Positions 1 to 62,118 of a DNA stretch of 62,118 bases are shown here, in pieces. The DNA comes from Anaeromyxobacter diazotrophicus. Its GTDB lineage: Bacteria > Myxococcota > Myxococcia > Myxococcales > Anaeromyxobacteraceae. The DNA is taken from contig NZ_BJTG01000015.1 of the NCBI RefSeq assembly GCF_013340205.1, positions 1 to 62,118 of the forward strand, in the 5' to 3' direction. The notes under the pieces were generated by a model. That model saw only the letters and a program-made list of their open reading frames with translations, was not told where the DNA came from and searched no databases. The position numbers were made by a program, and so were the translations under genes. Within the stretch, counting starts at the first letter, position 1, and the number at the start of each line of letters is the position of its first letter.

Positions 1-86
1 GAGCAGTTCCGGAAGGGCGCGGACCGGAGCGCTCCACCTACTACCGCCAGCGGAAGCACTTTAGGGGCGTGCGGCGCGGGCGCTGA
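1..86 (+). other. Possible 3' end of a gene entering from the left
   Basis: Frame 3 reads through to a TGA at 84-86 and gives a basic tail ending ERSTYYRQRKHFRGVRRGR with strong third-position G/C from about base 27 on. The first 30 bases have better codon bias in frame 1 (EQFRKGADRS), whose stop is at 103-105. Either one frame is the true C-terminus, or there is a frameshift near base 27-30. Too little is in the window to name a product. Confidence 0.3.
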
Positions 87-386
87 GACCGCTGGCTCGA
101 CGTGAACGCTCGGACGGCGCAGTACCGCATCGTGAGCCGATCTTGCGGCCGGCGCCGCGGCCGGGGAATGACGCCTCGCTGGCGCCGGTCGCCGGACGGT
201 GCCCTGCCTCGACGAGGCGGCGGCCGCGAGACGGCCACGCACCTCTCTGCTGGCTTGGACGGGCGGCGGAGACCTGTGGGCAAGCACGAGCCCCGGCCCT
301 CGCCCCGCTACGCGGGGCGAAAGGGATCGGACGGGAGAGTGCGCCCGCTCCCCGGGGCGAGGGCGTACGCGACCCACGCACACAGC
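87..386. other. Intergenic stretch, no supported gene
   Basis: No frame has the codon bias of the neighbouring genes. The only clear structure is the hairpin repeat at 297-325. Confidence 0.5.
297..325. repeat. Hairpin repeat, diverged copy of the CCCTCGCCCCGC family
   Basis: CCCTCGCCCCGC, then TAC, then GCGGGGCGAAAGGG. The arms 301-308 and 312-319 pair perfectly over 8 bp with a 3-base loop. It matches the intergenic copies at 42161-42209 and 61767-61807, which have GGA in place of TAC. It looks like a REP-type dispersed element. Confidence 0.55.
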
Positions 387-1886
387 TCACCCGCGCCGGG
401 CGGTGAGCTCGACGCGGCGCCGGAACACCTCGCGGAAGAGCTGCGCCTCGCGGGCGACGTCCCACAGCTCCAGGTCGGCCGGTGCGCGGAGGCGCAGCCG
501 GAGCGCCACCGCGCGGCCGCGGCTCTCGACCGACAGCGCGCGGACCGGCTGCTGGTGCGAGGCGTCGAGGGCGTTCGCGAGCCGGAGCAGCGCCGCCAGC
601 TTGCGCACGGTGGTGAGCTCCGCCGACGAGAGGTGCGACAGGTCGGCGCGGGCGCGGTCCGGCAGGGAGCGCCGGTGGTAGCGCGCCACGGTCGCGACGA
701 GCTCCCGCTCGCGGTCGGAGAACCCGGCCATGTCCGAGTTCGCGACGAGGTAGTAGGTGTGCTTGTGGTGCTTGTGGAAGGCGATGGCCACGCCCACGTC
801 GTGGAGCAGCGCCGCCGCCTCGAGCAGCCGGCGCGCCGAGGCGGGGAGCCCGTGCAGCGTCGCCAGGTCCTCGAAGAGCGTCACCGCCAGCGCGCCCACC
901 TGCACCGCGTGCCGCTCGTCGAAGCCGAAGCGCCGCCCCACCGCCAGCGCCGACTCCGCCGCCGACCGGTCGTCGGGCTGCCGCGCCCCGCGCCGCATGA
1001 GGTCGACCAGGATGCCGTTGCGCAGCCCCGTGTCGACGCTCGTCACCGCCTCGAGCCCGAGGTGCTTCATGGCGGCCTCGAGGATGACGGCGCCGGCCAC
1101 GATCACCTCGGCGCGCCTCGGCTCGAAGTGGCGCCGCCGCTCCTCGACCCCCATCCCCGCCAGCGCCTCCACCGCCCGCCCGATCTCCTTTCGGGTCGCG
1201 CTCCGCCCCTTCGAGCCGGCGAAGCCCACCACCGCGTTGATGGTGCCGCTCGAGCCGAGCGCGACGGCCGGGTGGGCGAGGCGCTGGGGCAGGCCCTCGC
1301 GGAAGGCCTCGGCGGCGTAGCTGCGGACGAGCGCCAGCCGCGCCGGCGTCGTCTTGCCGGCGATCCCGAAGGTCTCGGTGACCCGCACCGCGCCGAGCGC
1401 GACGCTGCGCAGGGCGGTGGGCTCCTCGCCCACGGCGGTGGCCACCTCGGTGGAGCCGCCGCCGATGTCCAGGACGAGCGAACGCGCGCCCGGCGGCTTG
1501 CCGTGGAGGACGCCCAGGCAGATGAGGCGCGCCTCCTCCTGCCCGGAGACCACCTCGAGCTCCAGGCCGGCCTCCTCGCGCGCGCGCCGCACGATCTCGG
1601 CCCCGTTGCGCGCCTCGCGGATGGCGCTCGTCGCCACCGCCCGCACCCGCGTCGCGTCGCGCCGGCACAGCGCCGCGTAGCGCCGGAGGGTGGAGAGGAG
1701 GCGGTTCGCGACCGGGCGCGGGATCGAGCCGGTGGCGAAGACCCCCTCGCCGGGCCGCACCGGATCGCGCTCCTGGTGGAGCGTCTCGAGCGAGCCGTCG
1801 GAGAGCGGGCGCGCCAGCTCCAGCCGCACGGCGTTGGTGCCCACGTCGATCGCGCCCAGCACGGGCGCGCGCCCGGAACGCCGCAA
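387..1886 (-). CDS. ppx: Exopolyphosphatase, Ppx/GppA family
   Basis: The protein (499 aa) should remove terminal phosphates from polyphosphate (or act on pppGpp) in the cytoplasm. The N-terminal ASKHA-fold half shows AIDVGTNAVRL at about residues 12-22, VATSAIREARNG, the SGQEEARL motif and DIGGGSTEV. The C-terminal half is an HD-type helical domain with AALLHDVG and a His-rich FHKHHKHTYY stretch, as in full-length Ppx (E. coli Ppx is 513 aa). I chose the TTG at 1886 because AGGAGGGGG lies just upstream of it; the open frame extends to a TTG at 1913. It is divergent from ppk at 2100, so the polyphosphate-making and -degrading enzymes share a 213-bp control region. Ppx versus GppA specificity cannot be told from sequence, but the ppk neighbour favours Ppx. 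Confidence 0.93.
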   Translation of the reverse strand: MRRSGRAPVLGAIDVGTNAVRLELARPLSDGSLETLHQERDPVRPGEGVFATGSIPRPVANRLLSTLRRYAALCRRDATRVRAVATSAIREARNGAEIVRRAREEAGLELEVVSGQEEARLICLGVLHGKPPGARSLVLDIGGGSTEVATAVGEEPTALRSVALGAVRVTETFGIAGKTTPARLALVRSYAAEAFREGLPQRLAHPAVALGSSGTINAVVGFAGSKGRSATRKEIGRAVEALAGMGVEERRRHFEPRRAEVIVAGAVILEAAMKHLGLEAVTSVDTGLRNGILVDLMRRGARQPDDRSAAESALAVGRRFGFDERHAVQVGALAVTLFEDLATLHGLPASARRLLEAAALLHDVGVAIAFHKHHKHTYYLVANSDMAGFSDRERELVATVARYHRRSLPDRARADLSHLSSAELTTVRKLAALLRLANALDASHQQPVRALSVESRGRAVALRLRLRAPADLELWDVAREAQLFREVFRRRVELTARRG

Positions 1887-2099
1887 AGGCCCCCTCCTCG
1901 CTGGCCGGCCCAAGCCCGGGTGGGCGCTCGGGCGTCACCGCCGGAAATTGTATACGCGCCAGCGCGGTGAGCGCCCGTCCATCCGGCGATAGCGGGCGCA
2001 ATCGGCCCAGCACCTGCCGTCACCCGTTCGTCACGTCCGGTGCCGAGCCCCTCCGCCCCGGGCGCGCTACGATCGACGGTAGCCCGGAAAGGGTGACGC

Positions 2100-4328
2100 A
2101 TGGCCACCCCCCAGCCCACCCCGAGCGGCTCCGACGCGCCCATCCCTCCCGCCGCCGAGGCGGCCGCGCCGCGGCAGGCGCCGGCGGGCGACCTCTACAT
2201 CAACCGCGAGCTCTCCTGGCTCGAGTTCAACCAGCGCGTCCTCGACGAGGCCGCCGACGCCTCGCTGCCGCTCGCGGACCAGCTCAAGTTCCTCGGCATC
2301 GTCGCCTCCAACCTGGACGAGTTCTTCATGGTCCGGGTGGCCGGCCTGAAGACCCAGCTCCGCTCGGAGCAGGAGGAGGACGAGGCGCCGCGGCGCTCGT
2401 GGGACGGCCTCGACGCCGCCGAGCAGCTCCGGTACGTGAGCGCCCGCGCCCACCGCATGGTCGACGACCAGTACCGGCTCTGGCGCGAGGTGCTGCGGCC
2501 GCAGCTCGAGCGGGCCAAGGTGCGGATCGTCCGGCCGGCCGACCTCAACGCCGAGCAGGCCGCCGGCGCCGGGCGCTGGTTCCAGGAGCGGGTGCTGCCG
2601 CTCCTCACCCCGCTCGCCAAGGACCGCAGCCACCCCTTCCCGCGGCTCCGGAACAAGGCCATCGCGCTGGCGGTGCAGCTCCCGCGGGCGGCCGGCCGCC
2701 GCCGCCGCGGCGGGGCCAGCACGCTCGCGGTGGTGGGCATCCACGGCGCGCTGCAGCGCCTCGTCCCCACCGGCGACGGGCGCACGTTCGTGCTGGTGGA
2801 GGACCTCGTCCGCGAGCACGTGAGCGAGCTCTTCTTCACCGGCGCCAAGCTCCGCACCTTCGCCTTCCGGGTGACGCGCAACTGGGACCTCGAGTTCGAC
2901 GAGGAGGAGGGCGGGGAGCTGCTCGCGCTCGTCTCGGACCGGGTGCGCCGGCGCGACCGCGGCGCGGCGGTGCGGCTCGAGGTGGAGGCGGACACGCCGC
3001 GCGAGCTGGTGGCGGAGCTCGCGGGCGAGCTGCGCCTCGACGCGCCCGACATCTACCAGGTGGAGGGGCCGCTCCAGCTCCAGGACATGCCGCAGCTGCC
3101 CGTGCCGGAGCCGGAGCGGCGCCGCCCGCGGTCGCAGGGCGGGTACGTCCCGCCCGAGCTGGCGGAGGGCTCGATCTTCGAGGCCATCGCGCGGCGCGAC
3201 TGGCTCCTCCACCACCCGTACGACGCGTTCGACCCGGTGGTCCGCTTCATCGAGAGCGCGGCCGAGGACCCGCAGGTCCAGGTCATCAAGCAGGTGCTCT
3301 ACCGCACCGGCAAGGAGAGCGCGTTCGTGCGCGCGCTGCAGCGCGCCGCCGAGCGGGGCAAGGAGGTCGAGGCGGCCGTCTTCCTCGAGATCCAGGCCCG
3401 GCTCGACGAGACGGTCAACATCGACGCGGTGAACGCGCTCAAGGACGCCGGCGCGAGCGTCGTCTACGGCTACGACGCGAAGAAGACGCACTGCAAGATC
3501 TCGCTGGTGGTGCGGCTCGAGAACGGCGTGCCGCGGCGCTACGTGCACGTCGGCACCGGGAACTACAACACCACCACCGCCCGCCTCTACACCGACGTGT
3601 CCCTGCTCACCGCCCGCCCGGAGCTGGCGGAGGAGGTGGCGCAGGTCTTCAACATGCTGACCGCCAACACCACCGGCGAGCTGGCGGCGCGCGGGATCAC
3701 GCCGCAGTGGCCGTGGAAGCGGCTGGCGGTGGCGCCGCACGGCCTCAAGGAGCGCGTGCTCCGGCGCATCGAGGAGGAGGTGGCGGAGGCGGCGGCCGGC
3801 CGGCCGGCGCGCGTGCTCGCCAAGATGAACTCGCTCGTGGACCGCGAGGTCATCGAGGCGCTGTACCGCGCGAGCCAGGCCGGGGTCACGGTGGAGCTGC
3901 TCGTGCGCGGCATCTGCTGCCTGCGGCCGGGCGTGCCCGGGATCTCCGAGCGGATCCGGGTGCACCAGGTGGTGGACGGGTACCTGGAGCACAGCCGGAT
4001 CTTCATCTTCGGCGAGGGGAAGCGGGCCCGGTACTACATCTCCTCCGCCGACTGGATGCCGCGCAACTTCCACACGCGCGTCGAGGTCATGGCGCCGGTG
4101 GACGACCCCGAGGCGCGGCAGCGGCTCTTGCAGATCGTCGAGGCGGGCCTGGCGGACACGGTGAAGGGGCGGGTGCTGCGCGCGGAGATGCGCGACCGCT
4201 CGCCGGTGTACGAGCGCCCGGCGGCCGGCGCCCCGTTCCGGAGCCAGGAGCTCCTGGAGCGCTCGCCGGCGCGCGACCCGGCGCCTCCGCCGGCGGAGCT
4301 GCGCCCCTTGCCTGGTGGTGCAGGGTAG
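2100..4328 (+). CDS. ppk1: Polyphosphate kinase 1
   Basis: This 742-aa protein polymerises the gamma phosphate of ATP into polyphosphate. It opens with the Ppk1 N-terminal signature YINRELSWLEFNQRVLDEA. The phosphorylated catalytic histidine is His464 in YGYDAKKTHCKISLVVR, and the second conserved histidine is His631 in DGYLEHSRIFIF, in the two phospholipase-D-like domains. The ATG at 2100 follows GGAAAGGGTGACGC, a fair ribosome site, and TACGAT at about 2069 is a possible -10 box. It is somewhat longer than E. coli Ppk (688 aa), through a Pro/Ala-rich N-terminus and a Pro-rich tail. It is paired with the divergent exopolyphosphatase. Confidence 0.97.
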   Translation: MATPQPTPSGSDAPIPPAAEAAAPRQAPAGDLYINRELSWLEFNQRVLDEAADASLPLADQLKFLGIVASNLDEFFMVRVAGLKTQLRSEQEEDEAPRRSWDGLDAAEQLRYVSARAHRMVDDQYRLWREVLRPQLERAKVRIVRPADLNAEQAAGAGRWFQERVLPLLTPLAKDRSHPFPRLRNKAIALAVQLPRAAGRRRRGGASTLAVVGIHGALQRLVPTGDGRTFVLVEDLVREHVSELFFTGAKLRTFAFRVTRNWDLEFDEEEGGELLALVSDRVRRRDRGAAVRLEVEADTPRELVAELAGELRLDAPDIYQVEGPLQLQDMPQLPVPEPERRRPRSQGGYVPPELAEGSIFEAIARRDWLLHHPYDAFDPVVRFIESAAEDPQVQVIKQVLYRTGKESAFVRALQRAAERGKEVEAAVFLEIQARLDETVNIDAVNALKDAGASVVYGYDAKKTHCKISLVVRLENGVPRRYVHVGTGNYNTTTARLYTDVSLLTARPELAEEVAQVFNMLTANTTGELAARGITPQWPWKRLAVAPHGLKERVLRRIEEEVAEAAAGRPARVLAKMNSLVDREVIEALYRASQAGVTVELLVRGICCLRPGVPGISERIRVHQVVDGYLEHSRIFIFGEGKRARYYISSADWMPRNFHTRVEVMAPVDDPEARQRLLQIVEAGLADTVKGRVLRAEMRDRSPVYERPAAGAPFRSQELLERSPARDPAPPPAELRPLPGGAG

Positions 4329-4350
4329 GGGGAGGAAGGCGCATGCCGGG

Positions 4351-4377
4351 TTGACGCCCCCCCGCCGAGGGTCTAAA
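4351..4377 (+). promoter_or_regulatory. Possible sigma-70-type promoter for inositol-3-phosphate synthase
   Basis: TTGACG at 4351-4356 and TCTAAA at 4372-4377 are separated by 15 bases, about 75 bp ahead of the start at 4451. The spacing is slightly short, so the call is tentative. Confidence 0.35.
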
Positions 4378-4450
4378 GGGGGGCGGGTAACTCGTCCCCC
4401 AGGCGGCGCCTCCCGCGCCTCCCGCGCCACTCCCATCCGAGGAACTCGAA

Positions 4451-5755
<1,305 letters not shown>

Positions 5756-5767
5756 GGCCCCCTGCGC

Positions 5768-5795
5768 CTCGCCCGGGCCCAAGGGCCCGGGCGAG
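5768..5795 (+). terminator. Strong hairpin after inositol-3-phosphate synthase
   Basis: Arms 5768-5780 and 5783-5795 (CTCGCCCGGGCCC and its complement) match over 13 bp around AA; in RNA the loop would open to CAAG or wider. There is no T-run, so it may terminate poorly or act as an mRNA 3' stabiliser. Confidence 0.5.
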
Positions 5796-5894
5796 CGCGC
5801 CGGCGCGGGTGTAGGTCGAGGTGCGGACCCGCCCGCGCCGCGCTCCCGTCGTGACGCTCGTCTTCGGGCGCCGATCGCGGTAGTGCTTGCACCG

Positions 5895-7271
5895 ATGTCC
5901 CTCGCCGTCGCGCTCGCGATCGCGCTCACCGCACCCGCCACGGCGCCGGCGGCGGCCGACGCGGAGCCGAAGGCGTGGACCCTCGAGGCGCTGACGCAAG
6001 CGGCGCAGGCCGCCGACCCGCGCGTGCTGGCGGAGGCGGCGGAGCTGGCGCGGCTGCGAGGCGCCGAGGCGGAGGCGAACGCCGCCCAGCGGCCGGTGCT
6101 CGACTGGATCGTCTCCGCCGACGGCCCCATCCCCGAGCTGCGGAACGACCCCAACCACCTCGACGCGGTGAGCCCGTCGTCGCGCCTGCGCACCGGAGAT
6201 CTCGGGACGCCGGGCGTGCACGGGCACCTCGGCGCCAACCTCACCTGGCCCGTCTTCACCTTCGGCCGGGCGGCCGCGTCCTCGCGGGCCGCGGCGCGGG
6301 CGGCCTCGGCCGGGGCCGCGACCGGCGAGGCGGCGCGGGCGCGCGCGGCGCGCGACGCGGCCGACATCTTCTGGAGCTACCAGGTCGCCCGCCGCGGCCT
6401 GGCGTCGCTCGACGAGACCGACCGCCAGCTGGCCGGGGCGCGCGAGCGGGTGGAACGGCTCCTGGGAGAGGGCTCGGCGAAGGTCTCGCGGCAGGACCTG
6501 GCGCAGCTCGACGTCTTCCGCGCCGAGCTGGCGGCGCGGCGCGCCGAGGCGAGCGCCGCGCGCGACCTGGCGCTCGAGGCGGGGCGCACGGTGGCGGGGC
6601 TGGCGGAGGACGCGCCCTTCGCCATCGCCATGGCCCCGCTGGAGGTCCCCCCGGCGACCCTCGCGCCACTCGCCCGCCACGCGGCGGCGGCGCAGGCGCT
6701 CCGGCCCGAGGTGGCCGCGGCGCGCGACCTGGTGGCCTCGCGCGAGGCCGCGCTCCTGGCGCGGCGGCGCGCGCTCTACCCGGAGCTGGTGGTGACGGGG
6801 AACCTCGACCTCAACTGGACGGGCTCGGCCACCCCGCAGACGAACCCCTTCGCCTGGGACCCGTACAACCGGCTGTGGGCCGGGCTGGGCCTCGCGCTGC
6901 GCGGCTCCATCGACCTGTGGCGCCCCTCGGCGCAGCTCCGCCAGGAGGAGGCGCAGGTGAGCCGGGCCCAGGCGGAGCTGGCCGGGGCCGAGCGCGCCGT
7001 GCGGATGGAGGTCGCGCGCGCCCACACCGGGCTGCGCGCGGCCCAGGAGCGCGCCGCCCGCCTCCGCGACCAGGAGGCCGCGGCCCGCCGCTGGCTCGCC
7101 CAGGCGGAGGCCTCCTTCGACGCGGGCAGCGCCGGGGCGGAGGCGGTCCTGCTCGCCGCGATGGCGAGCGCCCGCGCCGGCGCCGAGCGCCTCGCCGCCG
7201 TCCGCGACGCGCAGCTCGCCTACGCCGACCTGGCCCTGGCCGTGGGCGCCGACCCGAAGACGGTCAAGTAG
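5895..7271 (+). CDS. TolC-family outer-membrane channel protein
   Basis: The 458-aa product has a Sec signal peptide (MSLAVALAIALTAPATAPAA) followed by two repeats of long Ala/Arg/Glu-rich coiled-coil helices. This is the OEP layout: a trimeric outer-membrane barrel with a periplasmic helical tunnel for efflux or type I secretion. The strand-like segments FGRAAASSRAA and LNLTWPVFTFG-type stretches near residue 115 and NLDLNWTG near residue 310 fit the beta-barrel hairpins. An in-frame GTG at 5883 would add four residues; neither start has a clear ribosome site. No membrane-fusion or inner-membrane pump gene is adjacent, so the partner is unknown. Confidence 0.85.
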   Translation: MSLAVALAIALTAPATAPAAADAEPKAWTLEALTQAAQAADPRVLAEAAELARLRGAEAEANAAQRPVLDWIVSADGPIPELRNDPNHLDAVSPSSRLRTGDLGTPGVHGHLGANLTWPVFTFGRAAASSRAAARAASAGAATGEAARARAARDAADIFWSYQVARRGLASLDETDRQLAGARERVERLLGEGSAKVSRQDLAQLDVFRAELAARRAEASAARDLALEAGRTVAGLAEDAPFAIAMAPLEVPPATLAPLARHAAAAQALRPEVAAARDLVASREAALLARRRALYPELVVTGNLDLNWTGSATPQTNPFAWDPYNRLWAGLGLALRGSIDLWRPSAQLRQEEAQVSRAQAELAGAERAVRMEVARAHTGLRAAQERAARLRDQEAAARRWLAQAEASFDAGSAGAEAVLLAAMASARAGAERLAAVRDAQLAYADLALAVGADPKTVK

Positions 7272-7357
7272 TCTGGGAGCCGGGTGAGGCGCCGGTTGTG
7301 ACGAGCGCCCGGTTCTCGCGCGCCCGCGCCCCCCTCCACGCTACACTGCCGGCGCAC

Positions 7358-10036
7358 ATGCGCGCGCTCTCGCTCGCCGCCGCCCTGGCGTTCGCCCTCG
7401 GCTGTGCCCGGCCGGTGCAGGCTCCGCCGGGCGGCGAGGACAGGCCCCCGGAGCTGGCGCTCCCGTCCGACGTCCGCCCCCTGCGCTACGCGCTCGAGCT
7501 GACGGTGCTGCCCGATCGCGAGGGGTTCGAGGGCGCGGTGGCCATCGACGTCGAGCTGGCGCGGCCGCTCTCGCGGCTCTGGCTCCACGCGCGCGACCTC
7601 ACCGTGCGCGAGGCGACGGTGGAGGTGGGGGGCCTCGCCCGCCCCGCCACCCTCCAGGACGCTGGCGCCGGCGGGGTGGCGCGGCTCGCGGTGGCCACCC
7701 CGCTCCCGGCCGGGCGGGCGACCGTCCACCTCCGCTTCGAGGGCGTCTTCGCCGAGGGCGGCCCGGGGCTCGCCCGCGCGGCGGAGGGCGGGCGCGCCTA
7801 CGCCTTCGCCCGGCTCGGCGCCGGCGAGGCGCGGCGCGCCTTCCCGTGCTTCGACGACCCCGCGCTGCAGGCGCCCTTCGAGGTGGCGCTCACGGTGCCC
7901 GCCGACGCGGTGGCCCTCTCGACCGGCGCCGCGGCGTCGGAGGAGCCGCTCGCAGGCGGTCTGAAGCGCGTCCGCTTCGCGCCGACGCCGCCCATCCCGG
8001 CGCACCTGCTCGCGCTCGCGGTGGGGCCGTTCGAGGTGGAGGCGCCGCCCCCGCTGGCCGCAGGTGGGCCGCGGGCGGGGGCGCTCCAGGTCCGGCTGCT
8101 CCGCCCGCGCGGGGCGCCCGCCGGCGACTTCGGCCCGGCGCTCGAGGCGGCGCGCCAGCTCGCGCCGCTCCTGGAGGTGTGGCTCGCGACCCCCTTCCCG
8201 TACCCACGGCTCGACGTGGTGGCGGTCCCGGCGGCGGACGGCGCCGTCGGCGCCGCGGCCGGGGTCGTCCTCGCCCCGGCCGCGCGCCTCGCGGCCCCGC
8301 GCGACGGCGAACCCGTCGCGCGCGAGCTCCCGGCCGGCGCGCTCCTCGCGCGGGCGCTGGCGCGCCAGTGGTTCGAGGGGCTGGTCGCGCCGGCCGCGCC
8401 GGACGACGCCTGGCTCCCGGGCGGCCTCGCCGCGCTCCTCGAGCGCGTGGCGCTCGAGCGCTGGCGGCCCGAGGCGCGGAGGGCCGACGACGAGGCGCGC
8501 GCCGTCGCGGAGGCCCTGCGGAGCTCGGCGCTGGCGGTGGCGCGGCCGCTGCGGCCGCCGCCGAGGACGGGCGCGGCCGGCTGGCCCGCGCTCGACGCCG
8601 CGGGCGAGGTGCACGCGGTCGCCGTCCTGCGAGGGCTGGAGCGGCTCCTGGGCGAGGAGCGCTTCCGGGCGGGGCTCGCCGCGCACCTGGCGGAGCACGC
8701 GCGCGGGGCTGCCTCCACCGACGCGCTCGCGGCGGCGCTGTCGCGCGCCGGCGGCCGCGACGTCGGCGCCGCGCTGCGCGCGGGGCTGGACGAGCCGGGC
8801 GCGCCGCTGGTCGTGGCGCGCAGCGCCTGCGACGCGGCCGGAGCGCGCGTCGAGCTCACCGCCGGGCGGTACCGGCCGATCGGCAGCCGCGCCGCCCCGC
8901 TCGCCTCCACGCTCCCGGTCTGCGCCCGCTTCGAGGCGGGCGGCGCGCTGGGCGAGCGCTGCACGGTGGTGGAGCGGGGCCGCGGGTCCCTGGCGCTCCC
9001 GGCGTGCCCGCGCTGGATCATGCCCGACGCGGGCGGCCGCTCCTGGCTCACCTTCGCCCTGGGCGCGGCCGACGTGCCGCGGCTGCGCGACGCGGGCTTC
9101 GCCCACCTCGCCGCGCCGGAGCGCGTGGCGCTCGGCGCCTCCGTGCTCGCCGACGCCGAGGCGGGCCGGCTCGCCTTCGGCGAGGCGCTCGACGCGCTCG
9201 CGCCGCTGGCGCGCGACGGCGCGCCGGCGGTGGCGCTCCTGCCGGCGGAGGCCTTCCAGGAGGCCGCCGACCACCTGGTGCCGGACGCCGCCCGCCCGCG
9301 CGCCCGGGCGGCGCTGGCCGAGCTGTACCGGCCGCGGCTGCGCGCGCTGGGGCTCGCCCCGGCCGCCGGGGAGGACCCGGAGCGGCGCGCGCTGCGCGCC
9401 GCCCTCGCCCGGGTGCTCGTCGCCGGCGCGCGCGATCCGGAGGCCGTCCACGCGCTCGCCGGCCGGGGGGCGGTCTACGCGCGGCCGGGCGAGGGCCGCT
9501 TCCGGGCCGACGCGGTGAGCCCGGAGCTCGCGCCGGTGGCGCTGGAGGCGGCGGTGCTGGACGGCGACGTGGCCACCTTCGACGCGCTGGTGCGGCGGCT
9601 CCTCGACGGGCTCGGGGGCGACGAGCGCCGACAGGCGCTGGCGGCGGTGGGGGCGGCCCGCGACGCGGCGCTGGCCGAGCGGGTGCTGGCGCTCGCGGCC
9701 GAGCCGCGCCTGCCGGCGCCCGAGCGGCTCGCGCTGCTGCGCGACCAGGCGGCCGGCCCGGAGACGCGCGACGGCGCCTGGAAAGTGCTCCAGAGCCGAT
9801 GGGCCGAGCTGGCGGTGGCGCTGCCGCCGGACGCCGCCGCCGCGCTGCCGCGGGTGGCCGCGTCACTCTGCGACCGCAAGCGGCTCGAGGAGGCGCGCCG
9901 CTTCTTCGAGTCGCGCCTGGCGAAGCTGCCCTCGGCGAGCGCGGCCGCCGCGGAGACGCTGGAGCGGATCGAGGGGTGCGTCGCGCTGCGCGAGGTGCAG
10001 GGGGCGAGCGCCGCCGCCTACTTCGAGGCGCGGTGA
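7358..10036 (+). CDS. M1 aminopeptidase-like lipoprotein lacking all zinc and catalytic residues
   Basis: This 892-aa protein has a lipobox ending at Cys16 (LALGC) and a full M1-type architecture. It has an N-terminal beta-saddle domain (PSDVRPLRYALELTVLPDREGFEGAV, FPCFDDPALQAPFEVALTVP), a thermolysin-like domain and an ERAP1_C-like helical domain. The GAMEN exopeptidase loop reads GAVGA at 295-299. The HELAHQWF zinc helix reads RALARQWF, so the ligands become Arg332 and Arg336 and the catalytic Glu becomes Ala333. The third ligand in WLNEGFA becomes Gly355 in WLPGGLA, at the expected spacing (19 residues after the second ligand). It therefore cannot be a zinc peptidase. A scaffold, binding or chaperone role at the outer membrane is possible. 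ATG 7358 is chosen for the signal peptide. Confidence 0.85.
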   Translation: MRALSLAAALAFALGCARPVQAPPGGEDRPPELALPSDVRPLRYALELTVLPDREGFEGAVAIDVELARPLSRLWLHARDLTVREATVEVGGLARPATLQDAGAGGVARLAVATPLPAGRATVHLRFEGVFAEGGPGLARAAEGGRAYAFARLGAGEARRAFPCFDDPALQAPFEVALTVPADAVALSTGAAASEEPLAGGLKRVRFAPTPPIPAHLLALAVGPFEVEAPPPLAAGGPRAGALQVRLLRPRGAPAGDFGPALEAARQLAPLLEVWLATPFPYPRLDVVAVPAADGAVGAAAGVVLAPAARLAAPRDGEPVARELPAGALLARALARQWFEGLVAPAAPDDAWLPGGLAALLERVALERWRPEARRADDEARAVAEALRSSALAVARPLRPPPRTGAAGWPALDAAGEVHAVAVLRGLERLLGEERFRAGLAAHLAEHARGAASTDALAAALSRAGGRDVGAALRAGLDEPGAPLVVARSACDAAGARVELTAGRYRPIGSRAAPLASTLPVCARFEAGGALGERCTVVERGRGSLALPACPRWIMPDAGGRSWLTFALGAADVPRLRDAGFAHLAAPERVALGASVLADAEAGRLAFGEALDALAPLARDGAPAVALLPAEAFQEAADHLVPDAARPRARAALAELYRPRLRALGLAPAAGEDPERRALRAALARVLVAGARDPEAVHALAGRGAVYARPGEGRFRADAVSPELAPVALEAAVLDGDVATFDALVRRLLDGLGGDERRQALAAVGAARDAALAERVLALAAEPRLPAPERLALLRDQAAGPETRDGAWKVLQSRWAELAVALPPDAAAALPRVAASLCDRKRLEEARRFFESRLAKLPSASAAAAETLERIEGCVALREVQGASAAAYFEAR

Positions 10037-10042
10037 CGGCGG

Positions 10043-10492
10043 CTAGTCGTCGTGGTGACCGTGCCCGTGCCCGTGACCGTGGCCCTCGCCGTGCTCGCGC
10101 CGCTCCTCCTTCCACTCGCGGCGTTCCTCCTTGCGGCGCTCCTTCCACTCGCGCCGCTCGGCCTTCGCCTGCTCCTTGTTCCAGTGGCGGTACTGGCCGG
10201 GCGGGATGCGCACCAGCGTCGGCGGGACGCGGCGCGGCTCGACGTAGACGAACGAGGCGCGCGGCTGGCGAGCGCGCCACCAGCGGCCGTCGCGGCGGAC
10301 CCAGTACCAGCCGCCGGTGTAGAAGACCTCCTCGTCGTAGTTCTCCACCACCTGCACGCCGGGCTGGACGACCACCAGCGGCGGCGCCACGGGGAGCCCG
10401 AGCTGGATGTTCATGTTCACGCTCGCCTGGGCGCGGGCGGCGAGCGGGGCGAGCGAGAGGACGAGGGCGGTGAGCGCGATGAGCCGTTTCAT
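10043..10492 (-). CDS. Small exported protein with Arg/Glu helix and His-Gly tail
   Basis: The 149-aa product starts with a Sec signal peptide (MKRLIALTALVLSLAPLAARAQA). Next comes a beta-rich middle with VENYDEEVFYTGGWYWVRRDGRWWRA, resembling the YXWGXW-type repeats of exported proteins. A long charged helix follows (repeated REWKE/RKEER), and the tail is HGEGHGHGHGHGHHDD. The His-rich end could bind Ni, Zn or Cu in the periplasm; this is inference. It ends 6 bp from the M1-like gene on the other strand. No enzymatic motif is seen. Confidence 0.75.
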   Translation of the reverse strand: MKRLIALTALVLSLAPLAARAQASVNMNIQLGLPVAPPLVVVQPGVQVVENYDEEVFYTGGWYWVRRDGRWWRARQPRASFVYVEPRRVPPTLVRIPPGQYRHWNKEQAKAERREWKERRKEERREWKEERREHGEGHGHGHGHGHHDD

Positions 10493-10518
10493 AGGGCGCG
10501 CAGTGTAGATCCGGAGCT

Positions 10519-10536
10519 GTACCGTGAAAACGGTAC
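10519..10536. terminator. Perfect 7-bp hairpin between the OPT gene and the His-rich gene
   Basis: GTACCGT (10519-10525), loop GAAA, ACGGTAC (10530-10536). It sits in the 73-bp gap downstream of the OPT gene and upstream of the His-rich gene, both on the minus strand. It could be a terminator for OPT or a palindromic operator for the small gene. Confidence 0.4.
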
Positions 10537-10565
10537 GCGGATGTAGGCGGCGGGCGCCGACGGGG

Positions 10566-12650
10566 CTACCCCGGCGACGGCGCCTGGGGCTTGCGGGCGA
10601 CGCGGAACAGCATGAGCGCCATGGCGGCGAAGAAGCCGACGCCGAGCAGCTGGAAGCCGTCGGCGCCGAGGATCGCCTCGAGCCGCGGCTGCAGGTTGAG
10701 CGTCTTCTGGATGAACGCGTCCACGCCGTCGTTCACCTGCAGGAGCGCCACGATGACGCCGGTGAGGGCGCCGCCCGCGACGAGCCCGGTCGCGAACAGG
10801 CTGCCGCCGCCGAGCTCGCCCTCCTGGGCCGGCTCGCCCTTCGCGGCCGCGATGCGGTCGACGAGCCCCTTCACCGCGCCGCCCGCGAAGATGGGGAGGG
10901 TGGTGGAGAGCGGCAGGTAGGCGCCGACGGCGAAGTTGAGGGACGACACGCCGCACAGCTCCATCGTCACCGCCAGGAAGGCGCCGACCAGGACGAAGTG
11001 CCAGTCGAGGTTGAGCGAGAGCAGCCCCTTGATGAGCGTCGCCATGAGCGTCGCCTGGGGCGCCGGGAACTTGTCGGTGCCGATCATGTGCACGACGCCC
11101 TGCCGGGCCAGCTCGCCGGTGGGCATGTCGAGCACCTTCACCGTGACGCCGATGACGATGGCCGAGGCGACCGCGCCCACGAAGAGCGCGATCTGCTGGG
11201 AGCGCGGGGTGGCGCCGACGAGGAAGCCGGTCTTGAGGTCCTGGCTGGTCGCGCCGGCGTTGGCGGCCGCGATGCACACCATGCCCCCCACCACCAGCGC
11301 CAGCGGCTCGAAGACGCGGCCGGTCCAGCCCACCGAGACGAACACCATGGCGGTCGCCATGAGCGTCGCGATGGTCATCCCGGAGATGGGGTTCGAGGAG
11401 GAGCCGATGATGCCGACGATGCGCGAGGAGACCGTGACGAAGATGAAGCCGAAGACGATGACGAGCAGGGCGATGAGGATCTTCTGCAGCACCGAGTGGC
11501 CGGGCACCTGCGGCAGCGCGACCAGCAGCACCACCAGGCCCAGGCTGCCCAGGATGACGGTGACGAACGAGAGGTCGCGCTCGGTGCGGGAGACCGACGC
11601 CGCGGCGGTCTTGTCGCCCATGGAGCGGATGCCGTCCCGCAAGGACGACCAGATGGTGGGGAAGGTCTTGGTGAGGGTGATGAAGCCGCCCGCCGCCACC
11701 GCCCCGGCGCCGATCTGGCGGATGTACGCGTAGTAGACGGCGCGCGGCAGGTTCGCGAAGGTGTGCAGGGCCGGGTCCCAGCCGAAGGCGGAGGGCTGGT
11801 AGCCGACCTTGGGCAGCTGGGCGGCGAGCACGTCCCCTGGCACCAGCACCGCCAGCAGCGGGATGAGGCCGAGCCAGGCGAGCACGCCGCCCGCCACCAG
11901 CACCCCGGCGATGCGCGGCCCGATGATGTAGCCGACGCCCAGGTACTCGGGCGTGATCTCGCCGTTCACGGTGGCGTTCGGCAGCCAGCGGTTCGCCTGG
12001 CGCGTCACGAAGGCCGGCGCCTCCGCCACCACGTGGAAGACCTTCTGCAGGACGGCGTAGACGAGCGCGGTCCCCACGCCCTGGAAGGCGGTGCGCGCGA
12101 ACTCGCCGCCCCGGTCGCCGGCGATGAGGACCGAGGCGCAGGCGGTACCCTCGGGGTACTGCAGGTTCCCGTGCTCCTTCACGATGAGCGAGCGCCGGAG
12201 CGGGATCATCATGAGGACGCCGAGGAGCCCGCCCACCAGCGCCAGCGCGAAGAGGGTGAAGTAGCTGAAGTAGCCGGCGCCCACCGAGCCGCCGGTGGCG
12301 GGATCGGCCGAGAGGAACAGGAACCCCGGGAGCGTGAAGACCACCCCGGCCGCGATCGACTCGCCCGCCGAGCCCGCGGTCTGGATGATGTTGTTCTCGA
12401 GGATGGTGGTGCGGAGGAGCTTGCGGCCGAGCGAGATGGCGATCACCGCCACCGGGATCGAGGCCGAGACGGTGAGGCCGGCCTTGAGCGCCAGGTACAC
12501 GGTGGCGGCGCCGAAGAGGATCCCCATGATCGCGCCGGTGAGGACCGCCTTCACCGTCAGCTCGGCCATCCGCGCCTCGGGCGCCACGTAGGGCCGGAAG
12601 GCCTTCGCGCCCGTCGCCGCCGCCTGCACCGCCTGCTCGCCCGCTGCCAT
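10566..12650 (-). CDS. OPT-family oligopeptide (or metal-chelate) transporter
   Basis: This 694-aa integral inner-membrane protein has about 14-16 hydrophobic segments and matches the prokaryotic OPT family. Family segments include LTGAIMGILFGAATVYLALKAGLT near the N-terminus, ENNIIQTAGSAGESIAAGV, the QYPEGTACA motif, SSSNPISGMTIATL and ATSQDLKTGFLVGATPRSQQ. OPT proteins import small peptides or metal-siderophore complexes, driven by protons. The ATG at 12650 gives a short cytoplasmic N-terminus before the first helix. It appears to be a single-gene unit; no peptidase or siderophore gene is adjacent. Confidence 0.93.
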   Translation of the reverse strand: MAAGEQAVQAAATGAKAFRPYVAPEARMAELTVKAVLTGAIMGILFGAATVYLALKAGLTVSASIPVAVIAISLGRKLLRTTILENNIIQTAGSAGESIAAGVVFTLPGFLFLSADPATGGSVGAGYFSYFTLFALALVGGLLGVLMMIPLRRSLIVKEHGNLQYPEGTACASVLIAGDRGGEFARTAFQGVGTALVYAVLQKVFHVVAEAPAFVTRQANRWLPNATVNGEITPEYLGVGYIIGPRIAGVLVAGGVLAWLGLIPLLAVLVPGDVLAAQLPKVGYQPSAFGWDPALHTFANLPRAVYYAYIRQIGAGAVAAGGFITLTKTFPTIWSSLRDGIRSMGDKTAAASVSRTERDLSFVTVILGSLGLVVLLVALPQVPGHSVLQKILIALLVIVFGFIFVTVSSRIVGIIGSSSNPISGMTIATLMATAMVFVSVGWTGRVFEPLALVVGGMVCIAAANAGATSQDLKTGFLVGATPRSQQIALFVGAVASAIVIGVTVKVLDMPTGELARQGVVHMIGTDKFPAPQATLMATLIKGLLSLNLDWHFVLVGAFLAVTMELCGVSSLNFAVGAYLPLSTTLPIFAGGAVKGLVDRIAAAKGEPAQEGELGGGSLFATGLVAGGALTGVIVALLQVNDGVDAFIQKTLNLQPRLEAILGADGFQLLGVGFFAAMALMLFRVARKPQAPSPG

Positions 12651-12729
12651 GGAGACCCCTCCCGGAGGTGGAAACCGGGCGAGAAAACCACGTTTCCGGG
12701 GGCGCGTCGATCCCTTGGAAGGCCCGGAA

Positions 12730-13653
12730 CTAGAGCGCTTCCGCCGGGTCGCCGCCGCCCGGCACGAGCGCGCGCACCACCGCCAGGAAGTCCTCCGGCA
12801 GCGGCGCCTCGAACGCCAGCGGGGCGCCGGTGGCGGGGTGGGGGAGGAGGAGGCGGCGGGCGTGCAGGAGCACGCGCGGGACGCTCGTCTCGAGCACGCG
12901 GCGCGGGCCGCCGTAGCGCGGGTCGCCGAGGAGCGGCGCGCCCAGGTGGGCGAGGTGGACCCGGATCTGGTGGGTGCGCCCGGTCTCCGGGCGGCACTCC
13001 ACCAGCGCGGCCCCGCTCGGCCCGGCGCGGAGCGTCCGGTAGCGGGTGGCGGCCGGCTCGCCCGCGGCGAGCACCGCGCGGCGGCCGGGGCGCGCCGGGT
13101 CGGGGCCGAGCGGCGCCTCGAGGCGGCCGTCGGGCGGCGCCGGCGCGCGCGCGGCCAGGGCGAGGTAGGTCTTCTCCGGCTGCCCGGTGCGGAACGCCTC
13201 CGACAGCGCCGCCGCGGCGGCGCGGGTGCGGGCGAGCACGGTCACCCCGGAGGTCTCGCGGTCGAGGCGGTGCACCACCGTCACCGGCGCCCCCACCAGC
13301 GACGCGACCAGCTCGGGCAGCGCGCCCCGGTCCGTGGTGAGCGTGGGCTGGGCCGGGACGAAGGGCGGCTTGTCGACCGCCACCAGGTGCTCGTCGGCGT
13401 AGAGGAGGCGGGCGCGGTCGAGGGCCGCGACCACCGGCGCGGCGCGCCCCGACTCCTCCAGGTTCACCACCACCGCCTGGCCGGGACGCACGGTACGGCT
13501 CGCCACCTTGCAGCGGTGGCCGTCGAGGAACACGCCCCCGGCGTCGAGCACGCGGCGGGCGAGCCCGCGCGAGATGGCGCCCTGCTCGGCGATGAAGCGG
13601 TCGAGGCGCGCCCCGGCGTCGGCCGGGGCGACGCGGAGGGTGAGCCGGCGCAA
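12730..13653 (-). CDS. RluA-family 23S rRNA/tRNA pseudouridine synthase
   Basis: This 307-aa enzyme isomerises uridine to pseudouridine in structured RNA. An N-terminal S4-like domain (DRFIAEQGAISRGLARRVLDAGGVFLDGHRC) precedes the catalytic domain with VVHRLDRETSGVTVLART, where the Asp of HRLDRETSG is the nucleophile. Further signatures are LVECRPETGRTHQIRVHLAHLGAPLLGDPRYGG and LLHARRLLLPHPATG. The start is TTG at 13653; no good ribosome site is visible, but the S4 domain would be cut by any later start. It lies 28 bp after the FmdB-type gene in the same direction. Which uridine it targets (RluA, C or D type) cannot be decided. Confidence 0.92.
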   Translation of the reverse strand: MRRLTLRVAPADAGARLDRFIAEQGAISRGLARRVLDAGGVFLDGHRCKVASRTVRPGQAVVVNLEESGRAAPVVAALDRARLLYADEHLVAVDKPPFVPAQPTLTTDRGALPELVASLVGAPVTVVHRLDRETSGVTVLARTRAAAAALSEAFRTGQPEKTYLALAARAPAPPDGRLEAPLGPDPARPGRRAVLAAGEPAATRYRTLRAGPSGAALVECRPETGRTHQIRVHLAHLGAPLLGDPRYGGPRRVLETSVPRVLLHARRLLLPHPATGAPLAFEAPLPEDFLAVVRALVPGGGDPAEAL

Positions 13654-13681
13654 CGGAGGGGATCGCTCGGGGAGGGGGGTG

Positions 13682-13960
13682 CTACGCGGCGGCGGTCGAC
13701 TTCGCCGGGCAGCTGGCGCACGCGTCGCTCTTCGGCGCGTCGGCCTTCTTCTTCTCGGGCTTCGACGTCTCGCAGGAGGAGCTCGACTGCTTCTTGTAGT
13801 CCGTGATGTAGAAGCCCGAGCCCTTGAAGGAGAACGCGCTCGCGCTCATCACCTTCTTCACCGGCTTGCCGCAGTCGTGGCGGGTGAGCGGGGCGTCCGA
13901 CATCTTCTGCAGGACCTCGAAGCGACCGCACTTCGGACAATCGTATTCGTAGAGAGGCAT
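13682..13960 (-). CDS. FmdB-type zinc ribbon protein
   Basis: This 92-aa protein starts MPLYEYDCPKCGRFEVLQ, the hallmark of the FmdB putative regulatory family. A second conserved cysteine is in DAPLTRHDCGKPVKKVMSASAFSFKGSGFYITDY. The tail is Ser/Lys-rich (KKQSSSSCETSKPEKKKAD) and ends with another Cys pair (DACASCPAK), which is an extension on the core family. I chose the ATG at 13960 (the frame opens at 13978) because the family begins exactly at MPLYEY. The function is unknown; a zinc-binding, possibly regulatory role is usual. It is probably cotranscribed with the pseudouridine synthase. Confidence 0.9.
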   Translation of the reverse strand: MPLYEYDCPKCGRFEVLQKMSDAPLTRHDCGKPVKKVMSASAFSFKGSGFYITDYKKQSSSSCETSKPEKKKADAPKSDACASCPAKSTAAA

Positions 13961-14111
13961 GGGCTGAAATCTCCGCAAGGGAACTTAGACTTCCCCGGTC
14001 GCCTGTCAAGCAGTCGAGGTCTCGGACTGCCAGAAGCACCGGAAATCGCTCGCTGTAACGCCGGGTTGGGGCTCGTTGTTCCTGGTAGGTCTCGGTAGGG
14101 AAAGGTGGCGC

Positions 14112-15470
14112 ATGGGCGCGGTGGTCGAGGTGGAGGTCATCCGGGGCGAGCTCGACGCGCTCGCTTCGGCGCTCGCCGAGGAGCGGTTCCGGCACGTGGC
14201 AGGCCTGGAGCCGGCCCCGGCGCTCGCCCGGCTCTTCCGGGCCCACGGCCGCGCGGCGCACCGCGAGACCGCGGCGGCGCTGGCGGCGGCGGGCGAGCCG
14301 GAGCTCGGGGCGCGGGTGGCGGCGCTCCGCGTCGAGCGGGTCCAGGCGGAGCGCGAGGAGGCGTGGCGCGAGGGGGAGGCGGCAGCGGCGGGGCAGGGGC
14401 CGGACGGGCCGCTGCCGCTCGGCGCGGCGCAGCTCGCCCAGACCCGGGAGCGCGACCGGGAGCGGCGGCTCGCCTTCGGGCGCGCCGCGCTGGACGCCGC
14501 GGCCCAGCCGGCGCGGGAGGCGGCCGTCGAGGAGCGCGCCCGGGCGCGCGGCGAGGCGGGCCTCGTCCCGGACTGGGAGCGGGTGGTGGAGGCGGACGCG
14601 CTCCTCTCCGCCACCGACGACGGCTACCGGGAGGTGCTCGCCTGGGCGGCCCGGCACGAGGCGGACCTCGCCCCGGCGCCGGCGGGCGACCTCGGGCGGG
14701 CGGACCTCCTGTTCGTCCTGGCCGCCCGCCGCTACGAGGCGCTCTTCCCGCGCGGCCTGCTGGCGCTCGCCCTGGGGCGGACCGCCGAGCCGCTGCGGCT
14801 CCCGCTCGGGCGGGTGCGGGTGGACGACGGGGACCGCCCGGCGCAGTGGCCGGGGGCGCACGCGCTCGGGCCGCGCGTCTCGCTGCGGCGCCAGGGAGGG
14901 GCCGCCGACTGGCTCGGGCTGTTCGGCGCGGTGGGGCAGGCGCTCGCCTCGGCCGCCGTCCCGCCGCACCGGCTCCACCCGGCGGCACCCTTCACGTTCG
15001 GCGCGCTGCTCTCGGGCCTGCTCCTCGACCGCGGCTTCCTCGCCGCGCGCCTCGACGTCGAGCGGCGCCAGGCGCCCGACGTCGCCCGGGCGCTGGCGCT
15101 CCGGGAGCTGTTCCGGCTGCGGGCCGCCGCGGCCGCGCTGCGCGTCGCGACCGAGGTCGAGCGCGGGCTCTCGGGGGCGGCCTGGCGCGAGGCGCACCGG
15201 GAGGCGCTCTCGCGGGCGGCGCTCGCGAGCTGGCCGGGCGGGCTCGCCGCGCGGGACGGCGACTCGGACCGGCTCGCCGCCCAGCTGGCCGGGGCCGCGC
15301 GCGCCGAGGTGCTGCGGCGCGGGCTCGTCGAGCGGTGCGACGAGGACTGGTGGAAGAACCCGCGCGCGGCCGACGTCCTCGGCGGCTGGCTGGCGGCGGG
15401 CGGGGCCTGGGCCGAGGAGGAGCCGAAGCCGCGGCTGGGAGGCGAGGCGCTGGTGAAGCGGCTGGAGTGA
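14112..15470 (+). CDS. M3-peptidase-like protein, apparently inactive; function unknown
   Basis: The 452-aa product is almost all helical and rich in Ala, Arg, Glu and Leu. Residues 270-278 read LFGAVGQAL, which lines up with LFHEFGHAL of M3-type oligopeptidases, but His-Glu-x-x-His is replaced by Gly272-Ala-Val-Gly-Gln276. About 22 residues on, TFGALLSGLLLDRGFL resembles the region of the third zinc ligand without a usable Glu. The C-terminal part (RELFRLRAAAAALRVATEVERG) resembles the closing helices of that fold. Homology is inferred by eye and needs a profile search. The ATG at 14112 follows AAAGGTGGCGC; an upstream in-frame start at 14076 adds a poor extension. It has no signal peptide and stands alone. 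Confidence 0.6.
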   Translation: MGAVVEVEVIRGELDALASALAEERFRHVAGLEPAPALARLFRAHGRAAHRETAAALAAAGEPELGARVAALRVERVQAEREEAWREGEAAAAGQGPDGPLPLGAAQLAQTRERDRERRLAFGRAALDAAAQPAREAAVEERARARGEAGLVPDWERVVEADALLSATDDGYREVLAWAARHEADLAPAPAGDLGRADLLFVLAARRYEALFPRGLLALALGRTAEPLRLPLGRVRVDDGDRPAQWPGAHALGPRVSLRRQGGAADWLGLFGAVGQALASAAVPPHRLHPAAPFTFGALLSGLLLDRGFLAARLDVERRQAPDVARALALRELFRLRAAAAALRVATEVERGLSGAAWREAHREALSRAALASWPGGLAARDGDSDRLAAQLAGAARAEVLRRGLVERCDEDWWKNPRAADVLGGWLAAGGAWAEEEPKPRLGGEALVKRLE

Positions 15471-15476
15471 GCCGGC

Positions 15477-15800
15477 CTACTTCCGCCGCAGCGCCCGCAC
15501 GATCTTCTCCTTCGTGCGGGAGGCGGTCGGGGTGGCGGTGCGCGCCGGGGCGGCGGCGGAGGCGCGGCGCGCCTTCAGCTTCAGGAAGCCCTCGATCTCG
15601 TAGGCGAGCAGCTCGATCTCGGCGTCGGTGGCGACCGCGATGCGCTCCAGCCGGGCGGAGAGCGGGAGCGAGGCGCCGAGGCGCATGCGCAGGGCGCGCT
15701 CCTCGGTCGCGTCGAGCTCGGGCGCGGCTCCGCGGCGCAGGGCGGACTGCCCCGCCTGCTCCGTCACCACCGCCGTCCGGGTCCGCCTCGTGCCTGACAT
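15477..15800 (-). CDS. Small hypothetical protein
   Basis: The 107-aa product starts MSGTRRTRTAVVTEQAG at 15800 and has a central helical, acidic-hydrophobic segment (DATEERALRMRLGASLPLSARLERIAVATDAEIELLAYEIEGFLKLKARR) and a basic Ala/Thr tail ending KEKIVRALRRK. The open frame continues to 15986, but the upstream part is low-complexity and looks like non-coding DNA. It is convergent with the preceding gene (6 bp apart). I do not recognise the family. Confidence 0.55.
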   Translation of the reverse strand: MSGTRRTRTAVVTEQAGQSALRRGAAPELDATEERALRMRLGASLPLSARLERIAVATDAEIELLAYEIEGFLKLKARRASAAAPARTATPTASRTKEKIVRALRRK

Positions 15801-15987
15801 GTGCACACCTTTCGCCGCGGCTCGCGCCGCCCTCGAGACGGCTCCATGGTAGGCGGCTCCGCCGCACCGTCCAGAATTCGGCTGCAGCGGGCAGGCGGGC
15901 GCTCGGGAGGCCCGGCGCTGGCCTGGCGCGCCGCGGAACCCCTCGTTATCCCGGTGCCGCGGCGCGCGTTGCCGCGGAGGGGGCACC

Positions 15988-16437
15988 TTGGACTACCGGC
16001 AAAACCTGGTCGTGGAGGAGGAGCGGGTGGCGGAGCTCATCCGCTCGTCGCGGCGCGTCGCCGTGCTCGGCATCAAGACCGAGGCGCAGGCGGGGCAGCC
16101 CGCCTTCTACGTCGCCGAGCACCTCGCCCGGGCCGGGGTCGAGGTGATCCCCGTGCCGGTCTATTACCCCGAGGTGAAGGAGATCCTGGGCCGGCCGGTC
16201 CACCGGCGGCTCGCCGACCTCCCACCGCCGGTCGATATCGTGGACGTCTTCCGGCGCCCGGCCGACATCCCGCAGCACCTCCCCGACCTCCTCGCGCTGC
16301 GGCCGCGGGCGGTCTGGTTCCAGCTCGGGATCCGGCACGACGAGGCGGCCCGCACCCTGGCCGAGGCGGGGCTCCTCGTCGTGCAGGACCGCTGCCTCAT
16401 GGTGGACTGGCAGCGGTACGGGGCCGGTCAGCGCTAG
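15988..16437 (+). CDS. CoA-binding domain protein (YccU-like)
   Basis: The 149-aa protein is a single CoA-binding Rossmann domain: RRVAVLGIKTEAQAGQPAFYVAEHLARAGVEVIPVPVYY, then VDIVDVFRRPADIPQHLPDLLALRPRAVWFQLGIRHDEAARTLAEAGLLVVQDRCLMVDW, the conserved family end. These stand-alone domains resemble the N-terminal domain of ADP-forming acyl-CoA synthetases and bind CoA; their physiological role is unclear. The start is TTG at 15988 preceded by GCGGAGGGGGCACC. It overlaps the stop of the convergent lipoprotein gene by 4 bp. Confidence 0.88.
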   Translation: MDYRQNLVVEEERVAELIRSSRRVAVLGIKTEAQAGQPAFYVAEHLARAGVEVIPVPVYYPEVKEILGRPVHRRLADLPPPVDIVDVFRRPADIPQHLPDLLALRPRAVWFQLGIRHDEAARTLAEAGLLVVQDRCLMVDWQRYGAGQR

Positions 16438-17141
16438 CGACCCGTGCCGGTGCCGGTCTGCGGCGCCCCCAGCGGGACGGCCTGGGCCTGCGCCTGCCGG
16501 CGCGCGTCCTCCCACGTCTGCTGGGAGGCGGTGGCCTGCGCCTCCTCGTCGCGCGTCTTCTGCAGCGCGGCGTCGAAGTCCTTCTGCGCCTCGCCGACCC
16601 GCTGCTGGAACTTGGTCAGGTCGTACTTCGTCGCGGCGGGGATGCCGGCCTGCTGCAGCGCCTGGAGCTTCGCGAGCTCGACCTTCGCCTCGCCGAGCGC
16701 CACCTGCTTGTCGGCGGCGGCGACCGCTTGCTTGCGGGCGGCCGACGCCTTGTCGGCGTAGTCGGCGTGCGCCTTGGCGGCGCGCTGCTGGACGTCGGCC
16801 TGCTCCTTGAGGCTCCGCGCCAGCTCGAGCTGGCTCGGCTCGCGGCTGTTGTTCGCCATCTTCGACTGCGCGTCCGCGCGCTCGGCGGCGGCCTTCGCGG
16901 TCTGCGCGTCCGCTTTCGCCATCTGCGCCTCGCCCTGGCCCTCCTGCAGGCGCAGCTTCGCGCGCGCTTGCTCGTCGTGCGCGCTGGCGAGGAATTGCCG
17001 CGCCTGATCCACGGGTCCCATCTGGCCCACCTGCAGCCGGCCGAAGTCGGCGTCCGAGACGGTCGCGCCGCCGTGACCGCCGCCGCTCGTCGCGCACCCG
17101 GCGGCCAGCGCCAGGGCGATCCCCCAGGTCAGTCTGTTCAT
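16434..17141 (-). CDS. Coiled-coil lipoprotein
   Basis: This 235-aa protein has a lipoprotein signal ending LAAGC16, then a long Ala/Gln/Lys/Glu-rich helical region (residues about 45-200) with repeated AxxxADAQTAKAAAERADAQSK heptads. It resembles DUF4398-like or Lpp-like coiled-coil envelope lipoproteins. The tail is Gly/Thr-rich (GAPQTGTGTGR). It probably sits in the outer membrane facing the periplasm. The closest family is uncertain. Confidence 0.7.
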   Translation of the reverse strand: MNRLTWGIALALAAGCATSGGGHGGATVSDADFGRLQVGQMGPVDQARQFLASAHDEQARAKLRLQEGQGEAQMAKADAQTAKAAAERADAQSKMANNSREPSQLELARSLKEQADVQQRAAKAHADYADKASAARKQAVAAADKQVALGEAKVELAKLQALQQAGIPAATKYDLTKFQQRVGEAQKDFDAALQKTRDEEAQATASQQTWEDARRQAQAQAVPLGAPQTGTGTGR

Positions 17142-17222
17142 GGTCGTTGCCCCCTCACCCGAAGTTAGGGACTGAGGGAGCGCGGAGCAGGGGGGCGAGA
17201 GAGAGCGTGCAGCGGCGGGCGC

Positions 17223-18203
17223 TCACTCGTCCGGTGGGGCCTCGTCCTGCTCCTCCTCGGCCGCGGCGCCTCCGTCGCGCTGGCGCAGCCCGGCCGCCTC
17301 GAGCGCCCGTGCCACGCCCTTCGGCTTGCGCTCGTCGCCGAGGGCCCCCCGCGGCGGCGCGACGGGGGGGACGTCGCCGCCGAGCGAGCGCACGGTCGCC
17401 GCCAGGTCGACCTCGGCCCGGAGCTGAGGATCGGACTGCTGGGAGAAGGCGCCGCGCAGCGAGACCGAGAGCGGCAGGCCGCTGGCGGCGTCGAGGAGCA
17501 GCTCGCCCGAGAGCGCCGCCGGGACCCGGCCCTCGAGGAAGTCGAGCCGCTTGCGGGTGCCGGGGTCGTACTTGCCGTCCGGGAGCGCCGCCGGCGGCGG
17601 GCCAGCCCTGGCGGGCGCGGCGCCGGAGAGCGAGAGCACGTACCGCCGCGCGCGCCGCCCGAGGAAGGTCACCTCGCCCGAGGGATGGGCCACGAGCGCC
17701 GCGCCGTACAGGTCGGCGAGGTCGGCCGCCAGCCGGAAGCTCTCGTCGCGGAAGCGGCGCGCGTCGCGGCCGCGGTCGGTCGGCCGCTCGCGGAAGGGCG
17801 CCCAGCGGCCCCGCGCGTAGGTCATCCCGCCGGCGTAGACGAGCTGCTTGCCGGTCTCGGAGCCCGGGCCGGCGCCCGGGTCGAGGTCGGCCGAGACGTC
17901 GAACTCGCCGGTCGCGAGCTGGCGCACCCGGTGCCGCTCGACGAGGTGCACCGGCGCCGCGCCCGGCCTCGCCACGGTCCAGCTCACCTGCGCCTCCCAG
18001 GCGAAGGAGCCCGCCCGCGCCGCGGCGTCCCCGGCCGAGAGGCGGAGCGCCTCGAGCGGCTGGCCGGGGTCGAACGCCTGCGGCCGGCTGGCTTCAGACT
18101 CGGCGAGCGCCTGCGCGCGGCTGGCGCGGTCGCCGCCGCGGGAGCAGGCGAGGCAGGCGGCGAGGGCGGCGGCGAGCGCGAGCGGCGGCGGGCGGAGCGG
18201 CAT
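17223..18203 (-). CDS. Lipoprotein of unknown function
   Basis: The 326-aa protein has a lipobox near residues 14-20 (LAACLAC, with Cys17 or Cys20 possible). The mature part is beta-rich, with segments such as SFAWEAQVSWTV, HLVERHRVRQLATGEFDVSADLD and RRYVLSLSG, then LSGELLLDAASGLPLSVSLRGAF. That pattern is like LolA/LolB or outer-membrane-lipoprotein-sorting folds, but this is only a resemblance. The acidic tail is EEEQDEAPPDE. An alternative in-frame ATG at 18224 adds MTYLRRR, a good n-region. It follows hflX closely on the same strand and may be cotranscribed with it. Confidence 0.65.
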   Translation of the reverse strand: MPLRPPPLALAAALAACLACSRGGDRASRAQALAESEASRPQAFDPGQPLEALRLSAGDAAARAGSFAWEAQVSWTVARPGAAPVHLVERHRVRQLATGEFDVSADLDPGAGPGSETGKQLVYAGGMTYARGRWAPFRERPTDRGRDARRFRDESFRLAADLADLYGAALVAHPSGEVTFLGRRARRYVLSLSGAAPARAGPPPAALPDGKYDPGTRKRLDFLEGRVPAALSGELLLDAASGLPLSVSLRGAFSQQSDPQLRAEVDLAATVRSLGGDVPPVAPPRGALGDERKPKGVARALEAAGLRQRDGGAAAEEEQDEAPPDE

Positions 18204-18256
18204 GCGGCGGCGAAGGTATGTCATCCCGGGACGGCGTGAAAGCGGGCTGGCGGGCT

Positions 18257-19942
18257 TCAGCCGCGGCGGACCGGCGCGGCCGCCCAGGCGGCGGTGGCGG
18301 GCAGCGCCTTGCCGTCCGCCCACAACATCCGGTCGCACCGCTCGAGCAGCGCGTCGAAGCCCTCGCGACGGGCGGCCGAGACCGCCACCCCGCCCGCCTG
18401 GTGCGCCAGCGCGGCGGCCTGGCCGGGGGGCAGCTTGTCGGCCTTGTTGAAGACGAGGAGCCGCGGCTTCGCGTCGAGCTCGAGGTCGCGCAGGATCGAC
18501 TCCACCGCCGTCACCTGGGCCTCCAGGTGCGGATCGGCCGCGTCGACGACGTGCAGGAGCAGGTCGGCGTCGCCGAGCTCCTCCAGCGTGGCGCGGAAGG
18601 CGTTCACGAGGTCCTCCGGCAGGTCGCGGATGAACCCGACGGTGTCGGTGATGATGACCTCCCGCTCGTCGGGGAAGCGCAGGCGCCGGCTGGTGGGGTC
18701 GAGGGTCGCGAAGAGCACGTCCTCGGCCACCACGCTCGAGTTCGTGAGCGCGTTGAGCAGGGTCGACTTGCCGGCGTTGGTGTAGCCGACGATGGAGATG
18801 ACGGGCAGCCCGCGCTCGTTGCGCTGCTTGCGGCGCACGTGGCGGTTGGCGGAGAGGGCGTCGATGCGCCGCTCGAGCGCGGTGATGCGGTCGCGCACCC
18901 GGCGGCGGTCGATCTCGAGCTTCGTCTCGCCCGGGCCCCGTCCCCCGATGCCGCCGGCGAGCCGCGAGAGCGAGTCGTCGCGGCCGACGAGCCGCGGGTA
19001 GAGGTACTCGAGCTGCGCCAGCTCCACCTGCAGCTTGCCGTCGGCCGACTGCGCCCGCTGCGCGAAGATGTCGAGGATGAGCTGGGTGCGGTCGAGGATC
19101 TTGAGGCTGGTCGCGTCGGCGATGCCGCGCGCCTGCGACGGCGAGAGGTTCCAGTCGAAGACGATCACGTCCGCCATGAGCTGCATGGAGCGGAGCAGGA
19201 TGTCCTCCAGCTTCCCCTTGCCGATGAGCGTGCGCGGGTCGATCTCGCGGCGCATCTGCAGCGTCGCGTCGACCACCGCCACCCCGGCCGTGCGGGCCAG
19301 CTCGCGCAGCTCCTCGAGCGAGGCCTCGGCGTCGGCGCGGCCGCGCTTCTTGCCGTCGCCGAAGCCGACCAGGAGCGCCCGCTCGCGCCCGCCGGTCCTG
19401 CGGAGCGCGGAGGCGCGGGCGAACTCGTCCTCGAGCGCGAGCGGCGCCGAGGCGGCGTCCCAGGCGAGCTCGTGCACCGACGGCGCCACCTCGTCCTTCC
19501 ACATCGCGCCGGCGGCGTTCTCGGGGAGGAGGTGAGCGTAGTGGATCTTCCCGGGCAGCCCGCCCGCCAGCACCTCGATGGCGGCGACGAGGTCGAGCCG
19601 GAGCAGCGCCAGGTCGGTGTGGTCGTCGCGCGTGAGCGGCTCGCCGTGCAGGTGCGTGTGCACGAGCCGCAGGCCGCGCAGGCGGTGTGAGCCGGCGCGG
19701 GCGCGGCCGACGTCGGGGAGCTCGAGCTTGCGGGCGTCACCCACGATGACCGCCTGGACGTCGCCCTTGCGGTCGAGGAGGACGCCGATCTGCCGGCCGG
19801 TCTCGAGCGACACCTCGGCGAGGTGGCGGGCGAGCTCCGGCGAGACCACGTCCTCCGCGCTGACGCGGCGGCGGTACGTGCGGCGGAGGGCGTGGAGCTG
19901 GGAGGGCTTGAGGCCGAGGGTGTTGCCGGAGACTTCTTGCAT
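18257..19942 (-). CDS. hflX: Ribosome-associated GTPase HflX
   Basis: This 561-aa protein has the HflX N-terminal domain ([13 protein letters not shown]-type and [29 protein letters not shown]), a linker with [24 protein letters not shown], and the G domain. The P-loop is [10 protein letters not shown]3 is [14 protein letters not shown]...[14 protein letters not shown] and G4 is FNKADKL. HflX binds the 50S subunit and splits stalled ribosomes. About 180 extra N-terminal residues precede the typical HflX core; this longer form occurs in deltaproteobacteria and starts [15 protein letters not shown] at 19942. The frame is open far upstream, but that part is not coding. Confidence 0.95.
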
Positions 19943-20071
19943 TCGCGGACGGCGAGCATAACGGACGGGCCGCCCGGCGGCCACGCCCGGGGCGGCGCCG
20001 ACGCGCCGCGCCTTCCCAGGAGGGGCCGGCCCGGCGTACCCTCGCCGCTTTCCTTTTTCGGAGGGATCCGC

Positions 20072-21712
20072 GTGTCGAACCCGTCCTACGTCCACGGCGT
20101 CAGCGCCACCCCGCTGCTCGGCGAGACCATCGGCCAGAACCTGCGCCGGACGGTTCAGCGGTTCCCGGATCGCGAGGCGGTCGTCGCCCCGTTCCAGGGG
20201 TACCGCGCCACCTACCGCCAGTTCTGGGAGCAGGTGAGCCTGGTGGCGCAGGGGCTCATCGCGCGCGGGGTGAAGAAGGGCGATCGGGTCGGGATCTGGT
20301 CGCCGAACCGGTACGAGTGGGTGCTCGTCCAGTACGCGAGCGCGCGGGTGGGCGCCATCCTCGTCAACGTGAACCCCGCCTACCGGCTGCACGAGCTCGA
20401 GCACGTGCTGAAGCAGTCGGGCACGAGCTTCCTCATCACCGCGAAGGGGTTCCGGCAGGCGAACTACGTGGAGATGGTGCGCGAGGCGGTGCAGCGCTGC
20501 CCGCTCCACCGCGAGACGCTCGTCATCGACGAGGAGTGGCGGGAGCTCCTGGAGGAGGGGCGCCGCGCCGGCGCGGGCGCGCTGGCCGAGCGCGAGCGCA
20601 CGCTCGACCCGGACGACGCCATCAACATCCAGTACACGAGCGGCACCACCGGCTTCCCCAAGGGCGCGACGCTCAGCCACCACAACATCCTCAACAACGG
20701 CTTCTTCATCGGGGAGGCGCTGCGCTACAGCGAGCAGGACCGGGTGTGCATCCCGGTGCCGCTCTACCACTGCTTCGGGATGGTGCTCGCCAACCTGGCC
20801 ATCACCACGCACGGCGGGTGCATGGTCTACCCGGGCGAGAGCTTCGACCCCGGGACGGTGCTGCGGACCGTGGAGCAGGAGCGCTGCACCGCGCTCTACG
20901 GCGTGCCCACCATGTTCATCGCGGAGCTCGAGCACCCCGACTTCGCGAAGACCGACTTCAGGACCCTGCGCACCGGCATCATGGCGGGCTCGCCCTGCCC
21001 GGTGGAGGTCATGAAGAAGGTGCAGAGCGCGATGCACATGCCCGAGGTCACCATCTGCTACGGGATGACCGAGACGTCGCCGGTGTCGGCCCAGAGCGCG
21101 GTGGACGACCCGCTCGAGAAGCGCGTCTCCACGGTGGGGCGCGTCCACCCGCACGTCGAGGTGAAGATCGTGGACCCCAGCACCGGGCGCGTGGTGCCGC
21201 GCGGGGTGACCGGCGAGCTGTGCACCCGCGGCTACTCGGTGATGCTCGGCTACTGGGAGGACCCGCACTCCACCCGGCAGGCCATCGACGCCGGGCGCTG
21301 GATGCACACCGGCGACCTCGCCACCCTCGACGAGGAGGGGTACGTGAACATCGTCGGCCGCATCAAGGACATGGTCCTGCGCGGCGGCGAGAACGTCTAC
21401 CCGCGCGAGGTGGAGGAGTACCTGTACACGAAGGCGGAGGTGGCCGACGTGCAGGTGATCGGCGTGCCGGACATCAAGTACGGCGAGGAGCTCATGGCCT
21501 GGGTGAAGCTCCGCCCCGGCGCGACCGCGACCGCCGAGGAGCTGCGCGCCTTCTGCAAGGGCAAGATCGCGACCTACAAGATCCCGCGCTACTGGAAGTT
21601 CGTGGACACGTTCCCGATGACGGTCACGGGGAAGGTGCAGAAGTTCAAGATGAGGGAGCAGGCGATCGCCGAGCTCGGCCTCGAAGCCGCCGCGAAGGTC
21701 AAGACCGCCTAG
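20072..21712 (+). CDS. AMP-forming acyl-CoA synthetase (fatty-acid-CoA ligase)
   Basis: This 546-aa ANL-superfamily enzyme activates a carboxylic acid with ATP and then transfers it to CoA. Visible motifs are the AMP-binding loop [30 protein letters not shown] (A5), [58 protein letters not shown] (A7-A8), and the catalytic Lys in [16 protein letters not shown] (A10). The sequence type is that of medium/long-chain acyl-CoA synthetases. The GTG at 20072 follows CGGAGGGATCC. It lies alone, between hflX and the repeat/transposase segment. Exact chain-length preference is unknown. Confidence 0.93.
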
Positions 21713-21718
21713 CTCCCG

Positions 21719-21731
21719 ACCCAGAGTAGTT
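21719..21731 (+). repeat. ACCCAGAGTAGTT repeat, copy 1
   Basis: ACCCAGAGTAGTT with the GTAG core typical of REP elements. The following DNA can form only weak hairpins (CCGG-based). Confidence 0.6.
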
Positions 21732-21797
21732 TTGCAGGGGAAAGACCGGCTCTAGCTCCCCGGCTCTGGCTCCGTGTTTCGGTTGGTTCGCCGCCGC

Positions 21798-21810
21798 ACC
21801 CAGAGTAGTT
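21798..21810 (+). repeat. ACCCAGAGTAGTT repeat, copy 2
   Basis: ACCCAGAGTAGTT, followed by GGCACC; the next 6 bases differ by one from copy 3 at 27442 (GGCGCC). It lies 79 bp after copy 1. TGCC-GGC-GGCA just downstream is a small hairpin. Confidence 0.6.
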
Positions 21811-22043
21811 GGCACCGGAAGAACGCCTCTGCCGGCGGCATTCCGACTCATCCTGCGGCGCAGGCGTCGAGGGAACGCTCCAGGCACACGCGGTGGGGCA
21901 CTGACCGTCGGTCTCCGGGGGGTGGAGAGGCGCGCCGGCGTGGTCAGCTGGAGGCAACGAGGGACCTCCGAGGCACCAAGCTGCAGCGGCGCGGGACGGC
22001 CGCGCTCTCCAAGAATGAGGCGGACCGCGCGAACAGCTCGGGC

Positions 22044-22934
22044 CTAAGTCGCCGCGCACGGCGCGCCGTGCGCGACCCGCAACAGATAGGTGCCGGGTGG
22101 GAACAGGGCGGCGAAGTCTCCGGCGCGCCTCGCCCGCCAGGCTGCGCGGTACCGCTCGAGGAAACCGCGGAGTCGCTGGAGGGCCTCGATGCGTTTCCAC
22201 CTATCCCGCGCAGCGACGCGGGGGTTGAGCGTCCGCCGCGGCTCACGTTGCACGGCCCGCCTCCGGACCTCTTGTGCGAGCACGCGCTCGGCTCCGACCA
22301 CGCGCACGCCTGAGCTCTCGCAGGCTCCAGCGGCGGCTTCCGCCCGGCCGAGAGCCGCGGCGACCCGCTCGCGAAAGTCGGCGGGGGAATCGAATCCGGG
22401 CGGCGCGGTGAGCGTCAACTCCACGCTCTCCGGCATGCTCCCGTTCTCGCGGAAGAAGGTCTGCGGTCGCCGCACGGTGAGTGGCTGACCGCCGACGAGC
22501 TCGGGCGCAGACCAGAGCCCCGGCCAATCCCGGCCGCGGCGGACCAGGCCGGCCGCGACCGGGTTCGCCAACACGTAGGCGGTCTTGTCGACGACGTCGG
22601 CGGGCGAACCAAGGGCGACGGCGCTGTAGCTCGACGGAGCCCAGAACGCCTCCCACCGGCCGAGGGAGGCGTTGATGGCGCGCGCGACGAGGGAGTCGAG
22701 GTACTGCTCGAAGGCGGGGAGCCGCGCGCCGGGATCCGTGAGGATCAAATGGAAGTGGTTGGACAGCACGCAGTACGCGTGGATGTTCATGCCGAACCGG
22801 CCGGCTGCGACGGCGAGCACGTAAAGGAAGATGGCGTTGGTGATCTTGGACGGACGGAGCAGGAACTGACGCTGCGCGCAGCGACGCGTGATGAGATACG
22901 TGGTCCCGGGCAGAACCTGGCGGGGCGCGGTCAT
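22044..22934 (-). CDS. REP-associated tyrosine transposase (Y1_Tnp, HUH family)
   Basis: This 296-aa single-strand DNA endonuclease belongs to the RAYT group related to IS200/IS605 TnpA. The HUH motif is His60-Phe-His62 in CVLSNHFHLIL, and the conserved tyrosine segment is Tyr120 in YVLANPVAAGLV, very like the YIxLNPVRAGLV signature. RAYTs cleave REP DNA near a conserved GTAG. The start MTAPRQVLPGTTY at 22934 places the family core correctly; an in-frame ATG at 22994 would add 20 basic residues. About 150 residues follow the catalytic core and are probably DNA-binding. REP-like repeats lie on both sides (21719, 21798, 23009-23049). No TnpB is present, consistent with a RAYT rather than a full insertion sequence. 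Confidence 0.9.
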   Translation of the reverse strand: MTAPRQVLPGTTYLITRRCAQRQFLLRPSKITNAIFLYVLAVAAGRFGMNIHAYCVLSNHFHLILTDPGARLPAFEQYLDSLVARAINASLGRWEAFWAPSSYSAVALGSPADVVDKTAYVLANPVAAGLVRRGRDWPGLWSAPELVGGQPLTVRRPQTFFRENGSMPESVELTLTAPPGFDSPADFRERVAAALGRAEAAAGACESSGVRVVGAERVLAQEVRRRAVQREPRRTLNPRVAARDRWKRIEALQRLRGFLERYRAAWRARRAGDFAALFPPGTYLLRVAHGAPCAAT

Positions 22935-23008
22935 GGCTCGGTCGGAGAGCAACCGCCGCGCCGATGTCAAACCACGAGTTTTCTTGAGCCTCATTTCGGT
23001 CGCACGCT

Positions 23009-23049
23009 CCGCCCGGCGGACCACGTGTCCGCCAGGCGGTACTCTGGGT
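23009..23049 (-). repeat. REP-like element: ACCCAGAGTA plus 13-bp imperfect hairpin
   Basis: Read on the minus strand: ACCCAGAGTA (23049-23040), then arms 23039-23027 and 23021-23009 around a 5-base loop. The arms match at 12 of 13 positions, and the mismatch is a G-T-type pair. GTAC takes the place of GTAG. It lies between the transposase start and the DUF3761-type gene and is inverted relative to the copies at 21719 and 21798. Confidence 0.7.
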
Positions 23050-23062
23050 CGGGGCCCGGGCG

Positions 23063-23680
23063 CTATTTGGCCGTCGATCCGTCGAGCCACTCCGCCACGC
23101 CGCCGTGCCGCGAGCAGGCGCCGGAGTGACCCTTGGCGTGCGAATAGGTGCCGTCCTTGCACTTCGCGATCGCGCCCGTGGCATCGGTGTTGGCCGCGTT
23201 CGCGGGCGCCGCGGCGGGCCGGCGGGTCACGGCGGAGGGCGCGGCCGGGGTCGCAGGCGGCGCGCTCGGAGCCTGGACCTGGGCGGGCGCAGCGGGCGGC
23301 GCCGGCGGCGCCGCACCGGCCGCGGCGGGAGGCTGGCCGCCCGCGGCGGTGGCCTTCTTGTCCACGCCACCGTGCCCTCTGCAGGCGCCGCGGCCACCCG
23401 GTGCCGTCGTCCCGTCCTTGCAGATCACCGTCCTTGCGGCCGCGGCCCCGGCCGGCGCCGCGGTCGCGGCGGGCGCCGCCGCCCCCGCCTTCGACTCGGC
23501 CTTGCTCGCCTTCTTGTCGACGCCGCCATGGCCGCGGCACGCCCCCCGCCCACCCGGCGAGGTCGTCCCGTCCTTGCACGTGACGGTCGTGGCCGTCGCC
23601 GCCGCCTGCGCGACGGCCTCGGCCGGCGAGAGGAGGAGTCCAGCGAGCACCAGGCACAGCGAGCCGAAGAGCAGCCTCAT
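23063..23680 (-). CDS. Exported protein with three DUF3761-like repeats
   Basis: The 205-aa product has a signal peptide (MRLLFGSLCLVLAGLLLSPAEAVAQA). Three copies follow of a Cys-Lys-Asp-Gly-Thr ... Gly-Ala-Cys-x-x-His-Gly-Gly-Val unit, at about residues 34-54, 86-106 and 172-195. They are separated by Ala/Pro-rich linkers. The units match the DUF3761 pattern, usually present once in small exported proteins. Each unit has two Cys and one His and may form a disulfide or bind metal; this is inference. It is in the same direction as the transposase but separated by the REP-like element. Confidence 0.75.
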   Translation of the reverse strand: MRLLFGSLCLVLAGLLLSPAEAVAQAAATATTVTCKDGTTSPGGRGACRGHGGVDKKASKAESKAGAAAPAATAAPAGAAAARTVICKDGTTAPGGRGACRGHGGVDKKATAAGGQPPAAAGAAPPAPPAAPAQVQAPSAPPATPAAPSAVTRRPAAAPANAANTDATGAIAKCKDGTYSHAKGHSGACSRHGGVAEWLDGSTAK

Positions 23681-23702
23681 GTCATCCCCCTGCGTTGGAG
23701 CA

Positions 23703-24098
23703 TCAGATGCCGAGCTTCGACCGGAGCGCCGCCAGCCCCTGCTCGGCCCCGGTGCCCTGGGGCAGCTGGCCGTTCGGCGTGAGGTGGTCGATGAGCTGGG
23801 GCAAGAGCTGAGAGAGCGCCTGGCTCACGGCGTCCGGGCTCAGCCCGTGCTGCTGGGCCAGCGCCTGCACCTTCGGGCCGAGCGCCTGCTGGAGCTGCTC
23901 CGCCGAGACCGGCAGGTTCTGGCCCGTGCCGATCCACGACTCGACGATCTTTCCGAGGCCGCCCTGCCTCAGCTCGCCGACGAGGCTCCCGAGCCCCCCG
24001 CCGCCGAGCATGCCGAGGACCGAGGCCGCCAGCGGCGATTGCGCCTGACCTGCTGCGCCACCGAGCAGCGAGCTGCGAAGGCCGTCGAGGATGCCCAC
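23703..24098 (-). CDS. YidB-type (DUF937-like) protein
   Basis: The 131-aa protein starts GILDGLRSSLLGGAAG and continues LGMLGGGGLGSLVGELRQGGLGKIVESWIGTGQNLPVSAEQLQQALG, the YidB family pattern. The second half is QHGLSPDAVSQALSQLLPQLIDHLTPNGQLP. The start is GTG at 24098, set by the GGGAGG ribosome site about 10 bases upstream. YidB is a small, soluble protein of unknown function. It is divergent from proB. Confidence 0.85.
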   Translation of the reverse strand: MGILDGLRSSLLGGAAGQAQSPLAASVLGMLGGGGLGSLVGELRQGGLGKIVESWIGTGQNLPVSAEQLQQALGPKVQALAQQHGLSPDAVSQALSQLLPQLIDHLTPNGQLPQGTGAEQGLAALRSKLGI

Positions 24099-24335
24099 GG
24101 GGACCTCCCGGTCGAGGGTGAGCGGCGCGCCGGCTTCACGATATGTCGCCCTCGCGCGGCGGGCACGGCCAACTCGACCCGGAGTCCGCCAGGGTCCGCC
24201 CCTCGGCGGCCCTCGGTCGCCGCCGCGGTGCGATGCAGCCTCCAGCGCGCGACACCTCCCGACAGGGGGCGAGCAGAGCCCCGCCCGCGACGCGCTCCTA
24301 CCTCCGGGTGCCTCGCGGTATGCTGCGCCTCCCGC

Positions 24336-25475
24336 ATGCCTCGCAACCACCTCGCTCACACCAAGACGCTGGTCGTGAAGGTCGGCACCGGGACGCTCAC
24401 CGACGCGTCCGGGCGCGTCGACCCGCAGAACTGCGCGCGCCTGGCGGCGGAGCTGGCCAAGGTGGGCCGCGGGCGGCGGCTGGTGCTCGTCAGCTCGGGG
24501 GCCATCGCCTTCGGCGCGGAGCGGCTCGGCCTCGTCCGCTCCCGCGCCAAGCCCTGGGACATTGCCACCAAGCAGGCGGCGGCGGCGGTGGGGCAGCCGG
24601 ACCTGTTCCGCGCCTGGGGGGAGGCGTTCGCGCCGCACGGGGTGAAGGTGGCGCAGGTGCTCCTCACCGCCGAGGACCTCGCGAACCGCAAGCGCTTCCT
24701 CAACGCGCGCCGCACCTTCGCCCGGCTGCTCGAGCTCGGCGTGCTGCCGATCGTGAACGAGAACGACACGGTCGCGGTCGCCGAGATCAAGGTCGGCGAC
24801 AACGACTCGCTCGCGGCGCTCGTCGCCGGCTGCGTCGAGGCCGAGCTGGTGGTGATGCTGACCGACGTGGACGGCCTCTACGACCGCGACCCGCGCCAGG
24901 CGGGCGCGCGCCTCTTCGAGCTCGTCCCCCGCGTCACCGCCGAGGTGGAGCGCATCGCCGGCGGCGCCGGCAGCGAGCGCAGCGTCGGCGGGATGGCCAC
25001 CAAGGTGCGGGCGGCCCGGCGGCTCTCGGCGCAGGGGACCGCCACCGCGCTCCTCTCCGGCCGGCGCCCGCGGGCGCTCCTCGACCTCCTGGCGGGGGTG
25101 AAGGTCGGGACGCTCTTCCCGCCCGAGCCGGAGCGCCTCAACGGCCGCAAGGGCTGGCTCGCCGCCGCCGCGCGCGGGAAGGGCACCATCCTGGTGGACG
25201 CCGGCGCCGCCCGCGCCCTCAAGGAGCGCGGCAAGAGCCTGCTCCCCTCGGGCGTGCGCTCGGTCGACGGCCAGTTCGGGGTGGGCGACCCGGTCGACAT
25301 CGCGGTGGACCGCCGGCGGCCCTTCGCCCGGGGCCTCGCCGGGTACGGCGCGGACGAGGTGCGCCGCATCGCCGGGCTCAAGACCAGCGAGATCGAGCGG
25401 GCGCTCGGCTATAAGGACCTGGACGAGGTCGTCCACCGAAACGACATGGTCCTGCTCGACGCGGGGCCGGAGTAG
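24336..25475 (+). CDS. proB: Glutamate 5-kinase
   Basis: This 379-aa enzyme phosphorylates the gamma-carboxylate of glutamate, the first and usually feedback-inhibited step of proline synthesis. The amino-acid kinase domain has [44 protein letters not shown] and [13 protein letters not shown], then [17 protein letters not shown]. The C-terminal PUA domain begins near [26 protein letters not shown]. The length is normal. The ATG at 24336 is chosen because the N-terminus fits the family; the long open frame upstream is not coding. It is followed 4 bp later by proA. Confidence 0.97.
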
Positions 25476-25479
25476 CGCC

Positions 25480-26766
25480 ATGCGGCAGCCCGCCGAAGCC
25501 ACCCTGGAGCAGGAGATGCGCCGCCTCGCCGAGGCCGCCCGCGGCGCGGCGCGCCTGCTCTCCTACGCCCCGACGGCGCAGAAGGACGCGGCGCTGCGCG
25601 AGGCGGCGGCAGCGCTCGCGACCCGCTCGCGCGCCATCCTCGAGGCGAACCGCGCCGACGTAGACGCCGCGCGGCAGGCCGGCCAGGGCGCGGCCTTCCT
25701 CGACCGCCTGGCGCTCGACCCGAAGCGGCTCGACGGCATCGCCCGGGCGCTGCGGGAGGTGGCGTCGCTCCCCGACCCGGTGGGCGAGGTCACCTCGAGC
25801 TGGCGGCGGCCGAACGGCCTCGCCGTGAAGAAGGTCCGCATCCCGCTCGGCGTGGTCCTCATGGTGTACGAGGCCCGGCCCAACGTCACGGTCGACGCCG
25901 CCGCGCTCTGCCTCAAGAGCGGCAACGCCGCCATCCTGCGGCCCGGCTCGGACGCGCTGCGCTCCTCGCTGGCGCTCTCGGAGGCATTCGCCGACGGGCT
26001 CGCCGCGGCCGGGCTGCCGCGCGAGGCCGCCCAGGTGGTGCCGACCCCCGACCGCGAGGCCACCTTCGCGCTCCTCCAGCTGGACGAGCTCATCGACCTC
26101 GCCATCCCGCGCGGCGGGCCGTCGCTCATCCGCGCCGTGGCGGAGCGCTCGCGCGTGCCGGTGGTGAAGCACTACCAGGGCGTGTGCCACCTGTTCCTCG
26201 ACGCCTCGGCGCCGCTCGACCAGGCGGTCGCGCTCGCCATGAACGGCAAGGTGCAGCGCCCCGGCGTGTGCAACGCGCTCGAGTGCCTCCTCGTCCACCG
26301 CGCCGCCGCGGCGAAGCTCCTCCCTCCGGTCGGGCGCGCGCTGGCCGCCGCCGGTGTCGAGCTCCGCTGCGACCCCACCGCGCTCACGCTCCTGCGCCGG
26401 GCGGCGGTGAAGGCGGTGGCGGCGCGCCCCGAGGACTACGGCCGCGAGTTCCTCGACAAGATCCTGGCCGTGCGCGTCGTGCCGCACCTCGACGCCGCGC
26501 TCGACCACATCGCCCGCTACGGCTCGCTCCACACCGAGGCCATCCTCACCCGCGACCTCCCGAGCGCGCGGCGCTTCGAGCGCGAGGTGACGGCGAGCGC
26601 GGTCATGGTGAACGCCTCCACCCGGTTCAACGACGGCGGCGAGCTGGGGCTCGGCGCCGAGATCGGCATCTCCACCACCAAGCTGCACGCGTTCGGGCCC
26701 ATGGGGCTCGCCGAGCTCACCACCCAGAAGTACGTGGTGGAGGGCGACGGACACATCCGAAGCTAG
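25480..26766 (+). CDS. proA: Gamma-glutamyl phosphate reductase
   Basis: This 428-aa NADPH-dependent reductase makes glutamate 5-semialdehyde from gamma-glutamyl phosphate, the second proline step. The family segments are [74 protein letters not shown], and the catalytic Cys in [16 protein letters not shown]. The end [46 protein letters not shown] is canonical. It lies 4 bp after proB and 11 bp before rsfS in one operon. Confidence 0.97.
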
Positions 26767-26777
26767 CCAGAGGAAGC

Positions 26778-27401
26778 ATGCGCAAGACTGTCGTGAAGAA
26801 GAAGGGCCCGCCGAGCAAGAAGCCGTCGTCGAAGGGAAAGGCCGCCACGCTGCGCGGGAGCGGCCCGCCCAGGAAGAAGAAGGGCGGCCCGCTCCGCAGC
26901 AAGAAACCGGGGCGCAACCAGATCGCGCAGGCGCGCAAGCAGCCCGCGCCGGTGACCGCCGGCAAGCGCAAAGCGCTCCGCCCGAACGCGCCCGCCGAGG
27001 CGAGCGCCCCCGCCGCCGCGCCGTCCGCGGCCGCCCCCGCGCCCGCGGAGCGGCCCGACGCGGCGCGCCCGCGCGCGCTCGAGATCGCCCAGGCCGGCCT
27101 CGACAAGAAGGCGGAGGACGTGCTCGTCCTCGACGTGCGCGGCCTCACCAGCTACGCCGACTACTTCGTCCTCATGACCGCCGACTCCGACCGGCAGGCC
27201 GGCGCCATCGCCGACGGCGTGGACGAGCGGCTCAAGGCGCAGGGCGCCACCAAGGTCGGGGTCGAGGGCTACGAGAGCGGCCGCTGGATCCTGGTCGACT
27301 ACGGCGACGTGGTGGCGCACGTCTTCAGCCGTGAGGCGCGCGGGTTCTACGACCTCGAGGGCCTCTGGGCCGACGCCCCGCGCTTCCAGGTGCAGAGCTG
27401 A
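26778..27401 (+). CDS. rsfS: Ribosome silencing factor RsfS with a long basic N-terminal extension
   Basis: The C-terminal 110 residues (from about 97) are RsfS: ALEIAQAGLDKKAEDVLVLDVRGLTSYADYFVLMTA, then GYESGRWILVDYGDVVAHVFSREARGFYDLEGLWADAP. RsfS binds ribosomal protein L14 and blocks subunit joining in starvation. The first 70 residues are very rich in Lys, Arg and Pro, and about 25 Ala/Pro residues link them to the core; RsfS is normally only 105-130 aa. The ATG at 26778 follows AGAGGAAGC, a good ribosome site 11 bp after proA, which supports the long form. The extension is probably disordered and RNA-binding. Confidence 0.9.
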   Translation: MRKTVVKKKGPPSKKPSSKGKAATLRGSGPPRKKKGGPLRSKKPGRNQIAQARKQPAPVTAGKRKALRPNAPAEASAPAAAPSAAAPAPAERPDAARPRALEIAQAGLDKKAEDVLVLDVRGLTSYADYFVLMTADSDRQAGAIADGVDERLKAQGATKVGVEGYESGRWILVDYGDVVAHVFSREARGFYDLEGLWADAPRFQVQS

Positions 27402-27441
27402 CGACCCCCGCGCGGGGTGGGTCGGCTCGCGTCAACGCCTC

Positions 27442-27503
27442 ACCCAGAGTAGTTGGCGCCTTACCGAGAGTAGTTCTTCTACCCTGGCCTTACCCAGAGT
27501 AAC
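27442..27503 (+). repeat. Cluster of three ACCCAGAGTA-type repeats
   Basis: ACCCAGAGTAGTT at 27442-27454, ACCGAGAGTAGTT at 27463-27475 and ACCCAGAGTAAC at 27492-27503, all in the same orientation, spaced 21 and 29 bp. They are the same family as the copies flanking the HUH transposase at 21.7-23.0 kb. The cluster lies downstream of rsfS. Confidence 0.65.
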
Positions 27504-27535
27504 GAGCTGGCCCCCCGGTCGGGTAAACGCCGCTC

Positions 27536-27572
27536 GGGTGGACGCGTGCCCCGCCGGGTCACGCGTCCGCCC
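27536..27572. repeat. 13-bp hairpin downstream of the rsfS repeat cluster
   Basis: Arms 27536-27548 (GGGTGGACGCGTG) and 27560-27572 (CACGCGTCCGCCC) match at 12 of 13 positions around an 11-base loop. The one mismatch is G-T-like, as in the element at 23009-23049. It could be the hairpin half of a REP element or a terminator for proBA-rsfS; there is no T-run. Confidence 0.5.
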
Positions 27573-27611
27573 ATGACCACCCGATGACAGCCCCGGGCGT
27601 ACGAGTTCCTC

Positions 27612-29237
27612 GTGCGCGCCCTCCTCGTCCAGCCGCGTTCGCCGCTCACCTACTGGAGCTACCACTTCGCGCTGCCTTACGCGGGCAAGGCCGCGGCGCT
27701 GCCGCCGCTCGGCCTCGCCACGCTGGCGGCGCTGCTGCCCTCGCGCTGGGAGGTGCGGATCGTCGACCTGCACCTCGCGCCCCTCGACGACGCCGACCTC
27801 GCCTGGGCCGACGCCGTGCTCGTCTCCGGCATGCTGGTGCACGCCGACGGCATCCGGACGGTGCTGCGCCGCGCCCGCGCCCTCGGGAAGCGCACCGTGG
27901 TCGGCGGCCCCGCCGCCACCACCTCGCCCGGCCTCTTCCCGGAGGCGGACCACGTCTTCCGCGGCGAGGCCGAGGGGCGGCTCGACGCGCTGGTCGCCGC
28001 GCTGGAGGCCCCCTCCGCGTCCGCCCCGCGCCTCCTCTCGCCCGCGCCCGGCGCGCCGCGCCCCGACCTCCGCACCTCGCCCACCCCGCGCTTCGAGCTC
28101 CTGCAGCTCGACCGCTACGCCTCGCTCGCGGTGCAGCTCTCCCGCGGCTGCCCCTTCCAGTGCGAGTTCTGCGACATCATCGAGGTGTTCGGGCGGGCGC
28201 CGCGCCTGAAGAGCGCCGAGCAGATCCTCGCCGAGCTCACCGCGCTCTACCGCCTCGGCGGCCGGGGCTCGCTCTTCTTCGTGGACGACAACTTCATCGG
28301 CAACCGCCGCGCGGTGAAGGCGCTCCTGCCGCTCCTCGCCGCCTGGCAGGAGGAGCACGGCCACCCCTTCGACCTCTACACCGAGGCGAGCCTCGATCTC
28401 GCCGGCGAGCCGGAGCTCCTCGCGGCGATGGTGCGGGCCGGCTTCTCGGCGGTGTTCGTGGGCATCGAGTCGCCCTCCGAGGAGGCGCTGGCCGAGGCCG
28501 GCAAGCGCCAGAACCTGCGCCAGGACCCGGCGGAGGCGGTGCGCGTGCTCACCCGCGCCGGGCTGGAGGTGATGGCCGGGTTCATCGTCGGGTTCGACGC
28601 GGACCGCGAGGACATCTTCGACGAGCAGCTCGCCTTCATCGCGGCGAGCGCCATCCCGCGCGCCATGGCCGGGGTGCTCATGGCGCTGCCCGGCACCGCG
28701 CTCTGGCGGCGGCTCGAGCGCGAGGGGCGGCTCCGGCGCGCCGCCACCGGCGATCAGTTCGGGCGGCCGAACTTCGAGCCCGCCCTCGACGAGCGCGCCC
28801 TGGTGGCCGGCTACCGGCGGCTCCTCGCCGCGCTCTACACCGACGAGGCGTTCTACGCTCGGTGCGAGCGCCACCTGGCCGAGGCGGCGTTCCCCGGCGC
28901 GGGCGCGCTCACCCCGGGCTGGCCCGCGATCCTGGCCCGCGCCGCGCTCGGCATCGGCGTGGCCGCGCGCCGGCGGGCGCGCTTCTGGCGTCTCGTCGCG
29001 CTGGGCGCGCGCCGCGGCCGGCAGGCGTTCGGGCGCGCGGTGACGCTCGCCATCCTCGGCGAGCACATGATCCGCTACACCGAGGAGGTGGCGCTGCCTC
29101 GGCTCGACGCCGTCCTGGCGGCGATCGACGCCCGGCGCGAGGCGAGCGCCGCCCCGCTGGCGGCGGCCTCGCCCGCCGATCGCGCGTCCGGCTGTCGCGC
29201 CGCGTCATCGGACGCTCGCCGCGAGCTGCCTTGCTGA
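27612..29237 (+). CDS. B12-binding radical SAM protein
   Basis: The 541-aa protein has an N-terminal cobalamin-binding Rossmann domain (about 1-130, PPLGLATLAALLPSRWEVRIVDLHLAP, then VVGGPAATTSPGLFPEADHVFRGEAE). The radical SAM domain has the Cys180-x3-Cys184-x2-Cys187 cluster motif in SRGCPFQCEFCDIIEVFGR. The region FFVDDNFIGNRRAVKALLPLL and the C-terminal part (residues about 370-480) fit the DUF4070-containing group. Such enzymes methylate unactivated carbons or rearrange lipids (hopanoid-type and related). The start is GTG at 27612. It has no partner gene, so the substrate is unknown. Confidence 0.88.
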   Translation: MRALLVQPRSPLTYWSYHFALPYAGKAAALPPLGLATLAALLPSRWEVRIVDLHLAPLDDADLAWADAVLVSGMLVHADGIRTVLRRARALGKRTVVGGPAATTSPGLFPEADHVFRGEAEGRLDALVAALEAPSASAPRLLSPAPGAPRPDLRTSPTPRFELLQLDRYASLAVQLSRGCPFQCEFCDIIEVFGRAPRLKSAEQILAELTALYRLGGRGSLFFVDDNFIGNRRAVKALLPLLAAWQEEHGHPFDLYTEASLDLAGEPELLAAMVRAGFSAVFVGIESPSEEALAEAGKRQNLRQDPAEAVRVLTRAGLEVMAGFIVGFDADREDIFDEQLAFIAASAIPRAMAGVLMALPGTALWRRLEREGRLRRAATGDQFGRPNFEPALDERALVAGYRRLLAALYTDEAFYARCERHLAEAAFPGAGALTPGWPAILARAALGIGVAARRRARFWRLVALGARRGRQAFGRAVTLAILGEHMIRYTEEVALPRLDAVLAAIDARREASAAPLAAASPADRASGCRAASSDARRELPC

Positions 29238-29409
29238 TCCCGCCGGCGATCTGCTAGTCGGATCGCTCCCCGTTTCACCACATGCTTGACCTGGCGCAAG
29301 TCGGGCCTGGTCCTTGCAGCCTTCGCCGGGCATTTCCGCAGGTTCCGCACGGTTTGCGGCGAGAGCACCTGTGGCACACTGCCGCGCACGCCTTGCACGA
29401 GGAGGACGC

Positions 29410-33015
<3,606 letters not shown>

Positions 33016-33024
33016 CGGCGACAC

Positions 33025-33089
33025 AGGGCGGGGCCACGCGGCCCCGCCCTACGATATGGCGTCCGTAGGGCGGGGGCTCGTCCCCCGCC
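33025..33089. repeat. Inverted REP doublet (REPIN/BIME-like) between nifJ and iorA
   Basis: Minus-strand unit: GTAG (33052-33049), whose last base is shared with the first arm of an 11-bp perfect hairpin with arms 33050-33040 and 33035-33025 and a 4-base loop. Plus-strand unit: GTAG (33065-33068), then an 8-bp perfect hairpin with arms 33069-33076 and 33082-33089 and a 5-base loop. The two GTAG ends face each other across 12 bases. This is the classical layout of a REP pair. Confidence 0.75.
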
Positions 33090-33111
33090 GGCCACAGCTC
33101 CGGGAGCCCCG

Positions 33112-34737
33112 ATGCCCGACCAGCAGCTCCTCTCCGGCGACGAGGCGGTCGCCCACGCGGCCTTCGACGCCGGCGTCGCGCTCGGCACCGGCTACCCGGG
33201 CACGCCCTCCACCGAGATCCTGGAGGCGTTCTCCGCGCTGGGCGGCCGCGCCCAGTGGGCGCCCAACGAGAAGGTGGCGCTCGAGGTGGGCCTCGGCGCC
33301 GCCTACGGCGCGGTGCGGGCGCTCGTCACCATGAAGCACGTCGGCCTGAACGTCGCGGCCGACCCGCTCTTCACCGCCGCCTACACCGGCGTCACCGGCG
33401 CGCTGGTGGTGGTCTCGGCCGACGACCCCGGCATGTCCTCCTCGCAGAACGAGCAGGACAACCGCCGCTACGGGATCGCGGCCGGCCTGCCGGTGCTGGA
33501 GCCGGCCGACGCGCAGGAGGCGTACGACCTCTTCTTCACCGCCGTCGAGCTCTCGGAGCGCTGGAAGCTGCCGGTGCTCTTCCGGATGACGACGCGCGTC
33601 TGCCACGCCAAGTCGCTCGTCCGCCCGCGCGGCCGCCGCGAGACGCCGCGCCCCGGCCACTTCGAGCGCGACATCGCCGGGCGGGTCATGATCCCCTCGA
33701 ACGCCCGCCCGGCGCACCGCCGGCTCCGGGCGAAGCTGGCCGAGATCGCGGCCTGGGCCGAGGAGGCGCCCCTGAACCGCGTCGAGGCGCGCGACCCGGC
33801 GCTCGGCCTCATCACCGACGGCGTCGCCTACCTGCACGCCGCCGAGGCCGCCCCCACCGCCAGCGTGCTGAAGCTCGGGCTCGTGCACCCGCTGCCGCTC
33901 GAGAAGCTCCGCCGCTTCGCCGCCTCGGTGGAGCGGTGCGTGGTGGTGGAGGAGGGCGACCCGGTCATCGCCGACGCGCTGCGCGCGGCCGGCATCGCGG
34001 TCGAGTCGAAGCCGGAGATGTACCGCTTCGGCGAGCTCGACGTGGCGCGCGTGCGCCGGATCGTGGCGCGCGACACCTCGCCCGAGCCGGCGCCGCCGCG
34101 CGGCAAGCCGCCCGAGCTGTGCCCGGCCTGCCCCTACCACGCCGCCTACGCCGCCCTGAAGAAGCTCGACTGCATCGTGGCGGGCGACATCGGCTGCTAT
34201 TCGCTCGGCGCGCTCCAGCCCTACCAGGCGATGGACACCTGCGTCGCCATGGGCGCGGCGCTGGGCGTCGGGCTCGGGCTCCGGCACGCGCTCCCGCCCG
34301 AGCAGGCGCGGCGGGTGGTCTCGGTCATCGGCGACTCCACCTTCGTCCACTCCGGCATCACCGGCCTCGCCGAGGCGGTCTACAACCCGCCCCCCACCGG
34401 CCACGTGGTGCTGGTGCTCGACAACGGCACCACCGCCATGACCGGTCAGCAGGAGCACCCGGGCACCGGCCGCACCCTCGACCACGCGCCCACGGCGCAG
34501 CTCTCGATCGAGCGGCTGGCCGAGGCCATGGGGGTGCCGAGCGTCACCGTCTTCGACGCCTTCGCCGACCCGGCCGGCTTCGAGCGGCTCCTGGCGGAGC
34601 GGCTGGCGGCGCCGACGCTGTCCGTCATCGTGGCGCGGCGGCCCTGCATCCTCGCCGCCGCCGACATCCGGAAGTGGGAGAAGGCCGGGGCGGAGCGGCG
34701 CGCCGCCCAGGCGTGCCTGGCGCAGGCGGAGGAGTGA
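33112..34737 (+). CDS. iorA: Indolepyruvate ferredoxin oxidoreductase, alpha subunit, without the C-terminal Fe-S domain
   Basis: This 541-aa TPP-dependent subunit decarboxylates arylpyruvates (from Trp, Phe, Tyr transamination) to arylacetyl-CoA. The N-terminal part shows GTGYPGTPSTEILEAF and the ADDPGMSSSQNEQDNRRYG family motif. The CPACPYHAAY motif is at about 337, and the TPP-binding part has GDIGCYSLGALQPYQAMDT and VVSVIGDSTFVHSGITGLAEAVYN, then NGTTAMTGQQEHPGTG. Usual IorA proteins are 580-650 aa and end with an 8-Cys two-cluster ferredoxin domain. Here the protein stops after SVIVARRPCILAAADIRKWEKAG, with no such domain. The iorB start is 2 bp after the stop. Confidence 0.93.
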   Translation: MPDQQLLSGDEAVAHAAFDAGVALGTGYPGTPSTEILEAFSALGGRAQWAPNEKVALEVGLGAAYGAVRALVTMKHVGLNVAADPLFTAAYTGVTGALVVVSADDPGMSSSQNEQDNRRYGIAAGLPVLEPADAQEAYDLFFTAVELSERWKLPVLFRMTTRVCHAKSLVRPRGRRETPRPGHFERDIAGRVMIPSNARPAHRRLRAKLAEIAAWAEEAPLNRVEARDPALGLITDGVAYLHAAEAAPTASVLKLGLVHPLPLEKLRRFAASVERCVVVEEGDPVIADALRAAGIAVESKPEMYRFGELDVARVRRIVARDTSPEPAPPRGKPPELCPACPYHAAYAALKKLDCIVAGDIGCYSLGALQPYQAMDTCVAMGAALGVGLGLRHALPPEQARRVVSVIGDSTFVHSGITGLAEAVYNPPPTGHVVLVLDNGTTAMTGQQEHPGTGRTLDHAPTAQLSIERLAEAMGVPSVTVFDAFADPAGFERLLAERLAAPTLSVIVARRPCILAAADIRKWEKAGAERRAAQACLAQAEE

Positions 34738-34739
34738 GG

Positions 34740-35225
34740 ATGAAGGTCACCAACGTCGTCCTGGCCGGCCTGGGCGGGCAGGGGGTCATCAAGGCCTCCG
34801 ACATCCTGGCCGACGCCGCGGTGCGCGCCGGCCTCGACGTGAAGAAGTCCGAGGTCCACGGCATGAGCCAGCGCGGCGGCTCGGTCACCTCCGACGTGCG
34901 CTTCGGCGAGAAGGTGCTCTCGCCCATGGTGCCGCGCGGCGAGGCGGACTTCCTGGTGGTGCTCTCGCCCTCGGAGGTGGAGGTGGCGCGGCCGCTGCTC
35001 GCGGCCGGCGGGGTGCTCCTCGGCCCCGACCTCGTGCCCGAGGCGAAGCTCCCGAACCGGAAGAGCCTCAACGTGGCGCTCCTGGGCGCGCTCTCGAGCC
35101 ACCTGCCGTTTCCGCCCGCCGCGCTCCTCGCCGCGGTGAAGGCGGCCCTGCCGGAGCGGCTCCACGCCGTGAACGAGCAGGCCTTCGAGCTCGGCCGGGC
35201 CGCGGCCGGGGGGAGCGTCCGATGA
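34740..35225 (+). CDS. iorB: Indolepyruvate ferredoxin oxidoreductase, beta subunit
   Basis: The 161-aa gamma-type domain protein starts MKVTNVVLAGLGGQGVIKASDILADAA and has KKSEVHGMSQRGGSVTSDVRFG, the POR gamma/IorB signature. It is somewhat shorter than the usual 190-200 aa. It forms the CoA-binding half of the IorAB complex. The ATG at 34740 is 2 bp past the iorA stop, and its TGA overlaps the ATG of paaK by 4 bp, so the genes are translationally coupled. Confidence 0.93.
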   Translation: MKVTNVVLAGLGGQGVIKASDILADAAVRAGLDVKKSEVHGMSQRGGSVTSDVRFGEKVLSPMVPRGEADFLVVLSPSEVEVARPLLAAGGVLLGPDLVPEAKLPNRKSLNVALLGALSSHLPFPPAALLAAVKAALPERLHAVNEQAFELGRAAAGGSVR

Positions 35226-36556
35226 GCCCCGGCCGCGTCGCCTGGAACGACCCCCCCGGCGGCTTCCACCCCGCGAGCGCCCCCGACTACCTCCCGCTGC
35301 CTCGGCTGCGCGAGCTGCAGCTCCAGCGCCTGCAGGGCGTGGTGGCGCGCGCCCACGAGCGCGTCCCGCTCTTCCGCCGGCGCATGGAGGAGCGCGGCCT
35401 CGACCCCGGGGCGCTGCGGGCGCTGCCGGACCTCGGGCGCCTGCCGTTCACGGTGAAGTCCGACCTGCGCGACACCTACCCCTTCGGCCTCTTCGCGAGC
35501 CCGATGGAGGAGATCGTCCGGCTCCACGCCTCCTCCGGCACGACCGGCAAGCCCATCGTCGTCGCCTACACCAAGGCCGACCTCGAGGTGTGGACCGAGG
35601 TCATGGTCCGCACCTTCGCCGCCTGCGGGCTGCACCGCGGCGACATCGTCCAGAACGCCTACGGCTACGGCCTCTTCACCGGCGGGCTCGGCGCCCACTA
35701 CGGCGCCGAGGCGCTCGGGGCGACGGTCATCCCGACGAGCGGCGGCAACACCGAGCGTCAGCTCATGGTGCTGCAGGACTTCGGCGCCACCGCCCTCTGC
35801 TGCACGCCGAGCTACTTCCTGCACCTCGTCGAGCGCGCCCGCGAGCTCCAGGTCGACCTCTCGCGGCTGCGGGTGGGCGTCTTCGGGGCCGAGCCGTGGA
35901 GCGAGGCGATGCGCCAGCGCATCCAGGAGGAGAGCGGCATCCGCGCCTACGACATCTACGGGCTCTCCGAGATCATCGGCCCGGGCGTGGGCGCCGAGTG
36001 CGCGGCGCAGGACGGCCTGCACCTCTTCGAGGACCACTTCTACCCGGAGATCATCGACCCGGTGACGGGCGAGGTGCTGCCGGAGGGCGCGGAGGGCGAG
36101 CTCGTCCTCACCACGCTCTCCAAGCAGGCGATGCCCATGATCCGCTACCGGACCCGCGACGTGACCGCGCTCGTCTCCGAGCCGTGCCGCTGCGGTCGGA
36201 CCCTGCGGCGCATCCGCCGCATCGGGCGCCGCTCCGACGACATGTTCATCATCCGCGGCGTGAACGTCTTCCCGTCGCAGGTGGAGACGGCGCTGCTCGA
36301 GGTGAAGGGGACCCTGCCGCACTACCAGATCGTCCTCACCCGCGCGAAGGGCCTCGACGAGATGGAGGTGAAGGTCGAGGTCACCCCCGAGCTCTTCTCC
36401 GACAAGATCCGCGAGCTGGAGGGGCTCCACCGCCGGCTCGAGGCCGCCATCGACCACGTGCTCGGCATCCGCGCCAAGGTGACGCTGGTCGAGCCGCGCT
36501 CGCTCGCCCGCAGCGAGGGCAAGGCGAAGCGCGTCACCGACCTGCGCAGCGTCTAG
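35222..36556 (+). CDS. paaK: Phenylacetate-CoA ligase
   Basis: This 444-aa ANL enzyme links arylacetates to CoA with ATP. It has LHASSGTTGKPIVVAYT (P-loop), GAEPWSEAMRQRIQEE, AYDIYGLSEIIGPGVGAEC, TTLSKQAMPMIRYRTRDVT and the C-terminal RIGRRSDDMFIIRGVNVFPSQVE. The start overlaps the iorB stop (ATGA). Next to IorAB it can either save ATP by running backwards from arylacetyl-CoA, or activate imported arylacetates. This pairing with an ACT gene is a known arrangement in anaerobes and archaea that use aromatic amino acids. Confidence 0.96.
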   Translation: MSPGRVAWNDPPGGFHPASAPDYLPLPRLRELQLQRLQGVVARAHERVPLFRRRMEERGLDPGALRALPDLGRLPFTVKSDLRDTYPFGLFASPMEEIVRLHASSGTTGKPIVVAYTKADLEVWTEVMVRTFAACGLHRGDIVQNAYGYGLFTGGLGAHYGAEALGATVIPTSGGNTERQLMVLQDFGATALCCTPSYFLHLVERARELQVDLSRLRVGVFGAEPWSEAMRQRIQEESGIRAYDIYGLSEIIGPGVGAECAAQDGLHLFEDHFYPEIIDPVTGEVLPEGAEGELVLTTLSKQAMPMIRYRTRDVTALVSEPCRCGRTLRRIRRIGRRSDDMFIIRGVNVFPSQVETALLEVKGTLPHYQIVLTRAKGLDEMEVKVEVTPELFSDKIRELEGLHRRLEAAIDHVLGIRAKVTLVEPRSLARSEGKAKRVTDLRSV

Positions 36557-36568
36557 GGGAGAACCGCC

Positions 36569-37006
36569 ATGCTGCGACAGCTCTCGCTCTTCCTCGAGAA
36601 CCGCCCCGGCCAGCTGCGCGCGCCCTGCGAGGCGCTGGCCCGGGCGGGCGTGGACATCCTCACCATGTCGCTCGCCGACACCGACCAGTTCGGCCTGCTC
36701 CGCCTCGTGGTGCGCGACGCGGAGCGCGGCCGGCGCGCGCTGGAGGAGGCGGGGATGGTGGTGAACGTGGCCGACGTGGTGCCCATCGAGGTGGACGATC
36801 GCCCGGGCGGCCTGGCCGCGGTGCTGGCGGCGCTGGACGAGGGGCAGATCGGCGTCGAGTACATGTACCCGTTCGCCGCCGGCCCGCGCGCCGGGAAGGC
36901 GGCCATCGTCTTCCGCTTCGACGATCCGCCGCGGGCGCTGGCCGCGGTGCAGGCGCGCGGGCTCCGGGTGCTGGACGAGTCGGAGCTGGTGGCGAAGAAG
37001 CTGTGA
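36569..37006 (+). CDS. Tandem ACT-domain protein
   Basis: The 145-aa protein is two ACT domains: residues 1-70 (LRQLSLFLENRPGQLRAPCEALARAGVDILTMSLAD) and 70-145 (VPIEVDDRPGGLAAVLAALDEGQIGVEYMYPF). ACT domains bind amino acids. It lies 12 bp after paaK in the ior operon, which suggests that an aromatic amino acid is sensed to tune the pathway. It is a common neighbour of PaaK. Confidence 0.9.
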   Translation: MLRQLSLFLENRPGQLRAPCEALARAGVDILTMSLADTDQFGLLRLVVRDAERGRRALEEAGMVVNVADVVPIEVDDRPGGLAAVLAALDEGQIGVEYMYPFAAGPRAGKAAIVFRFDDPPRALAAVQARGLRVLDESELVAKKL

Positions 37007-37061
37007 GCGCCTGCCCCGGCCCGGCGCGGGCGCGCGCCCGGCGCTGGGCTATGCTCTCCGG

Positions 37062-38516
37062 ATGACCTCGACGCGTGGACGCCTCCTGGGCGCGCTGGCC
37101 GCGCTCGCCGCCGCGGCCGCCGGCTGCAGCGACAACCCCTTCGGCGCCGGCACCGCCTGCACGCCCGCCGCCGAGAAGGCGCGGCTGCTCGCCACCGCCC
37201 AGGACTGGTACCTCTACCAGGACCTCGTCCCCGGCACGGCGCAGTACCAGCAGCTCGTCCCGACGCCCTTCGACCCGGGCGCCTTCGCCACGCCGCAGGA
37301 CCTGCTCGACGGCTTCACCGCCGCGGCGCGCGCGAAGCACGAGGACCGCGGCTGGAGCTACCTCCTCACCCAGGCCGAGGCGCAGCAGTACTTCCAGTCC
37401 GGCCAGTCGGCCGGGTACGGCTACGGCTACGTGCTCCCGGCGGCGGGCCCCTTCGCCGGCAAGCTCGTGCTCACGCAGGTCATGGGCGGCTCGCCGGCCG
37501 CCCTGGCCGGCTTCGCGCGCGGCGATCAGATCCTGGCCGTGGGCAGCACCGCGCAGACCATGACCGACGTGACCACCCTCGTCGGCCAGGGGACGCTCGG
37601 CACCGCCCTCTCCGGCAGCACGCCCGGCACGCCGAAGGTCCTGAGCGTGCTCCCGCGCGGCCAGACCACCGCCGTCACCCGCTCCATGACGAGCGCGGTG
37701 TACGACCTCGACCCGGTGGTCTCGAAGGTGATCGCGAGCCCGCTCGGCAAGCCGGTGGGCTACGTGCTCCTCCGGACCTTCGTCACCCCGGCCGAGCAGA
37801 AGCTCCGCGACGCCTTCGCCGCGTTCAACGCGGCCGGGGTGAAGGACGTGCTGGTGGACGTGCGCTACGACGGCGGCGGCCTCCTCGCGACGGCCCGGGT
37901 GCTGGCGAGCCTGCTCCACCCGGCCGCCGGCGAGCTCATGTACCAGGGCCAGTACAATGCGAACCACGCGGGCGACAGCTGGAGCGAGAGCTTCGGCGAC
38001 GAGGCGAACCGGCTCCCGGCGGTGAACCGGGTGGCGTTCATCACCACCTCCGGCACCGCCTCCGCGAGCGAGCTCGTGCCGAACGCGCTCGCCGCGTACC
38101 TGGGGCAGAGCCTGGCGGTCGTGGGCGGCCGCACCTACGGCAAGCCGGTGGGGCAGACGCCGTTCGCGCTCGGCAGCTGCCAGGACCAGCTCTACCTCAT
38201 CTCGTTCCAGCTCCAGAACAGGGCCGGCTTCGGCGGCTACTACGACGGGCTGCCCGACGCGGCCGGCCAGTTCGGCGGCGCCTCCTGCGCCGCCGACGAC
38301 GACCTCGCGCACGAGCTGGGCGATCCGGCCGAGACCTCCACCGGCCAGGCGCTGGCGTTCGTGGACGGCGGGGCGGCGAGCTGCACCGCCATCCCGCCCG
38401 CCACCGCCACCGCCGGCGCGGCGCCCACCGGCCTCAGCGCCGCCCGCGCGGCGGCGATCTACCCGCGCCCCGCGCGGCCCTCGCCGGCGCAGCTGGAGAT
38501 GCCGGGGCTCTTCTAG
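37062..38516 (+). CDS. S41-family (C-terminal processing) peptidase-like lipoprotein
   Basis: This 484-aa protein has a lipobox ending at Cys22. A PDZ-like segment occurs at about 110-165 (LVLTQVMGGSPAALAGFARGDQILAVGS). The S41 core is KDVLVDVRYDGGGLL at 261-275, the serine region TTSGTASASELVPNAL (Ser335/Ser337) and GGRTYGKPVGQTPF with the general-base Lys361. Thus the catalytic Ser/Lys appear intact. It acts in the periplasm or outer membrane. The C-terminus is Ala/Pro-rich. Its stop overlaps that of mgsA by 4 bp on the other strand. TATGCT at 37050 is a possible -10. Confidence 0.85.
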   Translation: MTSTRGRLLGALAALAAAAAGCSDNPFGAGTACTPAAEKARLLATAQDWYLYQDLVPGTAQYQQLVPTPFDPGAFATPQDLLDGFTAAARAKHEDRGWSYLLTQAEAQQYFQSGQSAGYGYGYVLPAAGPFAGKLVLTQVMGGSPAALAGFARGDQILAVGSTAQTMTDVTTLVGQGTLGTALSGSTPGTPKVLSVLPRGQTTAVTRSMTSAVYDLDPVVSKVIASPLGKPVGYVLLRTFVTPAEQKLRDAFAAFNAAGVKDVLVDVRYDGGGLLATARVLASLLHPAAGELMYQGQYNANHAGDSWSESFGDEANRLPAVNRVAFITTSGTASASELVPNALAAYLGQSLAVVGGRTYGKPVGQTPFALGSCQDQLYLISFQLQNRAGFGGYYDGLPDAAGQFGGASCAADDDLAHELGDPAETSTGQALAFVDGGAASCTAIPPATATAGAAPTGLSAARAAAIYPRPARPSPAQLEMPGLF

Positions 38517-38959
38517 CGCCGGATCACCGAGGAGGGATCGGGCAGCACCCGGTCGTAGTCCGACGACAGCAGCGGCGACGACACCACGAAGTCGGCGGTG
38601 GTCCGGTTGCAGGCGGTGAGGATGTTGTAGAGCACCGCGATCCGGAGCAGCGCCTTGATGTCCGGGTCGTGCGGCAAGGGCTCGAGCGGATCCCAGAAGA
38701 AGATGAGCGCGTCGAGCTGGCCGCAGGCGATCATCGCGCCCACCTGCTGGTCGCCGCCGAGCGGGCCGGAGAGGAGCCGCTTCACCTCGAGCCCGAGCTC
38801 CTCGACCAGCATGCCGCCGGTGGTGCCGGTGGCGTAGAGGTCGTGGCGCGAGAGCGTCCCGACGTTGTAGCGGGCCCAGGAGAGGAGGTCGGACTTCTTG
38901 TTGTCGTGCGCGACGAGCGCGATGCGCTTGCGCGGCGACATGGGCGTGGTCTTCGGCAT
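38513..38959 (-). CDS. mgsA: Methylglyoxal synthase
   Basis: This 148-aa enzyme removes phosphate from dihydroxyacetone phosphate to give methylglyoxal, a bypass of lower glycolysis. It has RIALVAHDNKKSDLLSWARYN, LYATGTTGGMLVEELGLEVKRLLSGPLGGDQQVGAMI (with the catalytic Asp in GGDQQ), and DALIFFWDPLEPLPHDPDIKALLRIAVLYNI. The length is usual. The minus-strand gene is convergent with the S41 gene and overlaps it by 4 bp. Confidence 0.96.
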   Translation of the reverse strand: MPKTTPMSPRKRIALVAHDNKKSDLLSWARYNVGTLSRHDLYATGTTGGMLVEELGLEVKRLLSGPLGGDQQVGAMIACGQLDALIFFWDPLEPLPHDPDIKALLRIAVLYNILTACNRTTADFVVSSPLLSSDYDRVLPDPSSVIRR

Positions 38960-39125
38960 GGGCGCATCCTCTAGCGCGACGCGTCAGACGGATGCAACCC
39001 GCAGGCGGGGCCGACGAGGTGACGAGGTGGTGAAACCGAGGTGTCGCCGGCACCTGCTCGCCCTGCGCGCAGCTGCTCGCCGGGCGCGCACGTTCACCAT
39101 GAGTACATCACGGCGCCCGGACCGC

Positions 39126-39163
39126 GGAGGGGCGGAGCGACCTCGCGGCCCCTCCGCCCCTCC
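39126..39163. terminator. Perfect 12-bp hairpin downstream of the propeller lipoprotein gene
   Basis: Arms GGAGGGGCGGAG (39126-39137) and CTCCGCCCCTCC (39152-39163), with a 14-base loop. It is 15 bp beyond the stop of the minus-strand gene at 39179. There is no T-run on either side. Confidence 0.5.
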
Positions 39164-39178
39164 CCCCTCCCACGCCCT

Positions 39179-40753
39179 TCACTTCGGGAGCTGCCGCAGC
39201 ACCGCCACCCCGCTCCCGGTCGCGACGTAGAGCGCGGGCGGATCGACCCGCGTGTCGAGCGACAGCTGCTGGACCGCGTCGTCCGGGAGACCCTGGCCCG
39301 CCCGAAGCGCGCTCTTCGCGCCGGTGACCGGATCCCAGAAGACGAGCCCCGTGTGCGCGCCGGCGAGGACGAGCCGCCCGTCGGGCAGCGCCGCCAGATC
39401 CTGCACGTCCTGCTCGCTCATCCCGGCGGCGGACGGGCTCACGTAGGTGAACCTCGCGTTCCCGGTGTCGTGCGCGAGGCCGCGGCCGGAGCCGGGCGAG
39501 GGCACCGACGGCACCGCGCCGTAGAAGAACGAGCTCGCGAACCAGGGCGTGCCGTCCTTCGCCAGCGCGACGCCCGACAGGCTCACCACGTCGCCGATCT
39601 GGCTCACCGGGAAGACGGGGTCGCTGCCGTTGCCGTACGCGACCGCATAGGCCTGCGCGCCGCTGCGCATGTTCCACTGCTTGAGGTCCGCCACCCAGCG
39701 GATCTTCCCGGCGCTCCAGCGCCCGGCGTGCCACAGGTCGCCGTCGGGGTCGATGGTGAGCCCGCGCCAGTCGCCCATGCGCGCGTTCCCCTCGCCGCCC
39801 GCCTCGCAGGTCGTGTCGCCGTGGAAGCACACCTGCACGTGCAGGTGATCGCTCATCCACTCCTGGATCGAGAAGCCGGTCCACTCGCCCGGGCTCGGGT
39901 CGCGGTACCTGTCCGGGAAGAACATGTCCACGCCGTGGTCGGTGCCGGCGTAGAGCGTGTGCGGGTGGACCACGTGGTCGTAGGCGAGCCGGTAGACGGT
40001 CCGGTTGTGCCAGAACATCATCCCCATGCCGGTGCTCACCATCTGGAAGCGCGTCACCTCGAGCGTCCCGTCCGGCTTCAGCCGCACGCGGTCGAGCTGG
40101 CCCGAGTGGCGGTCGACGGCGGAGTCGCTGCAGTCGCCCTTCACGGCGGTGTTGCCGTGGTAGCCGACGAACACCTCGCCCGCGGCGCCGCCGACCAGCG
40201 CCGAGATGCCGTCGCCGTTGGCCGCGCCGGGCACGCCCTTCTCGCCCCCGCAGTAGTCCTCGTCGTAGAGCTTCGGGTGGTCGGCGAGGTGGAGCCCGTC
40301 CTTCGAGGAGAAGCGGGTGAACTTCGCGTCGCCCGGCTTCAGGAGGTAGACCGCCTGCGGCGTCGCCACCCACAGGTTCTGCGCCTCGTCGGTCGAGGCG
40401 GCGACGACCGGCGACTCCTGCAGCCCCTCCGCCGCGCCGTAGGTCCTGTTCTCGAGCGGCCAGGGCCCGGGGCCGCCGAAGCTCGTCCCGCCGTCGGGCG
40501 TGCCCGCGTCCGGCGTCCCTGCGTCCGGTGCGCCGGCGTCGGGCGTCCCCGCGTCGGGGGTCCCGGCGTCGGCGCCGCCGTCGGGCGAGCCGCCGTCCGC
40601 CTGGTTGATCGTGACGCCGCCGTCGTCCCCGCCGGCGCCCTTCGTCCCGCCCGAGCCGCTGCACGAGCCGAGGAGCGCCGCGACCGCGAGTCCCCCCAGC
40701 AGGGCGACGGTCGCGACCACGCGCGGGACGGAACGCGCCACGAAGGGATCCAT
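39179..40753 (-). CDS. Beta-propeller-like lipoprotein with TPDAG repeat linker
   Basis: The 524-aa product has a lipobox ending at Cys31 (LLGSC). A Gly/Asp stretch follows, then a low-complexity linker of TPDAG/APDAG repeats at about 61-85. The rest is beta-rich with repeated units such as ESPVVAASTDEAQNLWVATPQAVYLL, DGISALVGGAAGEVFVGY, GLTIDPDGDLWHAGRWS and GVALAKDGTPWFAS, which are typical of two-component-regulator-like or WD-type propeller blades. PDAG-type linkers are common in myxobacterial surface lipoproteins. It is probably displayed at the outer membrane; the ligand is unknown. Confidence 0.75.
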   Translation of the reverse strand: MDPFVARSVPRVVATVALLGGLAVAALLGSCSGSGGTKGAGGDDGGVTINQADGGSPDGGADAGTPDAGTPDAGAPDAGTPDAGTPDGGTSFGGPGPWPLENRTYGAAEGLQESPVVAASTDEAQNLWVATPQAVYLLKPGDAKFTRFSSKDGLHLADHPKLYDEDYCGGEKGVPGAANGDGISALVGGAAGEVFVGYHGNTAVKGDCSDSAVDRHSGQLDRVRLKPDGTLEVTRFQMVSTGMGMMFWHNRTVYRLAYDHVVHPHTLYAGTDHGVDMFFPDRYRDPSPGEWTGFSIQEWMSDHLHVQVCFHGDTTCEAGGEGNARMGDWRGLTIDPDGDLWHAGRWSAGKIRWVADLKQWNMRSGAQAYAVAYGNGSDPVFPVSQIGDVVSLSGVALAKDGTPWFASSFFYGAVPSVPSPGSGRGLAHDTGNARFTYVSPSAAGMSEQDVQDLAALPDGRLVLAGAHTGLVFWDPVTGAKSALRAGQGLPDDAVQQLSLDTRVDPPALYVATGSGVAVLRQLPK

Positions 40754-41000
40754 GCGTGAGGCCTCCTGGCGGCGGGCGCGCGGGGGCGCTCCTCGCCGAG
40801 GGGCCTGGTGGATGCGAGAGTCGCGCCACCGCGGCCATGCCACCCGGGACGGCGCGCCGCGCGGGGACGCTGGGCAGCGCGCGGGAGCGGCGGGGAACTC
40901 ACCTTCCCAGGCGGCGCGGTCGCGCTGACCGAAGTGGCCCGAGCGCGCCCGCCCGCCAGGCTGCTAGACTCGGGTCCGTGGCTTCACCGAGAGGAGAGTC

Positions 41001-41633
41001 GTGAGCGGCGGCCCACCCGGCGAGCGCGGCCCAGGCCAGGAGCCGGGCGTCGGCGCCTCGCTGCGCGCCTTCTCCCTGCGCATCCTCGTCGGGACGGCGC
41101 TCGCCACCCTGGTCGTGGTGCTGGCGCTGCGCTGGTGGAACGTGGGGCCCGGCGCGCCCGTGGCGCCTCCATCCCCCCCGGGGGAGAGGGGGCAGAGCGC
41201 CGCGCGGCCACCCCCGCGCGACGCTGCGCTCCCCGACTCCGCCCCCGTCACCGCCTCCGCCCGCGAGGTCGAGCGCCGCCACGCCGCCGGGGCGCTCTCG
41301 GAGGCGCAGAAGCGCTTCGACCGCTGCTCCGGCGGCGACCTGCGCCGCCTCGCCTGGATCGACCCGACGCACGGCGTGGTGAAGCTCGTCCGCGAGCGCG
41401 AGGACGGCGTGACGCTGGAGGAGTGGTTCGACGACGACGGCCGGCTGCGCGAGGCGCGCTGGCAGGGGCGCACCGCCGCCGGCCGGTGGTCGCGCCGCGT
41501 GACCCTCGACGCGGACGGCCGCGCGTCGCCCGAGGAGGCCGCGGGGAGCGCCGTCCCCGACGCGGCGCCGCCCGCGCTCGATCGCCAGGACCCGACCGCA
41601 GCCTTCTTCGCCAGCCCCGCCTGCCCGCCATGA
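41001..41633 (+). CDS. Membrane-anchored hypothetical protein
   Basis: The 210-aa product has a single N-terminal membrane helix (about residues 27-46, SLRILVGTALATLVVVLALRWW), a Pro-rich linker and a soluble domain rich in charged residues (LEEWFDDDGRLREARWQGRTAAGRW). The start is GTG at 41001, set by GAGAGGAGAGTC. The stop overlaps the rlmH start (ATGA), so the two are coupled. The linker DNA contains a CCCCGGGGGAGAGGGG stretch resembling the dispersed repeats. I do not recognise the family. Confidence 0.65.
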   Translation: MSGGPPGERGPGQEPGVGASLRAFSLRILVGTALATLVVVLALRWWNVGPGAPVAPPSPPGERGQSAARPPPRDAALPDSAPVTASAREVERRHAAGALSEAQKRFDRCSGGDLRRLAWIDPTHGVVKLVREREDGVTLEEWFDDDGRLREARWQGRTAAGRWSRRVTLDADGRASPEEAAGSAVPDAAPPALDRQDPTAAFFASPACPP

Positions 41634-42091
41634 AGCTCCGCCTGCTCGCCATCGGCAAGGACCGCTCCGGCCTCTACGCGCCGGCCGTGGCCGAGTACGG
41701 CACGCGGCTCGCGCGCTACGTGAAGTTCGAGCTCGTGGAGCTGCCCGAGGCGAAGAAGCACGCGGGCACCCCGCGCGCGAAGGACGAGGAGGGCGCGACG
41801 CTGCTCGCCAAGGTGGACCCCCGCGAGCGGGTGGTGGTCCTCGACGAGCGGGGGAAGGAGTACACGAGCGTCGAGCTGGCGCGCCGGGTGGAGGGCTGGC
41901 TGCAGGGCGGCCGCGACGTGGCGCTCCTCATCGGCGGCTCCGACGGCCTCGCCCCCGAGGTGCTGGCCCGGGCCGACGAGAAGCTCGCCCTCTCGCGCCT
42001 CACCCTGGCGCACCGGCTGGCGCGCCTGGTGCTGGTGGAGCAGCTCTATCGCGCGTTCACCATCCTGCGGGGCGAGCCGTACCACAAGTGA
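41630..42091 (+). CDS. rlmH: 23S rRNA (pseudouridine1915-N3)-methyltransferase RlmH
   Basis: This 153-aa SPOUT-fold enzyme methylates pseudouridine 1915 in helix 69 of 23S rRNA. It has KLRLLAIGKDRSGLYAPAVAEYGTRL, VVLDERGKEYTSVELARRVE, the SAM-knot LLIGGSDGLAPEVLARAD and the end SRLTLAHRLARLVLVEQLYRAFTILRGEPYHK. The length is standard. It is translationally coupled to the membrane protein upstream. In many genomes rlmH sits directly after rsfS; here the two are 14 kb apart. Confidence 0.97.
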   Translation: MKLRLLAIGKDRSGLYAPAVAEYGTRLARYVKFELVELPEAKKHAGTPRAKDEEGATLLAKVDPRERVVVLDERGKEYTSVELARRVEGWLQGGRDVALLIGGSDGLAPEVLARADEKLALSRLTLAHRLARLVLVEQLYRAFTILRGEPYHK

Positions 42092-42522
42092 GGGTGACCG
42101 TGTCCGCACTCTCCCCTCGCCCCCCCCGCATCCCGGAGGGGAGTCCAGCGAGGTCGCACTCTCCCCTCGCCCCGCGGAGCGGGGAGAGGGGCGGGGGAGA
42201 GGGGCCTCTCGGCCACGCCCGCTCACGGCTCGGTTCGGAACGGGCAACCCCGGCCGCCCCTCGCCCGCGCGCGCGTCGGCGCCCGTGCTCCGCGCCGCCG
42301 GGTGTCCCCAGGCCGGAACGCGCAGCGTGGTCCTCACGACGCGGGCTGCGGAACCTTGCACCGCGCCGCTGCGCGTCGCGGAGCTTCGAGCAGTCCTCGC
42401 CCGCGGCGAGGTCCCACGGACGCGTTCCGGCGAACCTGGAGCCGGGGGCGGCGCTCCGCAATGGCGCCTCGTGCGCGCGCGGACGCGGTGCGGCTCAGCC
42501 CTGAGCTCAGGTCCGCGGTGTG
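42092..42522. other. Intergenic region with tandem repeats
   Basis: No credible gene. The left 120 bp hold a 19-bp direct repeat CGCACTCTCCCCTCGCCCC at 42106-42124 and 42156-42174. The second copy runs into the hairpin repeat at 42161-42209. Bases 42210-42522 show nothing recognisable. Confidence 0.55.
42161..42209. repeat. Dispersed hairpin repeat, CCCTCGCCCCGC family
   Basis: CTCCCCTCGCCCCGC-GGA-GCGGGGAGAGGGGCGGGG and then GAGAGGGGCC. The arms CCCCGC/GCGGGG and CCCCTC/GAGGGG form a long hairpin. It is nearly the same as 61767-61807 and similar to 297-325. Confidence 0.65.
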
Positions 42523-43692
42523 TTACCCATGTGCCCGGTCTGCCTCCCATGGCGCCGCCGCCGCTCGCGGCCCGCTACACGGCCTCCCGCCCAGGAACCA
42601 CCGCAGCCCATCCGGCGCCCGGCCCACGACGCGCAGGTAGCCGCCGTGGATGCAGCGGAGGTGGTGGAAGCGGCAGAGGCCGATCTGGTTGTCGAGCTCG
42701 TCGCCGCCGCCCTGGGACCGGAACAGCACGTGGTGGGAGTCCACGGCCCGGTGGCTGCAGCCCGGGACCTGGCAATGCCCCGCGTCCCGGTCCCGCACCT
42801 TCCGCGAGCGGCTCCGATTGCGCTTCACCACCCCCTTCCAGGTGTCGAGGAAGTGCTGTGCGAGGACGGCGAGGCAAGTCCCGAGCGGCAGCGGCTTCCC
42901 GGTCCGGTCCCGGACGGCCTGCACCGCGGCGGCGAGCACCGCCGCGATCCGGAGGGCCAGCGGGGCGGCCAGCTTCCCCCACGCACGCATCCGGAGCCGG
43001 TGCAGCTGGCTCTTCCGCACCGCGAGCGCGCAGTAGCCGATGAGGTCCTCCCACTCGGCCCGCTGGACGGCCAGCTCGCGCAGGCGGGCGTCCACGTCGT
43101 GGGCGGTGGCGGTCTCGTAGAAGCGCACGTCGGGAGCGGCCACGTCCGGGATGGCGGGGAGGGCCGCCCAGCGCTCCGTCTCCTCCTCGAGCGCCGCGGC
43201 GCGGGCGTCGTCGCCGGGGCGGAGCTGCCGGACCGCGGCGCCGAGCACGCGCGCCTGGTCGGGGTCGGCCTCGCCGGCGTAGGCGCCCGCGAACTCCTGG
43301 GCGATCGCCTCGAGCCGCTCGGCGCGCGTCGCGCCCGGCAGGAGCTCGCCCGCGAGCGCCAGCGCCTCGTCCAGCGTCTCGCGCTGGGCCGCGCGCTTGC
43401 GCAGGTCGAGCACCTCCCGGGCGTAGTCGTCGAGGTGGTACCCCAGCTCCGCCAGCCGCTCGCCCTGGCGGAGCGCGTCGAGCCCCTCGGCGATCGCGAC
43501 GTCGAGCGCGCCCCGCGCCCGGCCCGCCCAGACCAGCAGCGCCTCGCAGGCGTCGGCCTCCGGCTCTCCGCCGCGGAACCAGACGTCGAGCTCGCGCCCG
43601 GTGAGCGGCGCGAGGTCCACCGGCGGCGGCGCGTGGCTCGTCCGCCACGCCTCCCAGGGCGAGCGCGCGGCGGGGTCCGGTGCGGCGGCCAT
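42523..43692 (-). CDS. HNH endonuclease domain protein (DUF222-like layout)
   Basis: The 389-aa protein (from ATG 43692; another ATG at 43704) has a long helical N-terminal region (about 250 residues). Next is a basic stretch (KRNRSRSRKVRDRDAG) and then the HNH zinc finger: CQVPGCSHRAVDSHHVLFRSQGGGDELDNQIGLCRFHHLRCIHGG. The Cys pairs, the DSHH and the Asn of DNQIGLC match HNH nucleases of the DUF222/HNH type, which are numerous in myxobacteria and actinobacteria and often within mobile regions. It is divergent from the DUF2239 gene. Confidence 0.85.
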   Translation of the reverse strand: MAAAPDPAARSPWEAWRTSHAPPPVDLAPLTGRELDVWFRGGEPEADACEALLVWAGRARGALDVAIAEGLDALRQGERLAELGYHLDDYAREVLDLRKRAAQRETLDEALALAGELLPGATRAERLEAIAQEFAGAYAGEADPDQARVLGAAVRQLRPGDDARAAALEEETERWAALPAIPDVAAPDVRFYETATAHDVDARLRELAVQRAEWEDLIGYCALAVRKSQLHRLRMRAWGKLAAPLALRIAAVLAAAVQAVRDRTGKPLPLGTCLAVLAQHFLDTWKGVVKRNRSRSRKVRDRDAGHCQVPGCSHRAVDSHHVLFRSQGGGDELDNQIGLCRFHHLRCIHGGYLRVVGRAPDGLRWFLGGRPCSGPRAAAAPWEADRAHG

Positions 43693-43781
43693 GGACGAGA
43701 TCATCACACGTGCGTCTGACACCTCGAGTCAACCGGCTGCCTTCCAGGCTCGCCAGCCAGCGGCACCGGCGGGGCCGGTTC

Positions 43782-43819
43782 TATCCGGATACAATGGACA
43801 ACCGGGTTGTATCCGGGTA
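43782..43819 (+). promoter_or_regulatory. Twin TATCCGGATA-like palindromes upstream of the DUF2239 gene
   Basis: TATCCGGATA (43782-43791) is a perfect 10-bp palindrome; TATCCGGGTA (43810-43819) is a near copy with centres 28 bp apart. TACAAT (43790-43795) overlaps the first and may be a -10 box. The second ends 10 bp ahead of the ATG. The arrangement suggests a repressor operator. The A/T-rich motif stands out strongly from the 73% G+C background. Confidence 0.5.
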
Positions 43820-43829
43820 TAACGCCGCC

Positions 43830-44420
43830 ATGGACGAACCCCGCAGCTACACCGCCTTCGCCGACGATCGCCTCATCGCCTCGGGTCCCCTCGAGGAGAT
43901 GCTGGCCGGGACGAAGGCCTGGGTCGATCGGAAGGAGCGCGCCCGGCTCCTCATCTTCGACGACGCGACCGGGCGCGAGGTCGACTTCGACCTGCGCGGC
44001 TCGCTCGAGCGGGTGCTCGCTCGCGCCGCGCCGCCGGCCGCCGAGCCGGGCCGCCCCGGGCGCCCCCGCCTGGGGGTGGTGGGGCGCGAGGTCTCGCTGC
44101 TGCCGCGGCACTGGGAGTGGCTGGAGGAGCAGCCGAACGGGATCTCCGCCGCCCTGCGCCGGTTGGTGGACGAGGCGCGGAAGCGCGAGCCGGGTAAGCA
44201 GCGCGCCCGGTCGCTGCGCGAGGCCGCCAGCCGCTTCATGACCGCCATGGCCGGCGATCGCGACGGCTACGAGGAGGCCTCGCGCGCCCTGTTCGCCGGC
44301 GACATCCCTCGGTTCGAGCGGCTCGTGCGCGCTTGGCCCGCCGACGTCCGGAAGTACCTCCTGCGGTGGGTGAGGGAGGCGGCGAAGGTCGAGGGGGCGG
44401 ACGGGGGAGCGGAGGGGTGA
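43830..44420 (+). CDS. DUF2239 family protein
   Basis: The 196-aa protein starts MDEPRSYTAFADDRLIASGPLEEMLAGTKAWVDR and continues LLIFDDATGREVDFDLRGSLERVLARA, the DUF2239 pattern. It then has GRPRLGVVGREVSLLPRHWEWLEEQPNGISAALRRLVDEARK, resembling a short DNA-binding helical element, and FMTAMAGDRDGYEEASRALFAGD. The family function is unknown. The ATG at 43830 is chosen over the frame's earlier start because the family starts here and the upstream DNA holds palindromes. Confidence 0.87.
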   Translation: MDEPRSYTAFADDRLIASGPLEEMLAGTKAWVDRKERARLLIFDDATGREVDFDLRGSLERVLARAAPPAAEPGRPGRPRLGVVGREVSLLPRHWEWLEEQPNGISAALRRLVDEARKREPGKQRARSLREAASRFMTAMAGDRDGYEEASRALFAGDIPRFERLVRAWPADVRKYLLRWVREAAKVEGADGGAEG

Positions 44421-44432
44421 TTTCGGCGGGGG

Positions 44433-46175
44433 TCACTTCCCCAGCACGAACCTCCGGAGGTGCTTCACCGCGATGGTCCCGTGCGACAGGAGCTTCTCGT
44501 CGAACCCGCGCTGGTCGAACGCGCCCGCCGCCCGCGCGTCCTCCTCCAGCCGGCCGATCTCGGTGAACCCGAGGAAGTACTGGGTGAGCTGGGTCGAGTC
44601 GAGCTTCGCCCGGAGCAGCTTCCGCTCCGCCTGCGTCTGCTCCTGGAAGCCCTCCTCCACCATGAAGCGCACCGCCTCCGCGTCGGTCATCTCGCCGCCC
44701 TGGAGGCCGGCGTCGAGGATGGCGTTCGAGGCGACGATCATGTGGCCGCGCAGGTCCATGAAGCGGTAGCGGTCGTTCTGCTCGCCGCCGAAGCCGTTCT
44801 TCACCACCAGCCCCTCGCCGTAGACGGCCCACCCCTCGGCGAAGGGGCCGCTCCACAGCGTCGCGCGCAGCGCCGACGGGTCGCGCCGCGCCCACCACGC
44901 CTGCGTGTGGTGGCCGGGCAGGGCCTCGTGCGCGGCGGTGAGCGTGATCTCGTAGGTGTTGTTGCCGCGCAGGTAGCTCTCGGCCTTCTCGGCGGGCCAG
45001 GTGGGGTCGACCGGCTCGACGTAGTAGGTGCCGTGGAAGGGCGCCTGCTTGTCGAGCGCGTCGGGCGAGAGGTACTCGGCGCCGCCGCCGCCGCGCTTGA
45101 ACTCGGGCATGGGCAGGACCGAGAGCGTCTCCTTCGGCGGGAGCGCCACGAACCCGTGCTGGTCGACGAAGGCTCGCAGGAGGTCGAGCTTCGCCGCGCT
45201 CGCCTCGACCAGCTCGTCGCGCTTCGGGTGGTCGGCGGCGAGGGCGTCCTTCACCCGGTTGATGAGCGCCGCGCCCACCGGCGCGGGCTCGTTCGGGAAG
45301 AGCTGTCCGAAGAGGCGGCGCGACACCTCCTCCAGCTCACCGCGCGAGCGGGCGAAGTCCTCGCGCGCGGCCTTCACCGTCTCCTCGGGGCCGAGGTCGG
45401 TCTGGAGCGCCAGCGGGAACTTCTTCCGGAAGAGCTCCGCGCCGAGGCGCCAGTCGCGGGTGGCGCGGGCGGGGAGCGTCTTCTCGAGGAACGCCTGGTG
45501 CGCCTGCAAGGCCGTCACCGCCAGCTTCCGCGCCTGCTCCGCGCGGCGATCGCCCTTCGTGAAGGCGGCCACTTCCGTCTGGAAGAACTCGATCCGGCCC
45601 CGGTTGTCCTTCACCGCCTGCTCGAGGTGGACCTTCGAGACCTGCTCCATCCACCGCTCGCGCGCTCGCAGCCAGGCCGGGAGCGCGGCGAGCTGCGAGG
45701 CCGCCGCGCGCCGCCGCTCGACGACCGTACCCCAGGTGCCGTGGACCAGGTCCGAGAGCCGCGCCGCCACCACCTCGCGCGGGTCGAAGTAGGTGAAGCC
45801 GTCGCGGAGGCGCGGGTCCCAGGCCCACTCCCGGATCTCCGTCAGCTCGAGGAGCTCGAGCGCGATCCCGTCCTGCAGGATGGCCGCGTCCACCTGGGCG
45901 TCCGGGTCGAGCGCGGCCCGGTCGATGCCGGCGAGCTCGCCCTGCTGCGCCCTCAGCTCCACCGCGCGCCGCTCCACGCCCTTGGGCGTGACGTCGGAGA
46001 GCTTCCCGGCGAAGCGGTGGTCGCCCATGTAGTCGGCGAGGTAGGGCTTCGCGCGGAAGAGGCCGTCGAGGTACCGCTGCTCGAGCGCGGCGAGGCGCTG
46101 GGCGGGGGAGGCAGGGGTTGCGGACCGCGCGACGTGCGGGACCGTCAGGAACGCCAGCAGCAGGAGTGTGCGCAC
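44433..46175 (-). CDS. DUF885 family exported protein (putative metallopeptidase)
   Basis: The 580-aa protein has a signal peptide (MRTLLLLAFLTVPHVARSA) and the DUF885 core. The putative metal site is AAHEALPGHHTQAW, the HExxPGH motif of the family, and EGWAVYGEGL gives further acidic ligands. The C-terminus LDSTQLTQYFLGFTEIGRL...FDEKLLSHGTIAVKHLRRFVLG is typical. The family is thought to be related to M32/M3-like zinc peptidases; the motif here is intact. It lies 42 bp after the HEPN gene on the same strand. Confidence 0.87.
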   Translation of the reverse strand: MRTLLLLAFLTVPHVARSATPASPAQRLAALEQRYLDGLFRAKPYLADYMGDHRFAGKLSDVTPKGVERRAVELRAQQGELAGIDRAALDPDAQVDAAILQDGIALELLELTEIREWAWDPRLRDGFTYFDPREVVAARLSDLVHGTWGTVVERRRAAASQLAALPAWLRARERWMEQVSKVHLEQAVKDNRGRIEFFQTEVAAFTKGDRRAEQARKLAVTALQAHQAFLEKTLPARATRDWRLGAELFRKKFPLALQTDLGPEETVKAAREDFARSRGELEEVSRRLFGQLFPNEPAPVGAALINRVKDALAADHPKRDELVEASAAKLDLLRAFVDQHGFVALPPKETLSVLPMPEFKRGGGGAEYLSPDALDKQAPFHGTYYVEPVDPTWPAEKAESYLRGNNTYEITLTAAHEALPGHHTQAWWARRDPSALRATLWSGPFAEGWAVYGEGLVVKNGFGGEQNDRYRFMDLRGHMIVASNAILDAGLQGGEMTDAEAVRFMVEEGFQEQTQAERKLLRAKLDSTQLTQYFLGFTEIGRLEEDARAAGAFDQRGFDEKLLSHGTIAVKHLRRFVLGK

Positions 46176-46217
46176 GGTGGGGGTCTCCAGGCGATTCGAG
46201 GTAGGATCGGCCAGGTC

Positions 46218-46631
46218 TCAGGGGCGGGCTGCCGCCGGGACGCGCCCGACGATCGCATCGAACGTGCGACGCGCTATCGCGAGAGCTTCGTCTGCTTCGT
46301 CGGACGGAGGCTCAGCTTGTTCACCGGGGTACCGGAACTTCCAGGCGTACTCCGTGAGTGGCGCGGCATCCTCCACCACGCCCGCGAGCGAGCCGTCGAT
46401 CGCGAGCACGGCCTCGCCGATCTCCTCGATGCTGTGCGTCTTCCGGAAGGTCCGGCCGTGAAGGACGAGGAAAGCCTTCAACGCCTTCTCCGCCGCTTGC
46501 TGGGCATGAAAGACCACCGCGTCGAGGAGCGAAGGGTCGGCCGCGCGAGCGACGCCCGCGGTACGCAGATCCGAATCCGCCCGCGCGAGCCACCCCTTCA
46601 CCTCGCGCAACGTCGCGGCGTCAGGGGGCAA
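46218..46631 (-). CDS. HEPN domain protein, putative RNase toxin
   Basis: The 137-aa all-helical protein has the HEPN pattern: VKGWLARADSDLRTAGVARAAD, then VVFHAQQAAEKALKAFLVLHGRTFRKTHSIEEIG. The Arg-x5-His motif (RTFRKTH) fits the HEPN ribonuclease site. The position of the AMP-accepting Tyr in HepT-type toxins (HxY) is Ile here. The start is TTG at 46631, overlapping the MNT gene by 11 bp; a start a few codons later is possible. It pairs with the upstream MNT gene as a HEPN/MNT toxin-antitoxin-like module. Confidence 0.88.
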   Translation of the reverse strand: MPPDAATLREVKGWLARADSDLRTAGVARAADPSLLDAVVFHAQQAAEKALKAFLVLHGRTFRKTHSIEEIGEAVLAIDGSLAGVVEDAAPLTEYAWKFRYPGEQAEPPSDEADEALAIARRTFDAIVGRVPAAARP

Positions 46632-46953
46632 CGAGGGCTCCTTCGCGAGCGACGGTAGCGGGGAGCGAAGCGACGACCGAGAGCCGCTCGTCGAAGGCGG
46701 ACCGTGTCCAGACGAGCACGTCGGCCGCGACGCCGGTTCCTCGCAGGGCGCGGTAGGCGAGCTTGGCGCGGCGGCGCTCCGGGGGAGCGTCGTCCGGTAC
46801 GACGAGCAGCAGGTCGTAGTCGCTATCGGGTCCGCTCTCGCCGCGGGCCCGCGAGCCGAACAGGTACACGCGCTCGGGCTGGTAGGCCGCTCGCAGCCGG
46901 CGCACCAGCTCCTCGAGCACGGGATCGTCCCGTCTGAGGTCCGCCCTGTTCAT
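46621..46953 (-). CDS. MNT-type nucleotidyltransferase, putative antitoxin
   Basis: This 110-aa minimal nucleotidyltransferase has the pol-beta-fold motif VYLFGSRARGESGPDSDYDLLLVV, with both metal-binding Asp residues. MNT antitoxins inactivate HEPN toxins by adding AMP. It starts 9 bp after the stop of the ATP-grasp gene and overlaps the HEPN gene, so it is probably part of the same transcript as the peptide and ligase genes. Confidence 0.9.
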   Translation of the reverse strand: MNRADLRRDDPVLEELVRRLRAAYQPERVYLFGSRARGESGPDSDYDLLLVVPDDAPPERRRAKLAYRALRGTGVAADVLVWTRSAFDERLSVVASLPATVAREGALVAP

Positions 46954-46962
46954 GCGTCGATC

Positions 46963-47928
46963 CTACTGCGGGGACGTGCGTCGCGCGACCCTGGCGAGAA
47001 GCGTGGCCACCGCCGCCGTGACGGGCTGCCCGGTCCTGCGCTCCACGTACAGCCACTCGCCGGAGGGGTTCACCTCCAGGAACACGTGCTCGCCGTCCTC
47101 GCGCCGGCGGAGGTCGAGGGCGGCGTAGGTGAGGCCGAGGGCGCGGACGAAGCGCTGGAGCTTCGAGGCGACGGCGGGCGGCAGCGGGACGGGGCGCATG
47201 CGGGCGCGGGGGAGGGCGGCGCGGACGTCGACCGGGTCGGCCTCGACGTCGATCTCGGCGGCGAAGAGGTCGTCGCCGACCACCGTCACGCGCAGGTCGG
47301 TGCCGGGCACGCGCTCCTGGATCATGAGCGGCAGGTGGCGGACGGAGGCGAAGAGGGCGCGATCGCCCTGGCGGGCGAGCGCGGTGTGGCGCAGGAGCGC
47401 CGGGGCACCGGTGACGTTCTTGTGGATGGTCGCGCCGTCGGGCCGGGCGGCGACGAAGGCGCGCGCGGCGGCGGGGTCGTTCGTGACCAGCGTCTCGGGG
47501 ATGGCGAGGGCGAGCCGCGCGGCCAGCGCGAGCTGGCGCGGCTTGTGCTCGGCAGCCTCGTCGCGGGCGGGGTCGTTCACCCAGCGCGCGTCGAGCGCGG
47601 ACCAGAACGCGCCCAGCGCGTCGTCGGCAGCGCAGAAGGCGCCGTCGCGGCGGCGGCCGCGCAGGGAGGGGTGGAGGCGGTACGGCTCCGGGCGGCGCCA
47701 CCAGACGGCGCGGACCCGCTCCGGGTCGAGCGCGTCGCCCGAGCGCAGCGCCCCGCGCCACGAGGACCCGGCGTCGAGGTGGAGCGCCAGCGTCGCGCGC
47801 TCGGGAAAGCGCGCCGTGTCGAAGGAGGTGGCGGGGACGCGGCGGCGCCGAAGCTCGGCGAGGACCGCGCGCGCGTGGGAATCGGCCGCCGGCGCGACGA
47901 CCAGGACGGTTCCGCGCCGGCGGCTCAC
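46963..47928 (-). CDS. MvdD/graspetide-type ATP-grasp peptide ligase
   Basis: The 321-aa protein follows MvdC/MvdD ligases along its length. It has FDTARFP at about 36-42, VWWRRPEPY at 75-83, NDPARDEAAEHKPRQLALAARLALAIPETLVTND at 118-151, the ATP-lysine segment IHKN at 168-171, IQERVPGTDLRVTVVGDDLFAAEID at 203-227 and the Mg-binding EVNPSGEWLYVE at 285-296. MvdD-type enzymes use ATP to form ester or amide links between side chains of a precursor peptide. The start is GTG at 47928, 10 bp after the stop of a 63-aa basic peptide gene, the only candidate precursor. RimK-like tagging of the peptide is another possibility. No transporter or acetyltransferase is nearby. Confidence 0.9.
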   Translation of the reverse strand: MSRRRGTVLVVAPAADSHARAVLAELRRRRVPATSFDTARFPERATLALHLDAGSSWRGALRSGDALDPERVRAVWWRRPEPYRLHPSLRGRRRDGAFCAADDALGAFWSALDARWVNDPARDEAAEHKPRQLALAARLALAIPETLVTNDPAAARAFVAARPDGATIHKNVTGAPALLRHTALARQGDRALFASVRHLPLMIQERVPGTDLRVTVVGDDLFAAEIDVEADPVDVRAALPRARMRPVPLPPAVASKLQRFVRALGLTYAALDLRRREDGEHVFLEVNPSGEWLYVERRTGQPVTAAVATLLARVARRTSPQ

Positions 47929-47938
47929 GGCAATCGCG

Positions 47939-48130
47939 CTACTTCTTCGCCTTGCGCGCGCCGCGCTTGGCCGCGGTCTTCCGCGCCGGCGCCTTCTTCG
48001 TCGCCTTGCGCGCGGTGGTCTTGCGGGCCGTGGTCTTCTTCGCAGCCGGCTTCTTTGCGCCGCGCTTGGCGCTGGCGCGCTTGGTCTTCAGGTCGGCCAT
48101 CAGGTGCGGCGGGTCTGTGTTGGAACCCAT
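47939..48130 (-). CDS. Histone H1-like basic peptide, candidate ligase substrate
   Basis: The 63-aa peptide starts MGSNTDPPHLMADLKTKR and then is almost only Lys, Arg, Ala, Thr and Pro. It includes two tandem TTARK units (residues 33-37 and 38-42), RKATKKAPARKTAAK and the end RGARKAKK. The only acidic residues are Asp6 and Asp13. The ATG at 48130 has a strong ribosome site (GGGGGAG, 6 bp upstream). The layout of a short non-basic leader and a repetitive tail, 10 bp ahead of the graspetide-type ligase, suggests a precursor. As a stand-alone protein it would look like a nucleoid-binding H1/HC-type tail. Both readings are possible. Confidence 0.75.
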   Translation of the reverse strand: MGSNTDPPHLMADLKTKRASAKRGAKKPAAKKTTARKTTARKATKKAPARKTAAKRGARKAKK

Positions 48131-48162
48131 CGTGTGCTCCCCCGGGTTGGTCCGATGCAGCC

Positions 48163-48202
48163 GCCGAGCGTGCGCTCGGCCGGTCGCTATTGTCTTAGCA
48201 TA
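48163..48202 (-). promoter_or_regulatory. Leader hairpin and possible -10 box of the peptide operon
   Basis: GCCGAGC-GTGC-GCTCGGC (48163-48180) forms a perfect 7-bp hairpin in the 73-bp gap between the kinase stop and the peptide start. TATGCT on the minus strand (48202-48197) could be a -10 box; a TTGGGC lies 19 bp further up, which is a long spacer. The hairpin may instead be the kinase terminator. Confidence 0.3.
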
Positions 48203-48203
48203 G

Positions 48204-51176
48204 TCAGCGCCGATCGCGCGGCCCAAGACCGGCACGCAGGGCTCGCGCGTCGATCGCGATCGGGTCGTCGGAATCGGCGCGAGCACATTGTGTGAGGAGT
48301 CGGTCGAGGCTGGTGCGAGCCTCGTCGATGCGGCCGAGGCGCGACTGCGCGCGAGCTTCCAGCAGCATCATCCGGGGCATGGCCCAAGCGCCGCGCGATC
48401 CGAGTTGTGACCATACGGATCGGAAGCGCCGGGCGGCCTCGAGCACGGCCACGTCCTCACCAGCGGCACTCGCGATCTCGGCCAGCAAGAACGACGGCGG
48501 CAGCCCCCATTCCGGCACGGGCTCGACCGCATCGAGCGCTCTCAACCGGGCGGTCGCGCCGGGCGCGTCGCCTGTTCGCCACGCGATGGCTGCAGTGGCG
48601 AGCTCGTGATCGGGAGTGCGCGGCTGGAGATGTGCCAGGAGTTCGCGCGCGTGTGCGACATCGCCGAGGAGTGCGAGGTCGGCTGCTAGCGTGGCCGCTG
48701 CCCCTGGATTCGTCGTACCCGCTTGCTGCACCTCGGACCACACCGCCGACGCTGGGGCCGTACCGACCAGGGCCAGCGCGAGGCCCACGTGACGATCCCA
48801 CGCGTCGATCTTCGGAGATGCTCGCGCTGCGAGCTCGACGGATTCCCTACGGCGACCCTGCGCGCCGACGGCGATCGCGAGGTAGGCGCTCGCGCGTTGA
48901 CGGTCCGGATAGTCGTGCATGGCGCGTCGAAGCGCCCGCTCTGCGTCGATGAAGTCGCCGCGCGAGAACTGAACTGCGGCGAGATCGATGAAAGGCGAGG
49001 GATCCGATGCCGAGGAGGCGTTCTTTCGAGCCTCTTCGAGCGACCGATCGAGGTCCCCCATCCACACCGCCCCGCGCACCGCCGCCGCCCGCAGCGCCGG
49101 ATTCTGCGGCAGCCGAGCCCAGCGGTCGAGCAGCGTCCGCAGCTCCTCCTTGCGTTGCAGCTTCCCGAGCGCGTGGACGAGGCTCCGCACCGCGTTCTCG
49201 AAGAAGGGGTCGAGCTCTGCCGCCTTCTGGAGGTACGGGATGGCGCCCGCGTAGTCGCTCCGGTCATACAGGAGGTCGCCAGCCAGATACAGCGCGTGCT
49301 TGTCGTCCGGGTAACGCCGGATGAGGTCGTCGTACCGCCGCAGCGCGCCCGCGTCGTCGCCGGCCAGGTGCGCCTGCAGCGCCAGCACGAGCGACCGCTC
49401 GCGCGCCGGGAGCTGCGCCTCGTCGCGCAGCGCCGACGAGAGCTCGGCCTCGATGAACGGCCGCTGGGACCCGGCCGACCCAGACACGTTGATGGTGCTC
49501 GCCAGGTACGCGAGCTGGTAGTGGGCGAGCGCGAAGCCCGGATCCGCCGCCACCGCGGCGCGGAAGAAGTCGGAGCAGCCGATCCACTCCCGCTCCTCCC
49601 TCGGCCGCTCGATGCACTCCACCCCGCGGAAGTAGTGCTGGTAGGCCTCCAGGTTCTTCGTCACCGCGGCGGCCATCTCGACGCGGGCGTCGCGCACGTC
49701 GTCGTCGTGCTCGCGCAGCGCCCGGCGGGCGCGCTCGGACACCCGGTCGATGAGCGCCGGGACGTCCTCCTTCCGGCTCACCTGCTCCGTCACCGCGAAC
49801 AGCGACCGGTCGTCCCTGGGGTCGAGGGCGCGGAGCTGGAGGGCGTAGTCGCCGCCGAAGCGGCGCACCGAGGCGAGGAGGAGCGCCCGCGTCTTCACCG
49901 CGCGCCCCACCTCGCGCGCCAGTCGCTCGTCGATACGCTCCACCTCGCCGTGGCCCAGCTTCCGCAGCTCGTCGCGCATGCGGGAGCGCGTCACCACCGC
50001 GAGGCGGTGCGACTGCTCGAGCGAGGTGATGAGCAGGGCGGACAGCCCCTCGAGCTGCGGGTCGCCGGTGGCGTTCTCGAAGTCGGCCACCGCCACCGTC
50101 ATGCGCTGGAGGTCGCGGGCCCCGAGGGCTCGCGCCCCCAGCCCCGCCGCGACCCCGCCGCCGCCCGCGAAGAGCACCGCCACGGCGAGCGCGAGCCAGC
50201 CGCGCCGGCGCCGGCCCGCCGCCACCGGATCGAGCGCGCGCGCGATGGCGCCGAGGTCGTCCACCGCCTCCTGCGCCGAGCGGGGGCGGTGGCCCGGGTC
50301 CTTCGCCAGGAGCCGCCCCGTGAGCCGCGCCAGCCGCGCCGGGATGCCCTCGCCGCGGGGCTCCGGGGAGGGGCCCTCGTCGAGCACGGCGCTGCGCCCG
50401 TTCTTCACCTCGAACGGCAGCCGCCCGGTGAGCATGCGGTAGAGGAGGACCCCCAGGCCGAAGAGGTCGCTCCGCTCGTCCTCGCGCTCGCCGCGGATCT
50501 GCTCGGGCGCCATGTAGCCGGGGGTGCCACCCTTGGCGCCCGCCGCGCCGAGCAGGTGCGCCAGGCCGAAGTCGAGCACCTTCACGGCGCCGGACTCGCA
50601 GACGAAGACGTTGCCGGGCTTGAGGTCGCGGTGCACCACCCCCGCCGCGTGCGCGTGCACGAGCGCCTGTCCCACCTCCCGGGCGATGCGGACGGCTTCA
50701 CCGGGAGAGAGAGGCCCGTCGTCGAGCCGCTGTGACAGCGCCTCGCCCCGGAGCAGCTCCATGATGAGGTAGGGGCCGCTGGGGCAGCTCCCGAAGTCGT
50801 GGATGGTGACCAGGTTGGGGTGGTTGAGCCGCGCCGCCGACTCCGCCTCGTGACGCAGCGCTTCCACCTGCTCGGCGTCGAGGGGCCGCCCGGGCCGGAG
50901 CGCCTTGAAGGCCACCCGCCGGCCCAGGTCGCGGTCCTTCGCCTCGTACACCACCCCGAAGCCGCCGCGCCCCACCTCGCGGACGAGCTCGAAGCGCCCC
51001 ACCACCTCGCCCGGCGCGAGCCGCGCCTGCCAGACTTCGGACAGCTTCACGTCCGGGGTGCGCGCCAGCTCCTCCAGGAGCCGCGTCAGGCCATCCGCCG
51101 CCGCCCCCGCCGCGACGGAGGGCTCGGTGCGATCGGGTTCGAGGCGGCGCGCCTCGCTGCGGGCTTCGGTGGCCAT
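48204..51176 (-). CDS. Ser/Thr protein kinase with TolB-like and TPR domains
   Basis: The 990-aa protein has a Hanks-type kinase domain at about 60-330: GRGGFG at 69-74, Lys91, HRDLKPGN with Asp184, DFG 202-204 and the activation segment GTPGYMAPEQ. A membrane helix follows near 335-358 (GWLALAVAVLFAGGGGVAAGL). The outer part has a TolB-N-like segment (VAVADFENATGDPQLEGLSALLITSLEQS) and then about ten TPR-like repeats to the end. This layout is typical of myxobacterial receptor kinases. The ATG at 51176 is chosen; the frame opens at 51239. The kinase is probably active; no partner phosphatase is adjacent. Confidence 0.93.
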   Translation of the reverse strand: MATEARSEARRLEPDRTEPSVAAGAAADGLTRLLEELARTPDVKLSEVWQARLAPGEVVGRFELVREVGRGGFGVVYEAKDRDLGRRVAFKALRPGRPLDAEQVEALRHEAESAARLNHPNLVTIHDFGSCPSGPYLIMELLRGEALSQRLDDGPLSPGEAVRIAREVGQALVHAHAAGVVHRDLKPGNVFVCESGAVKVLDFGLAHLLGAAGAKGGTPGYMAPEQIRGEREDERSDLFGLGVLLYRMLTGRLPFEVKNGRSAVLDEGPSPEPRGEGIPARLARLTGRLLAKDPGHRPRSAQEAVDDLGAIARALDPVAAGRRRRGWLALAVAVLFAGGGGVAAGLGARALGARDLQRMTVAVADFENATGDPQLEGLSALLITSLEQSHRLAVVTRSRMRDELRKLGHGEVERIDERLAREVGRAVKTRALLLASVRRFGGDYALQLRALDPRDDRSLFAVTEQVSRKEDVPALIDRVSERARRALREHDDDVRDARVEMAAAVTKNLEAYQHYFRGVECIERPREEREWIGCSDFFRAAVAADPGFALAHYQLAYLASTINVSGSAGSQRPFIEAELSSALRDEAQLPARERSLVLALQAHLAGDDAGALRRYDDLIRRYPDDKHALYLAGDLLYDRSDYAGAIPYLQKAAELDPFFENAVRSLVHALGKLQRKEELRTLLDRWARLPQNPALRAAAVRGAVWMGDLDRSLEEARKNASSASDPSPFIDLAAVQFSRGDFIDAERALRRAMHDYPDRQRASAYLAIAVGAQGRRRESVELAARASPKIDAWDRHVGLALALVGTAPASAVWSEVQQAGTTNPGAAATLAADLALLGDVAHARELLAHLQPRTPDHELATAAIAWRTGDAPGATARLRALDAVEPVPEWGLPPSFLLAEIASAAGEDVAVLEAARRFRSVWSQLGSRGAWAMPRMMLLEARAQSRLGRIDEARTSLDRLLTQCARADSDDPIAIDARALRAGLGPRDRR

Positions 51177-51336
51177 GGCCGGGGAACCGGCGCATGTTAC
51201 CGCCGAACGGACCCTGTGTCGCACCCGCGGCCGTCCCACGAGCCGGGCGCGCGCCTTGCTACGCCCGGGAGGGAATCATCCCTTGAGAGCGGACGCGAAC
51301 GAGCCTAGACAGAGGGGCGACTTCCCCATACCCGAG

Positions 51337-52893
51337 GTGACCGTGCCCAAGACCAAGCCCGTTCTGCTCGTCGTCCTCGATGGTTGGGGCCTGCGGACCG
51401 AGCGCGAGGCGAACGCCATCGCCATCGCCGGGACGCCCAACATGGACGCCCTCATGCGCGATTACCCGTGGACCGCGCTCGAGACGAGCGGGCTCTCGGT
51501 CGGACTGCCGGAGGGGCAGATGGGGAACTCCGAGGTCGGCCACACGAACCTCGGGGCGGGGCGGATCGTCTACCAGGACCTCGTCCGCATCAACCGCGCG
51601 GTCGAGGACGGGTCGTTCTTCCAGAACCCGGTGCTGCAGGAGGCGATGCGGCGGGCGAAGTCGGGGAGCGGAACGGTCCACTTCCTCGGCCTCCTCTCCG
51701 ACGGCGGCGTGCACAGCCACGTCGAGCACCTGCACGCCTGCCTGGAGCTGGCGCGGCGCGAGGGCGTCCCGCGCGCCTTCGTGCACGCCTTCCTCGACGG
51801 GCGCGACGTGCCGCCGAAGAGCGGCCTCGGCTACGTGCAAGCGTTCGAGAAGCGGCTCGGCGAGACCGGCTACGGGCAGGTCGCGACGGTGATGGGGCGC
51901 TACTACGCCATGGACCGCGACAAGCGGTGGGACCGGGTGGCGCTCGCCTACGGCGCGATGGTGCGCGGCGAGGGCTTCAAGGCCGCCGGCGGTGCGAAGG
52001 CGGTGGAGGAGGCGTACGGCCGCGAGGAGACCGACGAGTTCGTGAAGCCGACGGTGGTCGTCAACGGCGCCGGCGAGCCGCGGGCGCGGGTGAAGGACGG
52101 CGACGTCATCGTCTTCTTCAACTTCCGCGCCGACCGGGCGCGCGAGATCACGCGCGCCTTCACGCAGGAGGGGTTCGCCGACTTCGACGCGAGGCCGCGG
52201 CCCCAGCTCGCGTACTACGCGTGCATGACGGAGTACGACCAGACCTTCGGGCTCCCGGTGGCCTACGCGCCCGACCAGCCGACGCACATCTTCCCGGAGC
52301 TCGTGGCGCAGGCCGGCATCCCGCAGCTCCGCTGCGCCGAGACCGAGAAGTACGCCCACGTCACCTTCTTCTTCAACGGCGGGCGCGAGGTGCAGTTCCC
52401 GGGCGAGGAGCGGATCCTCGTGCCCAGCCCGCGCGACGTGAAGACCTACGACGAGAAGCCCGAGATGAGCGCGCGCGAGGTGACCGACCGGCTGGTGCCG
52501 GCCATCGAGTCGCGCAAGTACGGCTTCATCCTGGTCAACTTCGCGAACCCGGACATGGTGGGGCACACCGGGAAGCTCGACGCGGCGGTGAAGGCGGTGA
52601 AGGTGGTGGACGAGTGCCTCGGCCGGCTCTGGAAGGCCGCGCGCGCCTCGTACATGGCGATGCTCGTCACCGCCGACCACGGCAACTGCGAGCTGATGGT
52701 GGACCCGGTGACCGGCCAGCCGCACACGGCGCACACGCTCGGGCCCGTGCCGTTCATCCTGGCCGACCCGGACTTCAAGGGCGCGAAGCTGCGCGAGAAG
52801 GGCGTGCTGGCCGACGTGGCGCCCACCGCCCTCCAGGTGCTCGGGCTGCCGCAGCCGAAGGAGATGAAGGGGCTGGGCTTGCTCATGCGCTGA
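51337..52893 (+). CDS. gpmI: 2,3-bisphosphoglycerate-independent phosphoglycerate mutase
   Basis: This 518-aa metal-dependent enzyme interconverts 3- and 2-phosphoglycerate. It has VLLVVLDGWGLR with the first metal Asp, LPEGQMGNSEVGHTNLGAGR with the catalytic Ser in GNSEVGH, SDGGVHSHVEHL, HAFLDGRDVPPKSG, FFNFRADRAREITRAF, HVTFFFNGG, NFANPDMVGHTG and VTADHGNCE. The start is GTG at 51337 or GTG at 51343; spacing to GAGGTGA does not decide. The length is usual. comF follows 72 bp later. Confidence 0.97.
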   Translation: MTVPKTKPVLLVVLDGWGLRTEREANAIAIAGTPNMDALMRDYPWTALETSGLSVGLPEGQMGNSEVGHTNLGAGRIVYQDLVRINRAVEDGSFFQNPVLQEAMRRAKSGSGTVHFLGLLSDGGVHSHVEHLHACLELARREGVPRAFVHAFLDGRDVPPKSGLGYVQAFEKRLGETGYGQVATVMGRYYAMDRDKRWDRVALAYGAMVRGEGFKAAGGAKAVEEAYGREETDEFVKPTVVVNGAGEPRARVKDGDVIVFFNFRADRAREITRAFTQEGFADFDARPRPQLAYYACMTEYDQTFGLPVAYAPDQPTHIFPELVAQAGIPQLRCAETEKYAHVTFFFNGGREVQFPGEERILVPSPRDVKTYDEKPEMSAREVTDRLVPAIESRKYGFILVNFANPDMVGHTGKLDAAVKAVKVVDECLGRLWKAARASYMAMLVTADHGNCELMVDPVTGQPHTAHTLGPVPFILADPDFKGAKLREKGVLADVAPTALQVLGLPQPKEMKGLGLLMR

Positions 52894-52965
52894 AGACGGG
52901 CCGCTCGCGGTCGCGGTCGAAGTCGAGGTCGAGGTCGCTGTTGCAGTCGAGGTCGAGGTCGATCG
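52894..52965 (+). repeat. GTCGAG-rich low-complexity spacer with 17-bp direct repeat
   Basis: AGTCGAGGTCGAGGTCG occurs at 52921-52937 and again at 52945-52961, with a 24-bp period, preceded by GTCGCGGTCG units. The stretch lies between gpmI and comF and looks like a hexamer microsatellite. Confidence 0.6.
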
Positions 52966-53685
52966 ATGAACGCATCCTCCGGTCCATGCGCTTTCACCTC
53001 GACCTTCACCTCCGCCCTCCTCGACCTCCTCTACCCCCCTCGCTGCGCCGCCTGCCGCGAGCTGCTCGCGAGCTCCGCGGACGAGCCCTTCTGCCCCACC
53101 TGCCGCGACGCCATCGACTCCGTCCCCCCGGGCTGCGCCCGCTGCGGCCTGCCGGGCCCGCACGCGCTCTGCGGCGCGTGCCTGGCCGCGCCGCCCGCCT
53201 TCGCCTCCTGCCGCGCCGGCGCCCTGTTCGGCGGCCCGCTCGCCGACGCGGTCCACGCGCTCAAGTACGGCGATCGCCCCGCGCTGGCGCGCCCGCTCGG
53301 CGCCTGGCTCGCCGCGGCCGCCCCGTGGCCCGAAGGCGCGGCGGTGGTCGCGGTGCCGCTCGGCCGCCGCCGGCGCCTCGCCCGCGGCTACGACCAGGCG
53401 CAGCTCGTCGCCCGCGCCGTGGCTCGCGCCCGCCGCGCGCCCTTCCTTCCGGCCGCGCTGCGCCGCACCCGCGAGACCGCGCCGCAGGTGGGCACCTCGC
53501 GCGCGGAGCGGCTCCGCAACGTGCGCGGCGCATTCGCCGCCGAGCGGCGCCTGGTGGCGGGGCGCGCGCTCGTGCTGGTGGACGACGTGGTCACCACCGC
53601 CGCCACCGCCGGCGCGTGCAGCGAGGCGCTCCTCGTCGCCGGCGCCCGCGAGGTGCACGTCATCGCCCTGGCGCGCGCCGACTGA
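52966..53685 (+). CDS. comF: ComF-family phosphoribosyltransferase-like protein
   Basis: The 239-aa protein has an N-terminal zinc ribbon with four Cys pairs (CAAC, CPTC, CARC, CGAC). The PRTase domain follows with LKYGDRPALARPLG, VVAVPLGRRRRLARGYDQAQLVARAVA and the PRPP-loop VLVDDVVTTAATAGACSEAL. In Gram-negatives ComF/GntX-type proteins take part in DNA uptake or reuse of DNA as nutrient. The length is normal. The N-terminal 18 residues are low-complexity and run out of the preceding repeat; a start a few codons later cannot be excluded. Confidence 0.93.
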   Translation: MNASSGPCAFTSTFTSALLDLLYPPRCAACRELLASSADEPFCPTCRDAIDSVPPGCARCGLPGPHALCGACLAAPPAFASCRAGALFGGPLADAVHALKYGDRPALARPLGAWLAAAAPWPEGAAVVAVPLGRRRRLARGYDQAQLVARAVARARRAPFLPAALRRTRETAPQVGTSRAERLRNVRGAFAAERRLVAGRALVLVDDVVTTAATAGACSEALLVAGAREVHVIALARAD

Positions 53686-53693
53686 CGGGCCGA

Positions 53694-53711
53694 GCTTCGC
53701 GCGAGCGAAGC
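53694..53711. terminator. Hairpin after comF
   Basis: GCTTCGC (53694-53700), GCGA, GCGAAGC (53705-53711): a perfect 7-bp stem 8 bp past the comF stop, in the 111-bp gap before the next gene. There is no T-run. Confidence 0.4.
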
Positions 53712-53796
53712 CTGAGCCCGGCGGAGCGCCGCCGGCGAGGCGGCGAGCGGGCGTTCCCGCGGAATCTCCCTCGTCCCCTTGGGTTAGATTGGGGCC

Positions 53797-56700
53797 ATGC
53801 TGCAAGCCGCCCGCCGCCCCGCTCACCTCGCCGCCTGCGCGCTCGCGCTCGCCCTCTGCACCCGCGCCGCCGCCGAGGCGCCCGCGCCCGCCGAGCCGCT
53901 GGAGGCGCGCGCGGGGGAGCTCCTCGCCGAGCTGGAGCGCGACCACGCCCAGCCGCGCGCGCTCCCGGTGCTGATCGAGCTCTCCGGCCTGGAGGGCGAG
54001 CTCTCCGACCTCGGCAAGCTGGCCGCCGCGTACGACGCGCTCGCGACCGACCGCGCCGCGCACCCCGAGGTGCGCGCCTACGCCCGCTTCCGGCTCGCGC
54101 ACCTGGAGCGCGCCCGCGGCAACCTGCGCCGCAGCGAGGCGGACCTGGCGCAGCTCGCGTTCCTGCGCGGCTGGCAGGTGGCTGGCCCGTTCGACAACGA
54201 GGGGAAGCGCGGCTTCGACGAGGCCTTCCCGCCGGAGGCGGAGCAGGCGCTCGGGGCGCGCTACCCCGGCAAGGGGCGCGAGGTGGGGTGGCGACCGCTG
54301 CCGCAGGAGGCGCTCGCGGCCGGCTTCGCGCACCTCGGCGCGGCGGTGCGGCCGGCGCGCGAGGTGGTGGTCTACGCGCTCACGGCCGTGGAGTCGCCGC
54401 GCGACGCGCGCGCGGTCCTGTACCTGGGCGCGAGCGGCGCGGTGAAGGTGTTCGTGAACGGCGCGCTCGTCCACGCCGACCCGAGCTACCACCGGGCGCG
54501 GCTCGACACCTCGGCGGTGGAGGTGGGGCTGCGCCGCGGGCCGAACCGCATCCTGGTGAAGCTGTGCCAGGCCGAGGGGATGATGGGCTTCTTCGTGCGG
54601 CTCGCCGACGAGCGCGGCGAGCCGCTCGCCCTCCGGCCCGCCCGCCTCCCGCCGCTCCCGGCCCTGGCGCGTCCCGCCGGGAAGGCCTCGCCGCGGCCGG
54701 GCGTCCTCGACCTGCTGGAGCGGCGCGCCCGCGCGGCGAGCGGCGCGGCGGCCGGCCCGGCCCGGCTCGACCTGGCGCTGGCGCTGGCGGAGCGGCGCCC
54801 GGGCGAGGACCGCGAGCGGCGCGCCGCGGCGGAGGCGAGGCGCGCGGCGAAGCTCATGCCCGGCTCGGTCCGCGCCCGCCTCCTGGCGGCGCGGCTCGAC
54901 GACGACGGCAACCGCCGGCGCGAGCAGCTCGAGGCGGCGGTGGCGGCCCACCCCGACGACCCGCTGGCGCTCGCCGCGCTCGGCCGGCACGAGCTCTCGC
55001 ACAACCGGCTGGCGCGGGCGCAGCGGCTGCTCGAGCGCGCCGTCCGGGCCGCCCCGCGCTTCGCGGCGGCGCGCCTCGCCCTGGCGGACCTCCACGAGCA
55101 GGCGGGGCTCGCCGCCCGGGCGCAGCGCGAGCGGGCGGCGCTGGCGCGGGAGCTGCCCTTCCACCCCGGCGCGGTGGCGGCCGCGGTGCGCGGGCTCCGC
55201 GCCCAGGACCGCCTGGACGAGGCGGCGCCGCTCCTGCGCAAGGCGCTCGCGCTCCGCTTCGACGACGCCGCCGCGCGGGCGAGCCTCACCCAGGTGCTCC
55301 TGCAGCGCGCCGACCTCGACGGCGCGGTGCGCCTGCTCGAGGAGGCGCTCCGGCTCGACCCGGCCGACCTGGAGGCGCGCCTGCGCCTCGCCGACCTGCT
55401 CGCCGGCAACGGCCGGTCCGACGAGGCGGAGGCGACCTACGCCGCCGCGCTCCGCATCGCCCCGGAGGAGCCGGAGATCCTGGAGCGGCGCGGCCAGGCA
55501 CGGCTCCGCGCCGGGCACGCCCAGGAGGCGCTGGCCGACTTCCAGGGCGCCCTCGAGCTCAAGCCCCAGAACCCCCAGCTCAAGGAGCTGGTGCGCGCCA
55601 TCGAGCCCAAGCGCGAGCCGTTCGAGCAGCCCTACCTGCGCGACGCGCGCCTCCTCGCCGCCGGCGCCCCGGCGGCCGCCGCCGACGAGGACGCGCTGGT
55701 GCTCTCGGACCTCCAGGTGCGGAAGGTCTTCGCCTCCGGCCTCTCCTCCGCCGTCCACCAGCTGGTGGTGAAGGTGCTCACCCCCCGCGGCGTCGAGGCG
55801 TGGCGGAGCTGGGCGACCGGCTACACCCCAGACCGCCAGGAGGTGAAGGTGGCGCGGGCGCGGGTGCTGAAGCCGGACGGCGCCGAGGTGGACACGTACC
55901 AGGAGAGCGACCGGAGCGCGAGCGAGCCCTGGTACCGGCTCTACTACGACACCCGCACGCGCCAGCTCGGCTTCCCGGCGCTGGCGCCGGGCGACGTGCT
56001 CGAGATCGCGGTGCGCACCGACGACGTGGCGAGCGAGAACCTCCTCTCCGACTACTTCGGCGAGGTGGTCTTCTTCGGCGACGACACCCGGCGGGCGCAG
56101 ACCGAGTACGTGCTGCTGGCGCCGGAGGGGCGGAAGATCTTCGCCTCCGACCCGGCGCTGCCCGGCCTCCAGAAGTCCGAGCGCGCGCTCGAGGGCGGGG
56201 TGGTGGAGCGGCGCTGGGCGGCGAAGGACGTGCCGCGGCTCCGGCCCGAGCCGGGGATGCCGGGCTGGAGCGAGGTGGCGCCCTACCTGCACGTCTCCAC
56301 CTACGCGAGCTGGGACGACGTGGCGCGCTTCTACTGGGGGCTCGTGCGCGAGCAGCTCGTCCCGACGGCGGAGGTGCGCGAGACGGCGCTCCGGCTCGCC
56401 GCCGAGACGCGCGCCGCGCGGCGCAAGCAGGGGCTGCCGCCGGCGGGCGACGAGCTGGCGGTGATCCAGGCGGTGCACCGCTTCGTGGTGACGAACACCC
56501 GCTACGTCGCGCTCGAGTTCGGCATCCACGGCTTCAAGCCGTACCGGGTCGAGCAGATCCTCGACCGCCGCTTCGGCGACTGCAAGGACAAGGCGAGCCT
56601 CACCCACGCGCTGCTCGAGTCGCTCGGGATCGACTCGCGCCTGGTCCTGCTGCGGATGCGGCGGCTCGGCCGGATGCCGGAGCGGCCCGCCTCGCTGGCG

Positions 56701-57525
56701 GTGTTCAACCACGCCATCCTCTACGTCCCCCGGCACGACCTCTGGCTCGACGGGACGGCCTCGTACTCCGGCTCGCGCGATCTCCCCGGCGAGGACCGCG
56801 GGGCGACGGTGCTGGTGGTGAACCCGGGCGCCCCGGCGCGCTTCACCACCCTCCCCGAGGGCCAGCCCGGCGACAACCGCAGCGAGAGCCGGTACGACGT
56901 CGCGCTCGCCGCCGACGGCAGCGCCGCCGTGACCGGCGAGGCGCGGGTGGCCGGGGTGCAGGCGCCGGGCTACCGCCGCGCCTACGCCGCCGAGGGCGAC
57001 CGCCGCGCCCACCTCGAGCAGGCGATGAGCCGCACCTTCCCCGGGCTGGCGGTGAAGGAGGTCTCCGTCTCCGATCTCGGCCGGCTGGAGGACGACGTCC
57101 AGCTCCGCTTCGCGCTCTCCTTGCCGCGGCTCGCCGACCGGCAGGGGGACGGGTTGCGGCTGCCGCCGTTCGGCGCCGGGCAGCGCTTCACCGAGAGCCT
57201 GGCGCCGCTCTCGGCGCGCCGGCAGGACCTCGTCCTCGGCGCGCCCTGGGAGGCGCGCCTCGCCTACCGCTACGCGCTCCCCGCCGGCTGGCGCGCGGTC
57301 GAGCTGCCGCCGCCCGCGGCGCTCGACGGCGACTTCGCCGCCTTCGAGGTGAGCTACCGCGAGGAGGGGGGCGCGCTCCTCGCCGAGACCCGGGTGCGGC
57401 TCAAGGCGAGCCGCGTCCCCGCCGCCTCCTACGGCGCCTTCCGCGACTTCCTCTCGCAGGTGGACCGCGCGCTGGCGCGGCCGGTCCGGCTCGCGCCGGC
57501 GGCCCCCGCCGCCGCCTCCCGGTGA
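53797..57525 (+). CDS. DUF3857/transglutaminase-like TPR protein with intact triad
   Basis: The 1242-aa exported protein has a signal peptide, then TPR-like helices and an inserted beta domain (residues about 125-290, WQVAGPFDNEGKRGFDEAF, YLGASGAVKVFVNGALVHAD). More TPRs span about 330-600. A DUF3857 domain (about 635-815, HQLVVKVLTPRGVEAWRSWATGY) precedes the transglutaminase-like domain with Cys929 in RFGDCKDKASLTHALLESLG, His972 in FNHAIL and Asp985 in WLDGTA. The catalytic triad is thus complete. Such proteins act in the envelope; the substrate is unknown. The next gene is a paralogue that begins 8 bp after its stop. Confidence 0.9.
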   Translation: MLQAARRPAHLAACALALALCTRAAAEAPAPAEPLEARAGELLAELERDHAQPRALPVLIELSGLEGELSDLGKLAAAYDALATDRAAHPEVRAYARFRLAHLERARGNLRRSEADLAQLAFLRGWQVAGPFDNEGKRGFDEAFPPEAEQALGARYPGKGREVGWRPLPQEALAAGFAHLGAAVRPAREVVVYALTAVESPRDARAVLYLGASGAVKVFVNGALVHADPSYHRARLDTSAVEVGLRRGPNRILVKLCQAEGMMGFFVRLADERGEPLALRPARLPPLPALARPAGKASPRPGVLDLLERRARAASGAAAGPARLDLALALAERRPGEDRERRAAAEARRAAKLMPGSVRARLLAARLDDDGNRRREQLEAAVAAHPDDPLALAALGRHELSHNRLARAQRLLERAVRAAPRFAAARLALADLHEQAGLAARAQRERAALARELPFHPGAVAAAVRGLRAQDRLDEAAPLLRKALALRFDDAAARASLTQVLLQRADLDGAVRLLEEALRLDPADLEARLRLADLLAGNGRSDEAEATYAAALRIAPEEPEILERRGQARLRAGHAQEALADFQGALELKPQNPQLKELVRAIEPKREPFEQPYLRDARLLAAGAPAAAADEDALVLSDLQVRKVFASGLSSAVHQLVVKVLTPRGVEAWRSWATGYTPDRQEVKVARARVLKPDGAEVDTYQESDRSASEPWYRLYYDTRTRQLGFPALAPGDVLEIAVRTDDVASENLLSDYFGEVVFFGDDTRRAQTEYVLLAPEGRKIFASDPALPGLQKSERALEGGVVERRWAAKDVPRLRPEPGMPGWSEVAPYLHVSTYASWDDVARFYWGLVREQLVPTAEVRETALRLAAETRAARRKQGLPPAGDELAVIQAVHRFVVTNTRYVALEFGIHGFKPYRVEQILDRRFGDCKDKASLTHALLESLGIDSRLVLLRMRRLGRMPERPASLAVFNHAILYVPRHDLWLDGTASYSGSRDLPGEDRGATVLVVNPGAPARFTTLPEGQPGDNRSESRYDVALAADGSAAVTGEARVAGVQAPGYRRAYAAEGDRRAHLEQAMSRTFPGLAVKEVSVSDLGRLEDDVQLRFALSLPRLADRQGDGLRLPPFGAGQRFTESLAPLSARRQDLVLGAPWEARLAYRYALPAGWRAVELPPPAALDGDFAAFEVSYREEGGALLAETRVRLKASRVPAASYGAFRDFLSQVDRALARPVRLAPAAPAAASR

Positions 57526-57533
57526 CCCCGCCC

Positions 57534-60500
57534 ATGACGAGCCTCCTCGTTCACCCCCAGCGCGGCGCCGGCCGATGCGCGGGCCGCGCCCTCGCGCTCC
57601 TCCTCGCGCTCGCCGCCTGCGCCACCGCCCGCGGGCCCCTCGACCGGCCCGAGGGCGACGCCGCCGCGCGCGGCGCCTCGGCCCGCGCGCTCGCCCAGGC
57701 CGGGCTCGACGCGCTGCTCCTGCGGAACGACGCCGCCACCGCCGCCCGCCGGATCGAGGCGGCCGAGGCGCGCGACGGGGCGGATCCCTGGGCCCGCCTC
57801 GGCGGCGCGCTCCTCGCCCGCCGCCAGCTCGACGACGCCGGGGAGGCGACGGAGCTCGTCGCCCTGGTGGAGGGCGCCCCGCGCCACCCGCTCGCGACGG
57901 TGGCGGCGCGGCGGCTCGCCGACCTCGCCGGCCGCGCCCCGGCGCTGGCGCGGAAGATCGAGGAGGGGCTCGCCCGGGCGCAGCCGCGGCTCGAGGGCGG
58001 CACCGCCTTCCGGGCGCGCGCCGCGCGGGCGGCGGCGCTCGCCGCGCTCGGCGAGCGGGGCCGGGCGGCGCAGCTGCGGGCCGAGGCGGGCGCGGTCACG
58101 GCGGTGGCGCTGGCCGGCCCGTTCGGCGGGCTCCACGGCCTCGAGCTCGACACCCCCTTCCCGCCGGAGGCGGGGCCGCTGCCCGCGAGCGCCCCGCAGG
58201 CCGCCGGCCTCCCGCCGGCGCCCACCCGCGCGCTCGCCTTCCCCGACGGCGTCGTCACGCTCGAGGGCGAGCCCCCCGGCGCGGACCTCTACTACGTCGC
58301 CGCGGAGGTGACGCTCGCCCGCGGCGGCGACTACCTGCTCGCGGTGGGCGGCGACCTCTCCTTGCGCGCCTTCCTCGACGGCGCCCCGGTGGCCGAGCGG
58401 CGCGCCTACGCCGGCTTCCCCCCGCTGGCGCAGCTCGTGCCGCTCCGGCTCTCGGCGGGGACGCACCGGCTCCTCGTGAAGCTCGGCCGCGGCGACGCGC
58501 CCGGGCAGCTGGCGGTGTCCTTCGCCCGCGCCGACGGCGCCCCTTCCGACGCGACCTCCGCCGCCGCGGCGCCGGGCACCGCCGCCCCCGCCGTGAAGGC
58601 CGGTCCGCTCCCGCCGCCGCTCCCGGGCGCGCCGGCGCTGGCGCTCGGCCTCGAGCGCGAGGCCGGGCCGGTGGCCGCGCCGCTCGCCGCAGCCCTCGGG
58701 GCGCTCGACCTCGATCGGGAGGCGGCCAAGGCGCTCCTCGAGGGCGCGCTGCGCGCTGCGCCCCGCTCGGCCGCGCTGCTGGCGTTCCGGGCCGAGGCGC
58801 GCCAGGACGACCCGACGCTCTCGGAGCGGGTCGCGCGGGCGCGCGCCGTGGCCGATCTGGACCAGGCGCTGGCGGCCGATCCGGGGGACGCCGAGGCGCG
58901 GCTCGCCCGCGCCGAGCTGGCGCGGCAGGGGGACCGGCTGGACGACGCGGCGGCGCTGCTCGACGCGCTCTCCGAGGCGGCGGCGGCGCGCCCGCGGGCG
59001 CTCCTGGCGCGCGCCCGGCTGGCGGAGGCGCGCGGGCTGGCGGCCCAGGCGGAGCGGTTCGCCGACGAGGCGCGCCGGGTGGGCGGCGACTGCGCCGCGC
59101 TGGAGCTGTCGCAGGCGCTGGCGGTCCGGCGCGACGCCCTGCAGCGGCAGGACGAGCTCGCCACCGCGCTGCGGGCCTGCCCGGCGGGGCTGGAGCGGCT
59201 GGTGGAGCACCGGCGCCGCCGCGGCGACCTGGCGGGCGCGCTCGCGCTGGCGGACGAGGTGGTGCGGCTCGCGCCCGCCCGCATCGACGGGCGCCTGGTG
59301 CGCGCCGGGCTCCGCGCCTCGCGCGGCGACCCGCGCGCCGCCGCCGCCGACCTCGAGGACCTGGCGCGGAGCTGGCCGCGCGCGGCGCGCCTCGAGAAGC
59401 GCCGGGCGGAGTACCTCGAGGCGGCCGGCGACGCGGCCGGGGCGCGCGCCGCGCGGGAGCGGGCGCTCCTCCTCGACGGGAGCGACCTCCAGCTCCGCCG
59501 CGCCCTCGCGCTGGAGGGGGGCCACGAGCCGCTCGACGAGCTCGACGAGGACGGCGCCGCGGCGCTCGCCGCCTACCGCGCGGCCGGCGGCCGCCGCGCC
59601 ACCTCCAGCGTGACCGTGCTCGACCTGGGCGCGGTGGAGGCGCACCCCGGCGGCGCCTACACCGAGCGCATCCACACCCTGGTCGAGGCGCGCGACGAGC
59701 GGGCGGTGGACCGGGTGGGCGAGGTGGCGGTGCCGGAGGGCGCCGAGCTGCTCGAGGCGCGCACGGTGAAGAGGGACGGCCGGGTGCTGGAGCCGGAGGA
59801 GCCGCTCGGCGACAAGCGCACCCTCTCGCTCACCGGCCTCGAGCCGGGCGACCTGGCGGAGTGGATCTGGATGCGGACGGTCCCGCCGCGCGGCGCCGCG
59901 GTGCCGGGCTTCAGCGCCGACCCGTTCTACTTCCGCGCCGACGAGCCCCTGTGGCGGTCGGTCTACACCGCCGCCGCGCCGCGCGGGCTCGGCCTGGAGG
60001 TGGACGCCCACCACCTGCCGCCGCCGCCGGTCCGCGAGGAGGGCGGGCGCGAGGTGGTGCGGGTGGTGCGCGAGGACGTGCCGGCGCTCTTCCCCGAGCC
60101 GGGCGCGCCGGCCCTGGCGGAGCACCTGCCGTTCGTGCAGGCCGGCGCTGGCGCCGGGCGCGAGGCGCTGGCGCGCGCGATGGCCGACGGGCTCCTCGAG
60201 CCCTGCCGGCCCAGCCTGGAGGTGCGGCAGCTCGCGGCCGAGCTGGCGGCGAGCGTGCCGCCGGCGGAGCGCGGCGGCGAGGCGCTGCCGCGCGCCGCTT
60301 ACCGCCGCGTGCAGGAGCTCATCCTGGGCCAGGGCGGCTCCTTCTCCGAGCCGGCCGGCGCCATCCTCTCGCGCGGGCGCGGCAGCCGGACGGTGCTCCT
60401 CCAGAGCCTGCTCGAGGCGCTGGGGGTGCGCTCGCGCCTGGCGCTGGTGCGCGACTTCGGGCGCGACCCGGCGCCCTACCGCTTCCCGCGCCCGGACCTG

Positions 60501-61319
60501 TACGGCTACGCGGTGCTGCGGCTCGAGCGCGGCGGCCAGGTCACCTGGCTCGACCCGACCACCCGCGGCACGCCCTACGGCGTCCTGCCGGCGCAGCTGC
60601 GCGGCGCCGAGGCGCTGGTGCTGCCCGGGCCGGGCGAGCAGGTGGAGGTGGCGCGCACGCCGCCGGACGACGGCTCCGAGCGGCGCCGGACCCGGCTGGC
60701 GGTGACGGTGGACGCGGAGGGCGGGGCGGTGCTGGAGGGCTCCGACGCCTACACCGGGTTCGAGGCGGCCGCGCTGCGCGCCTCGGTCGAGCGGCTCGAC
60801 GGGCAGGCGCGGCGGCAGGCGATGGAGCAGATGCTGGCGCGGAGCTTCCGCGGGGCGGCGCTCCTCGACCTGGCGGTGGATGGGGAGGGCGCGCTGGAGG
60901 GGCCGGTGACCCTGCGCTGGCGGGCCAAGGTGGAGCGCTGGGCGCGGCTGGAGGAGGGGAGGGCGGTGGCGGAGCAGCCGGTGTTCCCGGCCCGCCTCGG
61001 CGCGCGCTTCCTGCAGCGCGCCGCGCGCGAGACGCCGCTGCTGGTGGCTGGGGACGACCGCGCCTCGCTGGAGCTCTCCGTGACCCTGCCAGCCGGCTGG
61101 CAGCCCTTGCCCGGCGCGCAGGCAGCGCTCGAGACACCCTTCGGCAGCTTCCGGCGCGTGGAGCAGGTGTCGGGTGGCCGCCTCCAGCGGACCGACCAGC
61201 TCGACCTGCTCCGCGGGCGGATCGCGCCCGCGGATTACCCCGCGTTCGGGGCGTTCGCGCGGGCGGTGGACGCGGCGCAGGGTGAGCCCCTGGTGTTCCG
61301 CCGCGGCACCCCGGGGTGA
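57534..61319 (+). CDS. DUF3857/transglutaminase-like TPR lipoprotein, catalytic residues lost
   Basis: This 1261-aa paralogue of the preceding protein has a lipobox ending at Cys29, the same inserted beta domain (about 180-335, VALAGPFGGLHGLELDTPFP, GDYLLAVGGDLSLRAFLDGAPV), TPR helices to about 680 and DUF3857 (VEAHPGGAYTERIHTLVEARDERAV). The transglutaminase-like domain reads SRGRGSRTVLLQSLLEALGVRSRL, where Arg949 replaces the catalytic Cys. The His position is Tyr992 (YGYAVL), and only Asp1007 in WLDPT remains. Hence it cannot be an acyl-transfer enzyme or cysteine peptidase. The two are likely cotranscribed and may work together as an active/inactive pair. Confidence 0.9.
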   Translation: MTSLLVHPQRGAGRCAGRALALLLALAACATARGPLDRPEGDAAARGASARALAQAGLDALLLRNDAATAARRIEAAEARDGADPWARLGGALLARRQLDDAGEATELVALVEGAPRHPLATVAARRLADLAGRAPALARKIEEGLARAQPRLEGGTAFRARAARAAALAALGERGRAAQLRAEAGAVTAVALAGPFGGLHGLELDTPFPPEAGPLPASAPQAAGLPPAPTRALAFPDGVVTLEGEPPGADLYYVAAEVTLARGGDYLLAVGGDLSLRAFLDGAPVAERRAYAGFPPLAQLVPLRLSAGTHRLLVKLGRGDAPGQLAVSFARADGAPSDATSAAAAPGTAAPAVKAGPLPPPLPGAPALALGLEREAGPVAAPLAAALGALDLDREAAKALLEGALRAAPRSAALLAFRAEARQDDPTLSERVARARAVADLDQALAADPGDAEARLARAELARQGDRLDDAAALLDALSEAAAARPRALLARARLAEARGLAAQAERFADEARRVGGDCAALELSQALAVRRDALQRQDELATALRACPAGLERLVEHRRRRGDLAGALALADEVVRLAPARIDGRLVRAGLRASRGDPRAAAADLEDLARSWPRAARLEKRRAEYLEAAGDAAGARAARERALLLDGSDLQLRRALALEGGHEPLDELDEDGAAALAAYRAAGGRRATSSVTVLDLGAVEAHPGGAYTERIHTLVEARDERAVDRVGEVAVPEGAELLEARTVKRDGRVLEPEEPLGDKRTLSLTGLEPGDLAEWIWMRTVPPRGAAVPGFSADPFYFRADEPLWRSVYTAAAPRGLGLEVDAHHLPPPPVREEGGREVVRVVREDVPALFPEPGAPALAEHLPFVQAGAGAGREALARAMADGLLEPCRPSLEVRQLAAELAASVPPAERGGEALPRAAYRRVQELILGQGGSFSEPAGAILSRGRGSRTVLLQSLLEALGVRSRLALVRDFGRDPAPYRFPRPDLYGYAVLRLERGGQVTWLDPTTRGTPYGVLPAQLRGAEALVLPGPGEQVEVARTPPDDGSERRRTRLAVTVDAEGGAVLEGSDAYTGFEAAALRASVERLDGQARRQAMEQMLARSFRGAALLDLAVDGEGALEGPVTLRWRAKVERWARLEEGRAVAEQPVFPARLGARFLQRAARETPLLVAGDDRASLELSVTLPAGWQPLPGAQAALETPFGSFRRVEQVSGGRLQRTDQLDLLRGRIAPADYPAFGAFARAVDAAQGEPLVFRRGTPG

Positions 61320-61599
61320 GCGCGACCCGGAGTGGAGTCGCGGAAAAGGCCCGGATCCAGGCCGGGGCGGGCTGGCATCGAAGATGCTCTCTCCGGCTGC
61401 ATGCGTCTCGCCCTCTCCAGAATTCTCGAGAAGCTCTTCGAGATCGCCGGCCTCTCGGCCGGCCTGCAGGGAGTGCGTCCCGTGGCCGTGACCGCGCTAC
61501 TCCCCCTACCCGCTCGCCGTACTCTCCCCCACGGCGGGCGGGAACACTTCAGCGCGACGCGGTAGAGGACGAGGCGCAAACTTCTCTTGTTCGAGCCTG

Positions 61600-61657
61600 G
61601 CCGGCTCCGGCAGATCCTCAGCTTCGACCCCCGCATCGGGCCGGAGCCGGCCTTTTG
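61600..61657 (+). terminator. Long hairpin followed by CTTTTG, terminator-like or small RNA end
   Basis: GCCGGCTCCGG (61600-61610) pairs perfectly with CCGGAGCCGGC (61641-61651), enclosing 30 bases, and is followed by CTTTTGTAA. It is 280 bp past the last gene, so it may end a small RNA rather than that gene's transcript. Confidence 0.45.
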
Positions 61658-61766
61658 TAACGGGGCTGCGCCCCGCCCCACCGCATCCTCGATGAGCGCC
61701 GTGCGGCGCCTCTCCCCCCCTTCCCCCGCGGCGGCGTGACAGGGTGCCCCCTCATCCCCCTCATCC

Positions 61767-61807
61767 CCCTCGCCCCGCGGAGCGGGGAGAGGGCCGGGGA
61801 GAGGGGC
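61767..61807. repeat. Dispersed hairpin repeat, CCCTCGCCCCGC family
   Basis: CCCTCGCCCCGC-GGA-GCGGGGAGAGGG and then CCGGGGAGAGGGGCC; almost the same as 42161-42209 and related to 297-325. Two CTCATCCCC units precede it. Confidence 0.65.
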
Positions 61808-62118
61808 CGCCGAAGACCGGTCGCGCTCGCAGCATGGAGCGGCTGTCCTGCATCGGCGGGCGGACCACGGGCAGGGAGGGGCGCGGCAGGCGGGCAGGCG
61901 GATCCGCGGTGGCAAGCGCCGCCGAACCCGGGGCGTCGAGCGCGAGGCGTGCCTGCGCGTCCGCGGCGGCGAGGCGTGGCCCGGCTTACGGGGACGAAGG
62001 GGCGCGGGTGCGGGAACGCGGCAGCCGGGGAGCTGATTGGAAGCGGTGAGGCGGCCCCGCGATCGGGTCTACTGCGCGTGCGGCGCCGTTGACTGTCCGT
62101 GTCAGACCTCCGTGCGAT

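Follow-up and report, generated by a model that had tools for sequence, protein, structure and literature searches.

RAYT-like enzymes are usually treated as domesticated genes that serve REPs. In the RAYT/TnpAREP REPtron of the E. coli type (structure 4er8), these repeats have GT[AG]G at the foot of a hairpin. TIRYTs are RAYT-like genes that lie between terminal inverted repeats (TIRs), which also form dimers and clusters (Di Nocera et al. 2013, PMC3733652; Quentin et al. 2018, PMC6006769). Most of them belong to subclass 2.1, which has no REPs (Quentin et al. 2018, PMC6006769). Neither paper mentions Anaeromyxobacter.

The locus analyzed here lies in a 62,118-nt stretch of DNA (the window) from the soil myxobacterium Anaeromyxobacter diazotrophicus. 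With the TIRYT/TIRtron systems it shares a RAYT-like HUH-Y transposase longer than canonical RAYTs, the class-2 signature Y---NP together with a RAYT-like HUH and a catalytic Tyr, flanking TIRs unrelated to GTAG REPs, and further TIRs elsewhere in the genome as singles, dimers, and clusters. However, the GGGGWSAS motif of some TIRs, which is not universal, is missing from the Anaeromyxobacter family TIR, and whereas subclass 2.1 has a C-terminal HTH-like domain, the Anaeromyxobacter transposase gave no HTH Pfam match at E≤1 and its C-terminal part is helical, with partly low confidence in the AlphaFold model. The REPtron shares the fold of the catalytic core, the HUH and Y...NP motifs, and the cognate short repeats, but the Anaeromyxobacter repeats have no conserved GTAG foot or obligatory palindrome, the gene unit appears to be mobile and TIR bounded, and the enzyme carries a C-terminal extension of about 130 residues. 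Elements of the IS200/IS605 type (TnpA-IS200) are similar in their Y1 HUH fold, in being discrete mobile units, and in that target duplication is not seen. They have a Y...Q motif instead of Y...NP and subterminal hairpins, whereas the Anaeromyxobacter element has TIRs as shared ends and 3′ ends without hairpin excess, and its 1.26-kb unit leaves no room for tnpB. Finally, short inverted pairs of the cognate repeat (87 to 146 bp) fold into hairpins as REPINs and MITEs do, but are palindromic mainly through two facing TIRs and are low in copy number. What is new here relative to the TIRYT papers is the exact mobile unit, the co-variation of TIR and enzyme, the derivatives in the lineage, and the conserved promoter-like box.

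The transposase gene and its flanking repeats

The gene for a RAYT-like HUH (Y1) transposase, assigned by its conserved start, motifs, and fold, occupies positions 22044 to 22934 on the minus strand and encodes 296 amino acids between its Met codon at 22934 and its stop codon at 22044. This ATG, residue 21 of a 316-residue reading, was taken as the start on the basis of its conservation and the promoter spacing; the longest open frame (22044 to 23657, minus strand, 537 amino acids) runs past it. Numbered from this Met, the protein has the HFH motif at residues 60 to 62 and the Tyr120 that an earlier note on this DNA had given for a RAYT-type gene. The motifs are NH-x-H (H60-F-H62, codons 22757 to 22749, minus strand) and Y-x-x-x-NP (Y120-V-L-A-N124-P, with the codon of the predicted catalytic Tyr at 22577 to 22575, minus strand), and N59, H60, H62, Y120, N124, and P125 were invariant among 12 homologues. 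In a structure search, the closest solved structure was E. coli TnpAREP 4er8 (E=1e-7 for the AlphaFold core, which also matched IS200/IS605 transposases); this match and a 58-bit hit to NCBIfam REP_Tyr_transpos, below the model's 80-bit cutoff, support the RAYT-type identity. The Pfam Y1_Tnp score was under the gathering threshold, and the C-terminal part had no credible match among solved structures. The adjoining gene (23063 to 23680, minus strand) encodes a secreted-looking protein with three CKDGT..GRGACRGHGGV-type repeats.

The gene is bounded by copies of a short repeat, ACCCAGAGTA. Two exact copies, at 21719 to 21728 and, as ACCCAGAGTA(GTT), at 21798 to 21807 (both plus strand), lie on its 3′ side, as had been noted before. 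An exact inverted copy forms the core of the 5′ TIR (23040 to 23049, minus strand). It runs into a hairpin (23009 to 23039, minus strand) of 13 pairs, 12 Watson-Crick and one G.T, with a 5-nt loop; thus, the earlier description of an inverted copy continuing into a 13-bp hairpin holds for the 5′ copy, to which the hairpin is limited. This hairpin is the locus form of conserved CGGAC, GTCCG, and CGGAC blocks. The conserved repeat reaches 4 nt further outward than the 10 bases noted earlier, giving CCCG-ACCCAGAGTA, with the outer CCCG at 23050 to 23053 (minus strand) on the 5′ side and at 21715 to 21718 next to the outer 3′ copy. The result is a perfect 14-bp inverted repeat (21715 to 21728 versus 23040 to 23053), and the whole element, CCCG-TIR to TIR-CGGG, spans 1,339 bp (21715 to 23053, minus strand), provided that it ends at the outer 3′ TIR.

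A satellite array without an adjoining transposase, ACCCAGAGTA, ACCGAGAGTA, ACCCAGAGTA, lies at 27442 to 27501 (plus strand), with starts at 27442, 27463, and 27492; the copy at 27463 has one mismatch and the other two are exact. The array motif is missing downstream of the same gene in relatives. In total, the window holds five exact copies of ACCCAGAGTA, compared to none in 100 dinucleotide shuffles. The genome-wide count suggested by the earlier note gave 14 exact copies in 4.83 Mb compared to 0 for a reversed-pattern control, all of them at three transposase paralogues or in satellite arrays 4 to 5 kb off. With one mismatch allowed there was no excess (36+44 copies versus 42+38 for the control); therefore, the signal is the exact motif. 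There are two such arrays, each 4 to 5 kb from a paralogue: the one in the window and one on contig C5 at 432.67 to 432.74 kb. The three paralogues, on C15 (the window), C5, and C6, are old, with 71 to 73% identity, and the C6 paralogue has only a degraded 5′ TIR.

Distribution, discrete ends, and co-variation of repeat and enzyme

A homologue at E≤1e-20, our threshold for calling a genome transposase positive, is encoded in 17 of 24 family genomes. The degenerate repeat CCNACCSAGAGTNRTT was found in 14 of these 17 and in none of the seven negative genomes (Fisher P=3e-4), with no matches of its reversed control in the 24 genomes; in 123 other genomes of the class it had five scattered matches compared to two control matches. 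Thus, a cognate repeat family accompanies the RAYT-type gene, as had been proposed; the motif is in excess in its own genome (14 versus 0 copies) and is not equally frequent in relatives without the transposase. The largest transposase set, 16 homologue matches, was found in relative G004, whose lineage TIR, ACCGAGAGAAGTT, has 49 copies there, two in G020, one in G010, and none in the other 21 genomes. In G006 (L096, C1:2625900-2636600), two truncated transposase copies (∼119 amino acids) with TIR clusters are repeated at a distance of 3.26 kb, with a full copy nearby.

Eleven dispersed G004 copies, most of them on separate contigs and all with unrelated outer flanks, were compared in pairs. 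Homology started at CCCG-TIR, in most cases to within 5 nt, and in the five pairs whose 3′ spacer was alignable to the end, it stopped at TIR-CGGG, which delimits a unit of ∼1.26 kb. At the level of sequence, these alignments show that the TIRs are discrete ends of a unit, which has been multiplied as a whole in at least one relative. Because the copies are homologous from TIR to TIR and their flanks are unrelated, the element appears to have moved like an insertion sequence. An element-free counterpart was clean for one of the five G004 copies tested: for L080, both flanks follow each other in order in G003 at 77 to 78% identity, with about 140 nt and no element between them, which resolves the empty site to the locus and not to the base. 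The other four copies have rearranged flanks in relatives. For L085, the near flank aligns in relatives and the far flank lies kilobases away; for L077, L084, and L086, both flanks occur together in no relative examined. The flanks of the window's own copy lie apart in relatives, where only motif-free orthologous ends were found in place of an empty site. No target duplication was seen. One copy, L084 (G004 C113:74470-78390), lies just upstream of what by eye is an apparent cobalamin riboswitch leader.

The layout of the element is regular. Copies at the 5′ and 3′ sides both face inward in the window and at about 40 loci, and, with few exceptions, the start codon follows the 5′ copy at about 110 to 125 nt. 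The distance from the stop to the nearest 3′ TIR end has a median of 249 nt and is within 200 to 280 nt in 36 of 43 loci; about a quarter of loci have no recognizable 3′ TIR. The intervening 3′ spacer (21808 to 22043, minus strand, in the window) is conserved in length and not in sequence: most spacers (L075-L135) measure 240 to 259 nt although they are unalignable, and no conserved sequence was found in them across the family.

The TIR variant was matched at the two ends of a locus. In 90% of 39 loci, the two ends agreed in their first 8 TIR bases, compared to 38% after permutation (0 of 10,000 permutations reached 90%), and the match held also in genomes with paralogues bearing different TIRs (G017 and G023). 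When mapped on the transposase tree, the 9-base TIR label required 12 changes compared to a minimum of 23 in 200 shuffles, and the C/G at TIR position 4 required three compared to at least nine. Judged by these comparisons, the variant follows transposase phylogeny. A 50%-identical homologue has a related TIR, GAACCAGGATAGTTT, in the same place, and Myxococcaceae-like homologues of about 32% identity have a different one (GGTGTCAAAG...). The latter type of repeat flanks the ∼32%-identical RAYT-like genes of the same order (L197-L204), with TTGGCCCG-N5-TGCAT boxes upstream; these genes are possibly a separate TIRYT lineage.

Gene-less inverted TIR pairs of 87, 87, 92, 110, and 137 bp fold end to end and look like nonautonomous derivatives; more are apparent from the repeat coordinates. 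Direct arrays have 18- to 80-nt spacing and common, locus-specific left flanks (8.4 of 12 positions identical between neighbors versus 5.6 at random). These stand-alone arrays and inverted pairs occur where a genome has the transposase, and relatives that lack the enzyme lack them too. G001 and G002, which are related, have different arrays; at L169/L173 and L171/L208, CCCGACCCAGAGTCGTT variant arrays and inverted pairs differ between the two. Two candidate movements between these genomes were dismissed: an apparent absence of the motif (L170 versus L207) was actually a point mutation, and an apparent single-copy difference (L169 versus L173) was actually an array difference.

The promoter-like box and the putative control region

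GG-N10-GC is the signature of sigma-54 promoters. The aligned 5′ leaders show the TIR, then the CGGAC/GTCCG/CGGAC blocks at about 10-nt spacing, and then GGCACG-N4-TTGC. In the window, the sigma-54-like −24/−12 box, GGCGCGGCGGTTGC (22949 to 22962, minus strand), is a match to the consensus at 9 of 10 positions and ends 14 nt before the ATG. Across the family, a box with at least 8 of 10 positions was present in 57 of 58 loci, compared to 3% of control 60-mers, and in 56 of 58 the conserved protein started 12 to 16 nt after it; within TGGCACG-N4-TTGC, the GG was kept in 57 of 58 loci and the GC in 55 of 58. A box of this type is also found upstream of the 50%- and ∼32%-identical homologues, about 40 nt before the start in the latter. 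Of the 24 genomes, 23 encode rpoN; the one that does not is an incomplete assembly. The transposase gene is probably read from a sigma-54-type −24/−12 promoter just before its start codon. Given the spacing of box and start, such a promoter would produce a nearly leaderless mRNA, and it would make expression dependent on an enhancer-binding protein. In that case, the left end, with its TIR, CGGAC/GTCCG/CGGAC blocks, and promoter, would double as the control region. The idea that the transposase binds this box at both ends of the element was dismissed, as the best matches inside the 3′ ends were 6 to 8 of 10. Among the papers listed by our literature searches, we found no report of a sigma-54-driven transposase, nor of Anaeromyxobacter REPs.

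Competing explanations and biological meaning

The repeats had been read as REPs, that is, GTAG plus a palindrome, which would make the locus a REPtron of the canonical type, in which a domesticated RAYT goes with palindromic REPs tagged by GTAG, here with an unusually long head. The RAYT-type enzyme (REP_Tyr_transpos, 4er8) and, in the window, the GTAG-like tetranucleotide and good hairpin at the 5′ copy agree with this. However, the family consensus has CC(C/T)G-ACC(C/G)AGAG as its constant part, and the supposed REP tetranucleotide varies (GTAC, GTAA, GTTC, GAAG, and GTCG). Downstream of the repeat, the degree of structure slightly exceeded the background at 5′ copies (median z −0.6, P=9e-4), whereas 3′ copies and satellites showed no hairpin excess (P=0.74 and 0.39), so GTAG plus hairpin at every repeat was rejected. 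RNAalifold on the aligned 5′ leaders gave nothing substantial (−0.8 kcal/mol), and for this reason we make no claim of a conserved stem for the CGGAC/GTCCG blocks; Rfam gave no credible match. Moreover, repeat copies occur in direct arrays, and the repeats delimit a whole gene unit, which has moved. A canonical REPtron is therefore unlikely. The repeats are TIRs, not classic REP hairpins, and the 10-base head, taken earlier for an addition upstream of a REP, is the repeat itself, the TIR of a mobile unit.

It is also conceivable that a HUH gene that is domesticated and immobile uses the repeat as its regulatory operator, for example as a sigma-54 upstream activating site, and that the other copies are further binding sites. 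The fixed position of the repeat upstream of the start, the ∼10-nt spacing of the CGGAC blocks, and the promoter-like box would all fit, but there are inverted copies on the 3′ side of the gene as well, about 250 nt beyond the stop, inverted pairs without a gene exist, and the homology of the dispersed G004 copies ends at the TIRs, which makes an operator most improbable. Segmental duplication or homologous recombination, with the TIRs as passive hot spots, could account for the tandem gene-fragment copies in G006, G001, and G022 and for the array differences between G001 and G002. The 11 G004 copies, however, share nothing outside the TIRs, and G003 has one locus without the element; spread by this route seems very unlikely.

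We therefore favor, as the likely reading of the sequence data, an IS-like element of the TIRYT/TIRtron kind: a mobile HUH-tyrosine transposase bounded by cognate, inward-facing TIRs, CC(C/T)G-ACC(C/G)AGAG-T/A, with a probable sigma-54-type promoter. In this element, the transposase would recognize the TIR, with the HUH motif binding metal and Tyr120 nicking single-stranded DNA at or near the CCCG border, and would mobilize the whole element. In trans, it may also mobilize TIR pairs (MITE/REPIN-like) and single or tandem TIRs.

A broader reading, which we offer tentatively and consider somewhat doubtful, is of a mobile HUH/Y1 lineage that uses linear TIRs rather than hairpins as its recognized ends, with TIR-enzyme co-evolution and sigma-54 control of the transposase across myxobacteria, its movement gated by an enhancer-binding protein and, through it, by physiology or development. 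A clade with a moved gene and its ends, gene-less derivatives, and TIRs that change together with the enzyme is a natural series for mapping which part of an HUH transposase reads which base. The clade may also show how an insertion sequence is linked to a REP system by an intermediate step. Control of transposition through a sigma-54-type promoter of the transposase gene would, if true, be unusual.

What the first reader, a model, noticed from the sequence alone, without database searches (positions are those of the whole stretch)
53797..61319. Tandem giant paralogues: one active, one inactive transglutaminase-like domain
The two genes are 8 bp apart and share the domain order TPR, beta insert, TPR, DUF3857, transglutaminase-like. 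The first has Cys929/His972/Asp985; the second has Arg949/Tyr992/Asp1007. The first looks secreted into the periplasm, the second has a lipobox. This suggests an envelope complex in which an active and a lipid-anchored inactive copy pair up, as known for other enzyme/pseudoenzyme pairs.
Basis: partly seen in the sequence, partly recalled or inferred. Interest (0 to 1): 0.6.

Follow-up and report, generated by a model that had tools for sequence, protein, structure and literature searches.

The report
Tandem active and inactive envelope transglutaminase-like pair
Two neighbouring giant genes encode an intact-looking envelope enzyme and its lipid-anchored, catalytically dead twin, and this living/dead pair has been kept across a whole bacterial phylum, which suggests the dead copy has a partner role that has not been studied.

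Summary
Gene 1 (53797-57525) and gene 2 (57534-61319) are full-length paralogues with one domain order. Gene 1 has Cys929/His972/Asp985. Gene 2 has no catalytic Cys; alignments read this as a three-residue deletion of the Cys loop, not a Cys-to-Arg949 swap. Among relatives, 118 of 118 distinct gene-1 orthologues keep Cys-His-Asp, and 0 of 100 gene-2 orthologues covering the site has the Cys. Gene 2 keeps a lipobox (74 of 88 readable N-termini, strict pattern); gene 1 does not (6 of 107). The pair is tandem in Anaeromyxobacteraceae, Sandaracinus, Nannocystis and others, and kept but unlinked in Myxococcaceae, Sorangium and Polyangium. Of 99 good genomes, 97 have both and 2 have neither. dN/dS of gene 2 equals gene 1 in the closest pair. 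A shorter DUF3857 family shows the same active/inactive tandem in 14 of 14 two-copy Myxococcota loci and in Parabacteroides and Persicobacter; the closest solved structure (3kd4) is such a dead partner. Complex formation, chemistry and substrate remain untested. Verdict: real, ancient enzyme/pseudoenzyme pair, not described in the papers searched; mechanism inferred.

The parts
53797..57525 (+). Gene 1: active-type TPR/DUF3857/transglutaminase-like protein, 1242 aa, predicted signal peptide without lipobox
54151..54657 (+). Gene 1 beta insert (residues 119-287), jelly-roll-like; weak resemblance to rhamnosidase D2 / beta-galactosidase beta domains
54703..55602 (+). Gene 1 TPR solenoid (about residues 303-602)
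55735..56238 (+). Gene 1 DUF3857 (residues 647-814)
56344..56796 (+). Gene 1 transglutaminase-like core (about residues 850-1000) with Cys929 (56581-56583), His972 (56710-56712), Asp985 (56749-56751)
57534..61319 (+). Gene 2: Cys-less paralogue, 1261 aa, lipoprotein signal (possible alternative GTG start at 57522)
57618..57620 (+). Gene 2 lipobox cysteine (Cys29, LALAAC)
   Evidence: conserved in orthologues
58086..58556 (+). Gene 2 beta insert (about residues 185-341), homologous to that of gene 1
59601..60152 (+). Gene 2 DUF3857-like domain (about residues 690-873)
60156..60665 (+). Gene 2 inactive transglutaminase-like domain (about residues 875-1044); Tyr992 60507-60509, Asp1007 60552-60554
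60375..60389 (+). Gene 2 GRGSR stretch (residues 948-952) in place of GDCKDK: Gly950 invariant, Arg952 kept in 95 of 100
60666..61304 (+). Gene 2 DUF3858-like C-terminal domain
52966..53685 (+). ComF-like gene directly upstream of gene 1 (context; a homologue lies upstream of gene 1 in up to 36 loci)
   Evidence: the name is recalled from the sequence, not from a family search

Best explanation
Gene 1 and gene 2 are the two halves of an ancient, conserved enzyme/pseudoenzyme pair of the cell envelope. SHOWN: gene 1 keeps an intact Cys-His-Asp centre in a transglutaminase-like fold; gene 2 keeps the whole fold and domain order but has lost the Cys loop; gene 2 has a lipoprotein signal and gene 1 a signal without lipobox; both are under comparable purifying selection and occur together across Myxococcota. 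INFERRED: gene 1 is a periplasmic cysteine acyl-enzyme (protease, amidase or acyltransferase; which one is open). Gene 2, anchored in a membrane, most likely the outer one, holds or regulates gene 1 by a heteromeric contact, plausibly through the DUF3857 domain and the TPR superhelix, and may present substrate; the beta inserts may bind envelope glycan. Chance that gene 2 acts as direct partner of gene 1: about 0.65; that the contact is at the outer membrane: about 0.5.
For: Triad kept in 118/118 distinct gene-1 orthologues, Cys absent in 100/100 gene-2 orthologues covering the site (rows). Gene 2 and gene 1 each form one side of a branch (SH-aLRT 99 each; 100-row sample, catalytic columns blanked). 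Gene 1 found strongly in 109 and gene 2 in 110 of 117 relatives, both in 106; no genome over 81% complete has only one. Gene 2 downstream on the same strand in 70 of 70 distinct linked loci. When unlinked, both are still there: Sorangium 75 kb apart, Polyangium on another contig. Lipobox 74/88 in gene 2 versus 6/107 in gene 1 with the strict pattern; 82/88 versus 15/107 with a looser one. dN/dS 0.126 (gene 2) versus 0.124 (gene 1) in the closest pair, L032/L050. Constraint in gene 2 has left the TG core (1 column under 0.5 bit versus 31 in gene 1) but not DUF3857 (8 versus 8) in 65 paired loci. The same active/inactive tandem occurs in a second, short subfamily: 14 of 14 two-copy Myxococcota loci, and in Parabacteroides and Persicobacter.
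Against: No interaction, activity or localisation was measured, and no complex was modelled. The genes are unlinked in several families, which weakens the operon argument. In the genus of L035/L040/L044 gene 2 shows an ordinary signal peptide without lipobox, so anchoring is not universal. Two genomes over 90% complete lack both genes (G001, of the window's own genus, and G002), so the pair is not indispensable or those assemblies have a gap; where the genes are linked, one deletion or gap removes both, so joint absence is weak evidence. No conserved neighbour points to a substrate.
Confidence: 0.65

Rival explanations
1. Independent roles: gene 2 became a separate lipoprotein scaffold or glycan/peptide-binding protein after an old duplication and does not touch gene 1; linkage is a relic of the tandem duplication.
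For: Genes unlinked in Myxococcaceae, Sorangium, Polyangium without loss of either; known inactive transglutaminase folds such as protein 4.2 are linkers to other proteins (PMC3031627, passages; PMC10318531, passages).
Against: Linked with gene 2 always downstream in 70 of 70 distinct linked loci across classes; presence and absence go together; the same arrangement arose or persists in the short subfamily and in Bacteroidota.
Confidence: 0.25
2. Gene 2 is still an enzyme that uses another residue (for example Ser951, Arg952 or the remaining Asp) for a different chemistry.
For: Gly950 is invariant and Arg952 is kept in 95 of 100; Asp kept in 64 of 100.
Against: The His position holds His in only 15 of 100, and the residue before Arg952 is Ser 43, Asn 40, Asp 8, so no nucleophile is conserved; TG-core constraint has collapsed.
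Confidence: 0.07
3. Gene 2 is a decaying duplicate.
For: Lost catalytic loop, faster TG-core evolution.
Against: dN/dS like gene 1 in close pairs; strong match in 110 of 117 relatives, with only one of the listed strong matches holding a stop inside; phylum-wide age.
Confidence: 0.01

Closest known systems
3kd4 / BDI_1141, DUF3857-DUF3858 'putative protease' of Parabacteroides distasonis
   Same: Best structural match of both proteins: gene 1 Z 30.8 over 486 residues, gene 2 Z 19.3 over 465; same DUF3857-TG-DUF3858 order; itself lacks the Cys (GTPLEI) and its gene lies 13 bp after a Cys-His-Asp paralogue.
   Different: Short, no TPR or beta insert, no three-residue deletion; no paper on its function turned up.
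Erythrocyte protein 4.2 (EPB42), pseudo-transglutaminase
   Same: Inactive transglutaminase fold acting as linker of membrane proteins (PMC3031627, passages); model of gene 2 aligns at Z 9.0.
   Different: Eukaryotic, cytoplasmic, no DUF3857, TPR or lipobox (recalled); relation only at superfamily level.
LapG-LapD
   Same: Periplasmic transglutaminase-like Cys protease held at a membrane by a partner (PMC13090378, passages).
   Different: The LapG family (PF06035) is not hit by gene 1; LapD is an inner-membrane c-di-GMP receptor, not a paralogue of the protease.
Rad4/XPC
   Same: Inactive transglutaminase-type domain used for binding (PMC10318531, passages); Z 7.7 with gene 2.
   Different: DNA repair, different domain context.

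Membership tests
DUF3857 (PF12969) / Transglut_core (PF01841) proteins | Gene 1 scores over the curated cut-offs | tested here: met
   DUF3857 89.4 bits (cut-off 24.6), Transglut_core 28.3 (23)
DUF3857 / Transglut_core proteins | Gene 2 of the window scores over the cut-offs | tested here: not met
   DUF3857 17.3 bits for the C-terminal half, no Transglut_core hit; 48 of 52 homologues match DUF3857 and 2 of 52 Transglut_core at E 0.01
DUF3857 / Transglut_core proteins | Fold of gene 2 | tested here: met
   3kd4 Z 19.3; human TG2/TG3/FXIII Z about 10 over model residues 206-375; hhalign to gene 1 E 2.3e-67
Active transglutaminase-like enzymes | Cys-His-Asp triad in gene 1 | tested here: met
   118 of 118 distinct orthologues
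Active transglutaminase-like enzymes | Cys-His-Asp triad in gene 2 | tested here: not met
   0 of 100 distinct orthologues with the Cys
Active transglutaminase-like enzymes | Catalytic activity | not testable with these tools
   needs protein
Bacterial lipoproteins | Signal peptide with lipobox in gene 2 | tested here: met
   LALAAC at residue 29; 74 of 88 orthologues by pattern
Bacterial lipoproteins | Lipobox in gene 1 | tested here: not met
   window gene 1 none; 6 of 107 orthologues by strict pattern
LapG (PF06035) | Family profile hit | tested here: not met
   not among Pfam hits at E 1
Enzyme/pseudoenzyme complex | Physical interaction | not testable with these tools
   single chains only could be modelled

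The most novel reading that the evidence does not exclude
DUF3857 transglutaminase-like enzymes of Gram-negative bacteria work in general as obligate enzyme/pseudoenzyme heteromers: a tandem active plus Cys-less copy is kept across Myxococcota (giant TPR form and short form) and in Bacteroidota, possibly from one ancestral dead subunit (one clade of all dead copies is not rejected, p-AU 0.395), and the closest crystal structure, annotated as a protease, is such a dead subunit.
Probability: 0.4. Interest if true: 0.75.

Novelty: new variant of a known kind. Interest (0 to 1): 0.6.

Why it matters
Pseudoenzymes paired with their active paralogues are well studied in eukaryotes, but few are known in bacterial envelopes (recalled). 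Here is a pair kept across a phylum, with built-in localisation logic (soluble enzyme, lipid-anchored dead twin), in bacteria that include tractable genera such as Myxococcus. It gives a first functional handle on DUF3857/DUF3858, domains of unknown function with a solved structure, and says that this structure should be read as a pseudoenzyme rather than a protease.

Tried and rejected
Cys-to-Arg949 substitution: set aside, since both MAFFT and hhalign prefer a three-residue deletion. Decaying copy: rejected by dN/dS. Relic nucleophile in gene 2: no conserved residue. Conserved operon partner as clue to substrate: only a ComF-like gene and a phosphoglycerate-mutase-like gene upstream in part of the relatives, nothing that points to an envelope pathway (names recalled from sequence, clusters not run through a family library). 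Solved structures: gene 1's C-terminal part as a single sequence gave only chance-level hits, as a profile 3kd4 alone. Beta insert: no Pfam family for the window copy; 4 of 36 homologues weakly match RhaB_D2, 3 RodZ_C, 1 BetaGal_ABD2; best PDB E 0.031; left as jelly-roll-like. Single versus repeated origin of the dead copies: undecided (the test for the short plus Bacteroidota dead copies alone did not finish). Plasmid collection for gene 2: no match. First genome-contig scan with gene 2 found nothing. Literature: DUF3857 is named in 1 paper of the library (a neighbour of lolA in Xanthomonas, one passage read), and none holds it together with 'transglutaminase'. Searches for Myxococcus xanthus + transglutaminase, transglutaminase + pseudoenzyme + bacteria, BDI_1141/3KD4 and transglutaminase-like + catalytically inactive + bacterial + periplasmic listed nothing that describes this pair in the titles and abstract starts shown. 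Only CC-licensed PMC papers are searchable.

Row handling: 286 aligned rows were reduced to 249 distinct ones (37 duplicates between collections or close species); of 103 distinct gene-2 rows 3 fragments do not cover the site. Duplicates were found by a 60-residue match, so very close species were merged. Structure alignments and trees used subsets: A4 71 rows (97 full-length gene-1 rows were at hand), A5 52 rows, trees 100 and 92 rows.
Full report
WHAT IS THERE. Gene 1 (53797-57525, 1242 aa) and gene 2 (57534-61319, 1261 aa) lie on the + strand with 8 bp between them; an in-frame GTG at 57522 could even overlap the stop of gene 1. Gene 1 carries TPR, DUF3857 and Transglut_core by Pfam; gene 2 is too diverged for the last two but is homologous along its whole length: E 2.3e-67 for the C-terminal half, 1.4e-44 for the N-terminal half, 2.4e-20 for the beta insert. 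A DUF3857 search of the own genome finds one match, gene 1.

THE DEAD SITE. In 118 distinct gene-1 orthologues the Cys-His-Asp triad is complete in all; in 100 distinct gene-2 orthologues that cover the site the Cys is missing in all (rows). MAFFT places a three-residue gap at Asp-Cys-Lys in all 100; hhalign places the gap one residue further on. Before the gap stands an invariant Gly (Gly950), after it mostly Ser or Asn and then Arg (95 of 100). The His position holds His in 15 and Tyr in 26, the Asp position Asp in 64. Seven more loci from the last genome search (some repeating species already counted), among them Sorangium and Polyangium, also lack the Cys. Two related groups in the same genomes, a third paralogue (15 of 15) and other DUF3857 proteins (12 of 13; the thirteenth row is a fragment without the site), keep the triad, so the loss is derived in gene 2. 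In a 100-row tree with the catalytic columns blanked, gene 2 is one side of a branch, SH-aLRT 99.

DISTRIBUTION. In 117 related genomes gene 1 is strong (E under 1e-200) in 109 and gene 2 (E under 1e-140) in 110, both in 106. The eleven others: G001, G002 and G023 have neither; G014 has a gene 1 cut by a contig end; G016 and G018 have the start of gene 2 at a contig end; G008, G012, G017, G040 and G059 (61-81% complete) show one gene only. Of 99 genomes at least 90% complete with low contamination, 97 have both (in G016 gene 2 is partial) and 2 have neither. Over the phylum, gene 2 appears in another family of the class and in other classes. Named carriers of gene 1 or the pair include Anaeromyxobacter oryzae and soli, Myxococcus, Corallococcus, Pyxidicoccus, Archangium, Sandaracinus, Nannocystis, Labilithrix, Sorangium and Polyangium. 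In 70 distinct loci the genes are linked, gene 2 downstream on the same strand in all 70. They are unlinked (tens of kb or other contigs) in the large-genome family that holds the Myxococcus-type records, in Sorangium (75 kb) and in Polyangium.

LOCATION. A strict lipobox pattern occurs in 74 of 88 readable gene-2 N-termini and 6 of 107 gene-1 N-termini; a looser one in 82 of 88 and 15 of 107. One genus (L035, L040, L044) has a plain signal in gene 2. These are pattern counts, not a trained predictor, and gene starts were estimated from alignment to the window proteins.

SELECTION. In the closest pair of genomes dN/dS is 0.124 for gene 1 and 0.126 for gene 2; over the pairs tried it ranges 0.09-0.43 and 0.11-0.54 (synonymous sites are few in this GC-rich DNA and partly saturated in the wider pairs). 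In 65 paired loci the TG core has 31 columns under 0.5 bit in gene 1 but 1 in gene 2, while DUF3857 has 8 and 8. Gene 2 thus looks like a working protein whose constraint has moved away from the old active site.

STRUCTURE. The model of gene 2's C-terminal half (pLDDT 95.7) matches 3kd4 over all three domains, Z 19.3, then human transglutaminases at Z about 10 over the TG part, among them the pseudo-transglutaminase protein 4.2 (Z 9.0). Gene 1 matches 3kd4 at Z 30.8 and TPR superhelices at Z up to 19.7.

A WIDER RULE. 3kd4 itself has GTPLEI where gene 1 has GDCKDK. In a Parabacteroides distasonis record its gene follows, 13 bp downstream, a DUF3857 protein that has Cys-His-Asp. Two Persicobacter loci also pair a Cys-bearing with a Cys-less copy (in one the Cys-bearing copy has Glu for Asp), whereas Aureibacter has a single active-type copy, and the Burkholderia/Paraburkholderia copies looked at are active-type. 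In Myxococcota, 14 of 14 loci with two adjacent short DUF3857 copies have one complete triad and one Cys-less copy, with Pro (9), Asn (3) or Ala (2) at the Cys; six further loci from the same fetch held single or non-adjacent copies, mostly without the motif. Whether all dead copies share one origin is open: p-AU 0.395.

MECHANISM. Most likely gene 1 is a secreted transglutaminase-type cysteine enzyme and gene 2 its lipid-anchored pseudoenzyme partner that places or regulates it. This rests on co-conservation, opposite targeting signals, kept fold and moved constraint; contact, activity and substrate are inferred or unknown. It works like protein 4.2 (dead fold as membrane linker; PMC3031627, passages) and LapD-LapG (membrane partner holding a periplasmic transglutaminase-like protease; PMC13090378, passages). 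It belongs to neither.

NOVELTY. The domains are known; the pairing is not described in the papers found. Hence a new variant of a known kind (enzyme/pseudoenzyme pair).

Noticed in passing
L316-L328, L333; L336, L337, L339: Short DUF3857-transglutaminase proteins are also tandem active/inactive pairs, with Pro, Asn or Ala (other changes in Bacteroidota) at the Cys.
   Followed up: partly
PDB 3kd4 (L336:7433-9016): The closest solved structure, titled a putative protease, lacks the catalytic Cys and is the downstream partner of an active-type gene.
   Followed up: yes
L066, L073, L079, L198, L200, L207, L212-L214, L219-L223: A third long paralogue with complete triad occurs in part of the families; in L198 it is next to gene 1.
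   Followed up: partly
52966-53685: A ComF-like gene lies directly upstream of gene 1 in the window and a homologue upstream in up to 36 loci; reason unknown.
   Followed up: no
model m5247418a4a03: Yeast/human OST1 (ribophorin I) is the second-best Foldseek match of the dead half (E 7e-10, but poor superposition), and M1 aminopeptidase N-terminal domains match the DUF3857 part.
   Followed up: no
L230 (BNCN01000002.1): A record titled Comamonas sp. KCTC 72670 carries a gene 1 like that of Myxococcus-type records; probably a mislabelled record.
   Followed up: no
L303 (JAKBES010000020.1): A MAG titled Acidobacteria carries the tandem pair; transfer, or a wrong label.
   Followed up: no
G001 and G002: One genome of the window's own genus and one of its family lack both genes at over 90% completeness.
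   Followed up: partly
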